This document shows, piece by piece, positions 1-64,000 of a stretch of 64,000 bases of DNA (position 1 is its first letter; each line of letters starts with the position of its first letter). Under the pieces are notes generated by a model. That model worked only from the letters and a program-made list of their open reading frames with translations. It was not told the DNA's origin and did not search any database. Position numbers and translations under genes: made by a program. The stretch comes from Burkholderia metallica (GTDB lineage: Bacteria > Pseudomonadota > Gammaproteobacteria > Burkholderiales > Burkholderiaceae). Where the stretch lies: NCBI RefSeq assembly GCF_902832845.1, contig NZ_CADFDB010000001.1:1612001-1676000 (forward strand). The letters are read 5' to 3'.

Positions 1-22
1 AATTTTTTTGCGCGATCTTTAT

Positions 23-57
23 GCCCGCCGCTGCAAAGGCCCGTCCGGCGGGGCTTT
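23..57 (+). terminator. Probable terminator of a gene left of the window
   Basis: GCCCGCCG at 23-30 pairs with CGGCGGGGC at 46-54, with one bulged G, and is followed by TTT. The shape matches intrinsic terminators of GC-rich betaproteobacteria. The gene it would serve lies outside the window, so the strand assignment is tentative. Confidence 0.4.
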
Positions 58-58
58 G

Positions 59-438
59 AGGCGGGTTCAGAAGACCCGCCCATGGGCATTTCCGGGCTGC
101 TCCGACCCTCGTCGGCAACAATCCCGCGGATTGCTTCCCGACATCGGTAAATCAGGGAAAAAACGGTAACAAGATATTCACGAATCGGTAAATCATTCGA
201 ATCTCGCCGATTTTAATTATCTCCGTGCACAATCTTTTTATTGTTTCTCTGCGAGTGATGAAAGCTCGATGACGCCCGATGCACATTTGTCGTCACGCGC
301 AAACTCGTGACGTCTGTTACATCTTCGCGGTCGGTGGGCGAGCGCCCGCGCCGCATCGCGGGGGCGATATCCCGTTTCCGGTCGGAACGAAAAAAATGGA
401 GGACGGCGCGGCGGCGTGCGCGATGCGCGGCGGACGGG
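59..438. other. Intergenic region with an A/T-rich core and direct repeats
   Basis: No credible gene is visible. Positions 140-300 are clearly richer in A and T than the flanking coding DNA, as expected for a promoter zone. The 11-mer TCGGTAAATCA occurs at 144-154 and again at 185-195, 41 bp apart on the same strand. The converging gene at 439 ends here, so a promoter in this stretch would have to serve something outside the window or an unannotated transcript. Confidence 0.5.
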
Positions 439-1020
439 TCAGCGCAGATCGCCGGCCAGCGACGCGGTCACGTCCGCGTCCACGCGCTGCGCGGGCATCG
501 TATACGCCGGGTGATCGCAGCCGATCGACAGCGCCGCCCCGCCCTTGAGCGCCGCGCGCATCGGCGCGGCGAGTTCGAAGCGCACGAAGTGCACGGCCGA
601 CGTCTTGTCGGCGTTGTCGCGTTCGAGATCCTCGTCGGCGATCGCATAGACGTTCGCGTGCCCGTCGACCTGCAGGTACACGCGATCCTCGATACCGATC
701 AGCCGCGCGAGCGCCGCGCGCCGTTCGATCTCGTGCTCGTACTCGATCTGCATCGTCGCCTTCAGGTTCGTGCCGTCGGGCACGAGCGGCAGATACGCTT
801 CCAGCTCCCCTTCGATGCCCGCCTCGTCGAAGATCTTCTCGATGTGCAGCATCTCCTGGATCTGATAGCGGATCGTCGTCTCGTCCTCGAACAGGAAGCG
901 CAGGTGGTTGCCGAGCGCCACCGCGCGACGGCGCTTGTACGCGACGAGCCGCGCGTGTTCGGCCTTGCGGATCTTCGCGTACGCTTCGAGCGTCAGCAGG
1001 GAGTCGCGGGTCAGCGCCAT
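439..1020 (-). CDS. DUF3501 family protein
   Basis: A 193-residue soluble protein of the DUF3501 family, whose biochemical role is not established. It opens MALTRDSLLTLEAYAKIR and carries a basic stretch and an acidic FLFEDETTIRYQI segment typical of the family. The start chosen at 1020 gives the family's usual N-terminus and lies 31 bp after the upstream oxidoreductase; the frame stays open further upstream but that part is antisense-like, overlapping the oxidoreductase in another frame. It is the last gene of a three-gene minus-strand operon behind rubrerythrin and an Fe-S oxidoreductase. DUF3501 genes are often found with that oxidoreductase, so a shared redox task is inferred. No signal peptide or membrane segment is seen. 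Confidence 0.82.
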   Translation of the reverse strand: MALTRDSLLTLEAYAKIRKAEHARLVAYKRRRAVALGNHLRFLFEDETTIRYQIQEMLHIEKIFDEAGIEGELEAYLPLVPDGTNLKATMQIEYEHEIERRAALARLIGIEDRVYLQVDGHANVYAIADEDLERDNADKTSAVHFVRFELAAPMRAALKGGAALSIGCDHPAYTMPAQRVDADVTASLAGDLR

Positions 1021-1051
1021 GGGAGATCCTCGTGGGTCGGCCGGCGGCGGC

Positions 1052-2389
1052 TCAGATGCCGTACGCGCGACGCAGCAGCGTGAGCGGATGGGCGAGCGGC
1101 GCGGACGGCAGCCCGTTGTCGTCGATGCCCTGCACGATGTGATGGCCGGCCAGCGCGCAATCCGACGACACGAAATCCGGCTGCGGCTCGGCCATCGCCT
1201 TGAACACGGGCCCGCCGATCCGCATCGCGTCCGCATGAAATTCCTTCTTCACGCCGAACGTGCCCGCATGCCCCGAGCAGCGCTCGACGACGTTCACGCG
1301 CGTATCGGGCACGAGCGACAGCGCGTCGGCCGTCTTGCGGCCGATGTTCTGCACGCGCGCGTGGCACGGCACGTGATACGACACGGTGCCGAGGCCCGTC
1401 TTGAAATCGGTCTTCAGCAGTCCGTCGCGATGCCGCGCGATCACGTATTCGAACGGGTCCCAGAATGCGTCGGCCACCGCGCGCACCGCGTCGTCGCCGG
1501 GAAACATCAGCGGCAGCTCGCTCTTGTACATCAGCACGCAGCTCGGGATCGCGCCGATCAGCGCATAGCCTTCGCGCGCATAGCGTTCGAGCACCGGCAG
1601 GTTCACGTCCTTCTTCGCGGCCACGCCGGCGAGGTTGCCCTGTTCGAGCAGCGGCATCCCGCAGCACGCTTCGCGCGCGACGAGCTCGTACGGGATGTCG
1701 TTGTGCGCGAGGATCGCGAGCAGGTCGTGGCCGATACCCGGCTCGTTGAAATTCACGTAGCACGTCGCGTAGATCGCGACCTTGCCGGGCGTGCGTTCGC
1801 CGTCGCGCACGGGCGGGCCGTCCGAGGGCTTCGCCGCGCGGCGGAACTTGCGCGGCGCGAATTCCGGCAGCCACGCGTGGCGATCGACGCCGAGCGTCGC
1901 TTCGAGCGCATGTCGCGCGGGCGGCGTACGGTTCACCGCGTTCACCGCCTGCGTGACGACCGGGATGCCGGCGAAGTGGCCGAGCGCGTCGGTGTTCGAC
2001 AGCACCTTGTCGCGCAGCGTCGCTTCGCCGCGCCGGTAGCGCGCGGCCTTGCCGCGCAGCATCAGGTGCGGGAAGTCGACGTTCCATGCGTGCGGCGGCA
2101 CGTACGGGCATTTCGTCATGTAGCAGAGGTCGCACAGGTAGCACTGGTCGACGACCTTGCCGAACGCTGCCTTCGGTACTTCCTCGATATCGCCCATCGG
2201 CGTGTCGTCGACCAGATCGAACAGCGTCGGAAACGCGCCGCACAGCGACACGCAGCGCCGGCATCCGGCGCAGATGTCGAACACGCGCGTCATTTCCGCA
2301 TCGATCGCGGCCTGGTCGTAGAACGCATCGGACTGCCAGTCGAGCGGATGCCGGGTCGGGGCTTCGAGACTGCCTTCCTTGTGGGGCAT
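1052..2389 (-). CDS. Heterodisulfide-reductase-like (CCG-domain) Fe-S oxidoreductase
   Basis: A 445-residue iron-sulfur protein related to GlpC and HdrD. Two N-terminal cysteine clusters are visible: C40, C43, C46, C50 (CAGCRRCVSLC) and C83, C86, C89, C94 (CYLCDLCYMTKCP), expected to bind two [4Fe-4S] clusters. Two cysteine-rich CCG-type modules follow, around ATCYVNFNEPG...ACCGMP and VSYHVPCHARVQNIG...CSGHAG. These proteins move electrons to or from thiol/disulfide or quinone partners. It lies between rubrerythrin and DUF3501 in one operon, so it may be the electron donor for a rubrerythrin that lacks its own rubredoxin domain; that is inference. No transmembrane segment is seen, so a cytoplasmic or peripheral location is likely. 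Confidence 0.88.
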   Translation of the reverse strand: MPHKEGSLEAPTRHPLDWQSDAFYDQAAIDAEMTRVFDICAGCRRCVSLCGAFPTLFDLVDDTPMGDIEEVPKAAFGKVVDQCYLCDLCYMTKCPYVPPHAWNVDFPHLMLRGKAARYRRGEATLRDKVLSNTDALGHFAGIPVVTQAVNAVNRTPPARHALEATLGVDRHAWLPEFAPRKFRRAAKPSDGPPVRDGERTPGKVAIYATCYVNFNEPGIGHDLLAILAHNDIPYELVAREACCGMPLLEQGNLAGVAAKKDVNLPVLERYAREGYALIGAIPSCVLMYKSELPLMFPGDDAVRAVADAFWDPFEYVIARHRDGLLKTDFKTGLGTVSYHVPCHARVQNIGRKTADALSLVPDTRVNVVERCSGHAGTFGVKKEFHADAMRIGGPVFKAMAEPQPDFVSSDCALAGHHIVQGIDDNGLPSAPLAHPLTLLRRAYGI

Positions 2390-2506
2390 GGAGCGCTCCA
2401 GCGTGGCGCATGCGCGCCGGCGCCGCCCGCACGACGCGGGCAGCGATGAACGAACGGCCGGCCGCTTGCCGGTCGCACGGCCCGCCGTGCGGCCCGCTGC
2501 GGCCCG

Positions 2507-2929
2507 TCAGTCGACGAGACTGTCCAGCGCTTTCGTATAGCGGTTCGCGTGGCTGCGTTCGGCCTTCGCGAGCGTCTCGAACCAGTTCGCGATTTCGTCG
2601 AAACCCTCGTCGCGCGCCGTCTTCGCCATGCCCGGATACATGTCGGTGTATTCGTGCGTTTCGCCGGCGATCGCCGCTTCGAGATTCAGCCGCGACGAAC
2701 CGAACGGCAAGCCCGTCGCCGGATCGCCGACGGTTTCCAGGTATTCGAGATGGCCGTGCGCATGGCCGGTTTCGCCTTCGGCGGTGGAGCGGAACAGCGC
2801 GGCGACGTCGTTCTGGCCTTCGACGTCGGCCTTCGAAGCGAAATACAGATAACGCCGGTTCGCCTGCGATTCGCCCGCGAATGCGGCCTTCAGGTTCTCT
2901 TCGGTTTTGCTGCCCTTGAGTTGAGCCAT
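2507..2929 (-). CDS. Rubrerythrin family protein without rubredoxin domain
   Basis: A 140-residue diiron ferritin-like protein. Ligand motifs visible are [38 protein letters not shown] and AERSHANRY, the two-by-two Glu/His pattern of the four-helix bundle. Classical rubrerythrins (about 190 residues) add a C-terminal CxxC rubredoxin domain; this protein ends right after the bundle and has no cysteines, so it must receive electrons from another protein. Family members reduce hydrogen peroxide in the cytoplasm. It is the first gene of the operon with the Fe-S oxidoreductase and DUF3501, and an OxyR-like operator lies about 130 bp upstream, in keeping with peroxide control. Confidence 0.9.
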
Positions 2930-3030
2930 TTGCGCCTCCGTTCGAGTCGGCGCGGCCGCGTGCGAAGCCGGGGCCGATTCAGAGATGTGGGGAACGATGC
3001 GTGTGTCGGGGCGCGCGCATCGTGCTCTTC

Positions 3031-3096
3031 AATCTAGGCGCTGGCGTTCGCATCCCCCAATAGGCTTTTTCAATCCGGGCGATAGTGCGGGGGGCT
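3031..3096 (-). promoter_or_regulatory. OxyR-like operator and promoter of the rubrerythrin operon
   Basis: On the plus strand the spacing is ATAG (3060-3063), N7, CAAT (3071-3074), N7, ATAG (3082-3085), N7, GGCT (3093-3096). The OxyR consensus is ATAG-N7-CTAT-N7-ATAG-N7-CTAT, so 12 of 16 specified bases match and three quarter-sites are good. On the minus strand a TAGATT -10 candidate (3036-3031) lies toward the rubrerythrin gene with a weak TTGGGG -35 (3060-3055) at the operator edge, the geometry of an OxyR-activated promoter. OxyR binding is inference; the spacing pattern is seen directly. Confidence 0.55.
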
Positions 3097-3162
3097 TCGG
3101 CTGCTGGGTGCCGGTTGCGGCTGCCGACTGCCGCTACGGTTGCCCGCTACGCGCGGAACGCG

Positions 3163-4428
3163 TCACGCATCCGTCGCCCTCCTGAGCAACAGTTCGCGTT
3201 CGCGCTCGTTGCGCGTGAGCTCCGCCGCACGGCGGAATTCGGCCTTGGCCTCGTCGGCGCGGCCCAGCTTCGCCAGCAGGTCGCCGCGCACGCTCGGCAG
3301 CCAGTGATAGCGCGCCAGCGCGGGATCGTCGCGCAGCACGTCGACGAGTTCGAGCGCCGCGGCCGGCCCGAACGCCATTCCGACGGCCACCGCGCGATTC
3401 AGCTCGACGACGGGCGACGGCGCGACCTCGGCGAGCGCGTCATACAACGCGACGATCTGCGCCCAGTCGGTATCCGACGCACGCCGTGCCCGCGCGTGAC
3501 AGGCAGCCAGCGCGGCCTGCAGCGCATACGGCCCGCGTACGCCGCCGAGCTTCGTCGCGCGTTCGAGCGCCGCGAGGCCGCGCCGGATCAGCAGCGGATC
3601 CCAGCGGCTGCGGTCCTGATCGAGCAGCAGCACGGGCCGGCCCTGCGCGTCGGTACGCGCATGCATGCGCGACGCCTGCAGTTCCATCAGCGCGACGAGC
3701 CCGAGCACCTCGCTCTCGTCCGGCGCGAGGCTGGCCAGCACACGGCCGAGCCGCAGCGCCTCGTCGCACAGCGCCGGGCGTGTCCAGTCGTCGCCGGAGG
3801 TCGCCGCATAGCCTTCGTTGAACACCAGATAGATCACTTCGAGCACCGACGCGAGCCGCGCGGGCCGCGCATCGGCAGCCGGCACCTCGAACGGCACGTG
3901 CGCCGCCGCGAGCGTGCGCTTGGCGCGCACGATCCGCTGCGCGATCGTCGGCTCGGGTGTCAGGAACGCGCGCGCGATCTCGCCCGTCGTCAGCCCGCCG
4001 AGCAGCCGCAGCGTCAGCGCGACGCGCGCATCGGTCGACAGCACCGGGTGGCACGACGTGAAGATCAGCCGCAGCAGATCGTCGCCGATGTCGTCGTTCG
4101 CATCGGCAATCGCGTCCGCGATGTCGGGGACGACATGCGCTTCGAGCGCGTCCATCTCGTGGCCGAGCTGGTCGCGCTTCGCTGCGTGAAGCGATTCCTG
4201 CCGGACCCGGTCGAGTGCGCGGCGCTTCACGGCCGTCATCAGCCACGCGGCCGGGTTGTCGGGCACGCCGTCGACCGGCCAATGCTCGAGCGCCGCGACG
4301 AGCGTGTCCTGCGCCAGTTCCTCGGCCACGCCGACGTCGCGCACCACGCGCGCGGCGCGCGCGATGATCTTGGGCGCCTCGATCCGCCAGACCGCTTCGA
4401 TCGCACGGTGAGTGGCCTCACGCGTCAC
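3163..4428 (-). CDS. ECF42-type RNA polymerase sigma factor with C-terminal extension
   Basis: A 421-residue extracytoplasmic-function sigma factor. Region 2 is visible in the first 90 residues (VGVAEELAQDTLVAALEHW, NPAAWLMTAVKRRALDRVRQ), and region 4 follows near residues 135-185 (ARVALTLRLLGGLTTGEIA, EPTIAQRIVRAKRTL). About 230 further residues form the helical, TPR-like extension that defines the ECF42 group. There is no anti-sigma factor nearby; in this group the extension is thought to control activity. The GTG start at 4428 overlaps the stop of the VOC gene (GTGA), showing translational coupling. The neighbouring VOC and DGPF proteins are the standard ECF42 companions, and a matching promoter motif lies upstream of the first DGPF gene. 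Confidence 0.88.
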   Translation of the reverse strand: MTREATHRAIEAVWRIEAPKIIARAARVVRDVGVAEELAQDTLVAALEHWPVDGVPDNPAAWLMTAVKRRALDRVRQESLHAAKRDQLGHEMDALEAHVVPDIADAIADANDDIGDDLLRLIFTSCHPVLSTDARVALTLRLLGGLTTGEIARAFLTPEPTIAQRIVRAKRTLAAAHVPFEVPAADARPARLASVLEVIYLVFNEGYAATSGDDWTRPALCDEALRLGRVLASLAPDESEVLGLVALMELQASRMHARTDAQGRPVLLLDQDRSRWDPLLIRRGLAALERATKLGGVRGPYALQAALAACHARARRASDTDWAQIVALYDALAEVAPSPVVELNRAVAVGMAFGPAAALELVDVLRDDPALARYHWLPSVRGDLLAKLGRADEAKAEFRRAAELTRNERERELLLRRATDA

Positions 4429-4841
4429 GGCGCGGGCCCCTCGGCGGCCGCATCCAGCGGCATGGCCATCAGCTCCCATGCATGGCCGTCCGGATCGTCG
4501 AACCCGTGGCCGTACATGTTCGGGTATTCGCGCGGCGGCTGCGGCGCCGACCCGCCGGCCGCCAGCGCCTTCGCGACGATCGCGTCGACCTCGGCGCGGC
4601 TTTCGCACGACAGGCACGACAGCGCCTGCACCTGCGTCGCCGGATCGACGATGGTCTTGCCGGTGAAGGTCTGGAAAAACGGCCGCACGAGCAACATCGC
4701 GAAAATCGTGTCGCCGATCTTGATGCAGGCGGCCTGGTCGTTGGTGTAGGCCGGCACGACTTCGAAGCCGAGCGCCTGGTAGAACGCCTTCGAGCGCGGC
4801 AGGTCGGCCACGGGCAGGTTGATGAAGACCATCTTGTGCAT
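4425..4841 (-). CDS. VOC family protein (glyoxalase/bleomycin-resistance fold)
   Basis: A 138-residue vicinal-oxygen-chelate fold protein. It opens MHKMVFINLPVADLPRSKAF and later shows YGHGFDDPDGHAWELMAM, the usual metal-site half of the fold. Proteins of this type include glyoxalases, dioxygenases and antibiotic-binding proteins; the substrate cannot be read from sequence. The start at 4841 is preceded by an AGGGAG ribosome site. It lies between the DGPF protein and the sigma factor and overlaps the latter by 4 bp, so it belongs to the sigma-factor operon. Confidence 0.85.
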   Translation of the reverse strand: MHKMVFINLPVADLPRSKAFYQALGFEVVPAYTNDQAACIKIGDTIFAMLLVRPFFQTFTGKTIVDPATQVQALSCLSCESRAEVDAIVAKALAAGGSAPQPPREYPNMYGHGFDDPDGHAWELMAMPLDAAAEGPAP

Positions 4842-4879
4842 GACGGGTGCTCCCTGTGAAACCGGATTCGGGTGGGGAT

Positions 4880-5299
4880 TCAGGCGCCGGTACGGCCGAC
4901 GTGAAGCTCGCGGAACCGCTCGACTGCATCGCTCGGCGTGAGGTCGTCGAGCTCGAACAGCGGCCGCACCTCGATCTCGCAATCCATCTCGGCGCCGAAC
5001 GGCGCGGGGAACCGGCGCGTCCATTCGAGCGCTTCGTCGCGCGAACGCACCTGGATCAGCGTATAGCCGGCGATCAGTTCCTTCGTTTCGGCGAACGGGC
5101 CGTCGATCACCGTGCCCTTGCCGCCCGTGTAACGCACGCGCCAGCCGCGCGCGCTCGGCCGCAGCCCGTTCGCGTCGAGCAGCACGCCGGCTTTGGCCAG
5201 TTCCTCGTGATAGACGGTCATGGCCTCGACCAGCCGGTTGTCCGGCAACGCGTCGGACTCGCTGACGGCGTTCGCCCGGATCATGATCATGAATCGCAT
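4880..5299 (-). CDS. DGPF-domain (YciI-like) protein 1
   Basis: A 139-residue YciI-related protein. The diagnostic stretch DGPFAETKELIAGYTLI lies near residues 65-82, followed by RSRDEALEWTRRFP. DGPF proteins are small ferredoxin-fold proteins of unknown reaction that occur almost always with ECF42 sigma factors. It starts at 5299 with a GGAG-type site and heads the operon DGPF-VOC-sigma. Upstream, TGTCGA and CGTC 17 bp apart match the promoter pattern reported for ECF42 sigma factors. Confidence 0.86.
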   Translation of the reverse strand: MRFMIMIRANAVSESDALPDNRLVEAMTVYHEELAKAGVLLDANGLRPSARGWRVRYTGGKGTVIDGPFAETKELIAGYTLIQVRSRDEALEWTRRFPAPFGAEMDCEIEVRPLFELDDLTPSDAVERFRELHVGRTGA

Positions 5300-5357
5300 C
5301 GTTTGCTCCTTGTCGTCGATGGAAGGCGGCGCCCGTTCATCGGCGCCCTATCCGGAC

Positions 5358-5384
5358 GACGGCCGGAAGATGGCCCAATCGACA
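5358..5384 (-). promoter_or_regulatory. Candidate ECF42-dependent promoter
   Basis: Reading the minus strand, TGTCGA (5384-5379) is followed by exactly 17 bp and then CGTC (5361-5358). From general knowledge, ECF42 sigma factors recognise a TGTCGA -35 and a CG(A/T)C -10. The motif lies 59-85 bp upstream of the first DGPF start, suiting self-activation of the sigma operon. Base match seen; function inferred. Confidence 0.5.
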
Positions 5385-5424
5385 CATTCAGCGACAAATC
5401 AGGGTAAATACCGAGTCGCGGCAT

Positions 5425-5778
5425 TCACAGGAAGCACGGGCCGACCGCGCGGACCTCGACCGTGCACCACTGCGCGGCCGGGCACTGGCGCGCGATCTCG
5501 ATCGCCTCCTCGCGCGTGTCGACGTCGACGAGAAAGAAACCGCCGACCATCTCCTTCGCTTCCGCGAACGGGCCGTCGAGCAGGCGCGTCTCGCCGTCGC
5601 GCACCTGCACGCGCGTGCCGCGCTCCGAGCGCTCCAGCGACTCGACGCCGCGCAGCACGCCGCGCGCCTTCAGCGACTCGGCGAAATCGACCATCCGCGC
5701 ATACAGCGCCTGACCTTCGTCGAGCGTGCGCCCGGCGCGCTGGTCGGTCGGCTCGACAATCAACAGCATGTAAGACAT
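5425..5778 (-). CDS. DGPF-domain (YciI-like) protein 2
   Basis: A second DGPF protein, 117 residues, with LLDGPFAEAKEMVGGFFLVD in its middle and TREEAIEIARQCP after it. It is a clear paralogue of the DGPF protein encoded just downstream, separated by 125 bp that hold a candidate ECF42 promoter. The start at 5778 has a good CAGGAG site (cacaggagaactcc before ATG). Its 5' side faces the divergently transcribed nuclease gene across about 200 bp. Reaction unknown; a stress-linked role with the sigma factor is inferred from context. Confidence 0.85.
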   Translation of the reverse strand: MSYMLLIVEPTDQRAGRTLDEGQALYARMVDFAESLKARGVLRGVESLERSERGTRVQVRDGETRLLDGPFAEAKEMVGGFFLVDVDTREEAIEIARQCPAAQWCTVEVRAVGPCFL

Positions 5779-5981
5779 GGAGTTCTCCTGTGGGATCGGG
5801 GCGCGGCAGTTCTCGCCGCGCGATCGGGATGCGTCGACCGATGCCGAAGCGTAGCAGCCGCCGCACGGCCTGCATCGTCGGCCGATCGGCACTGGCCGGA
5901 TGGCCATTTCGGCCGCTTCCCGGCATTTTGCCGTCAAGATGCGCTCCCGAACCGTCGGATTGTCTTCCACTGGACCGCCCC

Positions 5982-7844
5982 ATGTCACGCCTGCTTCTGC
6001 CGCTCGCCGCACCGTTCATTGCCCTCTCCGTCCTCGCCGCCCTCATCGCCCGGCCGGCCGCGGCCATGCCGCCGGTCAGCGCCGGCTGCGGCGGCGCAAC
6101 CACGCCGATTGCCGACCTGCGCAGCGCCGCCGGCCCGTCGCCGCTGGCCGGGCAAACGACGTCGATCGAAGCGGTGGTCACCGCCGCGTTCGACGGCGCC
6201 GACGGCCTCGGCGGCTTCTTCGTCCAGCAGGCCGACGCGCAGCGACGGCATCGGCCGGGCGTTCCGGAAGGCGTGTTCGTGTACGCGCCGAACGCGCGCG
6301 CAAAGGCCGGCGATCTCGTGCATCTGACGGGCCGCGTCGACGAGCGATACGGCCGGACGCAATTCACGCTGTCGGGCGGTGTGACCGTCTGCGCACGCGG
6401 GCAGACGGTCACGCCGGCAACGCTCACGCTGCCGGTCGCCGCGCACGCCGTGCTGGCCGCCCACGAGGCGATGCGCGTGCGCCTGCCGCAAACGCTGACG
6501 GTCAGCGATACCCACGACCTCGGCCGCTACGGTAGCGTCGTCCTGAGCAACGGCCGGCTGCGCATCCCGACCCAGGTCGCAGCGCCGGCCGAGGCCGCCG
6601 CGCTCGCGGCAGCCAACGCACGCAACCGCATCGTGCTCGACGACGGCTCGAACCGCCGCGATCCCGCGACCGTGCGCTATCCGCCGCCCGCGCTGAGCGC
6701 CGCCAACACGCTGCGCGCGGGCTATACGGTGCGCGGCGTCGAAGGCGTGCTCGAACTGCGCTACGGCGCGTGGCGGCTGCAACCGGTTGCCGGCGCGGCG
6801 CCGGTGTTCGATGCCGCCGCGAACCCGCGTACCGGTGCGCCGGCCCGGCATCCCGACGCCGACCTCCGTGTCGCGTCGTTCAACGTATTCAACTATTTCA
6901 ACGGCGACGGGCATGGCGGCGGATTCGACGCCCCGGCCAACCGCGGCGCGAAAACGCCCGCCGTGTTCGCCCGGCAGGAGGCGAAGATCGTCGCGGCGTT
7001 GCACGCGCTGCGTGCCGACGTGATCGGGCTGATGGAAATCGCGAACAACGGCCACGGCGAGACCAGCGCCGTGCGGCGTCTCGCCGCGCAGCTCGGCGAC
7101 GGCTGGCGCGCGGTCGATCCCGGCACCGCGCGGCTCGGCCGCGATGCGATCGCGGTCGCGCTGCTTTACGACAGCCGCACGGTCGAGCCGGCCGGGCGCG
7201 CGGCGAGCCTCGCGCTCGGCGGCCGGCACCGCCCGCCGCTCGCGCAGACATTCCGGCGCATCGGCGGCACGCGCACCTTCACGGTCGCGGTCAATCACCT
7301 GAAATCGAAGAACTGCCCGAACGCGACCGGCGCCGATCGCGACCAGTCGGACGGCCAGGGTTGCTGGAACGCGGCGCGCACACGCGCCGCCACGCGGGTG
7401 GCCGACTGGCTCGCCACGTCGCCGACAGGCGTCGCCGCCGATGGCGTGCTGCTGATCGGCGACCTGAACAGCTACGCGAAGGAAGATCCGGTCCGCGCGC
7501 TCGAATCGCGCGGCTACACGAACCTGGTGCCCCGCTTCGTCGGCGATGCTGCGTACAGCTACGTATATCGCGGCGAAGCGGGCAGCCTCGACCACGCACT
7601 CGCCACGCCGTCGCTCGCCGCACGCGTGAAGGCCGCCCACGTCTGGCACATCAATGCCGACGAGCCGGTCGCGCTGCAACCGGTGCCCGATTACAAAACA
7701 GCCGCGCAACGGGCGTCTTATTACGCACCCGACCCGTACCGCTCGTCGGATCACGATCCCGTCGTGATCGACGTCGCGCTTGGCGATGCCGGCACGTTGG
7801 CCGTCCCGGGCACGAACCCTGCTCCTCGAACAGGGGTGGACTAG
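5982..7844 (+). CDS. Secreted ExeM/NucH-type endonuclease/exonuclease/phosphatase
   Basis: A 620-residue exported protein. Residues 1-27 form a signal peptide (MSRLLLPLAAPFIALSVLAA, then ARPAAA). An OB-like region follows at about 30-250 (GQTTSIEAVVTAAFDG, GLGGFFVQQAD), and the endonuclease/exonuclease/phosphatase domain runs from about residue 295 (LRVASFNVFNYFNGDG). Its catalytic landmarks are present: GLMEIANNG, AVNHLKSKNC, LLIGDLNSYAKEDP and the C-terminal YRSSDHDPVVID. ExeM and NucH enzymes degrade extracellular DNA, freeing nucleotides or loosening biofilm. The start at 5982 was chosen because it gives a complete signal peptide. It stands alone, divergent from the DGPF genes. Confidence 0.88.
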   Translation: MSRLLLPLAAPFIALSVLAALIARPAAAMPPVSAGCGGATTPIADLRSAAGPSPLAGQTTSIEAVVTAAFDGADGLGGFFVQQADAQRRHRPGVPEGVFVYAPNARAKAGDLVHLTGRVDERYGRTQFTLSGGVTVCARGQTVTPATLTLPVAAHAVLAAHEAMRVRLPQTLTVSDTHDLGRYGSVVLSNGRLRIPTQVAAPAEAAALAAANARNRIVLDDGSNRRDPATVRYPPPALSAANTLRAGYTVRGVEGVLELRYGAWRLQPVAGAAPVFDAAANPRTGAPARHPDADLRVASFNVFNYFNGDGHGGGFDAPANRGAKTPAVFARQEAKIVAALHALRADVIGLMEIANNGHGETSAVRRLAAQLGDGWRAVDPGTARLGRDAIAVALLYDSRTVEPAGRAASLALGGRHRPPLAQTFRRIGGTRTFTVAVNHLKSKNCPNATGADRDQSDGQGCWNAARTRAATRVADWLATSPTGVAADGVLLIGDLNSYAKEDPVRALESRGYTNLVPRFVGDAAYSYVYRGEAGSLDHALATPSLAARVKAAHVWHINADEPVALQPVPDYKTAAQRASYYAPDPYRSSDHDPVVIDVALGDAGTLAVPGTNPAPRTGVD

Positions 7845-7985
7845 TGCAATTGCATCAGCACACGACCTGCAACGGCACTATTTACCTGGCGACCCCGGCG
7901 CCCCATATTTACCGTGCCTTCACCGCGTAGCACTGCCCGATACGCCGCTTCGCCGCGAATGCGAATTTTTTTCAACCGCCGCGCC

Positions 7986-8005
7986 GCCCCGTGTGGCGGG
8001 GCTTT
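7986..8005 (+). terminator. Possible terminator downstream of the nuclease gene
   Basis: GCCCCG (7986-7991) and CGGGGC (7997-8002) form a 6-bp perfect stem with a 5-nt loop, followed by TTT. It lies 142 bp after the nuclease stop. The stem is short, so it may be weak. Confidence 0.4.
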
Positions 8006-8128
8006 GCGGCAATCCTGCCGACGAATTGAAAATTTGTCTCGAAACTCAATCGGGCCAAATGAATCACACTGGTTGCTGGGATTCGTCTTATCTTCAAATT
8101 AGCCTTGAATCGAAGGAGGATAAACACC

Positions 8129-8515
8129 ATGGCGCTCACCGACTCGATCGAACACAAGCTGGACCGCGGCCTGTCCGACATTCGTCGCACGGGCCGGCGC
8201 GTGGGACGCACGACGCGCTCGGCGGCCCGCGACCTGCATGCGGACGTCAGCGACGATCTGCGCGGGCTGGTCGACGAACTCGAAGATCTTCTGAAAAACG
8301 ACGGCGACGGCGATATTGCCGCGCTGCGCAAGCGCGTGCAGTCGAGGCTCGACGAAGCGCGCAGTGCGCTCGACCATGCATCGGGCAGCGCGGCCGCCCG
8401 GCTGCGCGAATCGGCCGAACGCGTGTCGCAGGTGGTGCAGGACAACCCGTGGCAAACCGCCGGCGTCGTGGCCGGCCTCGCGTTCGTTGCGGGCCTGCTC
8501 CTTGCCCGCCGTTGA
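8129..8515 (+). CDS. DUF883 (ElaB/YqjD-like) inner-membrane-anchored protein
   Basis: A 128-residue protein with a long amphipathic, heptad-like helical region (LRGLVDELEDLLKNDGDG, LRKRVQSRLDEARSAL, AAARLRESAERVSQVV) and a C-terminal membrane anchor (TAGVVAGLAFVAGLLLARR). This is the ElaB/YqjD/DUF883 layout; E. coli members are tail-anchored and bind ribosomes in stationary phase. The start at 8129 is fixed by a strong AAGGAGG site 10 bp upstream. A stress-linked role is likely by family. The SYLF lipoprotein follows 74 bp later and may be co-transcribed. Confidence 0.86.
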   Translation: MALTDSIEHKLDRGLSDIRRTGRRVGRTTRSAARDLHADVSDDLRGLVDELEDLLKNDGDGDIAALRKRVQSRLDEARSALDHASGSAAARLRESAERVSQVVQDNPWQTAGVVAGLAFVAGLLLARR

Positions 8516-8589
8516 ACGGAGCCGGCTCCCCGCCGCCCGCCCCGTTCGTCTTCAGTCCGCCCTCAATCAGACAACGAAGGAGAAACGCC

Positions 8590-9174
8590 ATGCAGAAGAC
8601 CTTTGCCATGAAAGCCGCCGCCGCGGTCCTGCTCGGCAGCCTCGCGCTCGCAGGCTGCACGACCACGCCGGATAAACCGGACAACGCGGCAGCCAGCGCG
8701 TCGAAACGCGAATCGATCGACGCCAGCGTCAACGCGACGCTGTCGCGCCTCTATTCGACGGTGCCCGGTTCGCGTGAGCTCGTCGCGAAATCGCGCGGCG
8801 TGCTCGTGTTCCCGAACGTGCTGCAGGCCGGCTTCATCGTCGGCGGCCAGTCCGGCAACGGCGCGCTGCGCGTCGGCGGCAGCACGGTCGGCTACTACAA
8901 CACGTCGTCGCTGTCGGTCGGCCTGCAGGCCGGCGCCCAGTCGAAGGCGATCGTGTTCCTGTTCATGACGCAGGATGCGCTCGACTCGTTCCGCAGGTCC
9001 GAAGGCTGGTCCGCGGGCGCCGACGCATCGGTCGCGGTCGTGAAGGTCGGCGCGAACGGCGCGGTCGATACGACCACGGCCACCGCACCGGTCGAGGTGC
9101 TGGTCCTGACCAACGCGGGCCTGATGGGCGACCTTTCGGTGAACGGCACCAAGGTCACGAAGCTCCATATCTGA
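8590..9174 (+). CDS. SYLF/YSC84-domain lipoprotein
   Basis: A 194-residue lipoprotein. The signal peptide ends in the lipobox LALAGC with the lipidated cysteine at residue 23. The remainder is the SYLF (YSC84/Ysc84-like) domain: RELVAKSRGVLVFPNVLQAG, GQSGNGALRV, TVGYYNTSSLSVGLQAGAQS, LFMTQDALDSFRRSEGW. SYLF domains bind phospholipids; the bacterial periplasmic members have no settled role. The start at 8590 has an AAGGAGAAA site. Two terminator-like hairpins follow the stop directly. Confidence 0.87.
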   Translation: MQKTFAMKAAAAVLLGSLALAGCTTTPDKPDNAAASASKRESIDASVNATLSRLYSTVPGSRELVAKSRGVLVFPNVLQAGFIVGGQSGNGALRVGGSTVGYYNTSSLSVGLQAGAQSKAIVFLFMTQDALDSFRRSEGWSAGADASVAVVKVGANGAVDTTTATAPVEVLVLTNAGLMGDLSVNGTKVTKLHI

Positions 9175-9178
9175 CGAT

Positions 9179-9203
9179 GCGGCACGCGGCGTTGTGCCGC
9201 GTT
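9179..9203 (+). terminator. Terminator hairpin 1 after the SYLF gene
   Basis: GCGGCAC (9179-9185) pairs with GTGCCGC (9194-9200) across an 8-nt loop, then GTTT. It begins 5 bp after the stop codon at 9174. Confidence 0.5.
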
Positions 9204-9216
9204 TGCTTCCCGGCAG

Positions 9217-9242
9217 CGCCGCGGCCCCGGCCGCGGCGTTTT
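9217..9242 (+). terminator. Terminator hairpin 2 after the SYLF gene
   Basis: CGCCGCGGCC (9217-9226) is a perfect 10-bp inverted repeat with GGCCGCGGCG (9229-9238), followed by TTTT. It lies about 15 bp beyond hairpin 1, so the unit ends in tandem terminators before the permease gene. Confidence 0.65.
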
Positions 9243-9401
9243 CGTATGCGCCGCGCGCCGCCGCTATGATGGCGGCGCCTTTGCGGGCATACTCCGGTTC
9301 GAGCCGCCCCGCGGCGCATTGCGCCGCGAACCCGTGACGATCGCAAACCAATCGCGCACGAGGCCACGAGATTCAATCAAACCACGCATCAATCTGCCCG
9401 A

Positions 9402-10463
9402 ATGTCATCCATGGATAGCGGACACGACCACCAAAAATTCTTCTACTTCCTGCTGGCCGCGGTCACCGTCGGACTCTGCTGGATCCTCGCGCCGTTTTCC
9501 GGCGCCGTGTTCTGGGGGACCATTCTCGCGATCCTGTTCCAGCCGGTGCAGCGCTGGCTCGCCGCGCGCTTCGGCAAGCGGCGCAACCTGGCCGCGCTCG
9601 TGACGCTGTCGCTGATCGTGCTGATCGTGATCCTGCCGCTCGTGTTCGTCGCCGGGACGCTCGTCCAGGAAATCGCGTACGTGTACCAGGAAATCAAGAC
9701 CGCGCAGCCGAACTATTCGCAGTACTTCCAGGACGTCATCCACGCGCTGCCGTCGTCGATCCAGCACCTGCTGCAGAAATACGGGCTGAGCAACCTCCCC
9801 GGCATCCAGAAGAAGCTGACCGACGGCGCCGCGCAGATCAGCCAGCTCGCGGCCACGCAGGCGCTCAGCATCGGCCAGAACACGTTCCAGTTCGTCGTGA
9901 GCTTCGGCGTGATGCTGTATCTGGTGTTCTTCCTGCTGCGCGACGGCGGCGAGATCGGCCGCCGCGTGCGTCGCGCGCTGCCGCTCGACGACGAGCACAA
10001 GCACCTGCTGCTCGCAAAGTTCACGACGGTCGTGCGCGCGACGGTGAAGGGCAACATCGCGGTCGCGCTCGTGCAGGGCGCGCTCGGCGGCCTGATCTTC
10101 TGGATCCTCGGCATCGAGGGCGTCGTGCTGTGGGGCGCGCTGATGGCGTTCCTGTCGCTGCTGCCCGCGATCGGCGCGAGCCTCGTGTGGGTGCCGGCCG
10201 CGCTCTACTTCCTGATGATCGGCGCGGTGTGGAAATGCGTGATCCTCGTCGCGTTCTGCGTCGGCGTGATCGGCCTCGTCGACAACCTGCTGCGCCCGAT
10301 CCTCGTCGGCAAGGACACGAAGATGCCCGACTGGGTCGTGCTGATCTCGACGCTCGGCGGGATGGCGCTGTTCGGCATCACCGGCTTCGTGATCGGGCCG
10401 CTCGTCGCCGCGCTGTTCATGGCGAGCTGGGACATCTACGCACGCGCCGAACAGGGCGAATGA
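9402..10463 (+). CDS. AI-2E family transporter (PerM/YdiK-like permease)
   Basis: A 353-residue polytopic membrane protein of the AI-2E exporter superfamily. Hydrophobic segments occur at about residues 15-45, 63-85 (LAALVTLSLIVLIVILPLV), 158-180, 215-250 and 275-340, with the large non-membrane stretch between the third and fourth. Family hallmarks near the C-terminus are DNLLRPILVGKDTKMPDW and STLGGMALFGITGFVIGPLV. Members were named after TqsA; most have undefined substrates, and some act as Na+/H+ antiporters. The ATG at 9402 is used, with a second in-frame ATG four codons later. It stands alone between the tandem terminators and the convergent pilin-like gene. Confidence 0.86.
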   Translation: MSSMDSGHDHQKFFYFLLAAVTVGLCWILAPFSGAVFWGTILAILFQPVQRWLAARFGKRRNLAALVTLSLIVLIVILPLVFVAGTLVQEIAYVYQEIKTAQPNYSQYFQDVIHALPSSIQHLLQKYGLSNLPGIQKKLTDGAAQISQLAATQALSIGQNTFQFVVSFGVMLYLVFFLLRDGGEIGRRVRRALPLDDEHKHLLLAKFTTVVRATVKGNIAVALVQGALGGLIFWILGIEGVVLWGALMAFLSLLPAIGASLVWVPAALYFLMIGAVWKCVILVAFCVGVIGLVDNLLRPILVGKDTKMPDWVVLISTLGGMALFGITGFVIGPLVAALFMASWDIYARAEQGE

Positions 10464-10504
10464 CATGCCGCACGGCGCGTGCCGCGCACCGGCGGCACCC
10501 GCCG

Positions 10505-11023
10505 TCACGGATGACGAATGCGGATCAGCACGGGCGCCACGGCGCCCGTTTCTTCGTCCGCCGCCAGCGTCATCACGCCGCCGTACGGGCCCACGCGCCA
10601 CGCGCGGCCCGATACCAGCGGCACGCCTCGATCGGCAAGTGCATCGCGCCACGTTGCGCGCATGCCCGATCCGGCATCGGCTGCGAACCGCGCACCGTCA
10701 GGCGTGACCAGCGTCACGTCGGCGCCCGGCAAGCGCCGGCCGTGCGCATCGAATCGCAGCGTTGCCACCGCGCCGGTGCCTGCCGCCGCGCCGTCTTCGA
10801 CCACCCCACCCGGTCCCGCATCGAGCGTCACATCGTAGAGATCGACGAGCGCGCCGGTGAATCGCACGATCCCGCCCGGCGCCGCGTGCCCGGCCGCCGC
10901 CACCGCATGCGACATCGACAACGCCACGCCGAGCCCGATCGCCATCCTCCGCACGATACCGGCGCGCCGCACCGTTCGATTGCGCATCGCCACCGATGCC
11001 GCCCGCTTCACGCCGTTTCGCAT
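10505..11023 (-). CDS. Exported hypothetical protein, distantly pilin-like
   Basis: A 172-residue protein with a basic N-terminus and a hydrophobic signal segment (AIGLGVALSMSHAVAAAG). The mature part begins GGIVRFTGALVDLYDVTLD, which recalls the first strand of chaperone-usher (type 1) fimbrial subunits, but the cysteine pair of such subunits is absent and no usher or chaperone gene lies nearby. It could be a degenerate minor pilin or an unrelated periplasmic protein. The start at 11023 follows a GGGAGAAG ribosome site. A terminator-like hairpin ends only 28 bp upstream of the start codon, and a palindrome-rich block lies beyond that. Confidence 0.6.
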   Translation of the reverse strand: MRNGVKRAASVAMRNRTVRRAGIVRRMAIGLGVALSMSHAVAAAGHAAPGGIVRFTGALVDLYDVTLDAGPGGVVEDGAAAGTGAVATLRFDAHGRRLPGADVTLVTPDGARFAADAGSGMRATWRDALADRGVPLVSGRAWRVGPYGGVMTLAADEETGAVAPVLIRIRHP

Positions 11024-11050
11024 GTTTCTTCTCCCTCGCCACATGACCAG

Positions 11051-11083
11051 AAAAAAAGCGGCGTGACGCATCGGTCACGCCGC
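11051..11083 (-). terminator. Strong minus-strand terminator or attenuator
   Basis: On the minus strand GCGGCGTGAC (11083-11074) and GTCACGCCGC (11067-11058) form a perfect 10-bp stem with a 6-nt loop, followed by seven T residues (11057-11051). It could end the SDR-MDR operon, whose last stop is at 11231, but it also lies in the probable 5' leader of the pilin-like gene that starts at 11023. Confidence 0.75.
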
Positions 11084-11101
11084 CTGTCTGCTGGCCATCA
11101 C

Positions 11102-11144
11102 TTTAGGGAGAGACGTCCGGACAATATATGGGACAAGTCCTAAA
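11102..11144. promoter_or_regulatory. Nested palindromes, candidate regulator-binding block
   Basis: TTTAGG (11102-11107) and CCTAAA (11139-11144) form an outer inverted repeat. Between and overlapping them are GTCCGGAC (11115-11122, perfect palindrome) and GGACAAGTCC (11131-11140, palindrome with a 2-bp centre). The local sequence is A/T-rich (ACAATATATGGG). It lies upstream of the pilin-like gene on the minus strand. The palindromes are seen; binding, possibly by a LuxR/NarL-type response regulator, is inference. Confidence 0.45.
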
Positions 11145-11230
11145 CTAGCGGCCGATTGACCGAACGCAGCGCATTCGACACGCTCTCGCGGCAGCGCACG
11201 AACGGCATCGCACGCTGCGCCGCGAACCGG

Positions 11231-12247
11231 TCACGCGTCCGGATCGACGCGCAGCACGAGCTTGCCGCGATGGTCGCCGTCGAACAGGCGATTCAGCACG
11301 TCGGGCGCATTCTCGAGGCCGTCGGCCACCGTCTCCTCGGCCTTGAGCCGTCCGTCGCGCAGCCAGCCGGACAGCACCTGCACGGCTTCGCGGCTCTTGC
11401 GGTAATCGAGGATCAGGAAGCCGCGCATCGTCAGCCGCTTCGAGATCAGCACGCCGACGTCGTCCGCCGCGCGCCCGCTGTTGTAGTTCGAGATCACGCC
11501 GCACAGCGCGACACGCCCGCCGATCACCATCCGCGACAGCACCGCGCGCATCACTTCGCCGCCGACGTTCTCGAAGTTCACGTGCACGCCGTCCGGCGTC
11601 GCCGCCTTCAGTTGCTGACGGAAATCGTCCGCCTTGTAGTCGACGGCCGCGTCGAAGCCGAGCGTTTCGGTCAGGTAGCGGCACTTGTCCGCGCCGCCCG
11701 CGATGCCGACCACGCGCGCGCCGTGGATCTTGCCGATCTGTCCGGCGATCGAGCCGACCGAGCCGGCCGCCGCCGATACCACGAGCGTCTCGCCCGGCTG
11801 CACCGGCGCGATGTCGGTCAGCCCGTAGTACGCGGTCAGCCCGCTCATCCCGCACGCACCGAGCAGCGTCGGCAGCGGCAGGCCCGACTGCGCGGGCAGC
11901 TTCACGAGCTGCGCGGCCTGGTCGGCCGGCACGACCGCGTAATCCTGCCAGCCGACGAGCCCCTGCACGAGATCGCCGTCGGCGAAGCCCGCATGACGCG
12001 ACGCCACCACGCGCCCGATGCCGAGCGCGCGCATCACCTCGCCGATCGCGACGGGCGGCAGGTACTGCGGCACGTCGCTCATCCACACGCGGTTGGTCGG
12101 GTCCATCGACAGATACAGCACGCGCACGAGCACCTCGCCGTCCGCGAGCGCCGGCACCGGCGTCTCGACGAGCGAAAAGTGTTCGCGGCCGACCCGCCCT
12201 TCCGGGCGCGTCTTCAGCAGCAGTTGGCGGTTCACGGGTGTGGACAC
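11231..12247 (-). CDS. Zinc-independent medium-chain NADP-dependent oxidoreductase
   Basis: A 338-residue enoyl/alkenal reductase-type medium-chain dehydrogenase, close to CurA and leukotriene B4 12-hydroxydehydrogenase-like enzymes. The substrate part shows LYLSMDPTNRVWMSD and GLVGWQDYAVV; the nucleotide-binding Rossmann turn is SAAAGSVGSIAGQIG near residues 157-171. Zinc-ligand cysteines of alcohol dehydrogenases are absent. These enzymes reduce the double bond of alpha,beta-unsaturated ketones or aldehydes with NADPH in the cytoplasm. It follows the SDR gene by 37 bp on the same strand, so the two are likely one operon. The natural substrate is not evident. Confidence 0.88.
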   Translation of the reverse strand: MSTPVNRQLLLKTRPEGRVGREHFSLVETPVPALADGEVLVRVLYLSMDPTNRVWMSDVPQYLPPVAIGEVMRALGIGRVVASRHAGFADGDLVQGLVGWQDYAVVPADQAAQLVKLPAQSGLPLPTLLGACGMSGLTAYYGLTDIAPVQPGETLVVSAAAGSVGSIAGQIGKIHGARVVGIAGGADKCRYLTETLGFDAAVDYKADDFRQQLKAATPDGVHVNFENVGGEVMRAVLSRMVIGGRVALCGVISNYNSGRAADDVGVLISKRLTMRGFLILDYRKSREAVQVLSGWLRDGRLKAEETVADGLENAPDVLNRLFDGDHRGKLVLRVDPDA

Positions 12248-12284
12248 GAGGGTCTCCTCCGGTCGTTGTGGTTCGGGATGCGCG

Positions 12285-13073
12285 TCAGACCGCGCACATG
12301 CCGCCGTCGATCACGAGTTCGGCGGCGGTCACGAAGCGGCTCTCGTCGGACGCGAGATACACCGCTGCATGCGCGACGTCGTCCGGCTCGCCGAGCCGGC
12401 GCAGCGGAATGCCGCGCGCGAGCTTGCGCGTCGCGTCGCGTTCGCCGAGCGACTGGAACAGCGGCTCGACGATCCCGGTGCGGATGAACGCCGGGTGAAT
12501 CGAGTTGCAGCGCACGTCGATCTCGCGACGCGCGCAATCGATCGCGACCGACTTCGTCAGCGACGCGACCGCCGCCTTCGACGCGTTGTACGCGGTGAAA
12601 TCCGGCTCGACCTTGAACGCGGCCACCGACGAGATGTTGATGATCGATGCGGGATGGCTTTCGGCCAGATACGACAGCGCATGCTTGCAGCCGAGCACGA
12701 TGCTCTCGACGTTGATCGCCATCACGCGCCGCCATTCGTTCAGCTCGATCTGCGCGGGCGAGCCGATCGAGCCCACGCCCGCATTGTTGACGAGCACCGA
12801 CAGCCCGCCCATCGCATCGACGGCCTGCGCGAGCAGCACCTGCCAGCGCGCCTCGTCGCGCACGTCCTGCGTCGCGGCGAACGCGACCGGCGTCGCGTGG
12901 TCCGCGTTGAGCTCCTGCGCGAACGCGTCGAGCACCGCCGCGTCGGCGATGTCGGTCACGAACACGCGTGCGCCCTGCTCGACCATCCGGCGCGCGATCG
13001 CGCGGCCGAGGCCGCCCGCGGCGCCCGTGATGTATGCGCACTTGCCGGCAAGGCGCGGAGAAACGACTGTCAT
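12285..13073 (-). CDS. Short-chain dehydrogenase/reductase (SDR)
   Basis: A 262-residue classical SDR. The cofactor motif is [12 protein letters not shown] near residues 15-26, NNAG follows near 97, the catalytic Ser is in INISSVAAF and the Tyr-Lys pair is YNASK. An aspartate in FVTDIAD after the second strand suggests NAD(H) preference. The start at 13073 is preferred over an ATG six codons upstream because it has a CAGGAGCAGG site directly before it. First gene of a likely two-gene unit with the MDR oxidoreductase. The substrate is unknown; members act on many alcohols and ketones. Confidence 0.87.
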
Positions 13074-13515
13074 GTGACCTGCTCCTGTCATGAATCGTCG
13101 TCGCGAAACGCTACCGCGACGGGTTTGCCGTGCCGGTTCCGGCCGACGCGGGCCGCTCGACTGCGCGTCGGCATCACGACGCGCCGCACGGTTTCCGCGA
13201 GTATATCGACCTGAACGCGACGCGCACCAGCCGGCGCCGGGCTGCCCGCGCCGGTTGAACGACAGCCAGCGTACGCGAATGCCGCCGATCGATGAAATGA
13301 ATAATCGTTATGCCCGGTCATAGACAGGGATCATGACCTGCGCGCACCGGCACGCAGCCATGAACGGGGCCGTTCGTCGATGCGGCGAGGGCCGGTGGGC
13401 TGCGTTGCGCGCAGGCGGCAACGCGTTCATGAATCGGGAATCGGGGGGCTGAACGGCGGGGAATCGAGCCACCGCCGGACGAATGCCGGCGGCAGGAAAG
13501 CGGCGCCGGGGCGCG
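13074..13515. other. 442-bp intergenic region
   Basis: No convincing gene is present; open frames here have no ribosome site and no recognisable protein pattern. It must hold the promoter of the SDR-MDR unit near its left side. An A/T-richer patch at about 13294-13325 (gaataatcgttatg) is the most promoter-like spot. No terminator hairpin was found after the PAP2 gene. Confidence 0.4.
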
Positions 13516-14106
13516 TCAGAACCCGGCGCCCGACGGCGCGCGCACGAACGCGCAGAGCTGAGGCGAATGGGTATCGATCATCTGCTGGAACGGTGCACGA
13601 TGCCCGTACGCGATGCCCGACACGAGCAACAGGCAGACGGCCCCGACGCGCGGCGAGAATGCCCGCTGGCGCGTGCCGTCGTAGCCGCGCAGGAACAGCA
13701 GCGCGACGAGCGCGCCGAGCATCCAGCCGGCGATCACTTCCGGCACGCTGTGCGAATGGTCGAACACGCGCGCGACGGCCGTGACCGCGCCGACGGCCAG
13801 CCCGGCCGCGATGCCGGGCGCCTTGCCGGCCCGGAACGCCTGCCACAGCATCGACAGCGCGACGGTCCACACGGACGTCGACAGCATCGTATGGCCGCTG
13901 ATCATGCGGAAATCGAATTGCGGCAACTCGATGCCGCAGCCGGCATAGAGGATCTTGGTGGCGCCGACGACGCCCATCCCCGCGGCGAGCAGCACGCCCC
14001 AGCGGACGGCCAGGCGCCAGTCGGTCAGCGCGAGCCATACCGCGCACGTCAGCGCGATCGGCAAGGTCAGCGCGGCATCGCCGATGTTGCTGATTTCACT
14101 CCACAT
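13516..14106 (-). CDS. PAP2-family membrane phosphatase
   Basis: A 196-residue integral membrane protein with about five hydrophobic helices. The phosphatase signature is visible in parts: ISGHTMLSTSVW (the SGH motif, near residues 69-80) and ARVFDHSHSVPEVIAGW (the R-x5-H-x3-D/E motif, with Glu in place of the usual Asp, near 112-128). PAP2 enzymes dephosphorylate lipid phosphates such as phosphatidic acid or undecaprenyl pyrophosphate at the outer face of the inner membrane. The start at 14106 gives a complete first helix. It is separated by 81 bp from the upstream mntH gene on the same strand. Confidence 0.82.
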   Translation of the reverse strand: MWSEISNIGDAALTLPIALTCAVWLALTDWRLAVRWGVLLAAGMGVVGATKILYAGCGIELPQFDFRMISGHTMLSTSVWTVALSMLWQAFRAGKAPGIAAGLAVGAVTAVARVFDHSHSVPEVIAGWMLGALVALLFLRGYDGTRQRAFSPRVGAVCLLLVSGIAYGHRAPFQQMIDTHSPQLCAFVRAPSGAGF

Positions 14107-14187
14107 AACGGACTTCGGACGACGATCGAAAGACCGCAGTTTACCGCATGCGCGCCGCCCGACTGTGTCAGCCTGTGACAGGCTGTA

Positions 14188-15504
14188 TCAGCCCGCGACA
14201 CCGGTAATCAGCAGCAGGTTCGTTCCGGTGATGACGGCGAACAGCGCCCAAGCGGCAACCTGCATCCCGCGCCCGATCGTGTGCTCGCCCATCGTGTTGC
14301 GATCGCTGACCGAACGGATCAGCGGCCACATCGCGAACGGCAGCTGCAGGCTCAGCAGCACCTGGCTCCACACGAGCAGTTGCCCGACCGAGCCGTCGCC
14401 GAGCCACAGCACGCCGATCAGTGCCGGCACGAGCGCGAGCCCGCGCGTGATCAGCCGGCGCTGGTAGCACGGGATCTTCGCATGCAGGAAGCCGTCCATG
14501 ATCACCTGGCCGGCGATCGTGCCGGTGAGCGTCGAGCTCTGCCCCGACGCGAGCAGCGCGATGCCGAACAGCAGCGCGGCCGCGCCGCCCGCGATCGGCG
14601 TGATCAGCCGGTAGGCCTGCTCGATGTCGGTCACGTTGTGCTGACCGGTCGCATGGAACGCCGCCCCCGCGACGACCAGGATCGCCGCGTTGACGAGCAT
14701 CGCGACGAACAGCGACACGCAGGTGTCGATGCGCACCAGCGCAAGCGTGTCGCGGATCATGCCGCGCGCACCGCCGACCACCCGCCGCGTCTGCACGACC
14801 GACGAATGCAGATACAGGTTGTGCGGCATGATCGTCGCGCCGACGATGCCGAGCGCGAGCACGATCGCGTCCTTGCGGTCGTGGCCCGGATCGCCGGGCA
14901 CGAGCCCGCCGACCACCGCGTGCCAGTCGGGCGGCGTGATCGCCACCTGCGCGACGAAGCAGAATGCCATCGTCGCGATCAGCCCGAGCACGATCGCCTC
15001 GATCTGCCGGAACCCCTTGCCCTGCAGGCCGAGCACGATCACCGTGTCGAGCGCGGTGAGCACAACACCCCATGCGAGCGGCACGCCGAGCAGCAGCTTG
15101 AATGCGAGCGCGCAGCCGAGCACTTCCGCGATGTCGCACGCGACGATCGACACCTCGGCGGTCACCCACTGCACGATGCGGCCGAACCGGCCGTAGCGGT
15201 CGTAGCTGGCCTGCGCGAGATCCTTGCCCGCGACGAGCCCGAGCCGTGCCGCGAGCATCTGCAGGAAGATCGCCGCCAGGCTCGAGAATGCGACGACCCA
15301 CAGCAGCGAATAACCGAACTGCGAGCCGGCCTGGATGTCGGTCGCCCAGTTGCCGGGGTCCATGTAGCCGATCGCGACCAGCAGGCCGGGGCCGAAGAAG
15401 CGCTTGAGCTTCTGCCAGCGCGGCGCGCCCGCATCGATCGTGATGCTGCCCTTTACTTCCGACGGGCAGAAAGGGGCGGTGGCGGTAGTGGGGAGGAAGG
15501 GCAT
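14188..15504 (-). CDS. mntH: Nramp-family divalent metal (Mn2+/Fe2+) transporter
   Basis: A 438-residue proton-coupled metal importer of the inner membrane. The helix-1 metal motif DPGNW is present (AIGYMDPGNWATDIQAGSQF region, near residues 46-60) and the helix-6 motif MPHNLYLHSS lies near 225-235; together they supply Asp, Asn and the adjacent residues of the Nramp metal site. Eleven or so hydrophobic segments are visible. The start at 15504 has a GGAGGAAGG site. The gene overlaps the 3' end of the upstream AraC-type regulator by 52 bp. Manganese uptake suits the peroxide-defence genes in the region, but metal choice is inferred from the family. Confidence 0.9.
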   Translation of the reverse strand: MPFLPTTATAPFCPSEVKGSITIDAGAPRWQKLKRFFGPGLLVAIGYMDPGNWATDIQAGSQFGYSLLWVVAFSSLAAIFLQMLAARLGLVAGKDLAQASYDRYGRFGRIVQWVTAEVSIVACDIAEVLGCALAFKLLLGVPLAWGVVLTALDTVIVLGLQGKGFRQIEAIVLGLIATMAFCFVAQVAITPPDWHAVVGGLVPGDPGHDRKDAIVLALGIVGATIMPHNLYLHSSVVQTRRVVGGARGMIRDTLALVRIDTCVSLFVAMLVNAAILVVAGAAFHATGQHNVTDIEQAYRLITPIAGGAAALLFGIALLASGQSSTLTGTIAGQVIMDGFLHAKIPCYQRRLITRGLALVPALIGVLWLGDGSVGQLLVWSQVLLSLQLPFAMWPLIRSVSDRNTMGEHTIGRGMQVAAWALFAVITGTNLLLITGVAG

Positions 15505-16553
15505 GGAAACCGGGAATCGAAATCGCGACAGGTCGATTCTACGGGTATCCGTGCGGTTTGCTCCGGCGCGGCGGCGGCGAGCGCGGCGCGATGCGCGCCG
15601 GCATCGGCGCGAACGCCGCCGTTCGCATCGGGCGGCGTGGCGCCGTGAGCGAGGATCCGTTCGCGCTCGGTGACGCGAAATTCGGTCGGCGACATCAGCA
15701 TGCGCTGGCGAAACAGCTTCGCGAGCCGCTCGCCGCTGCCGAACCCGGTGCGGCGCGCGACCTTGTCGGCCGGCAGCGTCGTGTGGACCAGCATGTGACA
15801 GGCGCGCTCGATCCGCACGTGCTGGACGAACTCGGTCGGCGTCACGCCGATCTCCTTCTTGAAGCGCCGCAGGAAATTGCGCTCGCTCATCGCGGCGGCC
15901 CGTGCGGCGCTCGCGATCGAGATGCGGTTCACGCTCTGCGCGCGCAGCCGCTGCGCCGACATCCGGATCGACGGGCTCGCGCTCAGCTCGCGAAAGGCCC
16001 ACATCGACTGCGTATAGCGGTGCTCGACCGGCCGCATCATGTTGCTGGCGATCTCCTGCGCGGCGCTGTCGCCGAGATCGGCGCGGAACATGTCGAACAC
16101 AGCGGCGAACACGTCGGTTTCACCGGCCTGCCGTTCGACCGTCGTGGCGGCCCGGCGGCCGGACCGCCCGTCGCTCGCCGCCGACGGACGCTGCATCGCG
16201 GCAAGCGCGGGCAGATCCATTCCGTCGACGATCCAGCGCGCATGACGACGAACGTCGATGAGACGCCGCCGCAATGCGTCATCCAAATTGACGGCCGCGC
16301 GATCGCCGTGAAGATGGAAGAACGCAAGCGCGCGGCGGCCGTGCTCGTCGCCGAGCGGATCGGCCGCGATGCTCACGCCGGACGACGACTGCACCAGTCC
16401 CCCGCTTTCGGAAACGTACTTCAGCTGATAATCCGCACCGTATGCGTGCAGGCGATTCGCCAGATTGAAAGCCTCGCCGAGACGCGCGGCCTGTGCCAAC
16501 GAAAACCCCGTACTCAAATAGATGACGACCCACCTTTGATCTGCTGCATTCAC
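15453..16553 (-). CDS. GlxA-type AraC-family transcriptional regulator
   Basis: A 366-residue regulator. The first 190 residues resemble the DJ-1/PfpI-like sensing domain of GlxA regulators (RWVVIYLSTGFSLAQAAR, VSESGGLVQSSSG). The AraC DNA-binding domain lies near residues 210-305, with two helix-turn-helix units (ISIASAARAAAMSERNFLRR and LPADKVARRTGFGSGERL, then LFRQRMLMSPTEFR). The start is a GTG at 16553 without a clear ribosome site, so it is not certain. A proline- and serine-rich tail extends past the DNA-binding domain and overlaps mntH by 52 bp. The target is unknown; mntH is the adjacent candidate. Confidence 0.8.
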   Translation of the reverse strand: MNAADQRWVVIYLSTGFSLAQAARLGEAFNLANRLHAYGADYQLKYVSESGGLVQSSSGVSIAADPLGDEHGRRALAFFHLHGDRAAVNLDDALRRRLIDVRRHARWIVDGMDLPALAAMQRPSAASDGRSGRRAATTVERQAGETDVFAAVFDMFRADLGDSAAQEIASNMMRPVEHRYTQSMWAFRELSASPSIRMSAQRLRAQSVNRISIASAARAAAMSERNFLRRFKKEIGVTPTEFVQHVRIERACHMLVHTTLPADKVARRTGFGSGERLAKLFRQRMLMSPTEFRVTERERILAHGATPPDANGGVRADAGAHRAALAAAAPEQTARIPVESTCRDFDSRFPCPSSPLPPPPLSARRK

Positions 16554-16994
16554 TGGCCAAGCCCCCGACTTGTTCGACTTCTCTATTACCGTCGAACTGT
16601 CAGGCTTATATTTGGTTTGAATACGTGCGACAGGACGGCTATCCCGAAATATGAAGCGACGGCATCTTAGCCGAACGGGTCGCGCCTTTGGCGCGAAATG
16701 GCCGACGTGGACAGCATGATGGCGGATTACTACAGGCTGTTAACGGTTACCGGCGGATCTGTACGGAATCGTACAGACAGATATCGCCAATTATTACGAT
16801 TTCCTGCACCGCAATCCGCGCAATTCATTACCGCATATCGCGTCGGATATTCGGATAATGCGTAACCGCATATCGGCGCAAACGATATTTGCGCCGATTC
16901 GATGCCGACGATCCACACGCACGAAAGCGCGCGCGGCCGTTGCCCGCGCATCCTTTAGAATCGGTCCACCGTTCACCACGCCGCTCCGCGCCCC
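16554..16994. promoter_or_regulatory. Divergent regulatory region rich in repeats
   Basis: A 441-bp A/T-enriched gap between two divergent regulator genes. Visible elements: inverted repeat CTGTACG-N4-CGTACAG (16759-16776); direct repeat ACCGCATATCG at 16830-16840 and 16865-16875; perfect 11-bp inverted repeat ATCGGCGCAAA / TTTGCGCCGAT (16872-16882, 16888-16898) about 97 bp before the LysR start. No gene was found. The last palindrome contains T-N11-A spacing expected of LysR operators. Assignment to the LysR gene is inference. Confidence 0.55.
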
Positions 16995-17918
16995 GTGCCT
17001 GCCGATCACCGTCTCGACCTGAACCTGTTTCGCGTGCTCGACGCCGTCTACGTGCACGGCGGCATCGGCGCGGCCGCCCGCGCGCTGCATCTCACGCAGC
17101 CGGCCGTCACCCATGCGCTCAACCGGCTGCGCGCACACTTCGACGATCCGCTGTTCGTGCGCCAGGGCAACCGCGTCGTGGCGACCGAACGCACGCGTTC
17201 GATCATCGCGGACGTGCAGTTGCACCTGAAGGGCCTGCAAGGCACCGCGCGCGCACCATCCGCATTCGATCCCGCGACGCTCGACCTGAGCATCGCGGTC
17301 GGCATTCGCGACGTGCTCGAATCGATCGCGCTGCCGCGAATCGTCGCCGCGTTCGCCGACGAAGCGCCGGGCCTGCGGCTCGTGAGCCGCCGCATCGCGG
17401 TGGCCGACATCGAGCGCGAACTCGCATCGGGCAATCTCGATCTCGCCGTCGATCGCCGCGTGCCGACGGGCCCGCGCATCGCCACCGAGCACCTGCTCGA
17501 CGATTCGCTCGTCGTCGCGCTGCGCGGCGATCATCCGCTCGCGCGCGAGCCGCTGCGGCGCGGCGACTATTTCGCGGCGCAGCACGTCACGGTGTCGTCG
17601 TTCGGCGAGCCGCAATCGCTCGACGTGCTGCTCGGCAACGACGGACGCCTCCGCGATATCCGGCTCACGTGCCAGCACTATTTCGCCGCGTGCCAGATCG
17701 CCGCGGCCGGCAACCTGCTGGTCACGCTGCCGCATACCTATGCGGTGCGGATGGCCGCGATGCTGCCGATCGTCGTGCGGCCGCTGCCGCTGCAACTCAA
17801 GCCGTTCCCGCTCCTCGCGTACTGGCACGAATCGCGCGACGCCGATCGCGCGCACCAGTGGGTGCGCGAGCGCATCGCCGCGCTCGTGCGCAGCAGCGCC
17901 GGCGTCGCTCACTCATAG
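16995..17918 (+). CDS. LysR-family transcriptional regulator
   Basis: A 307-residue LysR-type regulator starting at a GTG (16995). The winged helix-turn-helix is at residues 8-66 (LDLNLFRVLDAVYVHGGIGA, LTQPAVTHALNRLRAHFDDP, LFVRQGNRVVATERT). The effector-binding domain follows (LDLSIAVGIRDVLESIALP, GNLDLAVDRRVPTGPRI). The N-terminus resembles the NodD/LinR-like LysR subgroup, which often senses aromatic compounds. An OsmC-family gene follows 98 bp downstream and is a plausible target. A palindrome-rich upstream region suggests autoregulation. Confidence 0.88.
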   Translation: MPADHRLDLNLFRVLDAVYVHGGIGAAARALHLTQPAVTHALNRLRAHFDDPLFVRQGNRVVATERTRSIIADVQLHLKGLQGTARAPSAFDPATLDLSIAVGIRDVLESIALPRIVAAFADEAPGLRLVSRRIAVADIERELASGNLDLAVDRRVPTGPRIATEHLLDDSLVVALRGDHPLAREPLRRGDYFAAQHVTVSSFGEPQSLDVLLGNDGRLRDIRLTCQHYFAACQIAAAGNLLVTLPHTYAVRMAAMLPIVVRPLPLQLKPFPLLAYWHESRDADRAHQWVRERIAALVRSSAGVAHS

Positions 17919-18016
17919 CCGCCCGGCGCACGCGCTCGCGCCCGGGGCGATATGCTGACGGCTGCGCGCCGCCATCCGGCGCCCGCTTCCTTCTTCCTTC
18001 TTCCCGGAGACCAGCC

Positions 18017-18418
18017 ATGCCGCTCATCCACGCCGCCGCCGTCCTCGACGCCGATGCGCCCGACTACGTCGTTCAGCTGCAGGCCGGCACGCATGCGCTG
18101 ACCGGCGACGAAGCGCCGCGCGAAGGCGGCCAGGATCGCGGGCCCGCGCCGTACGCGTTCGTACTGGCCGGCCTCGCGCAATGCACGGCCGCGACGCTGC
18201 GCATGTACATGCAGCGCAAGGCGTGGCCCGCCGCGCGCATCGACGTGCGCACCGAGCTGCATGCCGATCGCGACGGCACGCAATACGTGCGCCGCGTCGT
18301 GACGCTCGACGGCCCGCTCGACGATGCGCAACGCCAGCGCCTCGCCGAGATCTGCGAGAAGACGCCGGTCACGCAGTTCATCAAGCGCGGCACGCGAATC
18401 GACACGACGTTGAGCTGA
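18017..18418 (+). CDS. OsmC-family peroxiredoxin-like protein
   Basis: A 133-residue OsmC/Ohr-type protein. The two redox cysteines are present: LAGLAQCTAATLRMY (near residue 57) and LAEICEKTPVTQFI (near 115). OsmC proteins form dimers and reduce organic hydroperoxides using these cysteines in the cytoplasm. The glycine/aspartate-rich segment EAPREGGQDRGPAPYAFVLA before the first cysteine is typical of the YhfA/OsmC branch. The start at 18017 follows a CGGAGACCAG site. A bidirectional terminator separates it from the converging Dyp peroxidase gene. Confidence 0.88.
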   Translation: MPLIHAAAVLDADAPDYVVQLQAGTHALTGDEAPREGGQDRGPAPYAFVLAGLAQCTAATLRMYMQRKAWPAARIDVRTELHADRDGTQYVRRVVTLDGPLDDAQRQRLAEICEKTPVTQFIKRGTRIDTTLS

Positions 18419-18460
18419 TACGGCGCAATACGTAACGCGCACCGCACACGGTCGGCGCGC

Positions 18461-18500
18461 AAAAAAACGGGGGCCGCGCACGCTGCGCGGCCCCCGTTTC
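18461..18500. terminator. Bidirectional terminator between osmC-like and dyp-like genes
   Basis: A 14-bp perfect stem: ACGGGGGCCGCGCA (18467-18480) and TGCGCGGCCCCCGT (18484-18497) with a 3-nt loop. TTT follows on the plus strand and seven T residues on the minus strand, so it can end both convergent transcripts. Confidence 0.85.
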
Positions 18501-18518
18501 GTCGATCTCACCCGGCGC

Positions 18519-19400
18519 TTACAGGCCAAGCGCGGACAGGTCGAGCTTGCCGTCCTTCATCGGCGGACACCAGAAATACGCGCCGGTCAGCGGCCGCGTG
18601 AAGCGGAACAGCCCGTCGACGATGCCGTCTTCCACGCCGCTCATCCGGCGCATCTGCACGTCGAACGCGCGGAACGAGCAGCCGAACGCAACGAAGTAGA
18701 GGCCCGCGCGGCGCGCATCCGACCACGGCGACGAACGGCGCAGCATGAATGCCTCCGGCTCGAAGCTCTCCTGCGCGGTGCGCTTCACGTGCGCGAATTC
18801 GGGCGCGTCGTCGAGTTCTTCGTTGTCCGAGCGGCGGCGCCCGATGATGTCGTCCATGTCGCCCGACGGAATGCGCTCCATCTGGTCGAAGTCGTGCAGC
18901 CATTGCTGGACCGCGACGAAGCTCGCGCCGTCGAGCCCCACGCCCTGCCCCGTGACGATCGCCGCGGCCACCGCGTCGTCGCCTTCCGGGTTCTCGGTGC
19001 CGTCCTCGTAGCCTGACAGGTCGCGATCGTTCGAATAGCGGAAACCGTCGACCGCGTCCTGCAGCACGAATGCCGGCGCCAGCGCGCGTTCGATCGCCCG
19101 CGTGCGCAGCACGACCTCGCCGCGGTCGTCCGCGCGCAGCCAGACCCATACGTCGGCCGGCGTGACCGGCAGCGTGCGGTCGTTCACCGAGAACGTCGGG
19201 TATTCGGTCAGGCCCGGAACCGGATGCCCGAGATACGCGGCGAGCGCGTGCCCGAAACCGACGACCGTGTCGCGTCCGTCGACGATCTCGCGCAGCGCGG
19301 CCAGCGCCGCCGCGACGTTGCCGTCGTTCGAAATCGTGAAAGTGAGGTATCGGGCCACCGTATCGATCGGGGTCAGGATGCCTTGCTGAACGTCGCTCAT
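18519..19400 (-). CDS. Dye-decolorizing (Dyp-type) heme peroxidase
   Basis: A 293-residue Dyp peroxidase. The GxxDG motif, with the distal aspartate, is SGYEDGTENPEG near residues 131-142. The proximal heme ligand region is EFAHVKRTAQESFEP, followed by FMLRRSSPWSD with the distal arginine, and the C-terminal half shows GLYFVAFGCSFRAFDVQMRR. These enzymes oxidise bulky substrates with hydrogen peroxide. No signal peptide is seen, so a cytoplasmic or encapsulin-packaged form is possible, but no encapsulin gene is in the window. The start at 19400 is fixed by a GAGGAAACG site; the longer open frame upstream lacks support. Confidence 0.9.
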   Translation of the reverse strand: MSDVQQGILTPIDTVARYLTFTISNDGNVAAALAALREIVDGRDTVVGFGHALAAYLGHPVPGLTEYPTFSVNDRTLPVTPADVWVWLRADDRGEVVLRTRAIERALAPAFVLQDAVDGFRYSNDRDLSGYEDGTENPEGDDAVAAAIVTGQGVGLDGASFVAVQQWLHDFDQMERIPSGDMDDIIGRRRSDNEELDDAPEFAHVKRTAQESFEPEAFMLRRSSPWSDARRAGLYFVAFGCSFRAFDVQMRRMSGVEDGIVDGLFRFTRPLTGAYFWCPPMKDGKLDLSALGL

Positions 19401-19581
19401 CGTTTCCTCAGAATGTATCGTGGTGAATCCGCGGGGCCGTGAAGCCGCGCGCCGCGGACGCCGAAGTGTAATCGACGGGCGTGCCGGCCTTGCGCCGCCG
19501 CACCGCGAAAAGGCCGCAAAAGAAGGGCCGAAACCTCGAATACTAACCGTATCGACGCTGCAACGCCGCATTCGTCGGACA

Positions 19582-19611
19582 TTGCGGCGCGCCCGGCAGT
19601 CCTGATAGAAT
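19582..19611 (+). promoter_or_regulatory. Candidate sigma-70 promoter of the leader ORF and ABC exporter
   Basis: TTGCGG (19582-19587) and TAGAAT (19606-19611) are separated by 18 bp. Transcription would begin near 19618, about 45 bp before the leader ORF. It lies in the gap between the divergent Dyp and exporter genes. Confidence 0.55.
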
Positions 19612-19663
19612 CTTTTCACGTCTTTTCGGCGTCCTTTCAACCGTTCACTTCAGGGAGGTGCAG

Positions 19664-19714
19664 ATGTTCCGAATGCCAGCCACCTTCCCGAACGTGGTCC
19701 CACGGCGTAGCTGA
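19664..19714 (+). CDS. Putative 16-residue leader peptide ahead of the ABC exporter
   Basis: ATG at 19664 is preceded by the near-perfect Shine-Dalgarno AGGGAGGTG (19652-19660) and opens a 16-codon frame reading MFRMPATFPNVVPRRS, then TGA. The ribosome site is far better than that of the exporter gene 170 bp downstream, which points to real translation. It lies about 50 bp after a good promoter and in the long (about 270 nt) leader of the exporter. The Pro/Arg-rich end would suit ribosome stalling or attenuation; that is inference, and no clear terminator hairpin was found after it. Confidence 0.5.
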   Translation: MFRMPATFPNVVPRRS

Positions 19715-19885
19715 TCCAGCCCGCCGTTCGCGCCGGCTCCCGAGTGTTCCGCTAACCCGTCAGCCGCGCCGTTTCCCGACAGCCCGTTTCGTTCCGCCGC
19801 CCGGTTTCCGCGCGGCCCGGCTGTTGCGTTTTCGATGTTCTCCGAACCGGAAAGTCCCGTCGCGCGATGCGCCGGGCAACGATCA

Positions 19886-21748
19886 ATGACCAGAAAAACC
19901 ACCCATCGTGGCGGCCAGGCGTTCCAGGCCGTCTTCGGCTTCACCTTCCGTTACTGGCGCAAGCAGCCGGCACGCGCCGCCACGGTCGCGGGCCTCGCAC
20001 TGCTCGCCGCGCTCGCCGACGTGCTCACGCCGCTGTTCGCCGGCCGCCTCGTCGACGCGCTGTCGACCGGACTGACCGACCGCGCCGCCGCGTGGCATGC
20101 GGCCCTCGTCGCGTTCGGCACGCTCGCCGCGCTCGGGCTCGGCGCGACGCTGCTGCGCCAGGGCGTCTACCTGAACATCATCACGCTCACGCTGAAGATG
20201 ATGAGCGAGATCGCGGCCGCGTCGTTTCATCGCGTGCAGCGCTTCTCGACCGACTGGCACGCGAACAGTTTCGCCGGCTCGACGGTGCGCAAGATCACGC
20301 GCGGGATCTGGGCGCTCGACCTGCTGAACGACACCGTGCTGATCGCGCTGCTGCCGTCGGTCATGATGCTCGTCGGCGCCACCGTGCTGCTCGGCACGCA
20401 CTGGCCCGTGATGGGGCTCGTCGTCGGCGCCGGGTCGCTGCTGTACATCGCGGTGACGGTCGCGGTGTCGCTCGGCATCGTCGCGCCGGCCGCGCGGCTC
20501 GGCAACCTGTGGGATACGCGCATGGGCGGCGCGCTCGCCGACGCGGTGAGCTGCAACGCGGTCGTCAAGGCGTTCGGCGCGGAAACGCGCGAGGAGGCGC
20601 GGCTCGCGCGCGTGATCGGCAAGTGGCGGCAACGCACGCGCCGCACGTGGGTGCGCGGCACGCTCAACGGCGGGTTGCAGGGCGCGATGCTCGTCGCGAT
20701 GCAGGCCGCGATGATCGGCGTCGCGCTGCGGCTGTGGATGAACGACGAGGCGAGCGTCGGCGACATCGCGTTCGCGCTGACGATGTTCTTCATGCTGCAA
20801 GGCTACCTGCGCGACGTCGGCATGCACATCCGCAACCTGCAGCGCTCGGTGAACGACATGGAAGAACTCGTCGCGCTCGAGCGCCAGCCGCTCGGCATCG
20901 ACGATCGTCCCGGCGCGCCGGCGATCCGGATCGGGCAAGGCGAGATCCGCTTCGAGCACGTGACGTTCCGCTACGGCAACCATCCGGTGCCGCTGTACGA
21001 CGATTTCTCGATGCGCATCGCGCCGGGCGAGCGCGTGGGCCTCGTCGGCCATTCCGGGTCGGGCAAGACGACGTTCATCAAGCTGATCCAGCGCCTGTAC
21101 GACGTGTCGGGCGGTCGCATCACGATCGACGGCCAGGACATCGCGCAGGTGCGGCAGGATTCGCTGCGCAGCCAGATCGCGATCGTCCAGCAGGAACCGG
21201 TGCTGTTTCACCGCACGCTCGCGGAGAACATCGCGTATGCGCGCCCCGAAGCAAGTCGGGCCGACATCGAGCGCGCCGCGCGGCTCGCCAGCGCGCACGA
21301 CTTCATCGCCGCGCTGCCGGACGGCTACGACACGCTCGTCGGCGAACGCGGAATCAAGCTGTCGGGCGGCGAACGCCAGCGGGTCGCGATCGCACGCGCA
21401 TTCCTCGCGGATGCGCCGATCCTGATCCTCGACGAAGCCACGTCGAGCCTCGACAGCGAAAGCGAGCTGCTGATCCAGCAGGCGATGGAGCGGCTGATGG
21501 TCGGCCGCACGACGCTCGTGGTCGCGCACCGGCTGTCGACCGTGCGCGCGCTCGACCGGCTGCTGGTGCTCGATCGCGGCAAGGTGATCGAGGAAGGCAA
21601 CCACGACGCGCTGATCCGGATCGACGGCGGCATCTATCGCCGGCTGTTCGAACGGCAGGCGCTGGAACTCGCGAAGGGGCTCGCCGATTCGCCGCGGCGC
21701 ATCGCGGACGATGCCGCCGGGCCGCTCGGCGAGCCTGCCGCGGTGTGA
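19886..21748 (+). CDS. ABC exporter half-transporter (permease-ATPase fusion)
   Basis: A 620-residue type-IV ABC exporter. Six hydrophobic segments lie in residues 25-320 (AATVAGLALLAALADVLTPL first), followed by the ATPase domain from about 350: Walker A GHSGSGKTTFIK, Q-loop VQQEPVLF, signature LSGGERQRVAIA, Walker B ILILDEATSSLD and the switch histidine in VVAHRLSTVR. It presumably works as a homodimer in the inner membrane; the cargo cannot be deduced. The start at 19886 is preferred, but an in-frame ATG at 19835 is possible and neither has a strong ribosome site, which contrasts with the leader ORF. An intrinsic terminator follows. Confidence 0.87.
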   Translation: MTRKTTHRGGQAFQAVFGFTFRYWRKQPARAATVAGLALLAALADVLTPLFAGRLVDALSTGLTDRAAAWHAALVAFGTLAALGLGATLLRQGVYLNIITLTLKMMSEIAAASFHRVQRFSTDWHANSFAGSTVRKITRGIWALDLLNDTVLIALLPSVMMLVGATVLLGTHWPVMGLVVGAGSLLYIAVTVAVSLGIVAPAARLGNLWDTRMGGALADAVSCNAVVKAFGAETREEARLARVIGKWRQRTRRTWVRGTLNGGLQGAMLVAMQAAMIGVALRLWMNDEASVGDIAFALTMFFMLQGYLRDVGMHIRNLQRSVNDMEELVALERQPLGIDDRPGAPAIRIGQGEIRFEHVTFRYGNHPVPLYDDFSMRIAPGERVGLVGHSGSGKTTFIKLIQRLYDVSGGRITIDGQDIAQVRQDSLRSQIAIVQQEPVLFHRTLAENIAYARPEASRADIERAARLASAHDFIAALPDGYDTLVGERGIKLSGGERQRVAIARAFLADAPILILDEATSSLDSESELLIQQAMERLMVGRTTLVVAHRLSTVRALDRLLVLDRGKVIEEGNHDALIRIDGGIYRRLFERQALELAKGLADSPRRIADDAAGPLGEPAAV

Positions 21749-21822
21749 CGCGAGCGTGTCGCAACGTGCGCCGGCGGTGCGGTCATCACCGCCGGCGCGC
21801 GTCGATAAACGGATCCGGATCG

Positions 21823-21851
21823 AGGCCGTGCCACGTGCACGGCCTTTTTTT
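21823..21851 (+). terminator. Intrinsic terminator of the ABC exporter gene
   Basis: AGGCCGTGC (21823-21831) and GCACGGCCT (21837-21845) form a perfect 9-bp stem with a 5-nt loop, followed by a T run to 21851. It lies 75 bp after the exporter stop. Confidence 0.85.
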
Positions 21852-21955
21852 CGCCCGCGAACCCCGCCGGCCACCCCGACGCCACGCGGCGCCAGGCCGC
21901 CGCTTCCGGGATCACTTATCATGTCGACCAGGAAATTTGCGACTAGGGATCGACC

Positions 21956-22669
21956 ATGTTTACAGGAATTGTCCAGGGCGTTGCCACCATCAAGGCCATC
22001 GCCGATCACGGGGAACTGAGAACCTTCAGCATCGAATTCCCGGAGCGGTTCACCGACGACATCGAGATCGGCGCCAGCGTGTCGGTCGACGGCGTCTGCC
22101 TGACGGTGACGACCATCCATTCGCCGGAACTGATCGACTTCGACGTGATGCTGCCGAGCCTGCGGATCACCACGCTGGCCGATCTCGCGACGGGCGGCCG
22201 CGTCAACGTGGAGCGGGCCGCGAAGGACGGCGCGGAGATCGGCGGGCATCCGCTGTCCGGCCACGTCGATTTCACCGGGACGATCCGGCACATCGCGGTG
22301 TCCGAACACAACCGGATGGTGCGCATCGGCGTGCCGGACGCGTTCAGGCGCTACGTGTTCGCGAAGGGCTATATCGCGATCAACGGCTGCAGCCTGACGG
22401 TGTCCGACGTCAATCGCGACGAAGGCTGGTTCGACGTCTGGCTGATTCCCGAAACGCGACGCGCGACGACTTTCGATGCGAAGGGCGTCAACGACACGGT
22501 CAACATCGAGATCGAGCGCAGCACGCAGGTGGTCGTCGACACGATCCGGGAATCGGTCAAGGAAACGCTCGGCGAACTGAACGGCGTCGTCACCGCATTG
22601 CTCGCGGAAAAAGGCATCGATATCGAGGAACTGCTGGCGCGCCACGTCGCCCGCCTGCCGAAGCAGTAA
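21956..22669 (+). CDS. ribE: Riboflavin synthase alpha chain, E. coli-like type
   Basis: A 237-residue tandem lumazine-binding-domain protein. Both repeats are visible: MFTGIVQGVATI with VSVDGVCLTVTT in the first, and GHPLSGHVDFTGTI with INGCSLTVSD in the second. The conserved VNVERAAKDGAEIGGHPLSG and IEIERSTQVVVDTI stretches resemble E. coli RibE (about 213 residues) closely. The enzyme joins two 6,7-dimethyl-8-ribityllumazine molecules to riboflavin. No other riboflavin gene is nearby and no FMN riboswitch was recognised upstream, so this may be a second copy beside a canonical rib operon elsewhere. The C-terminus is about 20 residues longer than E. coli's. Confidence 0.87.
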   Translation: MFTGIVQGVATIKAIADHGELRTFSIEFPERFTDDIEIGASVSVDGVCLTVTTIHSPELIDFDVMLPSLRITTLADLATGGRVNVERAAKDGAEIGGHPLSGHVDFTGTIRHIAVSEHNRMVRIGVPDAFRRYVFAKGYIAINGCSLTVSDVNRDEGWFDVWLIPETRRATTFDAKGVNDTVNIEIERSTQVVVDTIRESVKETLGELNGVVTALLAEKGIDIEELLARHVARLPKQ

Positions 22670-22686
22670 CGGCTGCCGGCCACGCG

Positions 22687-23274
22687 CTAGGTGATCCGCT
22701 GGATCACCGCGTACCGGCTGCCGTCGAAAAACACCTCGACCCACGGCTCCGCTTCCTCGAACGTCCAGACAACGAGATCGAGGTCGAGGTCGAGCCATTC
22801 ATCCCCGTCGTCGGGCCACCGCATGTTCCAGCCGCCCGCGACGGCGACCACCCCGCCCGTGTACAGCGGACATTGCGCCATCCACTCGCGCGCGTAGTCG
22901 TGCGCCGCGATGCCCTTGAAGTTGTCGTTGAATCCCCAGCCGCGTTGCCAGCCGTGCGCGTTCAGATACGTGTCGATCGCGGCGGAGCCGAAGCGGAACA
23001 CCGCGTCGATCGGTGGCAGCGACGTTGCGTCGGAACGGTACAGCGGGCGTTCGGACCGGACCGGTTGCACGGTGGTTTCCACGCGGCCCGATGTGCCGTT
23101 CTCGTCGAGATACACGTTCAGCCAGGCGCCGTCGCGCTCGACGGAAACGCACAACGCGCCGGCTTCGACCCCATGCCAGTAGCCGGTGACGGGTTCGCCG
23201 TGTTCCGCGAAGCGGTATTGCCGGCATGGCCTGGCAAGGCGCCGCGCTTCGGTCAGAAAGTCTTCCAGTGTCAT
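22687..23274 (-). CDS. Hypothetical protein
   Basis: A 195-residue soluble protein with no family I recognise. It is rich in tryptophan and aromatic residues (HGWQRGWGFNDNFKG, GGWNMRWPDDGDEW) and has an acidic C-terminal half (WLDLDLDLVVWTFEEAEP). No signal peptide, membrane helix or cysteine cluster is seen. Codon use matches its neighbours, which supports a real gene. It converges on the riboflavin synthase gene with 17 bp between the stops. The CLC gene ends 104 bp upstream of its start on the same strand, so the two may share a transcript. Confidence 0.7.
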   Translation of the reverse strand: MTLEDFLTEARRLARPCRQYRFAEHGEPVTGYWHGVEAGALCVSVERDGAWLNVYLDENGTSGRVETTVQPVRSERPLYRSDATSLPPIDAVFRFGSAAIDTYLNAHGWQRGWGFNDNFKGIAAHDYAREWMAQCPLYTGGVVAVAGGWNMRWPDDGDEWLDLDLDLVVWTFEEAEPWVEVFFDGSRYAVIQRIT

Positions 23275-23378
23275 TGGATGTCGCGCGCTCCGTTTTCGTC
23301 ACCTTGGGTACCGCATGGGTGCGTGGGGCAACCGCCCGCGCCAGGATACGGACTGCGTTTGCTCGAATCCGCCCCGCC

Positions 23379-24620
23379 TCATTCCGCCTCCGCCTGCGCG
23401 CCCTTCCCCACCGCCACGCGCTGCGCGCGATAAATCCCCGCGGGCCCGGAGAACAGATACGCGACGACACACGCGACGATCGCATACACGCCGATATCCG
23501 CGCCGAACAGTTCGATCGCCATGATCGTCGATGCGATCGGCGTATTGGCCGCGCCGGCGAACACCGCGACGAAGCCGAGCCCCGCGAGCACGGGCACCGG
23601 CAGCGCCAGCACCTGGCCGAGTGCGTTGCCGAGCGTCGCGCCGATGTAGAACAGCGGCGTCACCTCGCCGCCCTTGAACCCCGACGCGAGCGTGACGACG
23701 GTGAACGCGAACTTGCCCGCGAAATCGTAGAGCGGCAGCGGGCCGTGGAACGCGGCCTCGATCGTCGGAATCCCAAGGCCGAGATATTGCGGCACGTTCA
23801 GCGCGGTGGCGGCCGCGGCGACCAGCAGGCCGCCGAGCACCGGCTGCAGCGGCGCATAGCGGACGGCGCGCCGGAACCATGCGGTCAGCGCATGCGTCGC
23901 GAACGCGAACAGCCGCCCGACCACGCCGAACGCGATGCCCGCGACGACCGTCGCGGCCAGCCCCGTCGCCGACACGGTCGGCACGAACGGAATCGCATAG
24001 GCCGTGTGATGCACGCCCCACGCGCGGCATACGACGTCCGCGACGATTGCGCAGGCCACGCAGGTCAGCAGCGCGTCGTACCGCACGCGCCCGATCGCGA
24101 GCACTTCGAGCCCGAACACGGCGCCCGCGAGCGGCGTGCCGAACACCGACGCGAACCCGGCCGCGATGCCGCCCATCAGCAGCACGCGGCGATGTTCGCG
24201 ATCGAGTCGGCACACGTGCGTGATGCGATCGGCGAGCGCGCCGCCCATCTGCACGGCCGTGCCCTCGCGGCCGGCCGAGCCGCCGAACAGGTGCGTGACG
24301 ACGGTCGCGACGAGCACGAGCGGCGCCATCCGCTTCGGCACGAGCGCCTTCGGGTCGTGAATCTCGTCGATCAGCAGGTTGTTGCCGCGCGCGACCGACT
24401 GGCCGAAGCGATGATAGATCCAGCCGGTCGCGAAACCGGCGGCCGGCAGCCCCCATAGCAGCCACGGGTGTGCCACGCGCGTGCCGGTCGCCCAGTCGAG
24501 CGCGATCAGGAACCACGCGGAAGCCGTGCCGGCCAGCGTGCCGAGCAGGGCCGAGAGCGCGAGCCAGCGGCACACGTAGCGCACGGTCGCGAGAAGATCG
24601 GCAGAAGTCGTGAAAAACAT
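23379..24620 (-). CDS. CLC-family anion transporter, possibly the fluoride (CLC-F) type
   Basis: A 413-residue CLC protein with about ten hydrophobic helices. Filter regions are GNNLLIDEIHDP in place of the chloride-type GSGIPE, GGSAGREGTAVQMGG with the gating glutamate in GREGT rather than GREGP, and KGGEVTPLFYIGATLG. From memory these variants resemble the fluoride-exporting CLC-F branch rather than chloride exchangers; this should be treated as likely, not certain. No fluoride riboswitch pattern was recognised upstream. The start at 24620 was chosen because it begins directly before the first helix; the open frame continues upstream without support. Confidence 0.83.
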   Translation of the reverse strand: MFFTTSADLLATVRYVCRWLALSALLGTLAGTASAWFLIALDWATGTRVAHPWLLWGLPAAGFATGWIYHRFGQSVARGNNLLIDEIHDPKALVPKRMAPLVLVATVVTHLFGGSAGREGTAVQMGGALADRITHVCRLDREHRRVLLMGGIAAGFASVFGTPLAGAVFGLEVLAIGRVRYDALLTCVACAIVADVVCRAWGVHHTAYAIPFVPTVSATGLAATVVAGIAFGVVGRLFAFATHALTAWFRRAVRYAPLQPVLGGLLVAAAATALNVPQYLGLGIPTIEAAFHGPLPLYDFAGKFAFTVVTLASGFKGGEVTPLFYIGATLGNALGQVLALPVPVLAGLGFVAVFAGAANTPIASTIMAIELFGADIGVYAIVACVVAYLFSGPAGIYRAQRVAVGKGAQAEAE

Positions 24621-24873
24621 GATTTCCAGATTCGACGGAACATCAAAACCTGGGCGGCAGAATACCGCTTGGACGGCCTGCGACCTCCTGACGACCCAGG
24701 AACACGCAGGCATCATCAGCCGGGCTGACCGGCGGTTGAGGGCCGCACCGTGCAACGCGCCGGATACGACCGCAGGGAGGCATGCCATCTCCGCTGGCCG
24801 CCATTATACGCGACGCCCGACGACGCCCGCAACGCGGTCGCACGGGACGGCGTCGCGCGGCGCCTGAATGCCG

Positions 24874-25893
24874 TCAGCCGCGCAGCGGCCGCGCGATGCG
24901 CGAGATCAGCTGCGGCGCGATCTGTTCGAGCGGCAGGATCGCCGACGCCGCGCCGATCGCCGCGGCCGCTTTCGGCATCCCGTAGACGGCGCTGGTCGCC
25001 TCGTCCTGCGCGATCGTGTAGCAGCCCTTCGCGCGCATCGCCTGCAGGCCGAGCGCGCCGTCGCGCCCCATGCCGGTCAGCAGCACGCCGAACGCTTCGC
25101 CCTGCCAGCCGTCGGCGATGCTGTTGAAGAACACGTCGACCGACGGCCGGTACGGCGTCTCGACCGGATGCCGCGTGTAGCCGAGCACGCCGCGCGGCGC
25201 CAGGTACAGGTGATCGTTGGTCGCCGCGAGCAGCACCTCGCCGGCCTGCGGCACGCTGCCCTGCCGCGCGACGCGCACCGGCAGCCGCGTATAGCCGTCG
25301 AGCCACTCGGCCATCCCGAGCGCGAACGCCTGGTCGACATGCTGGACGATCACGATCGCCGCCGGAAAATCGGCCGGCAGCGCCCGCAGTAGCGCGGTCA
25401 GCGCGGTCGGGCCGCCCGCCGACGCGCCGATCGCGACGAGCGTCGGCTGGCCGCGCACGGGCGCCGGCCCGGGAGGCACGAGCGTCGCGGTGCGGCTTTC
25501 GAGCAGCCGGCCGATCTGGTCGATCTTCGCGAGCAGCGCCTGCGGCGACGCGTCGGTCGACAGCCCGAGCGCGAGCGTCGGCGTGTCGACCGCATCGAGC
25601 GCGCCGGCGCCCATCGCTTCGTAGACCGACGACGTGTTCGCGCTGACGCTCGCCGTCACGATCAGGATCGCGCACGGCGCGCGCGCCATGATCCGGCGCG
25701 TCGCGGCGACGCCGTCGACCTTCGGCATCACGAGATCCATCAGCACGAGATCGGGCGGATGCGCGACGCAGAAATCCACCGCCTCGTCGCCGTCGGTCGC
25801 GACCCACAGCACGCGGTGATCCGTGCGCAGCGCGAGCACGCGGCGCAGCGCCTCCACGGCGAGCGGCAGGTCGTTGACGATGCCGATGTTCAT
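24874..25893 (-). CDS. wspF: WspF, CheB-like methylesterase of the Wsp system
   Basis: A 339-residue CheB-type protein. The receiver domain occupies residues 1-120 with phospho-acceptor Asp53 in LMDLVMPKVDG. The methylesterase domain begins near 150: nucleophile Ser158 in AIGASAGGPTAL, His in VIVQHVD and Asp in LLTGMGRDGALG. It removes methyl groups from the WspA receptor and so resets signalling; in pseudomonads loss of WspF locks the system on and raises cyclic di-GMP. The start at 25893 overlaps the wspE stop by 4 bp (ATGA). It is the last gene of the wsp operon; no GGDEF gene follows. Confidence 0.92.
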   Translation of the reverse strand: MNIGIVNDLPLAVEALRRVLALRTDHRVLWVATDGDEAVDFCVAHPPDLVLMDLVMPKVDGVAATRRIMARAPCAILIVTASVSANTSSVYEAMGAGALDAVDTPTLALGLSTDASPQALLAKIDQIGRLLESRTATLVPPGPAPVRGQPTLVAIGASAGGPTALTALLRALPADFPAAIVIVQHVDQAFALGMAEWLDGYTRLPVRVARQGSVPQAGEVLLAATNDHLYLAPRGVLGYTRHPVETPYRPSVDVFFNSIADGWQGEAFGVLLTGMGRDGALGLQAMRAKGCYTIAQDEATSAVYGMPKAAAAIGAASAILPLEQIAPQLISRIARPLRG

Positions 25894-28202
25894 CCTCGCG
25901 CATCTCCGATCAGGTCGTGCACCGCGTCGAGCAGCGCCTCGTCGTGGAAGCTGCTCTTCGCGAGGTAGTAGTCGGCGCCCGCATCGAGCCCGCGGCGGCG
26001 ATCCTCGTCGCGATCCTTGTACGACACGATCATCACCGGTACGCGCTTGAGCATCGGGTCGTTCTTGATCAGCGTGACGAGCTCGATGCCGTCCATGCGC
26101 GGCATGTCGACGTCGGTGACGACGAGATCGAACGCATCGCTGCGCACCGCGTTCCAACCTTCCATCCCGTCGACCGCGACCGTCACGTCGTAGCCGCGCT
26201 TTTCCAGCAGCTTGCGTTCGAGCTCGCGCACCGTCAGCGAATCGTCGACGACGAGCACGCGACGGCGGCGGTCGGCCAGCGCGAGCTGCGGGTCACGCGT
26301 GAGCCGCGCGAGCTGCCCGCCGCGCACGAGCTTGTCGACCGAGCGGATCAGGTCCTCGACATCGACGATCAGCACCGGATCGCCGTTCTCGAGCAGCGCG
26401 CCGGCCGCGATGTTCTGGATCTTCTGCAGGCGGCTGTCGAGCGGCTGCACGACGAGCATCCGCTCGCCGAGGAAACGGTCCACCGCGACGCCGTACAGCT
26501 CGGGTTCGCCGCCGACGACCACGACCGCCGTGCTCGCGCGTGCGACGTCGGGCTCACCCGCGTCGAGCAGCTGGTGCGCGGCGACGAGGCCCGCGCGCCG
26601 GCCGTCGAACGGGAAATGCGGCTGCCCTTCGAGCACGTCGATGTCGTCGTGCGCGAGTTCGAGCGTGCGGCGCACGTGTGCGAGCGGGAACGCATACGGT
26701 TCGCCGCCGACCTCGACCAGCAGGCTGCGGATCACCGACAGCGTGAGCGGCAGTTGCAGCACGAAGCGCATGCCCGCGCCCGGCTCGTTGAAGATCCGCA
26801 CCGCGCCGCGCACGCCGCGCACCATCTCCTGCACCGCGTCGAGGCCGACGCCGCGGCCCGACACGTCGGTGACCGCATCGCGCATCGAGAAGCCCGGCAG
26901 CAGCAGGAATTCGAGCAGCTCGGGGTCGGACAGCCGCGCGGCCGTCTCGTCGTCGGTCAGGCGCTGGCGCACGACGGCCGCGCGCAGCGCGTCCATGTCG
27001 ACGCCGGGCCCGTCGTCGATCACGCTGACCAGCAGCGAGCCGGCGCTGTGGCGCGCCTCCAGCGTCACGCTCGCCTCGGCTGGCTTGCCGCGCGCACGCC
27101 GTGCGTCCGGCGAATCGACGCCGTGGTCGATCGCGTTGCGTAACAGGTGGCCGAGCGGCGCGTCGAGCAGGTCGAGGATGTCGCGGTCGACCTGCGTGCC
27201 CTCGCCGACGATCGAGAAACGCACCTGCTTGCCGAGCGAGCGTGCGAGATCGCGGACGATGCGCGGATACGCGCGCGTCGCGTCGCCGAACGGCCGCATC
27301 CGGCACTGCAGCGCCTCGTCGTAAAGCTGTTCGGCGATATGCGTACTGCGCCGCTCGAAGCGGTCGAACTCGTCCATGCGCTCGGCGAGCGAACGCTGCA
27401 GGTCGTTGAGCATGTGCCGCACTTCGTTCATCGACGCGAGCATGCCCGCGTCGAGATCGTCGGCGAATTGTTCGTACATCAGATCGAGCGAGCGGGCCGC
27501 GTCGCGCTGCGCGCGCTTCACGCGCAGCATCGATTCGGCGAACGGCTTGAGCCAGCGCGATTCGACCAGCGACTCGCCGGACAGGCTCAGCAGCCGGTTC
27601 AGCGTTTCCGCGCGCACGCGGCGCATCGCGCCGGCGCCGGCCACGCGGCCGGCCTGGGCCGGATCGGGCACCGTGCCCGACACGGCGTGCGGCGGCACCG
27701 CGGCGCTGGCCCGGACGGGCTCGTTCGCGGCGCCGTCGTGCTCGCGATACGGCACGACCGACGGCGGCGCCGGCGGCGGCGGCGCGGCGGGCGGCGCCTG
27801 CATCGTCTGCGCGCCGTCGGCGCCCGTCAGCGCCGCCGCGAACACGTCGATCTCCGTCTGCGTCACGGGTTGCCCCTGCGGATCGCCGACGCGCACCAGC
27901 AAATCGACGCCCGCCAGCAGCACGTCGACGTGCGTGGCCGTCAACGCGATCGTGCCGGCCTGCGCGGCGACGAAGCACTCTTCCATCCGCCCCGCGATGT
28001 CGACGCCGAGCGGCACGCCGACGATGCGCGCGGCGCCCTTCAGCGAATGCGCGGCGCGCATGCACGCCTCGAGCGCGACGGAATCGGGCTCGCCCGATTC
28101 GAGCGCGAGCAGCCGCTCGGACAGCGCCTGCGTCTGCGTGCGCGTTTCCTCTCGATACAGCTCGAGCAGCGACAGGTGGCTCAGGTCGTCATCGCCGCTC
28201 AT
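25890..28202 (-). CDS. wspE: WspE, CheA-receiver hybrid histidine kinase
   Basis: A 770-residue chemotaxis-type kinase. An N-terminal HPt domain holds the phosphorylated His52 in AAHSLKGAARIVG. A Pro/Ala-rich linker follows (about 145-200), then the dimerisation and ATPase domains (LGHLLRNAIDHGVDSP N-box, VIDDGPGVDMDALR, GRGVGLDAVQEMVRG), a CheW-like domain and a C-terminal receiver from about 647 with Asp697 in VVTDVDMPRMDG. It is driven by WspA and phosphorylates WspF and a response regulator. Both ends overlap neighbours by 4 bp (wspD and wspF). The start at 28202 is the ATG in the wspD stop overlap. Confidence 0.93.
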   Translation of the reverse strand: MSGDDDLSHLSLLELYREETRTQTQALSERLLALESGEPDSVALEACMRAAHSLKGAARIVGVPLGVDIAGRMEECFVAAQAGTIALTATHVDVLLAGVDLLVRVGDPQGQPVTQTEIDVFAAALTGADGAQTMQAPPAAPPPPAPPSVVPYREHDGAANEPVRASAAVPPHAVSGTVPDPAQAGRVAGAGAMRRVRAETLNRLLSLSGESLVESRWLKPFAESMLRVKRAQRDAARSLDLMYEQFADDLDAGMLASMNEVRHMLNDLQRSLAERMDEFDRFERRSTHIAEQLYDEALQCRMRPFGDATRAYPRIVRDLARSLGKQVRFSIVGEGTQVDRDILDLLDAPLGHLLRNAIDHGVDSPDARRARGKPAEASVTLEARHSAGSLLVSVIDDGPGVDMDALRAAVVRQRLTDDETAARLSDPELLEFLLLPGFSMRDAVTDVSGRGVGLDAVQEMVRGVRGAVRIFNEPGAGMRFVLQLPLTLSVIRSLLVEVGGEPYAFPLAHVRRTLELAHDDIDVLEGQPHFPFDGRRAGLVAAHQLLDAGEPDVARASTAVVVVGGEPELYGVAVDRFLGERMLVVQPLDSRLQKIQNIAAGALLENGDPVLIVDVEDLIRSVDKLVRGGQLARLTRDPQLALADRRRRVLVVDDSLTVRELERKLLEKRGYDVTVAVDGMEGWNAVRSDAFDLVVTDVDMPRMDGIELVTLIKNDPMLKRVPVMIVSYKDRDEDRRRGLDAGADYYLAKSSFHDEALLDAVHDLIGDARG

Positions 28203-28906
28203 CGCATGCTCCGTGTGACTGCGTCGAACAGGCGGTCGTCGTCGAGCAGGCCCACCGACTTGCCGCGCCACGACAGCACGCCGCGCGACAGGCCGGCGCT
28301 CGCGCGCCCGACCGTCGCCGGCACGGGCACCCAGTCGGAGGCGCCGAAGCGCAGCACGCCCTCGACTTCGTCGACCGGAAACACGACCGGCTCGCCCTGG
28401 TGCGCGGCCACCAGGAGCCGCGTGAAGCGGCCGTCGTCGGCGCCGCCGGCGCCCTTGCCGGCATCGAGGCCGAGCAGCGCGCCGATCGAGATCGCGATGC
28501 GCAGCGTGCCGCGAATGTTGACCACGCCGCGCACGGCCGAATGGCGGCGATGCGGCAGCGAATGGATCGGGCGCGTGCCGGCGATCTCGCGCAGCACGCC
28601 GATCGGCAGCGCGAGCCATTCGTCGGCCACCCGGAAGGCCAGCGCCGCGTGGCGCGTATCGGCATCGGCGTCGTGCACGTGCGGCGCGCCGGGCGCGCTC
28701 ATCCGGCGCGTGGCGTCGACCATCTCGGCCCCGTCGAGCGGGCGCTCGAGCAGCTTCGCCGCGTGACGGGCGTACACCGGACAGTTCAGGCAGCGCAGGC
28801 AGTCGTTCAGCCGCTCGCACGTGCGGTCGCCGCGCGTGCCGATCCGGTTCCAGCAATCGTCGACGTCGATCGTCGTCTCGTCAATGGCAGCGGCGGCGCG
28901 GTTCAT
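28199..28906 (-). CDS. wspD: WspD, CheW-like scaffold with N-terminal cysteine cluster
   Basis: A 235-residue CheW-type coupling protein. The C-terminal 150 residues form the CheW domain (ALAFRVADEWLALPIGVLRE, VNIRGTLRIAISIGALLG, GVLSWRGKSVGLLDDDRLFD). Before it is a cysteine-rich segment with C18, C30, C36, C39 and C42 (DDCWNRIGTRGDRTCERL, LRCLNCPVY), typical of WspD but of unknown use; metal binding or redox sensing is possible. It links receptor and kinase in the Wsp array. It lies 45 bp after wspC and overlaps wspE by 4 bp. Confidence 0.9.
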   Translation of the reverse strand: MNRAAAAIDETTIDVDDCWNRIGTRGDRTCERLNDCLRCLNCPVYARHAAKLLERPLDGAEMVDATRRMSAPGAPHVHDADADTRHAALAFRVADEWLALPIGVLREIAGTRPIHSLPHRRHSAVRGVVNIRGTLRIAISIGALLGLDAGKGAGGADDGRFTRLLVAAHQGEPVVFPVDEVEGVLRFGASDWVPVPATVGRASAGLSRGVLSWRGKSVGLLDDDRLFDAVTRSMR

Positions 28907-28951
28907 GAGTTCCTCTGGTCATCGCGGTGTCGTCCCCAACCCGTAGTCTCG

Positions 28952-30367
28952 TCAGCCGGCCGAGCGCCGTGCGCGCTCGAGCAGCCATTGCGCGCCCGCG
29001 CGATCGCCGCCGACGTCGAGCAGCGTCGCAAGATGGGTCAGCGCTTCGTGGTGCGTGGGGCGCAGGTACAGCGCCTTCCGGTAGAAGTCGCCCGCTTCCG
29101 CCGCGCGGCCGCGCGCATCCGCGATCAGCCCGTTCAGGTAGAACGCATCGGCATGCGGCCCGACACGCGCCGAAAACTGTGCGAGCACGCGCTCGGCCTC
29201 GTCGAACGCGCCGGCATTCGCGAGCGCCTGCGCCTCTTCCAGCGTCGGCGGAGCGCTTTCGGCAACCGGCGCGGCCGGCGCGGCCGATGCGGACGCACCG
29301 GTCGCCATCGGCAGGTCGGCCCCTGTGTCGAATGCGGCCGCGCGCATCACGGGCGGCGGCACCGCGAGCGGCTGCCGCGCGTCGACGCGCCAGCCCGGCG
29401 GCGTGACCGCCAGCACCGAACGCGACGCCGCGAGCGGCGCGACCGTGAAGCGCTCCGCGCGCCGGTACGGCGCCGCCGCCGACAGCGGTGCCGCCGGCCG
29501 GGCCGCGTAGGCGTCCAGCGCCGCGCCGGCCGGCTCGCGGTGAAACGCGAACGCGAGCGGCACACGCGCCGAGCGCATCCCGTGCCGCATCGCGACGCCC
29601 GTTTCGGCCGGCCCGACGAACAGCATGCCGTCGTCGGCGAGACGCGCGTCGAGCGAGCGGATCACGCGATCCTGCGCGTCCCGGTCGAAGTAGATCAGCA
29701 CGTTGCGGCAGAACACGAAATCGTAGCGAATGCCCGTATCCGCGGCCGGCTCGACGAGGTTTTCCTGGCTGAACTGCACGCACGCGCGCACGCGCTCGTC
29801 GAGCAGCCAACCGTCGCGGGTCGGCGTGAAATACCGCGCGCGAAACTCCGTCGCGGTGCCGCGAAATGCGTTGCGCCCGTAGCAGCCGAGCCGCGCCTGC
29901 TCGATCGCGCGCGCGCTGAGGTCGATCGCATCGATCGTGAAGCTGGCCGGATCGAACCCGGCGTCGAGCAGCGCCATCGCCGCCGAATACGGCTCCTCGC
30001 CCGTCGAGCACGGCGCGCTCAGTACGCGGATCACGCGGCCGGGCAGCGCGGCGAGCCGTTCGGCCGCGAGCCGCGCGAGCGTCGCGAACGCCTCGCGGTC
30101 GCGGAAGAACCAGGTCTCGGGCACGACGAACAGCTCGATCAGCGCGCGCCGCTCGTCGGCCGACGCGTTGAGCTGCTGCCAGTATGCGTCCAGCGCGTCC
30201 TGCGTCGGAGGCAGCCGCGTCGCGGACGGCAGGCGCTCGCCGTCCGCCTGCAGCGCATGCACGCGCTCCGTCAGCGCGCGGGTCAGGAAATCGTTGCCGA
30301 GCGAATCGGGGTCGATGCCGGTTTCGCGCAGCAGCCAGCCGCGAAATCGCGATTCGGACTCTTTCAT
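28952..30367 (-). CDS. wspC: WspC, CheR-like methyltransferase with TPR tail
   Basis: A 471-residue protein. Residues 1-270 form the CheR methyltransferase: VPETWFFRDREAFATL, SAM-binding RVLSAPCSTGEEPYSAAMAL and FVFCRNVLIYFDRDAQ. A low-complexity Ala/Pro linker (about 285-385) leads to C-terminal TPR repeats (EEAQALANAGAFDEAERVLA, AEAGDFYRKALYLRPTHHEA). It methylates glutamates of WspA and opposes WspF. The start at 30367 overlaps the wspB stop by 4 bp (ATGA). Confidence 0.92.
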   Translation of the reverse strand: MKESESRFRGWLLRETGIDPDSLGNDFLTRALTERVHALQADGERLPSATRLPPTQDALDAYWQQLNASADERRALIELFVVPETWFFRDREAFATLARLAAERLAALPGRVIRVLSAPCSTGEEPYSAAMALLDAGFDPASFTIDAIDLSARAIEQARLGCYGRNAFRGTATEFRARYFTPTRDGWLLDERVRACVQFSQENLVEPAADTGIRYDFVFCRNVLIYFDRDAQDRVIRSLDARLADDGMLFVGPAETGVAMRHGMRSARVPLAFAFHREPAGAALDAYAARPAAPLSAAAPYRRAERFTVAPLAASRSVLAVTPPGWRVDARQPLAVPPPVMRAAAFDTGADLPMATGASASAAPAAPVAESAPPTLEEAQALANAGAFDEAERVLAQFSARVGPHADAFYLNGLIADARGRAAEAGDFYRKALYLRPTHHEALTHLATLLDVGGDRAGAQWLLERARRSAG

Positions 30368-30876
30368 GCGGACTCTCCCCCGTGGCCCGGCAGGCCGTCG
30401 AACAGATACAGACGCGCCACGTCGTCGACCAGGTCGGATACCGACACCTGCTGCACGACGCCTTCGGGCGTGTTGGCGACGAGGCCGAGCCAGCGCGTGC
30501 GCGCGGTCGAGATGCCGCTCGAGCGGAACGCCGCGCGATCGATCCGCATCGTCTGCGTCGCGCGCTCGACGATCAGCCCGAGCGTGCGCTCGGCGCCGGC
30601 TTCGTCCACGCGGTAGCGGACCATCACGAGCCGCGTCGAGCGCAGCGCATGCGCGCGGCGCCCGAGCGCCAGCATCGGCACGTCGAGCACCGGCACCGGC
30701 TGGCCGCCGCGCATCAGCAGCCCGGCGATCCAGTCGGGTGCGCCGGGCACGGCCTTCGTGACCGCGAGCGGCAGCACCTCGTCGATGTTGGCCGCGTCGA
30801 GCGCGTAGCGCTCGCCGTCGAGCTCGAACATCAGGAACAGCGCGTGCGCGCCGTTCTGCGTGTCGGCGCGCGTCAC
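30364..30876 (-). CDS. wspB: WspB, CheW-like coupling protein
   Basis: A 170-residue CheW-domain protein ([57 protein letters not shown]). It connects the WspA receptor to the WspE kinase. The start is a GTG at 30876 that overlaps the wspA stop in the sequence GTGA, so translation is coupled. Its stop overlaps the wspC start by 4 bp. Confidence 0.9.
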
Positions 30877-32549
30877 GCGTCGACCTTGAAGCGCGACACG
30901 CTGGTGCGCAACTGGTTCGCGACGAGCGTCAGGTCGTCGATCGCCTGCGACGACTGGCGCAGCGATTCGGCCGTCTGCTGCGCGGCCTCCGACAGCTGCG
31001 ACAGCGCCTGCGTGATCTGCTCGGCGCCGTTCGCCTGCGTCTGCATCCCTTCGTTGACCATCTGGAAGCGCGGCGCGAGCGTCTGCACCTCGGCGATGAT
31101 CTGCGACAGCTGCCCGCCGACCTGCTGCACGTCGAGCATCCCGCGGCGCACTTCCTCGGAGAACTTGTCCATCCCCATCACGCCCGCCGACACGGCCGAC
31201 TGGATTTCCTTCACCGTCTGCTCGATGTCGTAGGTCGCCACCGCCGTCTGGTCGGCCAGGCGGCGGATCTCGGTCGCGACGACCGCGAAGCCGCGGCCGT
31301 ATTCGCCGGCCTTCTCGGCCTCGATCGCCGCGTTCAGCGACAGCAGGTTGGTCTGGTCGGCCACCTTGGTGATCGTCGCGACCACCTGGTTGATGTTCAG
31401 CGCCTTCTCGTTGAGGATCGCGAGCTTCGCGTTCACCGAACCGGCCGCGTCCATCACGCTGCGCATCGTCTCGCCCATCCGCGTGAGCCCGCTCTGGCTC
31501 ACGCCCGCGAGCGTCGCCGACTGATCGGCCACGCCGGCCACTTCGTTCATCGTGCGCAGCAGGTCGCGCGACGTCGCGAAGATCTCGCGCGAGGTCGCGC
31601 CGATCTCGGTCGTCGTCGCCGCGGTTTCGTTCGCGGTCGCCTGCTGCTCGCGCGACGTCGCCGCAATCTCGGCCACCGACGTCGTCACCTGCAGCGACGA
31701 CTGCTGCGCGCGCGCGACGAGCTCGGTCAGCTCGTCGGCCATCCGGTTGAAGCCCGTCTCGAGCGTGCCGAATTCGTCGCGGCGGCGCAGGTCGAGGCGC
31801 CGCGTCAGGTTGCCGGTGCGCATGACGTCGTGCACCTCGATGAGCCGCGCCATCGGCACCATCACCGAACGGTACAGCACGTAGCCGAGCCCGAGCGCGG
31901 ACAGCAGCACGAACGCCACCGCGACCGCGAGCACGACTTCGGTGTCCTGCACGGATTCGCGGATCAGCTTCGCGGATTGCTCGGCGAACTTGCGGTTTTC
32001 CTGCACGAGCACGTTTGCGTTGCGCACGACCTCGGTCCATGCGGGCAGCGTTTTCGCGTACGCGGCGACGGCCTCCTCGTGCGACACGCGGCTCTTCTGC
32101 ACGGCTTCGTTCAGCAGCGGCGCGTAGCGGTCGTACGCGCCGCGGAACGTCGCGAAGCGCTGCCGGTCGTCGTCGCGGAACGTCGTGGCCTGATAGTCGG
32201 TCGACAGCGATTCGACGTCCTTCAGCGCATCGGAGATCTTCGCGAGATCGCGCTGCACGATTTCGGGGTCGGTGTCGACGAAGGTCGCTTGCTGCAGCAG
32301 CGTGAACGATTCGTTGACCGCACCGCGCAGCGACGACGCGAGGTAGACGCCGGGCAGCGAGTCGCGCTCGATGCTGACGGCTTCGCTGTTGATCGCGCGC
32401 AGTCGCTCGTAAGACACGCCGGCTGTCACCAGCATCAGCACGAACAGCACGCCGAAACTGAGCAGGATGCGATTGCCGAGCGTCAGCCGGGCAGCGCCGA
32501 TCGTCGGATGCAGGCTTTCATTGGTCGCGCGGGGCGTCACGGTGGCCAT
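30873..32549 (-). CDS. wspA: WspA, membrane-bound methyl-accepting chemoreceptor
   Basis: A 558-residue receptor. TM1 is near residues 26-46 ([19 protein letters not shown]); a four-helix-bundle periplasmic domain follows to about 200; TM2 is near 202-225 ([21 protein letters not shown]). A HAMP domain ([20 protein letters not shown]) leads into the signalling coiled coil with hairpin tip [20 protein letters not shown] near 400. WspA senses surface contact or envelope stress in pseudomonads. It lies 123 bp after the WspHRR-like gene on the same strand, probably in one operon. No C-terminal CheR-tethering pentapeptide is seen. Confidence 0.92.
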
Positions 32550-32672
32550 GTTCGTTATGGGCTTTCTAAAATCAGCGTTGAAAAAATCCGCACCCGCCTG
32601 CGCGCCGGACGGCGCGCCACGGGCGCATCGGGGTCTGCGGGCAGCGCGGCGCCGGCAGGCCGCGCCGCAAAA

Positions 32673-33806
32673 TCACCGCTCCGCCTGCGCCGGCAGCCGA
32701 AGCGCGACCATGAAGCCGCGCGCCGTATTGCGCATCAGGATCTGGCCGCGATGCCGCGCCGCCGTCGCCCGGACGAACGCGAGCCCGAGGCCGAAGCCGC
32801 TGCGCGCCGCGCCATGCGCGGATTCGAGCTGCACGAACGACTCGGTCGCGGCCGTGCGCTGCTCCGGCGCGATTCCGGCGCCGGTATCCTCGACGCCGAT
32901 CAGCCACGCGCCGTCGTCGCCGCTCAGCGTGCAATGCACGTCCGTGCCGGCCGGGCCGTACTTCAGCCCGTTGTCGATCAGGTTCGCGACCGCGCGCGTC
33001 AGCATCATGCGGTCGCCCATCGTCACGCATTCGGTGTCGGGCACGTTCGCCGCGACCCGGCTGCCGAGCCCGGCCGCCTTCTCCCACAGCTGGTCGGCGG
33101 CGTCGAGCACGATCTCGTTGAGACTCACGACCTCGTGCGCGCGCCGCTCGGACTGCGCGCGGGTCAGGTGGATGAAGCCGTCGGCCAGCGCGAGCGCGCG
33201 CCGCGCATGGCCGGCGATGCGCTCCATGATCGCCGGCATCTCGCCGTGCTCGGCCCGGTACACGTCGAGCAGCGCGAGGATCGAGGTCTGCGGCGAACGC
33301 ATGTCGTGCGACAGGAAATCGAGCGCTTCGTCGCGCTGCCGCGACATCAGGTACGAATTCGAGTGATAGCGGATACGGGCGGCCAGCTCCATCGCGTCGG
33401 GCAGCTTCACCAGATAGTCGTTCGCGCCGGCGATGAACGCCTCGCGCTTGACGATCGGCTCCTCCTTCGCGGACAGCACGATGATCGGCACGCGCGCGGT
33501 GCCGGCGTCCGCGCGCCACGCACGGACGAGATCGAGGCCGTCGATCTCCGGCATCACGAGATCCTGCAGGATGACGGTCGGCTTCACGTCGCGCGCGACC
33601 GCCATCGCCCGGTGCGCATCGGTGCACACGTGCAGGTCGATGTCGTGTTCGCTGCGCAGCGCGCGACGGATCACCTCGCCGACGAACGGTTGATCGTCGA
33701 CGAGAAGGACCGACAACCCCGATTCAAGACAATCCGAGGCATTATCACCGCTCGATTCGTTCATAAATACAGTTTCAAACGCCGATTCTCCAGTCGATTC
33801 TTTCAT
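32673..33806 (-). CDS. wspHRR: WspHRR-like receiver-histidine kinase hybrid
   Basis: A 377-residue cytoplasmic protein with an unusual order: an N-terminal receiver (about 31-150; VLLVDDQPFVGEVIRRALRS, acceptor Asp in LQDLVMPEIDG, KEEP for the conserved Lys region) and then a histidine kinase (HisKA DFLSHDMRSPQTSIL, near 162-178; ATPase NLIDNGLKYGP and VEDTGAGIAPEQ, FGLGLAFV). There is no membrane segment and no GGDEF domain. In Burkholderia such a hybrid sits with wspA-F where pseudomonads have the diguanylate cyclase WspR, so it is likely the output relay of the Wsp array. The start at 33806 lacks a clear ribosome site; an ATG 14 codons later is an alternative. Confidence 0.85.
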   Translation of the reverse strand: MKESTGESAFETVFMNESSGDNASDCLESGLSVLLVDDQPFVGEVIRRALRSEHDIDLHVCTDAHRAMAVARDVKPTVILQDLVMPEIDGLDLVRAWRADAGTARVPIIVLSAKEEPIVKREAFIAGANDYLVKLPDAMELAARIRYHSNSYLMSRQRDEALDFLSHDMRSPQTSILALLDVYRAEHGEMPAIMERIAGHARRALALADGFIHLTRAQSERRAHEVVSLNEIVLDAADQLWEKAAGLGSRVAANVPDTECVTMGDRMMLTRAVANLIDNGLKYGPAGTDVHCTLSGDDGAWLIGVEDTGAGIAPEQRTAATESFVQLESAHGAARSGFGLGLAFVRATAARHRGQILMRNTARGFMVALRLPAQAER

Positions 33807-34193
33807 GGGAGTTGTTTATCCGGCTTAGACACTATCTTATTTTGACGGTCGAAAACCCCGTCCGATTCCGCCAATCTGGCCTGTCACCACGGCCCTGCGG
33901 AGCTTCGACCGCCGATTTTCCCCGTAGACGGTCGCATTACCTCCGCATCCTTTCTCTCAATAAAAATAACCGGCTGATTCTAAATGAAATTAGAACACAG
34001 CATGTATCTCCTTCCGGTTTAGTTTTGCCAAATATGTAGAAACAGACGGAAACAGTTAAATCAGATCATTTCCGGATTCGAACGACGGTAACGTTTGCGA
34101 GAGCGGCGCCATAAGGTTTGCATGCGCTGCAAGGCTCGTTGCCCGCCGAATTGAGGGATGGATGGCGATGCGCCGAATCGGCTGGCGGAGGAC
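33807..34193 (-). promoter_or_regulatory. Long A/T-rich leader and promoter region of the wsp operon
   Basis: No protein gene of normal size is present. On the minus strand TTTAAC (34060-34055) and TACATA (34038-34033), 16 bp apart, form a candidate promoter. Two very short frames with good ribosome sites follow: ATG at 34003 after GGAAGGAGATAC (7 codons, MLCSNFI, ends 33980), and ATG at 33937 after GGAGGTA (17 codons, ends 33884). They could be upstream ORFs in a leader of about 220 nt, or chance. Confidence 0.4.
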
Positions 34194-34194
34194 G

Positions 34195-34233
34195 AAAAAA
34201 AAGCGCCCGGGGCGACGATCGCCCCGCGCGCTT
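34195..34233 (-). terminator. Intrinsic terminator of the CPA1 antiporter gene
   Basis: On the minus strand a 15-bp stem with one mismatch (34233-34219 with 34215-34201, cores GCGGGGCGA and TCGCCCCG) and a 3-nt loop runs into eight T residues (34202-34195). It lies about 65 bp after the antiporter stop. Confidence 0.82.
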
Positions 34234-34297
34234 CGGGGCCGGCCGAAGCCGGCCGCCCGATGGCGGTATGACGGCGGTGTGACCGCTGGGTGCGGCC

Positions 34298-35881
34298 TTA
34301 CCCGCGCGCGTGCTGCGCGGACACTTCCTGCAGGTCGAGGTCGCGTTCGAGCGCGTGCAGCATCTCGTCGTGGATGCGGCCCGAACGATGCAGCCGCAGC
34401 AGTTCCGTGCGCCCGGCCTTGATCGCGGCCAGCACGACGTCGTAGTGCGCGGCACGCACTTCCGCCGGATACGCGACCTCGTTCTTGTTTCGCTCGGTCA
34501 GCTCCGCGCGATACGTGTACTGCTCGAGCAGGCGCGGGTGGATCACGACCCCGTTCTCGTCGCGCACGAGTGGCTGGATCGCCGCGAGCTGCGCGGCCTC
34601 GATGTAGGCCCACGTCTGCGGCTCGGTCAGGTGATGCGCCGCGCGCTCGTCGCGCTGCGGCAGGCGCAGCAGCCGGATCAGCGGCCCGATCGTGGTGCCC
34701 TGCAGCAGCACGGTGACGAGGATCACCGCGAACGACGCGACCAGGATCACGTCGCGACCGGGCATCGCCTCCGGCAGCGACAACGCGATCGCCAGCGTGA
34801 CGACGCCGCGCATCCCGGCCCAGCTCATGATCGTCGCGGCCTTCCAGTCCGGCGCTTCGCCGCGCCGCGCGATCCCGCGCACCGGCCACTTCAGCGCCTC
34901 GACCGCATAGATCCACACGAAGCGCGACGCGATCACCGCCGCCAGCACCGCGACCGTGGGCGGCACCATCGTCGCGAGCACCTGCTCGAAGCCGCCGAGC
35001 CGGTGAATCGCGCCGCGCAGCGACAGCCCGATCAGCACGAACACCATCGCTTCGAGCAGGAACACGATCACCTGCCAGAACGCGGTGCCCCGCGTGCGCA
35101 CGGCCGCAGAGAACACCTCGTGCTGATGCCAGCCGACGATCATGCCGGCCGTGACGGTGGCGATCACGCCGGACACCTCGACCATTTCGCCGGCGATATA
35201 GGCGATCCAGCCGGCGATCACCGCGACGGTGATCACGAGATAGTCGTCGTCGAGTTGCTTCAGGAACCACACGACGAGCTTGCCGACCACGAAGCCGATC
35301 ACCACGCCGCCGAGCCCGAGCTCCGCGAAGCGCACCACCGCGTGTTCGAGGCTGAACGCACCGGTAAGCGCGGCCGCGACCGCGAAGCGGAACAGCACGA
35401 GGCCCGCCGCATCGTTCAGCAGGCTCTCGCCTTCGAGCAACACCATCAGCCGGCGCGGCAGCGCGACGCGTTCGAGCACCGCCTTCGCCGCGACGGCGTC
35501 GGGCGGCGACACGATCGCGCCGAGCGCGAAGCAGGCGGCCCACGGCAGCGACGGCGCCACCCAATGCACGGCGAAGCCGACCGCGAACGTCGTGAACACG
35601 ACCGCGCCGATCGCGAGCAGCAGGATGCCGCCGACGTTGCGCTTGAACTCCTCCCACACCGAGAAATACGCGCCGTCCATCAGCAGCGGCGGCAGGAACA
35701 CCAGCAGCACCAGTTCGGGATCGAGATTGATCGGCGGCAGGCCGGGAATGAACGCGATGCCGATGCCGCCGATCAGCAGCGCGGCCGCGGGCGGCAGCCG
35801 CAGCCGCTTGGCGATGCATTCGAGCGCGACGATCGCAAGGAATGACAGCAAAACCAGCTTGAATGCCGAGACGGGAGACAT
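34298..35881 (-). CDS. CPA1-family Na+(K+)/H+ antiporter
   Basis: A 527-residue inner-membrane antiporter with about twelve hydrophobic helices in residues 1-400 and a cytoplasmic tail. The CPA1 core is visible: VFLPPLLMDGAYF, IVSPPDAVAAKAVLE and the ion-site pair in EGESLLNDAAGLVLF; WAGMRGVVTLAIALSLP is the conserved helix-11 region with an arginine. Such proteins exchange sodium or potassium for protons and help in pH and salt control. The start at 35881 has a weak GAGG site (cacgaggtcgattc). It stands alone, bounded by a terminator downstream. Confidence 0.88.
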   Translation of the reverse strand: MSPVSAFKLVLLSFLAIVALECIAKRLRLPPAAALLIGGIGIAFIPGLPPINLDPELVLLVFLPPLLMDGAYFSVWEEFKRNVGGILLLAIGAVVFTTFAVGFAVHWVAPSLPWAACFALGAIVSPPDAVAAKAVLERVALPRRLMVLLEGESLLNDAAGLVLFRFAVAAALTGAFSLEHAVVRFAELGLGGVVIGFVVGKLVVWFLKQLDDDYLVITVAVIAGWIAYIAGEMVEVSGVIATVTAGMIVGWHQHEVFSAAVRTRGTAFWQVIVFLLEAMVFVLIGLSLRGAIHRLGGFEQVLATMVPPTVAVLAAVIASRFVWIYAVEALKWPVRGIARRGEAPDWKAATIMSWAGMRGVVTLAIALSLPEAMPGRDVILVASFAVILVTVLLQGTTIGPLIRLLRLPQRDERAAHHLTEPQTWAYIEAAQLAAIQPLVRDENGVVIHPRLLEQYTYRAELTERNKNEVAYPAEVRAAHYDVVLAAIKAGRTELLRLHRSGRIHDEMLHALERDLDLQEVSAQHARG

Positions 35882-36053
35882 GAATCGACCTCGTGAAGAA
35901 TGAATTCGCGCGTTCCGGTGTCGTACCCCGGTCGGCAGTTTCGCGCGATTACATCACGAGGCGAGGCCCGCAGTCGAGCGCGATCGGGCAACCCGCCGTG
36001 CGCGGCGCGCCGCGATGCCACGGCGGCGCCGGCCCGTTGCACGCGCCGCCATG

Positions 36054-36096
36054 AAAAACGGCACGCGGGCCGGCCCGATCGCCCGCCCGCGTGCCG
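36054..36096 (-). terminator. Terminator of the aldehyde dehydrogenase operon
   Basis: On the minus strand CGGCACGCGGGC (36096-36085) and GCCCGCGTGCCG (36070-36059) form a perfect 12-bp stem with a 14-nt loop, followed by five T residues. It begins 29 bp after the dehydrogenase stop at 36126. Confidence 0.82.
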
Positions 36097-36125
36097 CGTC
36101 GGCGCCGCGCTGCCCGGCTTGCGCG

Positions 36126-37559
36126 TTACCGGCGCCGCACGACCATCAGCCGCGGCTCGGTCATGTCCTCGATCGCGTAGCGGATGCCTTCGCGGCCGAG
36201 GCCCGAATCCTTCACGCCGCCGTACGGCATGTTGTCGACGCGAAACGACGGTACGTCGTTGATCACGACGCCGCCGACTTCCAGTTCGTCCCATGCACGC
36301 TGCGCATGCGTGAGCGAATCGGTGAACACGCCGGCCTGCAGCCCGAAGTCGCTGTCGTTCACGCGCGCGAGCGCATCGTCGAAGCGGTCGAACTTCTCGA
36401 GGATCGCGACCGGGCCGAACGCCTCCTTCCGGTACAGGTCCTGCTCGCGGCCGACGTTTTCCAGCAGCGTCGCCTCGAACATCGCACCGTCGACCTTGCC
36501 GCCCGCGACGATCTTCGCGCCCGCCGCGACGGCCGCGTCCATCCAGCCCGACAGCCGGCGCGATTCGGATTCGGAGATCATCGGGCCGACGAACGTCGAC
36601 GGGTCCTTCGGATCGCCCATCTTCAGGGAACGCGTCTTCGCGATCAGCTTCTCGCGCAGCGCGTCGTACAGATCGGCATGCACGAGAATCCGCTGCACGC
36701 CGATGCAGCTCTGGCCCGACTGGTAGTACGCGCCGAACGCGAGACGCTCGACCACGTAATCGAGCTGCGCGCGCTGGTCGGCGTCGACGATCGCCGCCGC
36801 GTTGCCGCCGAGCTCCAGCACGACTTTCTTCTTGCCGGCCTTCTCCTTCAACGCCCAGCCGACGGCCGGCGAGCCCGTGAACGACAGCAGCTTGAAACGC
36901 TCGTCGGTCGTGAACAGGTCCGCGCCGTCGCGATGCGCGGGCAGCACCGAGAACGCGCCCTTCGGCAGGTCGGTTTCCGCGAGCACCTCGCCGATGATCA
37001 GCGCGCCGATCGGCGTGCGGCTCGCGGGTTTCAGCACGAACGGACAGCCGGCGGCCAGCGCGGGCGCGACCTTGTGCGCGGCGAGATTCAGCGGGAAGTT
37101 GAACGGCGAAATGAACGAGCACGGGCCGATCGGCACGCGCTTCGTGTAGCCCGAATAGCCCTGCGCCCGCGCGGAGATCTCGAGGTTGACGATCTCGCCG
37201 TCGATGCGCACCGATTCCTCGGCCGCCACGCGGAACGTGTCGATCAGCCGCGTGACTTCGCCCTTCGAATCGTTGATCGGCTTGCCGGCCTCGATGCACA
37301 GCGCCTCGGCCAGCTCGTCGAAGCGCTCGCGAAAGCGCGCGACGCAATGATCGAGCACGGCCTGCCGCTTGTAGGCCGGCAGCTCGCGCATCGGCTTCGC
37401 GGCGTCGACCGCCGCGCCGATCGCTGCGTCGATCGCCTTCGCGTCGGCCAGCGCGACGCGGGTGGCGACCTTGCCGCTGAACTTGTCCGTCACTTCCAGA
37501 TCGGTGTTCGCGTAGACGGCTTCGTTGGCGAGGTAGTACGGATAGCTTTCCTTCAACAT
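36126..37559 (-). CDS. NAD(P)-dependent aldehyde dehydrogenase
   Basis: A 477-residue aldehyde dehydrogenase superfamily member. Landmarks: ISPFNFPLNLAAHKVAPAL and VLKPASRTP (cofactor side), FTGSPAVGWALKEK, catalytic Glu in LELGGNAAAIV and catalytic Cys in YQSGQSCIGVQRI, near residue 283. It resembles the non-phosphorylating glyceraldehyde-3-phosphate and lactaldehyde dehydrogenase side of the family; the substrate is unsettled. It follows the acetolactate-synthase-like gene by 27 bp on the same strand, so an aldehyde made by that thiamine enzyme may be its substrate (inference). A strong terminator follows. Confidence 0.87.
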   Translation of the reverse strand: MLKESYPYYLANEAVYANTDLEVTDKFSGKVATRVALADAKAIDAAIGAAVDAAKPMRELPAYKRQAVLDHCVARFRERFDELAEALCIEAGKPINDSKGEVTRLIDTFRVAAEESVRIDGEIVNLEISARAQGYSGYTKRVPIGPCSFISPFNFPLNLAAHKVAPALAAGCPFVLKPASRTPIGALIIGEVLAETDLPKGAFSVLPAHRDGADLFTTDERFKLLSFTGSPAVGWALKEKAGKKKVVLELGGNAAAIVDADQRAQLDYVVERLAFGAYYQSGQSCIGVQRILVHADLYDALREKLIAKTRSLKMGDPKDPSTFVGPMISESESRRLSGWMDAAVAAGAKIVAGGKVDGAMFEATLLENVGREQDLYRKEAFGPVAILEKFDRFDDALARVNDSDFGLQAGVFTDSLTHAQRAWDELEVGGVVINDVPSFRVDNMPYGGVKDSGLGREGIRYAIEDMTEPRLMVVRRR

Positions 37560-37586
37560 GGAACGGCTCCTTCCTGTGAACGGGAT

Positions 37587-39227
37587 TCAGAGTTGCGCCG
37601 ACAGGCGCTTGATCTCGCGGTTCAGCACACGCTCGTTGTCCGAGTAGTCGATCGGCACGTCGATCACGTGCACGCCCGGCGTCGTGAAGCACTCGCGCAG
37701 CAGCGGTTCGAGATCGTCCGCCGATTCGACCCGATGCCCGTGCGCGCCGTAGCTTTGCGCGTACGACACGAAATCGGGGTTCTGCAGCGTCATCGCGTAA
37801 TCGGGGAAGTTCATGTTCTCCTGCTTCCAGCGGATCATCCCGAACGCGTCGTCGCGCAGGATCATCACGACGAGGTCGAGCTTCAGCCGCACGGCCGTTT
37901 CGAGCTCCTGCGAATTCATCATGAAACCGCCGTCGCCGCACACGGCGATCACCTTGCGCTGCGGATGCACGATCTTCGTCGCGATCGCCGACGGCAGGCC
38001 CGCGCCCATCGACGCGAGCGCGTTGTCGAGCAGCAGCGAATTCGGCTCGTGCGCGCGCCAGTAGCGCGCGAACCAGATCTTGTACATCCCGTTGTCGAGG
38101 CAGACGATGCCGTCGACCGGCAGTGCGTTGTACAGATCGTTGACGATCCGCACCGGGTACATCGGGAAGCGCGGATCGTGCTGGCCCTTCTCCAGATGGG
38201 CGTCGAAATGCTCCTTGATCATCGTGAAGCGCGCGAAATCCCAGTGCGGCTGCGGCGCGAGCGCCTCCTTCATCTGCCACACCGCGTTCGCGATGTCGCC
38301 GACCACCTCGATCTGCGGGAAGTAGACGGGGTCGACCTGCGCGCCGAGGAAGTTCACGTGGATCACCGTCTTGTCGTCGGTGCGCATGAAGAACGGCGGC
38401 TTCTCGATCACGTCGTGGCCGACGTTGATGATGCAGTCCGCATGCTCGATCGCGCGGTGCACGAAATCGCCGTCGGACAGCGTCGCGTTGCCGAGCCACA
38501 GCGGGTGCGTCTCGTCGATCACGCCCTTGCCCATCTGCGTCGTGAAGAACGGGATGCCGGTTTTGTCGACGAATTCGAGCAGCATCTTGCAGGTGGTCTT
38601 GCGGTTGCCGCCCGCGCCGATCATCAGCAGCGGATGGCGCGCGGCCTGGATCGCGGCGACCGCGTGCGCGACCGCCTTTTCCTCGGCCACCGGCCGCCGG
38701 CTGTAGCTGCGCGGGATCGGCTTGCCGTCGCCCTCCTCGTGCGCGATGTCTTCCGGCAGTTCGAGGTGCGCGGCGCCCGGGCGCTCTTCCTCCGCGCGAC
38801 GGAACGCCTCGCGCACGGCCGACGGGATGTTGCCGATCGACACGATCTGCCGCGTAAACTTCGTGAGCGGCTGCATCATGTCGACCACGTCGACGATCTG
38901 GAAGTGGCCCTGCTTGCTGGACTTGATCGGCTTCTGCCCGGTGATCATCAGCATCGGCATCCCGCCGAGCTGCGCATACGCGGCGGCCGTGACGAAGTTC
39001 GTCGCGCCGGGCCCGAGCGTGGACAGGCACACGCCGGTGCGGCCCGTCAGGCGGCCGTAGGTGGCGGCCATGAACCCGGCCGCCTGCTCGTGCCGGGTCA
39101 GCACGAGCTTGATCTTCGATCGCCGCAGCGATTCGAGCAGATCGAGGTTTTCTTCGCCGGGAATGCCGAACACGTACTCGACGCCTTCGGCTTCCAGCGC
39201 CTTCACGAACAGATCCGATGCTTTCAT
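37587..39227 (-). CDS. Acetolactate-synthase-like thiamine-diphosphate enzyme
   Basis: A 546-residue ThDP-dependent enzyme. The catalytic glutamate is in LVLTRHEQAAGFMA (near residue 48), the middle domain follows, and the ThDP/Mg motif is VCGDGGFMMNSQELETAVRL (GDG-N26-type, near 429-448). It is closest in appearance to catabolic AlsS-type acetolactate synthases, which join two pyruvates; there is no regulatory small subunit nearby, consistent with the catabolic type. Other 2-oxoacid decarboxylase activities are possible. It heads a two-gene operon with the aldehyde dehydrogenase, which could oxidise an aldehyde product. Confidence 0.85.
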   Translation of the reverse strand: MKASDLFVKALEAEGVEYVFGIPGEENLDLLESLRRSKIKLVLTRHEQAAGFMAATYGRLTGRTGVCLSTLGPGATNFVTAAAYAQLGGMPMLMITGQKPIKSSKQGHFQIVDVVDMMQPLTKFTRQIVSIGNIPSAVREAFRRAEEERPGAAHLELPEDIAHEEGDGKPIPRSYSRRPVAEEKAVAHAVAAIQAARHPLLMIGAGGNRKTTCKMLLEFVDKTGIPFFTTQMGKGVIDETHPLWLGNATLSDGDFVHRAIEHADCIINVGHDVIEKPPFFMRTDDKTVIHVNFLGAQVDPVYFPQIEVVGDIANAVWQMKEALAPQPHWDFARFTMIKEHFDAHLEKGQHDPRFPMYPVRIVNDLYNALPVDGIVCLDNGMYKIWFARYWRAHEPNSLLLDNALASMGAGLPSAIATKIVHPQRKVIAVCGDGGFMMNSQELETAVRLKLDLVVMILRDDAFGMIRWKQENMNFPDYAMTLQNPDFVSYAQSYGAHGHRVESADDLEPLLRECFTTPGVHVIDVPIDYSDNERVLNREIKRLSAQL

Positions 39228-39556
39228 GGGGACTCTCGGTTGATGCCGCCTGCCCGGCCTACGGACACGCGGCGTTCAGAACGCGCGCCGGCCTACGGCA
39301 CGCGGACGCTTTACCTACTGGACACTGACCACGGCACTGCCCGCCGGGCGACATGCGACGCGCGGCGGCGCCCCCGGATACGGAGGACAAACGGACCCGC
39401 CCGCGCGCGGCAGGCGCGCACGGGCGGCAAAGACATTTTTGATTGTAGACGGATTACGAAGATCCCGACTTCGGCCGAACGGCCATTCGGCACGCACGCG
39501 AAGCGCGCGGCCCTACTGTGGAGGCAACGGAATTCAACTCACCGAACATGTGAACC
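39228..39556. other. Divergent intergenic region before higB
   Basis: A 329-bp gap between the minus-strand thiamine-enzyme gene and the plus-strand toxin gene. An A/T-rich patch at about 39429-39446 (gacatttttgattgtag) is the best promoter candidate. The region ends in a palindrome that covers the higB start codon. No further gene was seen. Confidence 0.45.
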
Positions 39557-39566
39557 ATGGTTGACA
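39549..39566. promoter_or_regulatory. Palindrome over the higB start codon, candidate HigA operator
   Basis: TGT-g-AACCATGGTT-g-ACA is symmetric but for the two g positions; its core AACCATGGTT (39553-39562) is a perfect palindrome containing the higB ATG. HigA-type antitoxins repress their own operon by binding such sites. The symmetry is seen; binding is inferred. Confidence 0.5.
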
Positions 39567-39895
39567 CATTGCCATCCTTGCCCTACAGTGCCCCTACGTT
39601 CAGCGTCCGGACCACCGACGTCTTCGACACCTGGTTTGCCGGCCTGCCGGATCGCGTCGCGAAGCGCCGCATCCAGGCACGCATCGACCGCCTGTCGATG
39701 GGCAATCCGGGCGACTGGAAGTCCGCCGGGTCGCCGGTCGTCGAGATGCGGATCGACCACGGCCCCGGCTATCGCGTCTACTACGTCCGGCGCGCAACGA
39801 TCTGGGTCATCCTGCTCTGCGGCGGCGATAAATCGACGCAACAGGCCGACATCCGCGCCGCGCACGCAATGCTCGCGCATCTCGACATGGAGTAA
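39557..39895 (+). CDS. higB: HigB/RelE-superfamily toxin (killer protein)
   Basis: A 112-residue toxin of the phage Gp49/HigB-like group. Typical stretches are TTDVFDTWFAGLPDRVAKRR, IDRLSMGNPGDWKSAG, VVEMRIDHGPGYRVYYVRR and ILLCGGDKSTQQADI. Related toxins are ribosome-dependent mRNA endonucleases that slow growth when the antitoxin is lost. The start at 39557 has no good ribosome site, which fits low, tightly controlled toxin synthesis. The antitoxin gene begins 3 bp after its stop. Confidence 0.88.
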   Translation: MVDTLPSLPYSAPTFSVRTTDVFDTWFAGLPDRVAKRRIQARIDRLSMGNPGDWKSAGSPVVEMRIDHGPGYRVYYVRRATIWVILLCGGDKSTQQADIRAAHAMLAHLDME

Positions 39896-39898
39896 CCG

Positions 39899-40198
39899 AT
39901 GGACAAGATCAGCACCCGGCCGTGGGATTCGGCCGACCATCTGAAAACCGAAGACGACATGGCCGACTACTTCGAAGCGTGCCTGCAGGAAGCCGGCGAC
40001 GATCCAGCCTTCATCGCGCACGCGCTCGGCGTGATCGCGCGCGCACGCGGCATGTCGCAGGTCGCGCGCGATGCGGGCCTGTCGCGCGAAGGGCTGTACA
40101 AGGCGCTGTCGCACGACGGCAACCCGAGCTTCGGCACGATCCTGAAGGTCATCAAGGCGCTCGGCCTGCAACTGCACGGCGCGAAAGCGCACGCATGA
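39899..40198 (+). CDS. higA: HigA-like antitoxin (XRE family)
   Basis: A 99-residue antidote protein. The N-terminal part (MDKISTRPWDSADHLKTEDD) is typical of this antitoxin group; the helix-turn-helix covers about residues 45-90 (VIARARGMSQVARDAGLSRE, GLYKALSHDGNPSFGTILKV). It neutralises the HigB toxin and represses the operon. Its start lies 3 bp after the higB stop. The gene order toxin then antitoxin is characteristic of higBA. Confidence 0.88.
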   Translation: MDKISTRPWDSADHLKTEDDMADYFEACLQEAGDDPAFIAHALGVIARARGMSQVARDAGLSREGLYKALSHDGNPSFGTILKVIKALGLQLHGAKAHA

Positions 40199-40246
40199 TC
40201 CGCGGGCGCGGCCCGTCGCACCCGCGGTGCGATGCCCGTGGCCGCG

Positions 40247-41533
40247 TCAGTGCAGCCAGCCGGCCGCCCAGCGCGGCACGAGCGACACGAGGTACAGCCC
40301 GAGCCCGATCAGCCCGCCCACCAGCGTGCCGTTGATGCGGATGTATTGCAGATCCTTGCCGATGTTCAGCTCGATCTGCCGCGACATCTCGCGCGCATCC
40401 CAGTTGCGCACCGTGTCGCGGATGTGGCGCATCAGAAAATCCGCGAAATCCGGCGCCATCTCGTGCACGGCCTTCTCGACGTGCTCGTTCAGCGACGCAC
40501 GCAATGCCGGACTCTCCGCCAGCCGCGCGCCGAGCCAGCCGCCGAGCGTCGCGGCCTGCCGGTGCAGCGCCGAATCGGGGCGCGCGAGATCGGCCTTCAG
40601 CCACGCGCGCAACTGGTCCCACAAGTCGCGCGCATACTCGTTGAACGCGGCGCCGTCGCGGATATAGCGCTTGATCTCTTCGCCCTTCTCGATGAACACG
40701 GGATCGTGCTTCAGCCGCTCGGTCAAACGCACGACCGTCCGGTCGAAGCGCTGCCGCAGCTCGTGCCCGGGGTCGGCGGCCACGCCTTCGAGCACGCGGC
40801 TCACCGCGCTCGCGAGCATCCGCGCGCCGTTCTCGCCGAACCACTGCGTCGGCATGATCTTCTCGACCTTCGGGTACTGCGTCTTCAGCCATTCGACGAT
40901 GAAGCCCGCGATCACCTCGCGGTTCTCCTCCTTGTCGAGCACGTCGACCACCTGTTCGATCGCGTCGTCGAGCAGCGCCTGGTGGCGGCCGTCCTTCGTC
41001 AGCGTGTCGAGGATCGCGCCGGCCGACTGCGACAGGTCGACCCGGCCGATCACCGCGCGAAACGCGTCGTGGACGAACGACTGGATCCGCGCGTCATCGG
41101 TCATGTCGAGCGCGAAGCTCATCAGCTTCGTCACGTAGCCGCCGAGCGCGTCGGTGTTCGCCGGCTCGCCGAGCCATGCGCCGAGCTTCCGCGCGGGATC
41201 GTGCTGGCGGATCTGCGCGGCGAGCGCGTCGGGGCCGAGGAACTTCTCGCGCACGAACACCGCGAGGTTGTCGGCGATCTTGTCCTTGTTCTTCGGGATG
41301 ATTTCGGTATGGCGCGACACGAACGGGATCGGCACGCGGCGAAACAGCGCGACGACCGCGAACCAGTCGGCGAGCGCGCCGACCATCGCGGCTTCGGCCA
41401 CGGCCTTGAAGCCGTCGACCCACGGGCCGCGCGGCAGCAGGATCGTCGTGACGAACAGCGCGACGGCGGCCAGCAGCAGCCACAGCGCGCGGCGCTTGCT
41501 GCGTTTCAGTTCGAGGGATTTGTCTGGCGTCAT
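40247..41533 (-). CDS. DUF445 family membrane protein
   Basis: A 428-residue DUF445 protein. A hydrophobic segment near residues 15-35 (RALWLLLAAVALFVTTILL) and one at the C-terminus (LVGGLIGLGLYLVSLVP) flank a long, mostly helical, charged domain. Family stretches are VGALADWFAVVALFRRVPIP, IIPKNKDKIADNLAVFV and ELNIGKDLQYIRINGTLVGG. The function is not established. The ATG at 41533 is chosen; a TTG two codons upstream could also serve. It stands alone, convergent with higBA. Confidence 0.86.
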   Translation of the reverse strand: MTPDKSLELKRSKRRALWLLLAAVALFVTTILLPRGPWVDGFKAVAEAAMVGALADWFAVVALFRRVPIPFVSRHTEIIPKNKDKIADNLAVFVREKFLGPDALAAQIRQHDPARKLGAWLGEPANTDALGGYVTKLMSFALDMTDDARIQSFVHDAFRAVIGRVDLSQSAGAILDTLTKDGRHQALLDDAIEQVVDVLDKEENREVIAGFIVEWLKTQYPKVEKIMPTQWFGENGARMLASAVSRVLEGVAADPGHELRQRFDRTVVRLTERLKHDPVFIEKGEEIKRYIRDGAAFNEYARDLWDQLRAWLKADLARPDSALHRQAATLGGWLGARLAESPALRASLNEHVEKAVHEMAPDFADFLMRHIRDTVRNWDAREMSRQIELNIGKDLQYIRINGTLVGGLIGLGLYLVSLVPRWAAGWLH

Positions 41534-41673
41534 GGGCAACCGGTCGGGCGAACGATGCCGCTAATATGCACCGGTTGCGGTGCTGCCGACAAACATTGCC
41601 ACACCCGTCGTGCGGGCGGCACGGCGCCGGTCGGCATCGCTGGCGCATGCCGGGCCGGACGACCGCGCGCCTG

Positions 41674-42894
41674 CTACATGAACGTCTTCAGGTTCACCCC
41701 CGGATCCGCAAGCTTCACCGGGTCCGGCACTGCCCCCGCCGCGATCAGCCGGCGCGACGCGCCGATGTCGCGCCCGAGGTTCACCGCGGCCACCGCGACG
41801 ATCCTGCCGTCGTCGCCCAGCCCGAACACCGTGAACGGCCCGCTCGCCGGATCGCCACGCACGACGATCGTGCGCTCGCTGCCGAACAGCCCGAGCATCT
41901 GCAGGTTGCAGTCGTATTGATCGGACCACAGCCACGGCAGCTCGCCATACGTTTCATTGCCGCCGAGCAGGTTCGCGGCCGCGACGGCCGGCTGGTTTTC
42001 GGCCACCTGCCACGACTCGATCCGCACGTGACGCCCGAGCAGCGGATTGAAGTGCATCGTCACCTCGCCCGCCGCGAAAATTGCCGGATCGACCGTGCGG
42101 CAGCCCGCATCGACACGTATCCCGTTGTCGACATCGAGTCCGGCCGCCTGCGCAAGCTCGACATTCGGCACCACGCCGATGCCGACCACGACGAGGTCGG
42201 CCGGCACGTCGCCGCGATCGGTCTCGACGACCGCGCCGCCGTCCGGAGCGCGACGGATCGCGCGCGGCAAAGTCGCCGTGTGGAAACGCACACCGCGTGC
42301 ATCGTGCAGTTGCCGCGCATACGTGCCGACGACTTCCGGCAGCGCACGCTGCAGCAAACGCGCGGCCGGGTCGATCACCGTCACGTCGCAGCCGAGCTGC
42401 CGCGCCGCGGCCGCCACTTCGAGTCCGATGAAACCGGCGCCGAGCACCGCCACGCGACGGCCCGCAGCAAGTTGCGCACGCAACGCACGCGCATCGTCGA
42501 CGGTGCGGACGTAGTGCGGCGTGACGCCCGCGTCGATCTCGCCGCCGAACGTGCGTACGCGCGACCCCGTCGCGAGCACGAGCCGCGCATAGGGCAATGT
42601 CGTGCCGTCGTCGAGCCGCACGCGCTGCGCATCGCGCTCGATCGCATCGACACGCGTGCCGAGCCGCAGCTCGACGCGCTGCGCGTCGTACCACGCCGCG
42701 TCGCGCACGAACGCACGCTGCTCGCCGCCGTCCGTCAGCAGCGCATCCTTCGACAGCGCGGGCCGATCGTACGGCAGCTCGCGCTCCGCGCCGATCATCA
42801 CGATGCGCGCATCGGCGCGGCGCTCGCGCAGCGCTTCGGCCGTACGCCGCGCCGCATGGCCGGCGCCGACGATCACGAACGGGTCAGCCGACAT
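41674..42894 (-). CDS. andAa: Anthranilate 1,2-dioxygenase, ferredoxin reductase component
   Basis: A 406-residue FAD/NAD(P)H-dependent ferredoxin reductase. Dinucleotide motifs are FVIVGAGHAARRTAEALR (FAD, residues 6-23) and VAVLGAGFIGLEVAAAARQ (NADH, near 148-166); LPYDRPALSKD and the C-terminal FAD motif TVDPAIFAAGEVT are also present. It passes electrons from NADH to the Rieske ferredoxin AndAb for the dioxygenase AndAcAd. The start at 42894 overlaps the ferredoxin gene by 11 bp. It is the last gene of the andAcAdAbAa operon, known from Burkholderia cepacia. Confidence 0.92.
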   Translation of the reverse strand: MSADPFVIVGAGHAARRTAEALRERRADARIVMIGAERELPYDRPALSKDALLTDGGEQRAFVRDAAWYDAQRVELRLGTRVDAIERDAQRVRLDDGTTLPYARLVLATGSRVRTFGGEIDAGVTPHYVRTVDDARALRAQLAAGRRVAVLGAGFIGLEVAAAARQLGCDVTVIDPAARLLQRALPEVVGTYARQLHDARGVRFHTATLPRAIRRAPDGGAVVETDRGDVPADLVVVGIGVVPNVELAQAAGLDVDNGIRVDAGCRTVDPAIFAAGEVTMHFNPLLGRHVRIESWQVAENQPAVAAANLLGGNETYGELPWLWSDQYDCNLQMLGLFGSERTIVVRGDPASGPFTVFGLGDDGRIVAVAAVNLGRDIGASRRLIAAGAVPDPVKLADPGVNLKTFM

Positions 42895-43210
42895 TGACTT
42901 CCACCTGCCCGTCGACGATGCGGATCGGATAGGTCCGCACCGGCTCCGTGATCGGCGCGCATTTCGGCGCGCCGGTGCGAATGTCGATCAGCCCCTGGTG
43001 CAGCGGGCATTCGACGCAGCCGTCCTCCACGTAGCCTTCGGACAGCCGCGCATGGCCGTGCGTGCAGAGGTCATGCATCGCGAACAGTTCGTCGCCGATC
43101 CGGAACACGGCGATCGGCTTCTGGCCGGCGACGCGCGCCGCCGGTTCGTCTTCGGAGAATTCGTCGAAAGCGCCGAGCGGATGCCATTCGGCAAGCGTTG
43201 CTTCAGTCAT
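42884..43210 (-). CDS. andAb: Anthranilate 1,2-dioxygenase, Rieske ferredoxin component
   Basis: A 108-residue Rieske-type [2Fe-2S] ferredoxin. The cluster ligands are in HDLCTHGHARLSEG (CxH) and GCVECPLHQGLIDIRTG (CxxH). It carries electrons from AndAa to the oxygenase. It lies 21 bp after andAd and overlaps andAa by 11 bp. Confidence 0.92.
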   Translation of the reverse strand: MTEATLAEWHPLGAFDEFSEDEPAARVAGQKPIAVFRIGDELFAMHDLCTHGHARLSEGYVEDGCVECPLHQGLIDIRTGAPKCAPITEPVRTYPIRIVDGQVEVNVG

Positions 43211-43231
43211 GTCGTTTCCTTGCTTTTTGCA

Positions 43232-43708
43232 TCAGATCGGGGTGGCAAGCAGCGTCTGCACGCGCGACGTGTCGTAGATCACGCGCTTGGTCTTGTAACG
43301 CAACCCGTCCGGCGTGCGCACGACCGTGTCGTAATACTTGCCGGCCTGGTACACGTTCGACTCGCCGTTGCTGCGCGTCTGCACGACCACGTAGTTGCTT
43401 TCGGTGTCGATCTCGCCGTCGCGCTCCGCGACGATCGTCAGCCCCGACGTCATGTGCCGGTACGTATGCTCTTCGTAGATGTTCGCGTGCCGCAGCGACA
43501 CCACGCGGTCGCGCAGCATCCGCTGGTTCGTGCAGTGGACGATCCCGACCGGCAGCCCGAGATCGGCGTTCTCCTTCGGCACGATTTCATACGTGCAGTC
43601 CTCGGTGAACATTTCCGGCCAGTGTTCGAGCCGGTCGTTGTCGAGGTGGCCGATATAGCGGTTCTGGAGCATGTAAATCTCGAACCACGTCTTCATGTCT
43701 TCCGTCAT
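43232..43708 (-). CDS. andAd: Anthranilate 1,2-dioxygenase, small (beta) subunit
   Basis: A 158-residue ring-hydroxylating dioxygenase beta subunit with the NTF2/cystatin-like fold. It shows MLQNRYIGHLDNDRLEHWPE, the early region common to such subunits, and HMTSGLTIVAERDGEI. It supports the structure of the AndAc trimer. It lies 15 bp after andAc and 21 bp before andAb in the operon. Confidence 0.92.
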   Translation of the reverse strand: MTEDMKTWFEIYMLQNRYIGHLDNDRLEHWPEMFTEDCTYEIVPKENADLGLPVGIVHCTNQRMLRDRVVSLRHANIYEEHTYRHMTSGLTIVAERDGEIDTESNYVVVQTRSNGESNVYQAGKYYDTVVRTPDGLRYKTKRVIYDTSRVQTLLATPI

Positions 43709-43723
43709 TTTTTCGCTCCCGCC

Positions 43724-44995
43724 TCAATAGCCCATCAGCTTCTGGTAGCCGACCCAGAACTTGCGGATCAGGCTTTCGGTGATCACCGTGTCCTGCTGGT
43801 CCGGATTGCCACGCGACATCTCGATCACCGACGTCGCATCGGCATCGCGCACCGTGCCGCGCTGGACGAGCTCGGTCGCTTCCGTGTCTTCCATCGAGAT
43901 GTAGCCGGCCGGCCCGACGAGGTTCGCCTGCTTGATGCGCAGCGCGCGCAGTTCGGGCGTGTCGTCCGCGTAGCCGAAGAAGTGGAAGATCAGTTCGAAG
44001 TTGTCGGGGCCTTTCGGCAGGATCTGGCGTGCGACCAGCGTGTTGTGGATCTGCTGGATCACGAGCTGCGGGAAGATCGGCTGGATATGGTTCGTGCAGT
44101 CCTCGTCGTATTCGGAAACGAGATCGAGGATCGATTCGTCTTCCAGATGGAAGCCCTCGTCGAACGAACGGATGTTCTGCTGCTTGTACGCGGCCGACGT
44201 GTCGTCGCCCGTCTTCGTCACCGTGATGATGCTGTGCAGCCCGTGGTTCGCATCGGGAATCGAGCGCGCCTTCATCCCGACGCGGAAGATGTTGAAGGTC
44301 GTATGGAACAGGTGCAGCATGCTCGCGTGATACGGGTCCTTCACGTTCTCCATGTACAGCTTCCAGTTCGACTTCGAATACTGGCGCGTGCAGCCGAGAT
44401 ACTCGATCGGCTTGTGGAAGATCCGGTCGATCCACGGGCGCATCTGATCGCCGAGATACTCGGGCAGCGGCGCGACCTCGTCGCTGAACGTCGCGAACAC
44501 GAGCCCGCGATAGCTGTCGACGCGCAGCTTGCGCAGCCCGTGCTGCTTCGGGTCGAAGTCGGCCGGCATCCCGGTCATCCCCTTCTGGCCGCGCCGGAAC
44601 GGCACGCCGAGCAGGTTGCCCGCGTTGTCGAAGCTCCACTGGTGATACACGCACGTATGCGAGCTCGCGTTGCCGCGCGACTTGCGGCACACCTGCGCGC
44701 CGCGGTGTGCGCAGCGGTTCACCCATGCGGAAAGCGTGCCGTCCTCGGTGCGCGTGACGACCACCGGCGTGTCGCCGACGAACGTGCTCTTGAAGTCGCC
44801 GGCGTTCGGGATTTCCGCTTCGAGCGCGACGAAGTTCCACGTCGGCCCGCGGAAGATGCGCTCCTGCTCGCGATCGTAGACCGCACGCGAGCTGAACACC
44901 TGGTACGGCACGCGCGAGCCGTCGTCGTGCGGAAAGCTCACGTCGGATGCGTCGCCGCGCTCGGCGAAAACGACGGGCGATTCAGTCTGCTCCAT
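43724..44995 (-). CDS. andAc: Anthranilate 1,2-dioxygenase, large (alpha) subunit
   Basis: A 423-residue Rieske non-heme iron oxygenase subunit. The Rieske ligands are C95, H97 (NRCAHRGAQVC) and C115, H118 (TCVYHQWSF). The mononuclear iron site lies near ENVKDPYHASMLHLFHTT, with H223 and H228, and Asp220 as the likely electron bridge. It converts anthranilate to catechol with loss of ammonia and CO2. The start at 44995 follows AAGGAG; an ATG 12 codons upstream lacks a ribosome site. First gene of the andAcAdAbAa operon, divergent from andR. Confidence 0.93.
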   Translation of the reverse strand: MEQTESPVVFAERGDASDVSFPHDDGSRVPYQVFSSRAVYDREQERIFRGPTWNFVALEAEIPNAGDFKSTFVGDTPVVVTRTEDGTLSAWVNRCAHRGAQVCRKSRGNASSHTCVYHQWSFDNAGNLLGVPFRRGQKGMTGMPADFDPKQHGLRKLRVDSYRGLVFATFSDEVAPLPEYLGDQMRPWIDRIFHKPIEYLGCTRQYSKSNWKLYMENVKDPYHASMLHLFHTTFNIFRVGMKARSIPDANHGLHSIITVTKTGDDTSAAYKQQNIRSFDEGFHLEDESILDLVSEYDEDCTNHIQPIFPQLVIQQIHNTLVARQILPKGPDNFELIFHFFGYADDTPELRALRIKQANLVGPAGYISMEDTEATELVQRGTVRDADATSVIEMSRGNPDQQDTVITESLIRKFWVGYQKLMGY

Positions 44996-45068
44996 GTCGG
45001 ACTCCTTGTGGTTCCGTTTCGTTGATTGCATGGAGCCGATTTTTGAAAAGCTAATATTCGCCGTCTAT

Positions 45069-45108
45069 CCGGAAAGTGCGATTGCGGCGGCGCAATATCC
45101 ACTTTCGG
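45069..45108. promoter_or_regulatory. Inverted repeat between andAc and andR, candidate AndR operator
   Basis: Left arm CCGGAAAGTGCGATTGC (45069-45085) and right arm GCAATATCCACTTTCGG (45092-45108) pair as AAAGTG-N2/3-ATTGC. The centre lies 94 bp upstream of andAc and about 113 bp upstream of andR. Placement suits control of both genes by the AraC-type regulator. The repeat is seen; binding is inferred. Confidence 0.55.
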
Positions 45109-45201
45109 CGGATTTCTGCGCTAGCATGACGGCACACGCGACCGGCGCACGATCGAGACCCATTGATCGGATCGAAGCGCGCGCCGTCTACTCCAAGGCC
45201 G

Positions 45202-46167
45202 ATGCCCATGTCCCCAACGTCGTTCGAGCCGCTCGCGCTGCGCGCGCACCGGCTGTTCGAGTCCCGCGATCTCGACGAGACGCGCGAGCGGATCTCGCGC
45301 GTGATGCAGCCGCATGCGCTGCTGCCGGGCGGCCGCGGCCGGGGCGCATCGCACATGGATTTCGTCCGGCTCGGCGGGCTCGGAATGGGCACGATCGCGT
45401 TCGGCGACGCGATGCGCGTACAGGTCGACGCGGTCGACGGCTATTACCTGCTGATGTTCTGCCTGTCCGGCCAGGCCGAGGTGCGCGCGATGGGGCGGCA
45501 GCTCGGCGTGGACGGCCAGACCGGCGTGCTGTGCGCACCCGGCGAGCGCTTCGACGCGGTGCTGTCGGCCGATTGCGAGCAGTTCGTGCTGCGCATCGAC
45601 GCGGCGACCGTCGGTTCGCTGACCGGCGACCCGCGTGCGACGCTCGACCCCGTGCTGCACGTCAGCGACGCCGCACTCGCCGCGTGGCGCCAGCAGTTGA
45701 TGCTGGTCGCACGCTCGCCTGAACTGCTCGAACGCGCGAATGCGAACCCGCGTGTGGCGTCGCAGCTCGAGCACTTGCTGATCGACCTGCTGATCGAGGG
45801 CCATCCGCCGTCCGTGCTGCGGGCGTCGCACCGCGACCCGGCGCCGGGCTTCGTGCGCCGCGCGCAGGAGTTCGTGAACGCGCACTACGCGCAGTCGCTG
45901 CAGCTCGCCGATATCGTTCAGGCCGCCAACGTGCCGGAACGCACGCTGCGCGACGCGTTCCTGCAGTTCCGCGGGATGAGCCCGATGCAATACCTGCGTG
46001 CGACACGGCTCGACCATGCGCGCGAGTTGCTGCGCGGCGCGGCGTCCGGCCGGCGGATCGCCGATGTCGCGCTCGATTGCGGGTTTACGCACCTTGGACG
46101 GTTCGCGATCGCGTATCGGGAGAAGTTCGGCGAATCGCCGTCGGAGACGCTCGACGGGCAGCGGTAA
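45202..46167 (+). CDS. andR: AndR-like AraC/XylS-family activator
   Basis: A 321-residue AraC/XylS regulator. The N-terminal part (about 1-200) is the AraC-binding-like effector domain found in XylS and AntR relatives ([40 protein letters not shown]). The C-terminal DNA-binding domain has two helix-turn-helix units ([40 protein letters not shown], then [13 protein letters not shown]). Its divergent position beside andAc marks it as the anthranilate-responsive activator. The ATG at 45202 is used; one two codons later is equally possible. Confidence 0.88.
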
Positions 46168-46317
46168 TCGTTGTCAAGGCGGCGGGCCGGACGCTTCCAC
46201 GCGACGACTTGCCGGTCGTGTGGCAAGCGCCGGCACGGCATCGCGCCGCCCTTTTCCACATTCGGCAGCGGATGCCGAAAATGACAGTTAGTTGCGATTT
46301 ATGGAATCAACGCCGAG
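46168..46317. other. Gap between converging andR and catR
   Basis: A 150-bp gap. TTCGGCA (46261-46267) and TGCCGAA (46273-46279) form a 7-bp hairpin with a 5-nt loop, without a strong T run on either strand. It may serve as a weak terminator. Confidence 0.35.
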
Positions 46318-47208
46318 TCACCCCGCCGCGGCGATCATCTCTCGCGCAATCGCGCAAAACGCGGCCGTCGCCGCGCTTTCGCCGTGCAGCCGGCGGCTCA
46401 TGATGATCGGCGACGTCGCGGCCGGCTCCGGCAACCGTCGATAGACAACCCCCTTCACGCGCACGCCTTCCACGCTCTCCGGCACCAGCGACACGCCGAC
46501 CTGCGCGGCCACGAGCCCGAGCGCCGTCTGCAGCTCGCGCACTTCGTGAACGGCCGCCGGCACCAGCGCGCCGTCGCGCAGCGCGGACAGCTGCTGATCG
46601 GCGAAGCTCGGCCGCGGCGTGCTCGGATAGACGATCAATGTCTCGTTCGCGATATCCGCGAGCGTCAGCGGCCGGCCCGGATCGGCGAGCGGATGCCCGA
46701 CCGGCAGCGCCGCAATCAGCTTCTCCTCGATCAGCGCCTCGCGCACCAGCTGGTCGTCGTCGAAGCGCAGCCGGCCGAACCCCACGTCGATCCGCCCGCC
46801 CTTCAGCGCGCCGAGCTGTTCGAGCGTGAACATTTCGATCAGCGACAGCTCGACGTCCGGCTGCGCCTCGCGAAACGCGCGGATCACGTCCGGCAGCGCG
46901 CCGTACAACGTCGACGGCACGAAACCGATCACGATCCGCTCCGACAGCTGCGCGAGCCGCCGCGTGAGCGGGCCGAGTTCGTCGGCCTGGTCGGCCAGAC
47001 GCTTCGCCTGCGCATAGAACACGCGCCCCGCATCGGTCAGCTTCAGCGGCCGCGCCCCGCGCTCGAACAGCGGCAACCCGATCTCGTCCTCGATCGCCTG
47101 GAGCTGGCGGCTCAGCGGCGGCTGCGTCATGTGCAACCGCTCGGCCGCCCGCGTGATGTTCATTTCCTCGGCGACGGCGATGAAGTAGCGGAGCTGACGC
47201 AATTCCAT
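46318..47208 (-). CDS. catR: CatR, LysR-family regulator of the catechol genes
   Basis: A 296-residue LysR regulator of the CatR/BenM/ClcR group. The helix-turn-helix is at residues 1-60 (MELRQLRYFIAVAEEMNITR, MTQPPLSRQLQAIEDEIGLP), and the effector domain carries ERIVIGFVPSTLYGALPDVI, a signature stretch of this group. It normally activates the cat genes with cis,cis-muconate. It is divergent from catB with 91 bp between starts; a palindrome lies just upstream. The start at 47208 gives the standard N-terminus. Confidence 0.9.
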   Translation of the reverse strand: MELRQLRYFIAVAEEMNITRAAERLHMTQPPLSRQLQAIEDEIGLPLFERGARPLKLTDAGRVFYAQAKRLADQADELGPLTRRLAQLSERIVIGFVPSTLYGALPDVIRAFREAQPDVELSLIEMFTLEQLGALKGGRIDVGFGRLRFDDDQLVREALIEEKLIAALPVGHPLADPGRPLTLADIANETLIVYPSTPRPSFADQQLSALRDGALVPAAVHEVRELQTALGLVAAQVGVSLVPESVEGVRVKGVVYRRLPEPAATSPIIMSRRLHGESAATAAFCAIAREMIAAAG

Positions 47209-47210
47209 TT

Positions 47211-47227
47211 CATGCCTCAAAGGTATG
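47211..47227. promoter_or_regulatory. Candidate CatR operator in the catR-catB gap
   Basis: CATGCC-N5-GGTATG is an imperfect palindrome with one mismatched pair, lying 3 bp from the catR start and about 75 bp from catB. Spacing between the arms fits a LysR recognition site. It is the clearest symmetric element in the short gap; function is inferred from position. Confidence 0.5.
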
Positions 47228-47299
47228 GAAGTAGTCGGAAAGAGTGTTGGACGACGCGGGGCGGGAATTCCTACCATGTGCACCAACAGGAGGAATCGC

Positions 47300-48433
47300 A
47301 TGATAGCAACTGCCGCCACCATCGAACGCATCGACACGCTGCTCGTCGACGTGCCGACGATCAGGCCCCACAAATTGTCGGTCGCCACGATGAACTGCCA
47401 GACCCTCGTGCTGGTCCGCGTTCGATGCACGGACGGTATCGAAGGCGTCGGCGAAGCGACGACCATCGGCGGCCTCGCGTACGGCGAGGAGAGCCCGGAA
47501 AGCATCAAGGTCAACATCGACACCTACTTCGCGCCGCTGCTGCAGGGCATGGACGCGACGCGCCCGGGTGCCGCGCTCGCGCGTGCCCGCAAGCTGTTCC
47601 AGGGCAACCGTTTCGCGAAGTGCGCGATCGAGACCGCGCTGTTCGATGCGCAGGCGCGCCGCCTCGGCGTGCCGCTGTCGGAACTGTTCGGCGGCCGCCG
47701 GACCGACGCGGTCGATGTCGCATGGACGCTCGCGAGCGGCGACACGCAACGCGACATCGCGGAAGCCGAGGCGATGCTCGATGCGCGCCGCCATCGCGCA
47801 TTCAAGTTGAAGATCGGTTCGAACGCGGTCGCCGACGACGTCGCTCACGTGATTGCGATCAAGCGTGCGCTCGGCGATCGCGGCGACGTGCGCGTCGACG
47901 TAAACCAGGCATGGAGCGAGACCGACGCGATCTGGGCCGGTGCGCGCCTGGCGGAAGCCGGCGTGAGCCTCGTCGAGCAACCGATCGCCGCGACCAATCG
48001 CGCGGGGCTGAAGCGCCTCACGCAGCTCGCGCACGTGCCGATCATGGCCGACGAGGCGCTGCACGGCCCCGTCGATGCGTTCGCGCTCGCGCAGGATCGC
48101 GCGGCCGACGTGTTCGCGGTGAAGATCGCGCAGTCGGGCGGCCTGCAGGGCGCGGCGAGCGTGGCATCGATCGCGGCGGCGGCCGGCATCGAACTGTACG
48201 GCGGCACGATGCTCGAGGGTGCGGCCGGCACGATGGCGTCCGCGCAACTGTTCAGCACGTTCGACTCGCTGAAATGGGGCACCGAGCTGTTCGGCCCGTT
48301 GCTGCTCACCGAGGAAATCCTCGTCGAGCCGCTGCGCTACGCGGATTTCAAGCTGCACCTGCCGGCGACGCCCGGCCTCGGCATCACCTTCGACTGGGCC
48401 CGCATCGAACGGATGCGACGCGACGCCCGCTGA
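47300..48433 (+). CDS. catB: Muconate cycloisomerase
   Basis: A 377-residue enolase-superfamily enzyme. Catalytic lysines are in the AFKLKIGS motif (Lys169 and Lys171); metal ligands are Asp200 in VRVDVNQAW, Glu226 in SLVEQP and Asp251 in PIMADEAL. It converts cis,cis-muconate to (+)-muconolactone with a divalent metal. The start at 47300 has a strong AGGAGGAA site. First gene of the catBAC operon, opposite catR. Confidence 0.92.
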   Translation: MIATAATIERIDTLLVDVPTIRPHKLSVATMNCQTLVLVRVRCTDGIEGVGEATTIGGLAYGEESPESIKVNIDTYFAPLLQGMDATRPGAALARARKLFQGNRFAKCAIETALFDAQARRLGVPLSELFGGRRTDAVDVAWTLASGDTQRDIAEAEAMLDARRHRAFKLKIGSNAVADDVAHVIAIKRALGDRGDVRVDVNQAWSETDAIWAGARLAEAGVSLVEQPIAATNRAGLKRLTQLAHVPIMADEALHGPVDAFALAQDRAADVFAVKIAQSGGLQGAASVASIAAAAGIELYGGTMLEGAAGTMASAQLFSTFDSLKWGTELFGPLLLTEEILVEPLRYADFKLHLPATPGLGITFDWARIERMRRDAR

Positions 48434-48464
48434 CCCCACAGGACAACCGAAAACGGAGACACAC

Positions 48465-49367
48465 ATGGACAAGCAAGCCATCGATGCACTGCTGAAGACC
48501 TTCGACGACGCCGCCGAAAAGCCGGGCAACCCGCGCGTGCGCGCGATCGTCAACCGGATCGTGAAGGACATCTGCTACACGATCGAGGACTTCGACGTGC
48601 AGCCGAGCGAATTCTGGACGGCCCTGAACTTCCTGAACGAAGCCGGCCGCGAATTCGGGCTGATCGCCGCGGGCCTTGGCCTCGAGCGCTTCCTCGACGT
48701 GCGCATGGACGAAGCCGAGGAAAAGGCCGGCATCCAGGGCGGCACGCCGCGCACGATCGAAGGGCCGCTGTATGTCGCCGGCGCGCCGGAGTCGGTCGGC
48801 CATGCGCGCCTCGACGACGGCACCGATCCGGGCCAGACGCTGATCATGCGCGGCCAGGTGCTCGGCCAGGACGGCGTGCCGCTCGCGAACGCACTGGTCG
48901 AGGTGTGGCACGCGAACCATCTCGGCAACTACTCGTATTTCGATCAATCGCAGCCCGCGTTCAACCTGCGCCGCTCGATCCGCACCGATGCCGACGGCCG
49001 CTACAGCTTCCGCAGCGTGCTGCCGGTCGGCTACAGCGTGCCGCCGGGCAGCAAGACCGAGCAACTGCTCGACCAGCTCGGCCGCCACGGGCATCGTCCG
49101 GCGCACATTCACTTCTTCGTTTCGGCGGACGGTTATCGTAAGCTGACGACGCAGATCAACATCGACGGCGATCCGCATCTGTGGGACGACTTCGCGTTCG
49201 CGACGCGCGACGGGCTGATCCCGCCGGTGAAGCAGGCCGAAGGCGCGGAAGGCAAACCGTATGGCGTCGACGGGCAGTTCGCGCTGATCGACTTCGATTT
49301 CTCGCTGCTCAAGGAAAAGCAGGACGTGCCGGCGAGCGAAGTCGAGCGTGCCCGCGCGCAGGCTTGA
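48465..49367 (+). CDS. catA: Catechol 1,2-dioxygenase (intradiol)
   Basis: A 300-residue intradiol dioxygenase. The Fe(III) ligands are visible: Tyr103 (GPLYVAGAP), Tyr190 (PVGYSVPP), His214 and His216 (RPAHIHFF). The helical N-terminal dimer domain covers the first 95 residues. It cleaves catechol to cis,cis-muconate and so links AndA (anthranilate to catechol) with CatB. It lies 31 bp after catB with an AACGGAGAC ribosome site. Confidence 0.94.
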   Translation: MDKQAIDALLKTFDDAAEKPGNPRVRAIVNRIVKDICYTIEDFDVQPSEFWTALNFLNEAGREFGLIAAGLGLERFLDVRMDEAEEKAGIQGGTPRTIEGPLYVAGAPESVGHARLDDGTDPGQTLIMRGQVLGQDGVPLANALVEVWHANHLGNYSYFDQSQPAFNLRRSIRTDADGRYSFRSVLPVGYSVPPGSKTEQLLDQLGRHGHRPAHIHFFVSADGYRKLTTQINIDGDPHLWDDFAFATRDGLIPPVKQAEGAEGKPYGVDGQFALIDFDFSLLKEKQDVPASEVERARAQA

Positions 49368-49410
49368 GCGGCCTTTCCGTTCGACGAATCGACAACGCAA
49401 GGAGTACAGG

Positions 49411-49701
49411 ATGCTGTTTCATGTGGAAATGACCGTCCGTCTGCCGACGGACATGGACCCGGTCAAGGCGGCCACGCTGAAGGCCGAGGAAAAGGCGATG
49501 TGCCAAAGGCTGATGAACGAAGGCACCTGGCGGCATCTGTGGCGGATCGCCGGGCAGTATGCGAACGTCAGCATCTTCGATGTGCAAAGCGTGCAGCAGC
49601 TGCATGACCTGCTCAGCCAGTTGCCGCTGTTTCCGTATATGGAGATGGAAGTGCGGGCGCTGTGCCGGCATCCTTCTTCCATTCGGGACGACGATCGGTG
49701 A
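49411..49701 (+). CDS. catC: Muconolactone delta-isomerase
   Basis: A 96-residue small isomerase with the typical MLFHVEMTVRLPTDMDP start and NVSIFDVQSVQQLHDLLSQL and LFPYMEMEVRALCRHPSS stretches. It makes 3-oxoadipate enol-lactone from muconolactone. The start at 49411 has a GGAG site (aaggagtacagg). Last gene of catBAC; the enol-lactone hydrolase (catD/pcaD) is not in the window. Confidence 0.94.
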   Translation: MLFHVEMTVRLPTDMDPVKAATLKAEEKAMCQRLMNEGTWRHLWRIAGQYANVSIFDVQSVQQLHDLLSQLPLFPYMEMEVRALCRHPSSIRDDDR

Positions 49702-49709
49702 ATCCGGCA

Positions 49710-49747
49710 GCGGCTCATGCTGCCGGGTATCCGGCGGCATGAGCCGC
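49710..49747. terminator. Long hairpin after catC, no T run
   Basis: GCGGCTCATGCTGCCGG (49710-49726) pairs with CCGGCGGCATGAGCCGC (49731-49747), one mismatch, 4-nt loop. It is symmetric for both strands and lies between the converging catC and the last T6SS-run gene. Neither side has a T run, so it may act as an mRNA 3' end stabiliser or with Rho rather than as an intrinsic terminator. Confidence 0.55.
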
Positions 49748-49791
49748 GAGACATGGTGTCGCGGTGGCGCTACGCAAACCTGCATGAACGA

Positions 49792-50556
49792 CTATTCGAC
49801 TGTCGGCAACGACTGGGCGAATTCGAACCCATCGCCGACTTGGTCGAGCGTCCAGCGACGCGGCGCGTGCAGCTTTACCCATCGAGTGCGTTCGCGGTCG
49901 TCGGATACACGCCCGATCGACATTTTGGCCTTGCCCGTCGAGTAGTTCACACTGAGCGTACGCACGGCGCCCGTATTACGCATCACGGAGAAGTTGTCAT
50001 AGCCGATCAGCATGAAATTCCGATCCTGCCACCGAAACGTATAGGTGGTCGATCCCATTTCCCAACTCCCAGCGCTGGCAAAGCGACCCAGCCTGACCTG
50101 CAACGTACCCCGGTCGATGCTCACGTTCCCCTCTTCCAAGGCATCCGCCAGACACGGTGATTCCCGGGTCGGTATCAGCGTTTCGTTTCGCAGCGCGAGA
50201 GCGTACTGCCCATCTGGCTGTGCAAAGGCGACGACAAGGATGCGCGGATTCGCGTCGAACGGACTCTCGCACATGCCGTCATCAGATATCACGTTCGCGG
50301 GATCATTGTCACGCAGAACCAGCGCAAGGTCGTCGCGGCCATCGCCGTTCAGATCGCCCTTCGTCTGAAATTCGAGCTTCCAGCCCTTTGGAACAAAGTC
50401 TTCGGGCTTTCCAGCGAGCGGCACGATGAGTGGGGACGGTACATCTTGAGCCGCCACGCGAACGGACACGATGGCGCCAAGCCAAATTGCCAGTCCTAGC
50501 TGTTTAGAGAACCCGAAGGGCTTGCTCCCACTCAGAATAGATTGCGCGACTTTCAC
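49792..50556 (-). CDS. Secreted hypothetical protein at the end of the T6SS run
   Basis: A 254-residue exported protein starting at a GTG (50556) that overlaps the tssJ stop (GTGA). A signal peptide is visible (LGLAIWLGAIVSVRVAAQ). The mature part contains KGDLNGDGRDDLALVLRDND, an FG-GAP/EF-hand-like D-x-N-x-D-G loop that may bind calcium, and an otherwise beta-rich sequence (YTFRWQDRNFMLIGYDN). I do not recognise a defined function. Its tight coupling to tssJ suggests it belongs to the T6SS unit, perhaps as a periplasmic accessory or immunity-type protein. Confidence 0.78.
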   Translation of the reverse strand: MKVAQSILSGSKPFGFSKQLGLAIWLGAIVSVRVAAQDVPSPLIVPLAGKPEDFVPKGWKLEFQTKGDLNGDGRDDLALVLRDNDPANVISDDGMCESPFDANPRILVVAFAQPDGQYALALRNETLIPTRESPCLADALEEGNVSIDRGTLQVRLGRFASAGSWEMGSTTYTFRWQDRNFMLIGYDNFSVMRNTGAVRTLSVNYSTGKAKMSIGRVSDDRERTRWVKLHAPRRWTLDQVGDGFEFAQSLPTVE

Positions 50557-51071
50557 TTAGGCATGTCCTCCATCATCTGTAATCTGCTCGACGTCAGGTC
50601 GAGGCGTAAAGGCTTATCCGGATCAAGCTTCTTTTTCTCGATAACTCGTCTCCAGTCTCCGGCGGCTCCGGGGGCGCGATACAACGCAACGATCGCCACA
50701 TACGCCGTCTCGCGTTGCATCGGTTGAGACAAGCTCGACGAAGCGCCGGGGTTTACAACAGCCGACATATCGGCCTGCAGATCCTGAGCCAGCACGGCCC
50801 GATCGTTCTTCAGCAGATCCTCATACGACGCAGCGTCGAACAACTTGCGATCCTTCAACTGATAGACACGAACGGCAACCGATGTCGGTCGGCCCGCATC
50901 GTCCGGGTTCAACGCCGCGCGCGCAGTCAAATCGACGTCAAGCACCTTCACCTGCTTGAAAAATACGGCGCGATACGCATTCGACGACGCGTCCGACACC
51001 GACTGCCAGGCACCACACCCTGACAGCAGCAATACGGCGGCAGCGGTCGCCGCACTTACTCGATGGAACAT
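50553..51071 (-). CDS. tssJ: TssJ, T6SS outer-membrane lipoprotein
   Basis: A 172-residue lipoprotein: signal peptide with lipobox LLLSGC (Cys at about 19), followed by the TssJ beta-sandwich (VKVLDVDLTARAALNPDDAG, RPTSVAVRVYQLKDRKLFD, YVAIVALYRAPGA). TssJ anchors the TssJLM membrane complex at the outer membrane by binding the periplasmic part of TssM. The ATG at 51071 is used; a GTG two codons upstream is possible. It lies 13 bp after tssG. Confidence 0.92.
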   Translation of the reverse strand: MFHRVSAATAAAVLLLSGCGAWQSVSDASSNAYRAVFFKQVKVLDVDLTARAALNPDDAGRPTSVAVRVYQLKDRKLFDAASYEDLLKNDRAVLAQDLQADMSAVVNPGASSSLSQPMQRETAYVAIVALYRAPGAAGDWRRVIEKKKLDPDKPLRLDLTSSRLQMMEDMPK

Positions 51072-51084
51072 GGACACTCCGGAA

Positions 51085-52209
51085 TCAGGTTGCGTGCGAC
51101 GCGAGTTGCGGGTTGGGGCCGGGTGCGGGAAACGCCTCGCACACGCCGAGCGCGATATCGATCAGGCGGTCGTCGATTGACGGCAACACCGTCGTCCAGC
51201 CAAGGCGCGGCGCGGGATCGCGACGTTCGACGCCGACGGTCGGGAGCGGAACGAACCGTGTCGACACGCTCATCCGCAAATGCACGTCGGCCTTGGTGCC
51301 GACATACAGCCGGATGAATGCCATCACCTCCCGATGCAGCCATGCGCCCGGCAACAAATCCTGAGCCTGTTGCGCATCGGCCGGTCGCACCGTCAAACAC
51401 ACGGCCCGGCTGCGATACGCAAGACGCCTGCCGAGCACATAGCCGCCACCGAGCCCGTGGCGCTGCCCGTCCGACAGCGCTTCCGCATCCGGCTTCGCCG
51501 ACGTCAACGGCGTCGGTCGGCCGGTGTTCGTCGTTACGGCCCAGAACTCGTCGACACGAACATCGGCCCCCGGCGCCGCAAGCGCCACCACGCCGGCCAG
51601 CCCTTCGGACGTACGCGTGCGCTGGATCAACAACCCCAGCAACGCCAGCATCCGCGAATCCGGCAAGCCCGCCCGCGACGGCTTGTCACCCCAGCCGAAT
51701 CCCGCCAGACACAGCAGGCTCTGCGAATAATCGTCGATACCGCCGGCCCGAAAGCGCTCCGCGTAGCGGTATTTCTTCCATGCGCGATACAGCAGCGTTG
51801 CCGCGCGGTGATTGAACGGATCGAGAAACGCCTCGACCGCCTGATGTCCCTCTTCCCGCAACGCGATCTCGTCGATCGTGTGCGACGGCATGGCCGCATC
51901 GACACCGTAGAGCCCCATGAAAGTCGTACGCACGGTCGGAGGTGCATCCATGTGCTCGTCGTCGAATTCGACAGCGGCCACCTCGGCCGCCGGAAACCCC
52001 AACCGCGGACGCGGCCGGAACCGCACCGGCTCGTGCTCCGGCGTGTCGCGCGTGCCGAGCCCGGGACGTTCGGGCGCACATGCCTCCAGCAGACGGCAGA
52101 ACTGCATGAAAGTCATCTTCGGTGCGCGTTCGAACAGTCTTGCGGCCACGGGCGGCAGGCCGTTTGACACGGTGATTTCGTTACTCGCCCGACCGATCGA
52201 CGCGCTCAT
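51085..52209 (-). CDS. tssG: TssG, T6SS baseplate protein
   Basis: A 374-residue baseplate component. Recognisable parts are APKMTFMQFCRLLEACAPE near the start, RFRPRPRLGFPAAEVAAVEF, FMGLYGVDAAMPSHTIDEIA and FLDPFNHRAATLLYRAWKKY, the conserved TssG core. TssG joins TssF, TssE and TssK in the wedge of the baseplate in the cytoplasm. The ATG at 52209 overlaps the tssF stop by 4 bp (ATGA), so the long upstream extension of the frame is rejected. Confidence 0.92.
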   Translation of the reverse strand: MSASIGRASNEITVSNGLPPVAARLFERAPKMTFMQFCRLLEACAPERPGLGTRDTPEHEPVRFRPRPRLGFPAAEVAAVEFDDEHMDAPPTVRTTFMGLYGVDAAMPSHTIDEIALREEGHQAVEAFLDPFNHRAATLLYRAWKKYRYAERFRAGGIDDYSQSLLCLAGFGWGDKPSRAGLPDSRMLALLGLLIQRTRTSEGLAGVVALAAPGADVRVDEFWAVTTNTGRPTPLTSAKPDAEALSDGQRHGLGGGYVLGRRLAYRSRAVCLTVRPADAQQAQDLLPGAWLHREVMAFIRLYVGTKADVHLRMSVSTRFVPLPTVGVERRDPAPRLGWTTVLPSIDDRLIDIALGVCEAFPAPGPNPQLASHAT

Positions 52210-54020
52210 AGCGGTGCCCGCTGTGCCTTGCTGCGCGACCATTCCGTCCGCGACCGGGACGGCAGGCTGACGATCGCCAGCTTCGTGAACAGATTGATTT
52301 CCGCATACGCACCGAAGAATCGGTGCAGCAGTTCGCCGAACAGCATCACGTCGCCTTCACCGGAGAACGCATGGGTATCGAGCGTGACCTCGATCAGCAC
52401 GCCGCGCTCGACCGCCCCGCCCGACACCTCCTCGATCATTTCCTGCGATACATGCAGGATGCCGGCAAGCCGACGCCGGTTCAGTTCCTCGTTCGTCCAG
52501 TCGTACAGCGCCAACGCGCCGCGCAGCACTTCCGCATTCATCATCGACAGGAAGTTCGGCGCGAGATGCGAGAGCACGCGCCACTGGAAGCGATCTTCCG
52601 TCGGCGGATACAGCGGCAACGTCGGCGAGACGAGATTGCGTACACCCGCGACGTTCGGCGTGCTGGCCGCGAGTTCGTCGAGGCTCGCTTCGCGCAAGCC
52701 CTTGCGCGGCAGCAGCCCGTTCGTGCCCGTCACGCGCAGCGACAGGCTTTCCTCGGGAAGCGTATCCATCGTTTCCCACGCATGACCGCCGAGAATCACC
52801 CACATTTCGTGCAGCCCCGACACGCCCGAGCGCACACGTGTGTGGAAATAGCGTTCCGGCGCTTCGTGCCGCAGCATGCCGCCGCGGTGCCGGAACGTCG
52901 CAAACGGCACGTATTCGTATCGCTCGGCCGTATCGTGGTCGAACGTCGCGATCGCATCGACCGAATACGTTTCGACATGCTCGCCCTGATGACCGGCCGG
53001 CACCACGCGATATTCGGTTTCGTGATGGTCGATCTCGATCGGCTCGGCATCCAGTTCGAACAGGTTGATCACCGGCGAACAGAACAGTCGAACGTTATCG
53101 ACGTTGAACCGCTGATCCGACGGGTAAGCTGCCTTCAAAACGATCTCGAGTTCGAAGCGGGTCGATTTCTCGGGCAGCTTCGTGACCTCCAGTCCACACA
53201 AATCGACGAACAGGAATTTTTCGCGGAACGTGAAGTATTCGAGCAGCAGCTGATATCCGGAAAACGCCGCATCGGCTTTGGGCCACAGCCGCTCTTCCGT
53301 CGAAAATCCCGCCGGCTCGATCGTGACGCCCGGGAGCGGCACGGATTCGCCATCGCGTATTTCCGGAACGCGCCAATGAATCGAATCGACCTGGCGCGTC
53401 AACGCGAGATGCATCGCGAAAGCGGTCGGCAGATCGGCGTTCAGGTGCAGCCTCAGCCGCGACAGATCCGTCTCCTTGCGCAGCGCCGATCCTTGCAACG
53501 CGAAGCCGACGCGAATCACCGAGCGGCCGTCGTGACGCACGGCCGGCCCGGCATGCGTGATCGAGATCGGCTGCAGCGCGACAGCCTGCGTCGTCCGATA
53601 CAGACATTGCACCGTCCGCGGCGCGACGCCTTCCGCGCCGCTCGGGGAAGGCACGTTGATCGGCGCGGAACGCACCGGCACGCCGGCCGGCACGACTACC
53701 GTTTTCTGCAGTGTCTCGGCGACTGGCGTCAGCTCAACGATCGACAGCGACGGAATCATCCGCAGATAGTGCGGCCACAACAGGCTGACGAGCCCTTCGG
53801 TGAGTTCGGGCAACTCGTCGTCGAGTTTTTGGCGAAGCCTGCCGGTCAGGAACGCAAAACCTTCGAACAGACGTTCGACGTACGGATCGCGATCGCCGAC
53901 ACGGTCGAGATTGAGCAGGCGCGCACGGTCGGGATGCGCCTTCGCGAATTCCTTGCCGGATTCACGCAGGTAGCGCATTTCCGCTTCGTAGTAGCGCAGG
54001 ATGGGATCGTTTTTGTCCAT
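52206..54020 (-). CDS. tssF: TssF, T6SS baseplate protein
   Basis: A 604-residue baseplate wedge protein. Characteristic stretches are LRYYEAEMRYLRESGKEFAK, PYVERLFEGFAFLTGRLRQK, ELTEGLVSLLWPHYLRMIPS and the C-terminal LFGELLHRFFGAYAEINLF. It forms a heterotrimer with TssG. It lies 9 bp after tssA and is coupled to tssG by a 4-bp overlap. Confidence 0.94.
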   Translation of the reverse strand: MDKNDPILRYYEAEMRYLRESGKEFAKAHPDRARLLNLDRVGDRDPYVERLFEGFAFLTGRLRQKLDDELPELTEGLVSLLWPHYLRMIPSLSIVELTPVAETLQKTVVVPAGVPVRSAPINVPSPSGAEGVAPRTVQCLYRTTQAVALQPISITHAGPAVRHDGRSVIRVGFALQGSALRKETDLSRLRLHLNADLPTAFAMHLALTRQVDSIHWRVPEIRDGESVPLPGVTIEPAGFSTEERLWPKADAAFSGYQLLLEYFTFREKFLFVDLCGLEVTKLPEKSTRFELEIVLKAAYPSDQRFNVDNVRLFCSPVINLFELDAEPIEIDHHETEYRVVPAGHQGEHVETYSVDAIATFDHDTAERYEYVPFATFRHRGGMLRHEAPERYFHTRVRSGVSGLHEMWVILGGHAWETMDTLPEESLSLRVTGTNGLLPRKGLREASLDELAASTPNVAGVRNLVSPTLPLYPPTEDRFQWRVLSHLAPNFLSMMNAEVLRGALALYDWTNEELNRRRLAGILHVSQEMIEEVSGGAVERGVLIEVTLDTHAFSGEGDVMLFGELLHRFFGAYAEINLFTKLAIVSLPSRSRTEWSRSKAQRAPL

Positions 54021-54029
54021 GAGAATCCG

Positions 54030-55613
54030 TTACGACAAAGTCAATGCGCGGGCGGGATCGAGCACGGTTAGCTCGGCCTGCAGTTCTGCGATGCGTCGCA
54101 CGAGTGCCGGCTTGTCGGCATCCTTGCGGTTGCTCATCGCCTTCAGTGCTTTCATCAGTTGCTGCTTGACATCGAACGTCAGCGCCGGCTCCCAGCGCAT
54201 CAGCGGCAGCGACCGGGTGGACGCGTCGAGTTCGGCCAGCAGCGCGAACGATGTATCGGGCCGGCCGGCATGATCGGCCAGACGCGCCATCACGAACCGC
54301 TGCAAGTAGCGATGGCGATCGGTCTTCATCCCCGGCAGCGTTTCGAGCCATGCGAAGGCCGTCTCGATGCCTTCGCGCGCGGCCAGTTCACGGGCCTGGG
54401 TTTCGATCTCCGGCCAGTCGCCGGCGGCGTCGCTTTCGCTATCGGCGGAAACGGGCAACGGCGCGACCGTCTCGCCCGCCTCCAAATCGCGCACGACCGC
54501 GTAGCGCGCAATCCATTCGAGTGTCGTGTCGTCGGCGAACGGCGTGCCGTCGCTGAATGTCAGGCGCTCGATGCCCGGCAGTCGTTCGAGAAACAGCGCG
54601 AAGTCGGCGCGCAGCAGTTCGCGCCACGCGCTGTACGGCATGCCGACGTGATCGAGCGCGACATGCTGGAAGTACTGCAGATCGAACCACAGGTGATTCA
54701 CGCCTTCCATGAACGCGCCTTCCACGCGCTCGAGCAGTTCGTGCCAGTGCTTCTGCAGCACGAGACGCTTCATCTGCTGGCGCAATTCGGCACGTGGCGG
54801 TGCCAGACGCGTGTGCGATGCGGTATCCGACGGCGGCACGTCGTGCAACGTGTCCCAGCGAACGCTGCGCACGACGCGTACCGACGGCAAGTAGCCGTTT
54901 TCCCGCTCCCGCAACCACGCCGCCATCGAACGTGCCTGATCGAGCAGGTCGCGCGTCGACGCGATCGCCCCGTTCGACACGGGAACCGGCGCAGTCCTTT
55001 GCGGCGGGATCGCGCCCGGATTCGCACCGCGAGCCAGTTCCTCCTTGCGCTCGAAACGGGCAACCAGCGGCTGCAGATTCGGGCGTGCGGCTTCGGGCCA
55101 GTTTCCTGTCTGTTCGACGAGCACGTCGAGCGCAGCAAGCGCACGTTCGAGATCGGCTGTCGCAAAGTCGCCGCGGCTATCCAGCGTGTCGATCATGCGC
55201 GAAGTCGCCAGCATTTCCAGCGCCGCCCGCTTCGCCTCGGCCCGCGCGGGCAGCACGGCCTCGCCGAACCGGTCGACCAGCGAAGCCGCCAGTTCGAGTC
55301 CATCGGCAAAGCCGGCCGGTCCGCCCTGCCGCAACCTCGCAAACGTGTAGTAGCCGACCACACGCAGATCCTTCCCGGTTTCCTTGAGCAGCTGTTCGCA
55401 GGTACGGACGATCAAGCCGTCGTCGATTCCAGACAGCTTGTTCGCTTCGTCCTTCAATTCGAAGAACGCATCCTCGTAGCCTGGATCGCGGCCGCACGCG
55501 TGTTCGCCCGGTATCGGGGCCAGCCATGCCGCCCAGGTGGCCTGCCGGGATGCCTGCAGCGAGTCGACGCGAGCACCGCCGACGAGTGTCTTTACGAAAT
55601 TGGCGAGCGTCAT
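54030..55613 (-). CDS. tssA: TssA, T6SS assembly cap protein
   Basis: A 527-residue TssA of the VasJ-like long type. The N-terminal ImpA domain is recognisable (DPGYEDAFFELKDEANKLSG, WLAPIPGEHACGRD, LLKETGKDLRVVGYYTFARL). The middle and C-terminal parts are helical (HLWFDLQYFQHVALDHVG, FALFLERLPGIERLTF). TssA guides sheath-tube polymerisation from the baseplate. It overlaps the tssM stop by 4 bp (ATGA) and precedes tssF by 9 bp. Confidence 0.9.
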   Translation of the reverse strand: MTLANFVKTLVGGARVDSLQASRQATWAAWLAPIPGEHACGRDPGYEDAFFELKDEANKLSGIDDGLIVRTCEQLLKETGKDLRVVGYYTFARLRQGGPAGFADGLELAASLVDRFGEAVLPARAEAKRAALEMLATSRMIDTLDSRGDFATADLERALAALDVLVEQTGNWPEAARPNLQPLVARFERKEELARGANPGAIPPQRTAPVPVSNGAIASTRDLLDQARSMAAWLRERENGYLPSVRVVRSVRWDTLHDVPPSDTASHTRLAPPRAELRQQMKRLVLQKHWHELLERVEGAFMEGVNHLWFDLQYFQHVALDHVGMPYSAWRELLRADFALFLERLPGIERLTFSDGTPFADDTTLEWIARYAVVRDLEAGETVAPLPVSADSESDAAGDWPEIETQARELAAREGIETAFAWLETLPGMKTDRHRYLQRFVMARLADHAGRPDTSFALLAELDASTRSLPLMRWEPALTFDVKQQLMKALKAMSNRKDADKPALVRRIAELQAELTVLDPARALTLS

Positions 55614-58600
55614 CGCAGGTCCCGGAACGCAAATGCGTCGCCCAGCAAACGGAGGGCGTGTCCGAACGGTTTGGTGGGGGCATCGGAAGATGCCGAAGTC
55701 GTCGCCAGCGAAGACACCGCCATCCGCAGATCGCGCTTTGGCGGCTTCTCGCCGGGCGTGCTCGGTCGCGCCTCCGTGATCGCGCTCGTCTGACGGGGTG
55801 CCTGCCTGGCATCCGCCGGCGTCGCTTCATCCGGCCACGTCATCGCAGCCGGCAGCCCCGGCGGCAACGGCACGGCGGCGTGCCTGGCCGCGGCAATCGC
55901 CGCGGCCGGCAACGGCGGCGGACTGGCCGTCGACACCTTCGGCCCGGCGCTCGCCGCCCCGGTCATGAAAATTCGTGCAGGCAGCACGAAGTTGCGCAAC
56001 TGGAGAACGTCGAGCGGGCCCGCGCCCGCGTCGCTGCGCAGTTGCACCTTCAGCGGGATGCCCTGGCTGGTGTCCGGGGTCCAGGTCAGCAGGTAGCGTG
56101 CGTTGTCCTGTTGCGTGACCTTCGCGCGCTCGAACAGGCGAATCAGTCCGAATCGCCCCTGCGAATCGAGCGCCGTCCGCAAGCCGCCCTGCTCCGTCTG
56201 CCATTCGATATGCGACAGGTTTTCGAGCGACTGGCCGGGCCATTCGAACGGCGTCCATTCCTGTTTCTGGTTGAAGTAGTGCAATTCGCGCCCGGACAAC
56301 ACGAAGCGCATGTCGGTGACGCCCGGCGTCGGCACCGCCTGCAACTCATAGCGCACGCGTGCATCGCCGGACGGGAACAGCACAGTCGAAATGCGCGTGA
56401 GTTTGTTCAATCCGCTCAGGAAACCCGGATCGATCGTCAGCGCACCGGAATCGGTGCCCTGTGCGGGCACCCAGCGGTCGCCCTGCCGTTCGATGACACC
56501 GGCGAGCTGCGTCGTCACGAATTGCGTGATCACGCCGTTATCCGGCCGCATGAAGCGCGCCATCTCCGGTAGCGACGCATCGTTGTCCGAATCCGCGAAC
56601 GGATAGCGGCCGCCGAACGACTTGTTCCAGTCGGCCACGATCGCCGTGCGCCAGATCTCGTTCAGGCTCGACGCGGCCGGCTGCACGATGACCTGCCACG
56701 CCTGATCGAACGGCGCGCGGAACAGTGCGCCGAAGCCGGACCACTGCTCACCGAGGCTCGCGGCGACACGGCTCGCATAGTCGCGGCTGTCGGCGATGTC
56801 GGAGGTCTTGCCTTGCAGTACCGACTGGGCAGCCAGTCGGGCAACCGCGTCCGGATTGGCGCTGGCGACGATCTGCGACGTCTTCAGGCGCATGGCCGTG
56901 ATGCGCTCCAGATAGCGGGCGAGGCTCAGGTCGCCGGTTGCAGCCATTTGCGCGGCGGCGGTTTTGCCGTTGGCCGGCTCACCGGAGAGGAGATCGCTGC
57001 CGGTCAGGCGCAGGATCGGCCCGAACGCCGCGGCCAGCGGCGCGAGCGGCGGCTTGACCTGCTTCGACGGATCCTTTTCGTCGCCGCCGACGAGTTGCTG
57101 CGCCTTGCTGATCAGCGTGTCGGACAGCGACTGAGTATTGGCTCCCGTTCCCGCCTGATAGACGATCGCGTTCATCAGCGCGACGAGCGGCGAGCGTTGC
57201 GGATCACCCAGCAAGGTTAATTGATCGGCCGTGGCGGAAAGCGTCGGCGCCGGTTGCCAGCGCACGCTGTTGAGGAATTGTGCCCAGGCGCGCGCATAGT
57301 CGTCGAAATAGCGTTGGCGCAGTTCGTCCTTTAATGTCGACGAGGACTGGCCAGCGGCCTTGGTATCGGAAAGCACCCAGTCGCTCGACACGTCGTGTTG
57401 CTCGCCGGCTTCGTCGATGGCCTTGGCGATCCGTTCGTCCCATGCTGCGCGCGTGAATACGCCCGGTATGGTCATGGTCGTGTTGAACAAGCCGCGGCTT
57501 GTCGCGCCGCTTGTACCGGCCTGGGATGCTGCGTCACCCAGCAGCGTGGCGAGCGATACCGGCGGGTACTTCGGTGTCGCTTCGTCGAGGATCTGCTGGT
57601 AGACCGCGTCCCGGGAATTCTGAATGCCCCGAACGCCGATCACCGTCTGGCGCGTCGCTGCGATCAACGTACTGTCCGGTGCGATTGCCAACGCAGCCGA
57701 CGCCGACTTCGCGCCGGGCCCCAGATGGTTCGTGAAGAATGTAATGGCTTGCTGCCGCAAGTCCTCCCATCTGCCCGGGGACAACGATGAATTGACGGGG
57801 CGCGCGGGCATGGACGTCGCGACGAGCTGCGGTGCCAGGAATGCAGCCACCGCGCGCTCCGGTTTCGCGAGCATCAGATAGGTTTTGAGCGTGTCGTATG
57901 CGGCCTGCACCTGGGTATCGCCGCTGTTGGCGATTTCTGCATCGGAGAGCGATGCCAGTTGATGCAGTCGGGACTCGAGTTTCTCGCGGATGGGGGCGAC
58001 GAGAATGCGGTTTGCCGCATCGGCATAGTGCGGCCAGAGGGCATCGAGCAATGCGTGGTCGCGATTCAGGCCGAAGCGGGCACTCAGCGGTGCGCGGGTG
58101 CGCTGGTGAGTTTCAAGCGTGTCGATCTGTCGTTCAAGATGGGTAAGTGTCTGTAGGGACCGTGTCGGGTCCCGAGCTTCCTTAAGATTCACGACCGTAT
58201 CTGCCGCATTTCCTATCGTTGCGCGGTTGACGAAGCCGGACAGCATCGTGCCGGCAATCCAGAGGCCGATCACGGCGATCGCCATCCACGCTGCGGCGGT
58301 CGACGGCGAAAAGCCGACGCGGCGGCCGTGGACGTTGCGGCTGTGGTCGGCGATGGTTTGCCAGAGGGTTCGGTGTTGGTGACTGTGCGACGGATCGCTC
58401 CCCTTCGAATCGCCATCCACCAAATCGAATTCCGGAGACATCAATGCGCGATCTTTGAATAGGGGCGCAAACATCAACCCGTGAAGCGTATGTCTCGAAA
58501 TAGCGGATTCAGCCGTTCGATGCAGCAGGTCGGATAGCGCTCCGTGCAACCTTGAAACATGCTGCGCCAGTTCGGCAGGGTAACGATCATCGGCATTCGC

Positions 58601-59401
58601 AGCCAAGCGCGCGACACCCGTGTCCGAGAGGTGGTCGACGAGATTTCGCAGCGATTCGTCAATCGTCGCCTCGCTCACGTGCGTGTTCGTCCACGTGAAG
58701 CCCATCGCTTCGTCCGGACTGGCACGTTTGCTCCCAAAGTCCGTAACATCCAGCAGATAGGCCGGCGCGGCCCAACGCAACGTGCGTGCAAAGCGAGCAA
58801 GCTGTGAGGCGAGTCCATCCACGTCGAACGCTGCATCGCCAGCACTTCGTTGACGGGTGATGGCCACAATCGCATCGATCGGACGGCGGCGGCGCAGGCG
58901 ACGAATCCGATCGAGCCATTCCGTATCGAGTTTGTCGTCAATTTTCCTCGCATACAGCATGACCGTATTGCCACGCATCGCGTAGCCGGAATCGGCCAAG
59001 CCCGGCGCGAGCCGCCGGACGAGCGGATAGTCGCCGACGACCAGCACCCAGCGATCGCAATAACGCCATCGCCAGCCGTGCCGCTCCCTCAGGACCTGCG
59101 TAAGCAAGTCGGCACGAGTCGCAACATTGACCGTCGGACCGCTTCCCGACGGAGCAGGCGTGTGACGAGCGCGATCATTGACCCACTTCTTCACGGCACG
59201 CCAGCCGTTTGCCGGCCGAGACGAGTCACTGAAGCTGAAAATCAACAGGATTGCCACGAAGATGGCGCACAAAATGACGAGCGCCACTCCTCGATCCGCT
59301 TCGGCCACCCCCATCCAGTGCGGTCGCCTCCATACGATCAGCCCTGGAAGAACGACAACGGCAAGAGCCCCGAACAAGTCAAGTTTGAAAATCCGGTTCA
59401 T
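55610..59401 (-). CDS. tssM: TssM (IcmF-like), T6SS inner-membrane protein lacking a Walker A motif
   Basis: A 1263-residue membrane-complex protein. Membrane segments are near residues 8-24, 39-58 (VALVILCAIFVAILLIFSF) and 368-391 (AAAWMAIAVIGLWIAGTMLS); the large remainder is periplasmic and carries the C-terminal TssJ-binding part (GRFGLIRLFERAKV, YLLTWTPD). At the place where TssM proteins usually have a GxxGxGK(S/T) loop, residues 117-133 read RWVLVVGDYPLVRRLAP, with no Walker A lysine. So ATP binding is unlikely in this protein. It overlaps the upstream 433-residue gene by 23 bp and tssA by 4 bp. Confidence 0.9.
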   Translation of the reverse strand: MNRIFKLDLFGALAVVVLPGLIVWRRPHWMGVAEADRGVALVILCAIFVAILLIFSFSDSSRPANGWRAVKKWVNDRARHTPAPSGSGPTVNVATRADLLTQVLRERHGWRWRYCDRWVLVVGDYPLVRRLAPGLADSGYAMRGNTVMLYARKIDDKLDTEWLDRIRRLRRRRPIDAIVAITRQRSAGDAAFDVDGLASQLARFARTLRWAAPAYLLDVTDFGSKRASPDEAMGFTWTNTHVSEATIDESLRNLVDHLSDTGVARLAANADDRYPAELAQHVSRLHGALSDLLHRTAESAISRHTLHGLMFAPLFKDRALMSPEFDLVDGDSKGSDPSHSHQHRTLWQTIADHSRNVHGRRVGFSPSTAAAWMAIAVIGLWIAGTMLSGFVNRATIGNAADTVVNLKEARDPTRSLQTLTHLERQIDTLETHQRTRAPLSARFGLNRDHALLDALWPHYADAANRILVAPIREKLESRLHQLASLSDAEIANSGDTQVQAAYDTLKTYLMLAKPERAVAAFLAPQLVATSMPARPVNSSLSPGRWEDLRQQAITFFTNHLGPGAKSASAALAIAPDSTLIAATRQTVIGVRGIQNSRDAVYQQILDEATPKYPPVSLATLLGDAASQAGTSGATSRGLFNTTMTIPGVFTRAAWDERIAKAIDEAGEQHDVSSDWVLSDTKAAGQSSSTLKDELRQRYFDDYARAWAQFLNSVRWQPAPTLSATADQLTLLGDPQRSPLVALMNAIVYQAGTGANTQSLSDTLISKAQQLVGGDEKDPSKQVKPPLAPLAAAFGPILRLTGSDLLSGEPANGKTAAAQMAATGDLSLARYLERITAMRLKTSQIVASANPDAVARLAAQSVLQGKTSDIADSRDYASRVAASLGEQWSGFGALFRAPFDQAWQVIVQPAASSLNEIWRTAIVADWNKSFGGRYPFADSDNDASLPEMARFMRPDNGVITQFVTTQLAGVIERQGDRWVPAQGTDSGALTIDPGFLSGLNKLTRISTVLFPSGDARVRYELQAVPTPGVTDMRFVLSGRELHYFNQKQEWTPFEWPGQSLENLSHIEWQTEQGGLRTALDSQGRFGLIRLFERAKVTQQDNARYLLTWTPDTSQGIPLKVQLRSDAGAGPLDVLQLRNFVLPARIFMTGAASAGPKVSTASPPPLPAAAIAAARHAAVPLPPGLPAAMTWPDEATPADARQAPRQTSAITEARPSTPGEKPPKRDLRMAVSSLATTSASSDAPTKPFGHALRLLGDAFAFRDLR

Positions 59402-60680
59402 TCGGAAGTGCGTGTGTTGTTGATGCGTTATTCAGGTTCTTCACGACAGCGATCAGCACATGGCATTCGTCGCGCTGTGCGATCACCTGCGGCTTTGGCG
59501 ATTGACAAGCCATATACGTTGCGCAAGCTGCCGCAAGCCATCCTGCCGAGACTCCCGCGTTGCCGACGATTCGATCGAGGTCAAACTCCGGAACCACTCC
59601 GTCTTTCTTTCCTTCCGGACTGTCCGCTCTCAGTGCCGTGCGCAGGAAGCCTGCCGCTGCACTATCAAGCCCAGTCATCCACAGCGCTCCGACATCGTTC
59701 GGCGCCGCATCGCCCCACTGAAGCCCATAGGTCAGCGCGTGGCCGGGATCGTCATGGCCGGCTCGCCGCGGACGATGGAATGCAGCGATCGGCCGCAATT
59801 CGAAACGCGACGCAAGGACATCGGAAATCAGCAACAATCCGACCGCGGCCTCAGCCGATCCGGGCGCGGGTTGCTCAGCAATCGCTTTGTTGAGCCCCAC
59901 GGATACGAGCAAGACCGCATGCTGATGCAACGACCCATTCCGATCGTCAAGCCAGGCATCGAGCGCCATCAGGTCGAGCGGTTCTGCCGCACGGTCCGTT
60001 CTCGCGAAGCGCAACTCGTGGCGCCTCCATTCCGCCCGCCACAGCTCGACCACGTCGTGGCCTCCGACATAGCCGGAAATATCGAGCAAGACGCGTAGCG
60101 GCAGATAAGCAGGGAGCGCATCAAGGGTTTTCTTCAGGTCGTTCAGCAGTCGCTCGTACAGCCATCCGAGGACCTCTACATGACGCTCCGGATCGTCAGC
60201 GGCCAGGCAAGCTTCGATCGGCTCGAACCATCTTGCTGAAACCGATTCGTTTTCGTTCTGCTCCGAAGCCTTGGCGCTTAGCTTCAGCGTTCCATCGACG
60301 ATCTGTTCGATGCCATTTTCCGTATCGTCAGCCGTTACACGGGCAGCCGCTGCAAGAACCAGCATTGGCACGCTCTCGCGCGCAAAAGCCTGCGTTTTGT
60401 ACTTTCTGGTCGCATCGTTCCAGGCTTGAACTTTCGCGCATTCGAGTCCGTGCGCCCGATAGCGCCGAGACACCACGAAGGCGGAAAAAACCGTCGGATA
60501 GACGGTGACGCATATCCAGAACCACGGCGTATAAGTCGGTTCGCCCTCCGGCCAGAGCATCAACACCACCAATACGCCAGCCACTGTCAGCACAATGAAC
60601 ACGGCAGCCCAGAGAATTCGCGACGGCGATTCATCAGGGACCGGCTTCTCAGGCGGAAGGGACGAGAAATCCAGTGCCAT
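59379..60680 (-). CDS. T6SS-associated membrane protein of unknown function
   Basis: A 433-residue protein that I cannot assign to a named Tss family. Two membrane segments are near residues 23-43 (LWAAVFIVLTVAGVLVVLML) and 53-70 (WFWICVTVYPTVFSAFVV). The rest is a cytoplasmic or periplasmic helical domain with FTP-free sequence such as DLMALDAWLDDRNGSLHQHA and VGLLLISDVLASRFELRPI. It lies between the PAAR gene (3 bp after its stop) and tssM (23-bp overlap), so it is part of the T6SS operon. A role in membrane-complex assembly or effector handling is possible but unproven. Confidence 0.75.
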   Translation of the reverse strand: MALDFSSLPPEKPVPDESPSRILWAAVFIVLTVAGVLVVLMLWPEGEPTYTPWFWICVTVYPTVFSAFVVSRRYRAHGLECAKVQAWNDATRKYKTQAFARESVPMLVLAAAARVTADDTENGIEQIVDGTLKLSAKASEQNENESVSARWFEPIEACLAADDPERHVEVLGWLYERLLNDLKKTLDALPAYLPLRVLLDISGYVGGHDVVELWRAEWRRHELRFARTDRAAEPLDLMALDAWLDDRNGSLHQHAVLLVSVGLNKAIAEQPAPGSAEAAVGLLLISDVLASRFELRPIAAFHRPRRAGHDDPGHALTYGLQWGDAAPNDVGALWMTGLDSAAAGFLRTALRADSPEGKKDGVVPEFDLDRIVGNAGVSAGWLAAACATYMACQSPKPQVIAQRDECHVLIAVVKNLNNASTTHALPNEPDFQT

Positions 60681-60683
60681 CGA

Positions 60684-60941
60684 TTAACGGCGCCCGCTAT
60701 TCGGAAGAGACGAAATCAAACGGCACCCGCACTCGCACAAATCATCGTGTTGAGCGACTTCCAGACCGTCATCGAACGCACCCGACGTTGCCGTCGCGAT
60801 ACGGTTGTCGCCGTGTTGCGGGCAAGTAACGGGATCGTGAAGTCGAGCAAGCGGACGACCCATGAAGAAACGCGTATTCGAGCCGGCCGTTACATGGCCA
60901 CCGCCGGTATGGCTGTCTCCGACGCGCACGATGCCCGCCAT
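60684..60941 (-). CDS. PAAR-domain spike-tip protein
   Basis: An 85-residue PAAR protein. The repeated glycine/histidine pattern is visible: GIVRVGDSHTGGGHVTAGS, then GRPLARLHDPVTCPQHGDNR. The Cys/His residues near CPQHGD and CECGC are candidate zinc ligands that close the tip. It has no effector extension, so it serves as a separate spike tip on VgrG. The start at 60941 follows a GGGGGT site. It lies between the DUF2235 gene and the 433-residue membrane protein gene. Confidence 0.9.
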   Translation of the reverse strand: MAGIVRVGDSHTGGGHVTAGSNTRFFMGRPLARLHDPVTCPQHGDNRIATATSGAFDDGLEVAQHDDLCECGCRLISSLPNSGRR

Positions 60942-61005
60942 ATGTACCCCCGAAATAAACTGGAATCGCCACTGCAATTCGACAGTGAACGAAATTGATA
61001 TTGGG

Positions 61006-63255
61006 TTATAAGCGCCCCGGCAACCGGGCAGCTGGCTTCATCGCCTCGCTGACCTGCCTGACGCGCTCACCGTGCTGTTCTTCGCGCTTGCGCGTCTTGT
61101 CCTCGTCGACGTAATCGCTGGCGCCGAAGGTGTCGATAGCACGTGTCTGGAAATACAGATTCGACGACAGCACATGGTCGTGCCAGCTCGTCAGCATCGT
61201 GTCGTGAACCAGCAAGTCGAATAGCGCCATGACTTTGGGCGGCAGCGGGTTCTTGCCGCTCAGGCCCATCTTCCACGCCTGGATCAGCGCTTCCTGTTCC
61301 GGCGTCATCATCCACGCCTCGATCATCGAAGCGCTGAACTCCGGGTCCGCGTCCCACGGCAATGAACCGTCCTGAGCCATTTCGCGCACAAGATCTGCCG
61401 ATTTTTGCAGTCCCGCTTGCCGGGATTCGCGTTGCATCAGTTCTTCCGATTCGCTTTGGATGCGGTCCCAGACGCCTACGGAGGGGCGCTTTTGCTCGAT
61501 ACCTGCATCGCGACCGGCGTTCATTTCCGGCAACACCGCGTTGTGCCAGCGCGCATAGGCCCTGCCAAGCGTCTCTCGATCCGCAGCCGGCCGCTGATTG
61601 CGCAGCGCGAGATACGCTGCCTCTGCATCGTTGCGTTCCTTCAGAAGTACCCGATGCCGGGCGGCGAGGTCATCGAAGCCGCTCGTCACAGTTGCGCGAA
61701 ATGCCGGCGACTGGTAGCGAACTGCCATCCAGCGCAGGAAAACCTGCATGTGTTCAAGAAAATTCAGACGTGCGACGTAAGGGACTATCTGTCGATAGGC
61801 GTCGATCAGTTCTCCGATTTTGTAGGTGGATTTTCCGTCGGAGATGGGTTTTGCCAGGGTAAATTTCGTGAACGTTTCACCCTTGAACTTGAATAGATCT
61901 TCCATCGTATCGAGCACGACACCATGCGAAACCGCTTCGTTAAGCATGTCACGCAAAACGACTCGCTGCAGTTCCGCACGTGCTCCAAGCGTTCCAGGCG
62001 GTGCGCCACCGGTGATGTCTTCGCTAGTCCCAGGATAGAGGTACTGAAGTCCGCGCGTGTTCTCGAGACTATCGAGCCGCTGATAGAAGCGCAGTTCATG
62101 TGCCGCAGCAAAATGCACGCATCGCTGCACCGATGCCGGGACCGCGAGGTCGCGATCCCCGTAGTTCTGTTTGAGCAGGCCAAGGATCGGCACGATCCCG
62201 AGCAGTTTGTTTTCTTCCATCACCGACGACACGGCGTCCAGCAGCCCCAGGAACTTGATTTCGATCGGAATAGCCGTTTGGTTGGGATCTTTCGGATCTG
62301 TATAAGCCAACTTCGTATCGCTCGGGCGCTTGTACTTTTGAGCCAACTCGTTCGCCAGCGCCCGAGCAATAACACAACCCCGATCTGCACCGAAAATGGA
62401 TATCTGAATCCGCTGGACTTTCGGCATTTTCTGCTTGACGTCGTCGATTGATTTTTCAAACTGCGTCATCGCGGCCGCCATCCGATCCTCGACACCTGTT
62501 CCAAATACGCGCGCAACGGCTCGGTTGTCACGAAACCATGGAATCGAATCGATCGCCACGCCAAAGAATACCGATTTAGCGGCACTTTGGGCGATTGACG
62601 GTAAATTCTTCTTCGCGTCGTAAAGAATCGCGCGCGTAGCGGCGCGACCGCGTCGAACCCAGCGGTTGTCACGCTGCAGTTGCAGCACGCGGCCGATATT
62701 GCGCGGCGCGGATTCGACTGAATCGACCAGATCTTTGAAAGACTGCACGACTGGACGAAACGAGAATTCCTTGAGGCCCTTCTTGAATCCTTCTGTAATA
62801 GTATCTTTTGGATTGGTGGGAAGCCGTTTCAAGCCGGTTACGCTCTCGCCGACGTTAACTCCGATCGAAGCTGCCGCTTCGGCTCCTTGCTTTCCGAGCT
62901 TAAATATCGCAGAGACGACTTGCCCCTCTCTCGCCTCCTTGTTCAACTCTGTCCCGAGACCAGAATAGTAGAGCGGATACCAAAATTGGTTAGACCCCTG
63001 CTCCCGACGCGGGTCGTCATTATCACGATGGGCCTCCCAGAGCCGACAGATGTTCGAGTAACGGGAAGTATGCTTTGCATCGTGATCCCGATGGCGACCA
63101 AACCCATCAAAGAAAAATCCGATATGTATCACCGCTCCACATGGAATACATCGGTCATGCGGATACGCTTTCTGATTTTCTCCGATTGCAGCACGCACAT
63201 TCGCCGGAGTTCGATCGTCCGGTCCGACAGCGGCTTTGTTGATCTTATTGCCCAC
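61006..63255 (-). CDS. DUF2235-domain T6SS protein, nucleophile serine replaced by Asp
   Basis: A 749-residue protein with the DUF2235 alpha/beta-hydrolase core at about 40-420: VIHIGFFFDGFGRHRDHD (Asp50), IEIKFLGLLDAVSSVME and CVHFAAAHELRFYQRL keep the usual order. DUF2235 proteins include Tle1-type T6SS phospholipases with a GFSRG nucleophile motif; here the equivalent, residues 289-293, reads GADRG, so Asp stands for Ser. About 330 further C-terminal residues are helical and unassigned. The GTG start at 63255 follows GAGGTG and overlaps the lipoprotein gene by 11 bp. It is an effector candidate or an inactive relative. Confidence 0.82.
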   Translation of the reverse strand: MGNKINKAAVGPDDRTPANVRAAIGENQKAYPHDRCIPCGAVIHIGFFFDGFGRHRDHDAKHTSRYSNICRLWEAHRDNDDPRREQGSNQFWYPLYYSGLGTELNKEAREGQVVSAIFKLGKQGAEAAASIGVNVGESVTGLKRLPTNPKDTITEGFKKGLKEFSFRPVVQSFKDLVDSVESAPRNIGRVLQLQRDNRWVRRGRAATRAILYDAKKNLPSIAQSAAKSVFFGVAIDSIPWFRDNRAVARVFGTGVEDRMAAAMTQFEKSIDDVKQKMPKVQRIQISIFGADRGCVIARALANELAQKYKRPSDTKLAYTDPKDPNQTAIPIEIKFLGLLDAVSSVMEENKLLGIVPILGLLKQNYGDRDLAVPASVQRCVHFAAAHELRFYQRLDSLENTRGLQYLYPGTSEDITGGAPPGTLGARAELQRVVLRDMLNEAVSHGVVLDTMEDLFKFKGETFTKFTLAKPISDGKSTYKIGELIDAYRQIVPYVARLNFLEHMQVFLRWMAVRYQSPAFRATVTSGFDDLAARHRVLLKERNDAEAAYLALRNQRPAADRETLGRAYARWHNAVLPEMNAGRDAGIEQKRPSVGVWDRIQSESEELMQRESRQAGLQKSADLVREMAQDGSLPWDADPEFSASMIEAWMMTPEQEALIQAWKMGLSGKNPLPPKVMALFDLLVHDTMLTSWHDHVLSSNLYFQTRAIDTFGASDYVDEDKTRKREEQHGERVRQVSEAMKPAARLPGRL

Positions 63256-64000
63256 CTGTTACACCTCGTTCAAATCGATTGCTTTTAATTTCGTGAACAA
63301 CAGTCTCCTGCAGACGCTGCATTGCAGCACCGAACGCACCAGGCTTACCCTTCGTCTCCAGCAATATTTTCTGAACGACTGGATGCTGATCGAACTTAGG
63401 ATTGACGAGCTCTGCGTAGTAAACATACTGCTCTAGATCAGCAGTATCGGTTAGGCGATATTTAGTCCACCCTTGTGCCGCAACACGTGCTGTCCGTCTG
63501 AACGCGAGGGCCATATCTACGTCATCAACGCCGGCTGCTTTTCCGTATTTTGTTTGAAGCCAGTGATTGACTTTCGCATACGATATCCTTGCTCCGCTCA
63601 TGTCGTTCCGAATCTCAAATTCGATGTGATCGTCCGGGTAAAAGTGCACCGCGAGTATGTCCTCTCCCGCCCCACCATTGACCTTTGTATGCGGAAATTT
63701 GACCTCCGACCTCTTTTGGATCTTCTTGATGGGCGCATACGGATCTTTCATGAATTCGTCCTGGTCGTATACCTCCCACTCAACCGTGAAGTCTGTTCCT
63801 TTCAGCTTGTAGCAGCAACTCAACCGTCCCGCACCAGCGCCCGGCGGCAAATCTCCCCCACCGCTTGCTCTATTGCCATATCTGTCACGAATCGTGAACT
63901 CGCTCAGATTGAACGGTGTGTAATTGAGTCCCATGACGCTGACTCCGCGGTAGGTCGGTTCGGATGAAAACGCGTCGCAACCGGCTAACGTCGATACGAC
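63245..64000 (-). CDS. DUF3304-like lipoprotein, 5' end beyond the window (partial)
   Basis: At least 251 codons are present; the frame stays open to the right edge. The first ATG in view is at 63934, but reading on upstream in frame gives VVSTLAGCDAFSSEPTYRG, a lipobox (LAGC) and the start of a mature lipoprotein, so the real start is outside the window. The following part, LNYTPFNLSEFTIRDRYGNR, then LSCCYKLKGTDFTVEWEVYD, matches the DUF3304 pattern. DUF3304 lipoproteins often sit beside DUF2235 T6SS proteins; a periplasmic immunity role is inferred. It overlaps the DUF2235 gene by 11 bp. Confidence 0.8.
   Translation of the reverse strand, partial: VVSTLAGCDAFSSEPTYRGVSVMGLNYTPFNLSEFTIRDRYGNRASGGGDLPPGAGAGRLSCCYKLKGTDFTVEWEVYDQDEFMKDPYAPIKKIQKRSEVKFPHTKVNGGAGEDILAVHFYPDDHIEFEIRNDMSGARISYAKVNHWLQTKYGKAAGVDDVDMALAFRRTARVAAQGWTKYRLTDTADLEQYVYYAELVNPKFDQHPVVQKILLETKGKPGAFGAAMQRLQETVVHEIKSNRFERGVTGGQ

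What the first reader, a model, noticed from the sequence alone, without database searches (positions are those of the whole stretch)
61006..63255. DUF2235 protein with Asp in place of the catalytic serine
The GFSRG motif of Tle1-like phospholipases reads GADRG (289-293). Asp nucleophiles exist in other alpha/beta-hydrolases (haloalkane dehalogenases, epoxide hydrolases), so it may have a new chemistry; otherwise it is a catalytically dead effector or structural part. It has a long unassigned C-terminus.
Basis: partly seen in the sequence, partly recalled or inferred. Interest (0 to 1): 0.7.

Follow-up and report, generated by a model that had tools for sequence, protein, structure and literature searches.

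The report
Lipase-fold toxin lacking its catalytic triad
This bacterial weapon protein has the shape and gene setting of a lipid-cutting toxin but belongs to an old branch in which two of the three cutting residues were swapped out while the antidote genes were kept, so it probably harms rivals in some other way.

Summary
The 749-aa ORF (61006-63255, minus strand) reads GADRG at 289-293, with D291 where the related T6SS phospholipase TleB has its catalytic Ser240. So it is not an Asp-His hydrolase of the dehalogenase/epoxide-hydrolase type. It is not a one-off either: 55 of 102 aligned relatives have Asp here, all with Asp-Asp-(Ser/Gln/Ala) or a gap, never His. Dereplicated, these 30 rows are one branch (support 100/98-99) nested among Ser-Asp-His Tle1 effectors, in Burkholderiaceae and two other families of the class. 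dN/dS is about 0.10. The clade keeps effector modules: VgrG-like genes in 19 of 23 loci examined and DUF3304-type immunity genes in 24 of 26, two or more ORFs or pieces in 19. Verdict: a new variant of Tle1, a single-origin 'Asp class' that cannot use the Tle1 mechanism but is still selected and still paired with immunity. I think it most likely acts without ester hydrolysis, by binding or inserting at the membrane; carboxylate-based chemistry is the main rival. No activity was measured. Searches of an open-access library found no description of the clade.

The parts
61006..63255 (-). Asp-class Tle1-like T6SS effector, 749 aa, GTG start overlapping the 3' end of the DUF3304 gene
62377..62391 (-). 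GADRG (289-293), nucleophile elbow with D291 instead of Ser
62236..62238 (-). D340, the retained triad acid (GLLDAVSS)
62023..62025 (-). S411, in place of the catalytic His (YPGTSED)
63097..63114 (-). FFDGFG (48-53), where canonical proteins have FFDGT; T52 replaced by Phe, D50 kept. That this is the oxyanion-hole region is recalled, not shown here
61009..61710 (-). C-terminal region 516-749, with the VHDT motif (683-686; H684 in 50 of 50 Asp rows with a letter) that matches VHDS of canonical Tle1 effectors
63245..64000 (-). DUF3304 immunity-type lipoprotein (lipobox LAGC|D), continuing past the window; a second partial DUF3304-like ORF lies upstream before the contig end. The Pfam score is marginal (22.1 against 22)
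60684..60977 (-). PAAR tip protein
   Evidence: PF05488 79.6 bits
59379..60680 (-). 433-aa protein between PAAR and TssM, no Pfam family over cut-off
55610..59401 (-). TssM (IcmF)
54030..55613 (-). TssA
52206..54020 (-). TssF
51085..52242 (-). TssG

Best explanation
The protein is a T6SS cargo effector of the Tle1 fold from a single-origin 'Asp class' in which the Ser-His-Asp esterase site was dismantled in a co-ordinated way: Ser to Asp, His to Ser/Gln/Ala, FFDGT to FFDGF or another hydrophobic, DTVAS to D(A/C). Shown: sequence, fold, single origin, purifying selection, gene setting. Inferred: it is delivered on the PAAR/VgrG spike into the periplasm of a rival, is neutralised there by the membrane-anchored DUF3304 protein, and does harm without Ser-type phospholipid hydrolysis. 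Most likely it binds or inserts at the membrane through its Tle1-type C-terminal part and the remodelled pocket, with D291/D340 acting as a fixed ligand-binding or structural carboxylate pair rather than as nucleophile and acid.
For: Triad columns mapped to TleB Ser240/Asp280/His347; S240A and H347A each abolish lecithin hydrolysis in TleB (passages of PMC12421835). Of 55 Asp rows, acid Asp 55, His 0 of 54 with a letter. The Asp rows are one side of a branch, 100/98, 100/99 with the motif columns removed, and 100/99 with 13 Ser/His DUF2235 proteins as outgroup, where they nest among Ser effectors. dN/dS 0.097-0.108 in five pairwise comparisons, 0.06-0.08 in residues 236-515. VgrG-like ORFs in 19 of 23 Asp loci and DUF4123-like ORFs in 13 of the 23 by phmmer, in two more by Pfam (L168, L172). 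PAAR beside the window gene and in L103, L104, L105, L107, L108. DUF3304-type ORFs in 24 of 26 Asp loci, two or more ORFs or pieces in 19 after I removed three ORFs that one search shows to be DUF4123. Lipobox in group A and hydrophobic N-terminal stretches in E. A published AlphaFold 3 model of Tle1-Tli1a has the DUF3304 protein bound outside the catalytic pocket (passages of PMC13133936), so immunity need not require an active esterase.
Against: No toxicity, secretion or membrane-binding data for any Asp-class member were found. D291, D340, D50 and D413 are all invariant, which is more than a non-catalytic pocket needs. Toxicity of P. aeruginosa Tle1 in E. coli depends on its triad (stated in PMC13133936), and the N-terminal DUF2235 domain of TleB alone is toxic (PMC12421835), so a Tle1 that harms without catalysis has no precedent I know of. 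Kept immunity genes could instead protect against other strains' active Tle1. The DUF3304 assignment is weak for several: of seven further immunity-type proteins put to Pfam, three pass the cut-off, two fall below it and two give no family, and the genus-wide Pfam search found none in the own genome at E <= 1e-3. Several Asp-class copies are broken.
Confidence: 0.45

Rival explanations
1. New chemistry: D291 and D340, perhaps with D50 and D413, form a carboxylate-pair or metal-binding active site in the old pocket, so the protein is an enzyme without the Ser and His, on lipid head groups, peptidoglycan or another periplasmic target.
For: D50, D243, D291, D340 and D413 are the only invariant Asp of the 30 Asp in residues 36-515; R242, T253 and P356 are invariant in the 30 dereplicated Asp rows but not in Ser rows; Y391 is Y or W in 30 of 30 and in 54 of all 55 rows. 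dN/dS is low in residues 236-515 (0.06-0.08). Immunity genes kept and multiplied.
Against: No coordinates were available to test whether these residues meet. The low dN/dS is not special to the core: residues 1-130 are lower still in the three close pairs (0.067-0.076). An Asp at the start of the elbow helix can be a purely structural helix cap. I know of no alpha/beta hydrolase working with a carboxylate pair and no His; the classification paper seen in passages calls the His totally conserved (PMC11878206).
Confidence: 0.3
2. Structural or assembly cargo: the protein is no longer toxic and is kept as a spike-loaded building block or for another non-killing role.
For: In the window and in L103, L104, L105, L107 and L108 the group A gene lies just before PAAR-433aa-TssM of a T6SS cluster. 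A review on effectors as T6SS building blocks was seen only in a search listing (PMC11925235).
Against: The place is not fixed: L106, L109 and L111 (group A or its remnants) show no TssM nearby, and L103, L104 and L108 have VgrG- and DUF4123-like ORFs upstream as ordinary effector modules do. Most B, C, D and E members lie in separate vgrG operons (L173 is beside TssM). Tandem immunity genes have no obvious use. The gene is broken beside T6SS genes in L105 and L107. Odds lowered from 0.17 in my draft because the fixed-place claim did not hold.
Confidence: 0.15
3. Asp-nucleophile hydrolase of the haloalkane dehalogenase / epoxide hydrolase type.
For: Asp at the nucleophile elbow.
Against: The His base is absent: 0 of 54 rows with a letter at that column. 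The invariant H381 and H684 are shared with Ser-type Tle1 rows, so they are not a replacement gained with the Asp, although geometry was not tested.
Confidence: 0.04
4. Decaying pseudo-effector with no function.
For: Broken copies in some genomes, e.g. L105, L106, L107, L109, G034:C2, G055:C1.
Against: dN/dS about 0.10 between intact copies; 28 columns invariant across 30 dereplicated rows; the clade spans three families of the class.
Confidence: 0.04

Closest known systems
TleB of Xanthomonas oryzae (PDB 9j3f)
   Different: TleB has Ser240-Asp280-His347 and PLA1/PLA2 activity; here Asp-Asp-Ser
Tle1 of Pseudomonas aeruginosa (PDB 4o5p)
   Different: Ser-Asp-His triad on which its toxicity depends, according to PMC13133936
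Tle1 bound to the VgrG spike (PDB 6sjl/6ski)
   Different: GFSRG and PGAHSD motifs present (alignment)
Asp-nucleophile alpha/beta hydrolases (epoxide hydrolases, haloalkane dehalogenases)
   Same: Asp at the nucleophile elbow
   Different: Epoxide hydrolases keep His as base (D-D/E-H, PMC11878206 passages; for dehalogenases recalled); His is lost here

Membership tests
PF09994 T6SS Tle1-like catalytic domain (DUF2235) | Profile score over the curated cut-off | tested here: met
   37 bits against 27
Tle1 phospholipase effectors | Tle1 alpha/beta-hydrolase fold | tested here: met
   [not shown]
Tle1 phospholipase effectors | GxSxG nucleophile serine | tested here: not met
   D291; no row on the Asp side of the tree has Ser
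Tle1 phospholipase effectors | Catalytic histidine of the triad | tested here: not met
   S411; Ser 40, Gln 13, Ala 1, gap 1 of 55
Tle1 phospholipase effectors | Catalytic aspartate of the triad | tested here: met
   D340; 55 of 55
Tle1 phospholipase effectors | T6SS spike gene beside the effector gene | tested here: met
   PAAR and TssM/A/F/G beside the window gene; VgrG-like ORFs in 19 of 23 other Asp loci
Tle1 phospholipase effectors | Adjacent DUF3304 (Tli1) periplasmic immunity gene | tested here: met
   DUF3304 22.1 bits against cut-off 22, so marginal; NCBIfam Tli1a not met, 19.1 against 110; lipobox; similar ORFs in 24 of 26 Asp loci
Tle1 phospholipase effectors | Phospholipase A activity and periplasmic toxicity | not testable with these tools
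   needs purified protein and expression tests
Haloalkane dehalogenase / epoxide hydrolase type | Asp nucleophile at the elbow | tested here: met
Haloalkane dehalogenase / epoxide hydrolase type | His base after the last core strand | tested here: not met
   0 of 54 rows with a letter
Haloalkane dehalogenase / epoxide hydrolase type | Halide- or epoxide-holding side chains from the cap domain (recalled feature) | not tested
   no coordinates were accessible

The most novel reading that the evidence does not exclude
A clade of T6SS effectors turned the Tle1 serine-esterase pocket into an active site built on an invariant Asp pair with no His (D291-D340, with D50/D413 and perhaps R242/D243 and Y391): a chemistry new to the alpha/beta-hydrolase fold, used against bacterial competitors and still neutralised by DUF3304 immunity proteins.
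Probability: 0.28. Interest if true: 0.85.

Novelty: new variant of a known kind. Interest (0 to 1): 0.6.

Why it matters
Proteins of this family can be called phospholipases by domain name alone: in the one paper checked for this, PF09994 hits of B. cenocepacia are listed as phospholipases (PMC6612558, table passage); whether any of those is Asp-class was not tested. A defined Asp class shows that the label can be wrong for a whole branch that keeps delivery and immunity genes. It makes a question testable: can a Tle1-fold effector harm cells without its esterase triad, and does DUF3304 immunity act on the membrane-binding step rather than on catalysis?

Tried and rejected
Rejected: (1) Ser nucleophile elsewhere: 0 of 26 Ser in residues 36-515 invariant in the Asp rows. 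(2) Single-genome oddity: 55 Asp rows. (3) Grouping caused by the motif columns themselves: same single origin with them removed. (4) Phage origin: no match in 50,697 phage records. (5) Decay: dN/dS; the 1-130 values against L007 and L008 could not be computed, and overall dS is high for those two (1.5 and 2.0).

Led nowhere or weaker than hoped: PHROGs and NCBIfam gave nothing for the effector; E. coli genomes had no match to a group E gene; plasmid searches gave few close relatives; two single-sequence scans of viral contigs found no relative, while alignment scans found 5, 1 and 23 loci. A regex reading of 30 loci was unreliable and was replaced by an alignment. That Pfam sample (E <= 1e-10, the 30 loci returned) is no census of Asp-class genes: the own genome's Asp proteins score too low in Pfam (3e-5 and 3e-4) to enter it. 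The first AlphaFold2 model (11 sequences) was weak, pLDDT 55; the second (residues 30-515, 28 sequences) has mean pLDDT 64, core strands 72-95, but 119-252, 343-367, 395-400 and 491-515 are poor. The lipobox regex gave 14 of 30; some group B hits look like a Cys inside a signal peptide rather than a true lipobox. Row cautions: rows were grouped by the residue at column 291, so 'Asp in all Asp rows' is by definition; what is found is that only Asp and Ser occur there and that they match the tree and the His column. Some of the 102 rows are the same gene cut at different locus edges (e.g. L043/L098, L051/L097), so 30 Asp and 25 Ser dereplicated rows are the safer counts; one row (L110) was a fragment, and one Ser row has a gap at the acid column and Ser at the His column. 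Most rows were found by similarity to the window or its clade. Of the 26 loci, the Asp motif was read in 24; L107 and L111 lack that part and were assigned by the rest. Immunity references for one search were partly taken from the same loci.

Full report
What is there. The window lies in a 7.55-Mb genome; the closest named hits of the effector gene are in Burkholderia species and Pandoraea terrae. On the minus strand the order is DUF3304 (63245 and beyond), the 749-aa effector (61006-63255), PAAR, a 433-aa protein, TssM, TssA, TssF and TssG. The effector starts with GTG inside the 3' end of the DUF3304 gene, with a GAGG eight bases upstream of the start (read by eye). GC is 0.60-0.68 over the TssA/TssM genes and falls to 0.52 at the start of the effector and in the immunity gene.

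A clade, not an oddity. Window-protein searches gave matches in 48 of 65 genus genomes at E <= 1e-3; 27 of these have hits at 4.2e-28 or better, all of Asp-type groups or their pieces, and two more (G032, G053) carry group D. In the family 33 of 299 genomes match at 1e-20, and in a wider class sample 1 of 369, the own genome. A profile of 11 Asp-type rows matched 15 of 398 phylum genomes at 1e-12: five genomes in two other families of the class carry a further Asp group (E), nine are Ser-type, and one is the own genome (except L124, which is the same place as L076). Over 102 aligned ORFs the states are Ser-Asp-His 45, Asp-Asp-Ser 40, Asp-Asp-Gln 13, Asp-Asp-Ala 1, Asp-Asp-gap 1, and two incomplete rows; no row mixes Asp with His. 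By motif I name five subgroups: A (the window, 20 rows), B (15), C (9), D (4) and E (7). The 30 top loci of a plain Pfam search of 281 class genomes have Ser and His in 30 of 30, with Asp 29 / Glu 1 as the acid; at that cut-off Asp-class proteins could not appear. The own genome has two Asp proteins (window and C12) and one Ser-type protein (C6).

One origin. In an IQ-TREE tree of 55 dereplicated rows the 30 Asp rows are one side of a branch (100/98; all of 200 bootstrap trees). Removing the motif columns and one very long row leaves this unchanged (100/99). With 13 of those Ser/His DUF2235 proteins as outgroup, the Asp rows nest inside the Ser-type T6SS rows (100/99 for the Asp branch; inner Ser branches weaker). 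The simplest reading is that Ser-His-Asp is ancestral and was changed once. The trees flag long branches.

The change was co-ordinated. Columns at least 90% fixed in Ser rows but changed in Asp rows include T52, F290, S291, T341, H411, S412, G415 and Y418; columns fixed only in Asp rows include R242, D243, T253, D291 and P356, with Y391 as Y/W in 30 of 30; kept in both are D50, D340, D413, H381, E387 and R389. A conventional ester-hydrolysing site cannot be built from what is left; that last step is inference.

Under selection. dN/dS (NG86) of the window gene against four intact orthologs is 0.097-0.108, and 0.06-0.08 in residues 236-515; residues 1-130 are as low or lower (0.067-0.076) in the three close pairs; the C-terminus is looser (0.12-0.16). 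Against this, several other Asp-class copies are broken: an insertion of two ORFs in L105, split frames in L106 and L109, a missing 5' part in L107, and others.

Still an effector module. VgrG-like ORFs lie in 19 of 23 Asp loci searched; not in L106, L109, L111 and L112. DUF4123-like adaptors are found in 13 of the 23 by phmmer and, by Pfam, also in L168 and L172; L167, L169, L170 and L171 have an ORF of similar size there that was not put to Pfam. DUF3304-type ORFs occur in 24 of 26 Asp loci. The two without any, L105 and L107, both have broken effectors. Two or more ORFs or pieces occur in 19: one search listed 20, but one search shows that the weak extra hits in L103, L104 and L173 are DUF4123 genes, which takes L103 down to one. 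By Pfam, immunity proteins of L167, L168, L172 and L099 pass the DUF3304 cut-off, the window's is marginal, L108 and L094 fall below it, and L169 and group C (L096, L098) give no family. Group A proteins carry a lipobox and E proteins a hydrophobic N-terminal stretch, so the antidotes seem to face the periplasm (topology inferred).

How it works. Ser-type phospholipase action is excluded on residues. The dehalogenase/epoxide-hydrolase analogy fails on the missing His. Kept and multiplied immunity argues for continued toxicity; a published AlphaFold 3 model has DUF3304 binding outside the pocket and possibly acting on membrane insertion (passages of PMC13133936), so a non-hydrolytic, membrane-directed toxin is my first choice (0.45). 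The unbroken conservation of five Asp, among them both old triad positions, keeps new carboxylate chemistry at about 0.3. A structural or non-toxic role gets 0.15. None of these was tested.

What is in print. Searches of the open-access library listed no paper whose title or abstract start describes Tle1-like effectors lacking the Ser/His pair, and the passages I opened of six papers did not either. Subscription papers and preprints were not searched, and no paper was read whole.

Noticed in passing
L108:5847-9071; L109:11080-15903; L094:6018-9054; L167:9664-11307: Tandem arrays of DUF3304-type immunity ORFs before Asp-class effectors (4 ORFs; 8 ORFs or pieces; 3; 3).
   Followed up: partly
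window 61198-61209 and canonical rows: The C-terminal VHD(S/T) motif is shared by Ser- and Asp-class T6SS Tle1 proteins (H684 in 50 of 50 Asp rows with a letter); its role is unknown to me.
   Followed up: partly
window 59379-60680: A 433-aa protein without a Pfam family over cut-off sits between PAAR and TssM and recurs there in L103, L104, L105, L107 and L108.
   Followed up: no
L105:9668-11247: Two ORFs (167 and 359 aa) interrupt an Asp-class effector gene near residue 655, like an insertion element; another reverse ORF interrupts the TssM region nearby.
   Followed up: no
L104:2820-3119: A truncated effector piece between two DUF3304 genes suggests a collapsed tandem duplication of the immunity-effector unit.
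   Followed up: no
window 60000-64000: GC drops to about 0.52 across the start of the effector and the immunity gene, as if the pair had a different history from the T6SS core genes.
   Followed up: no
[not shown]
   Followed up: no
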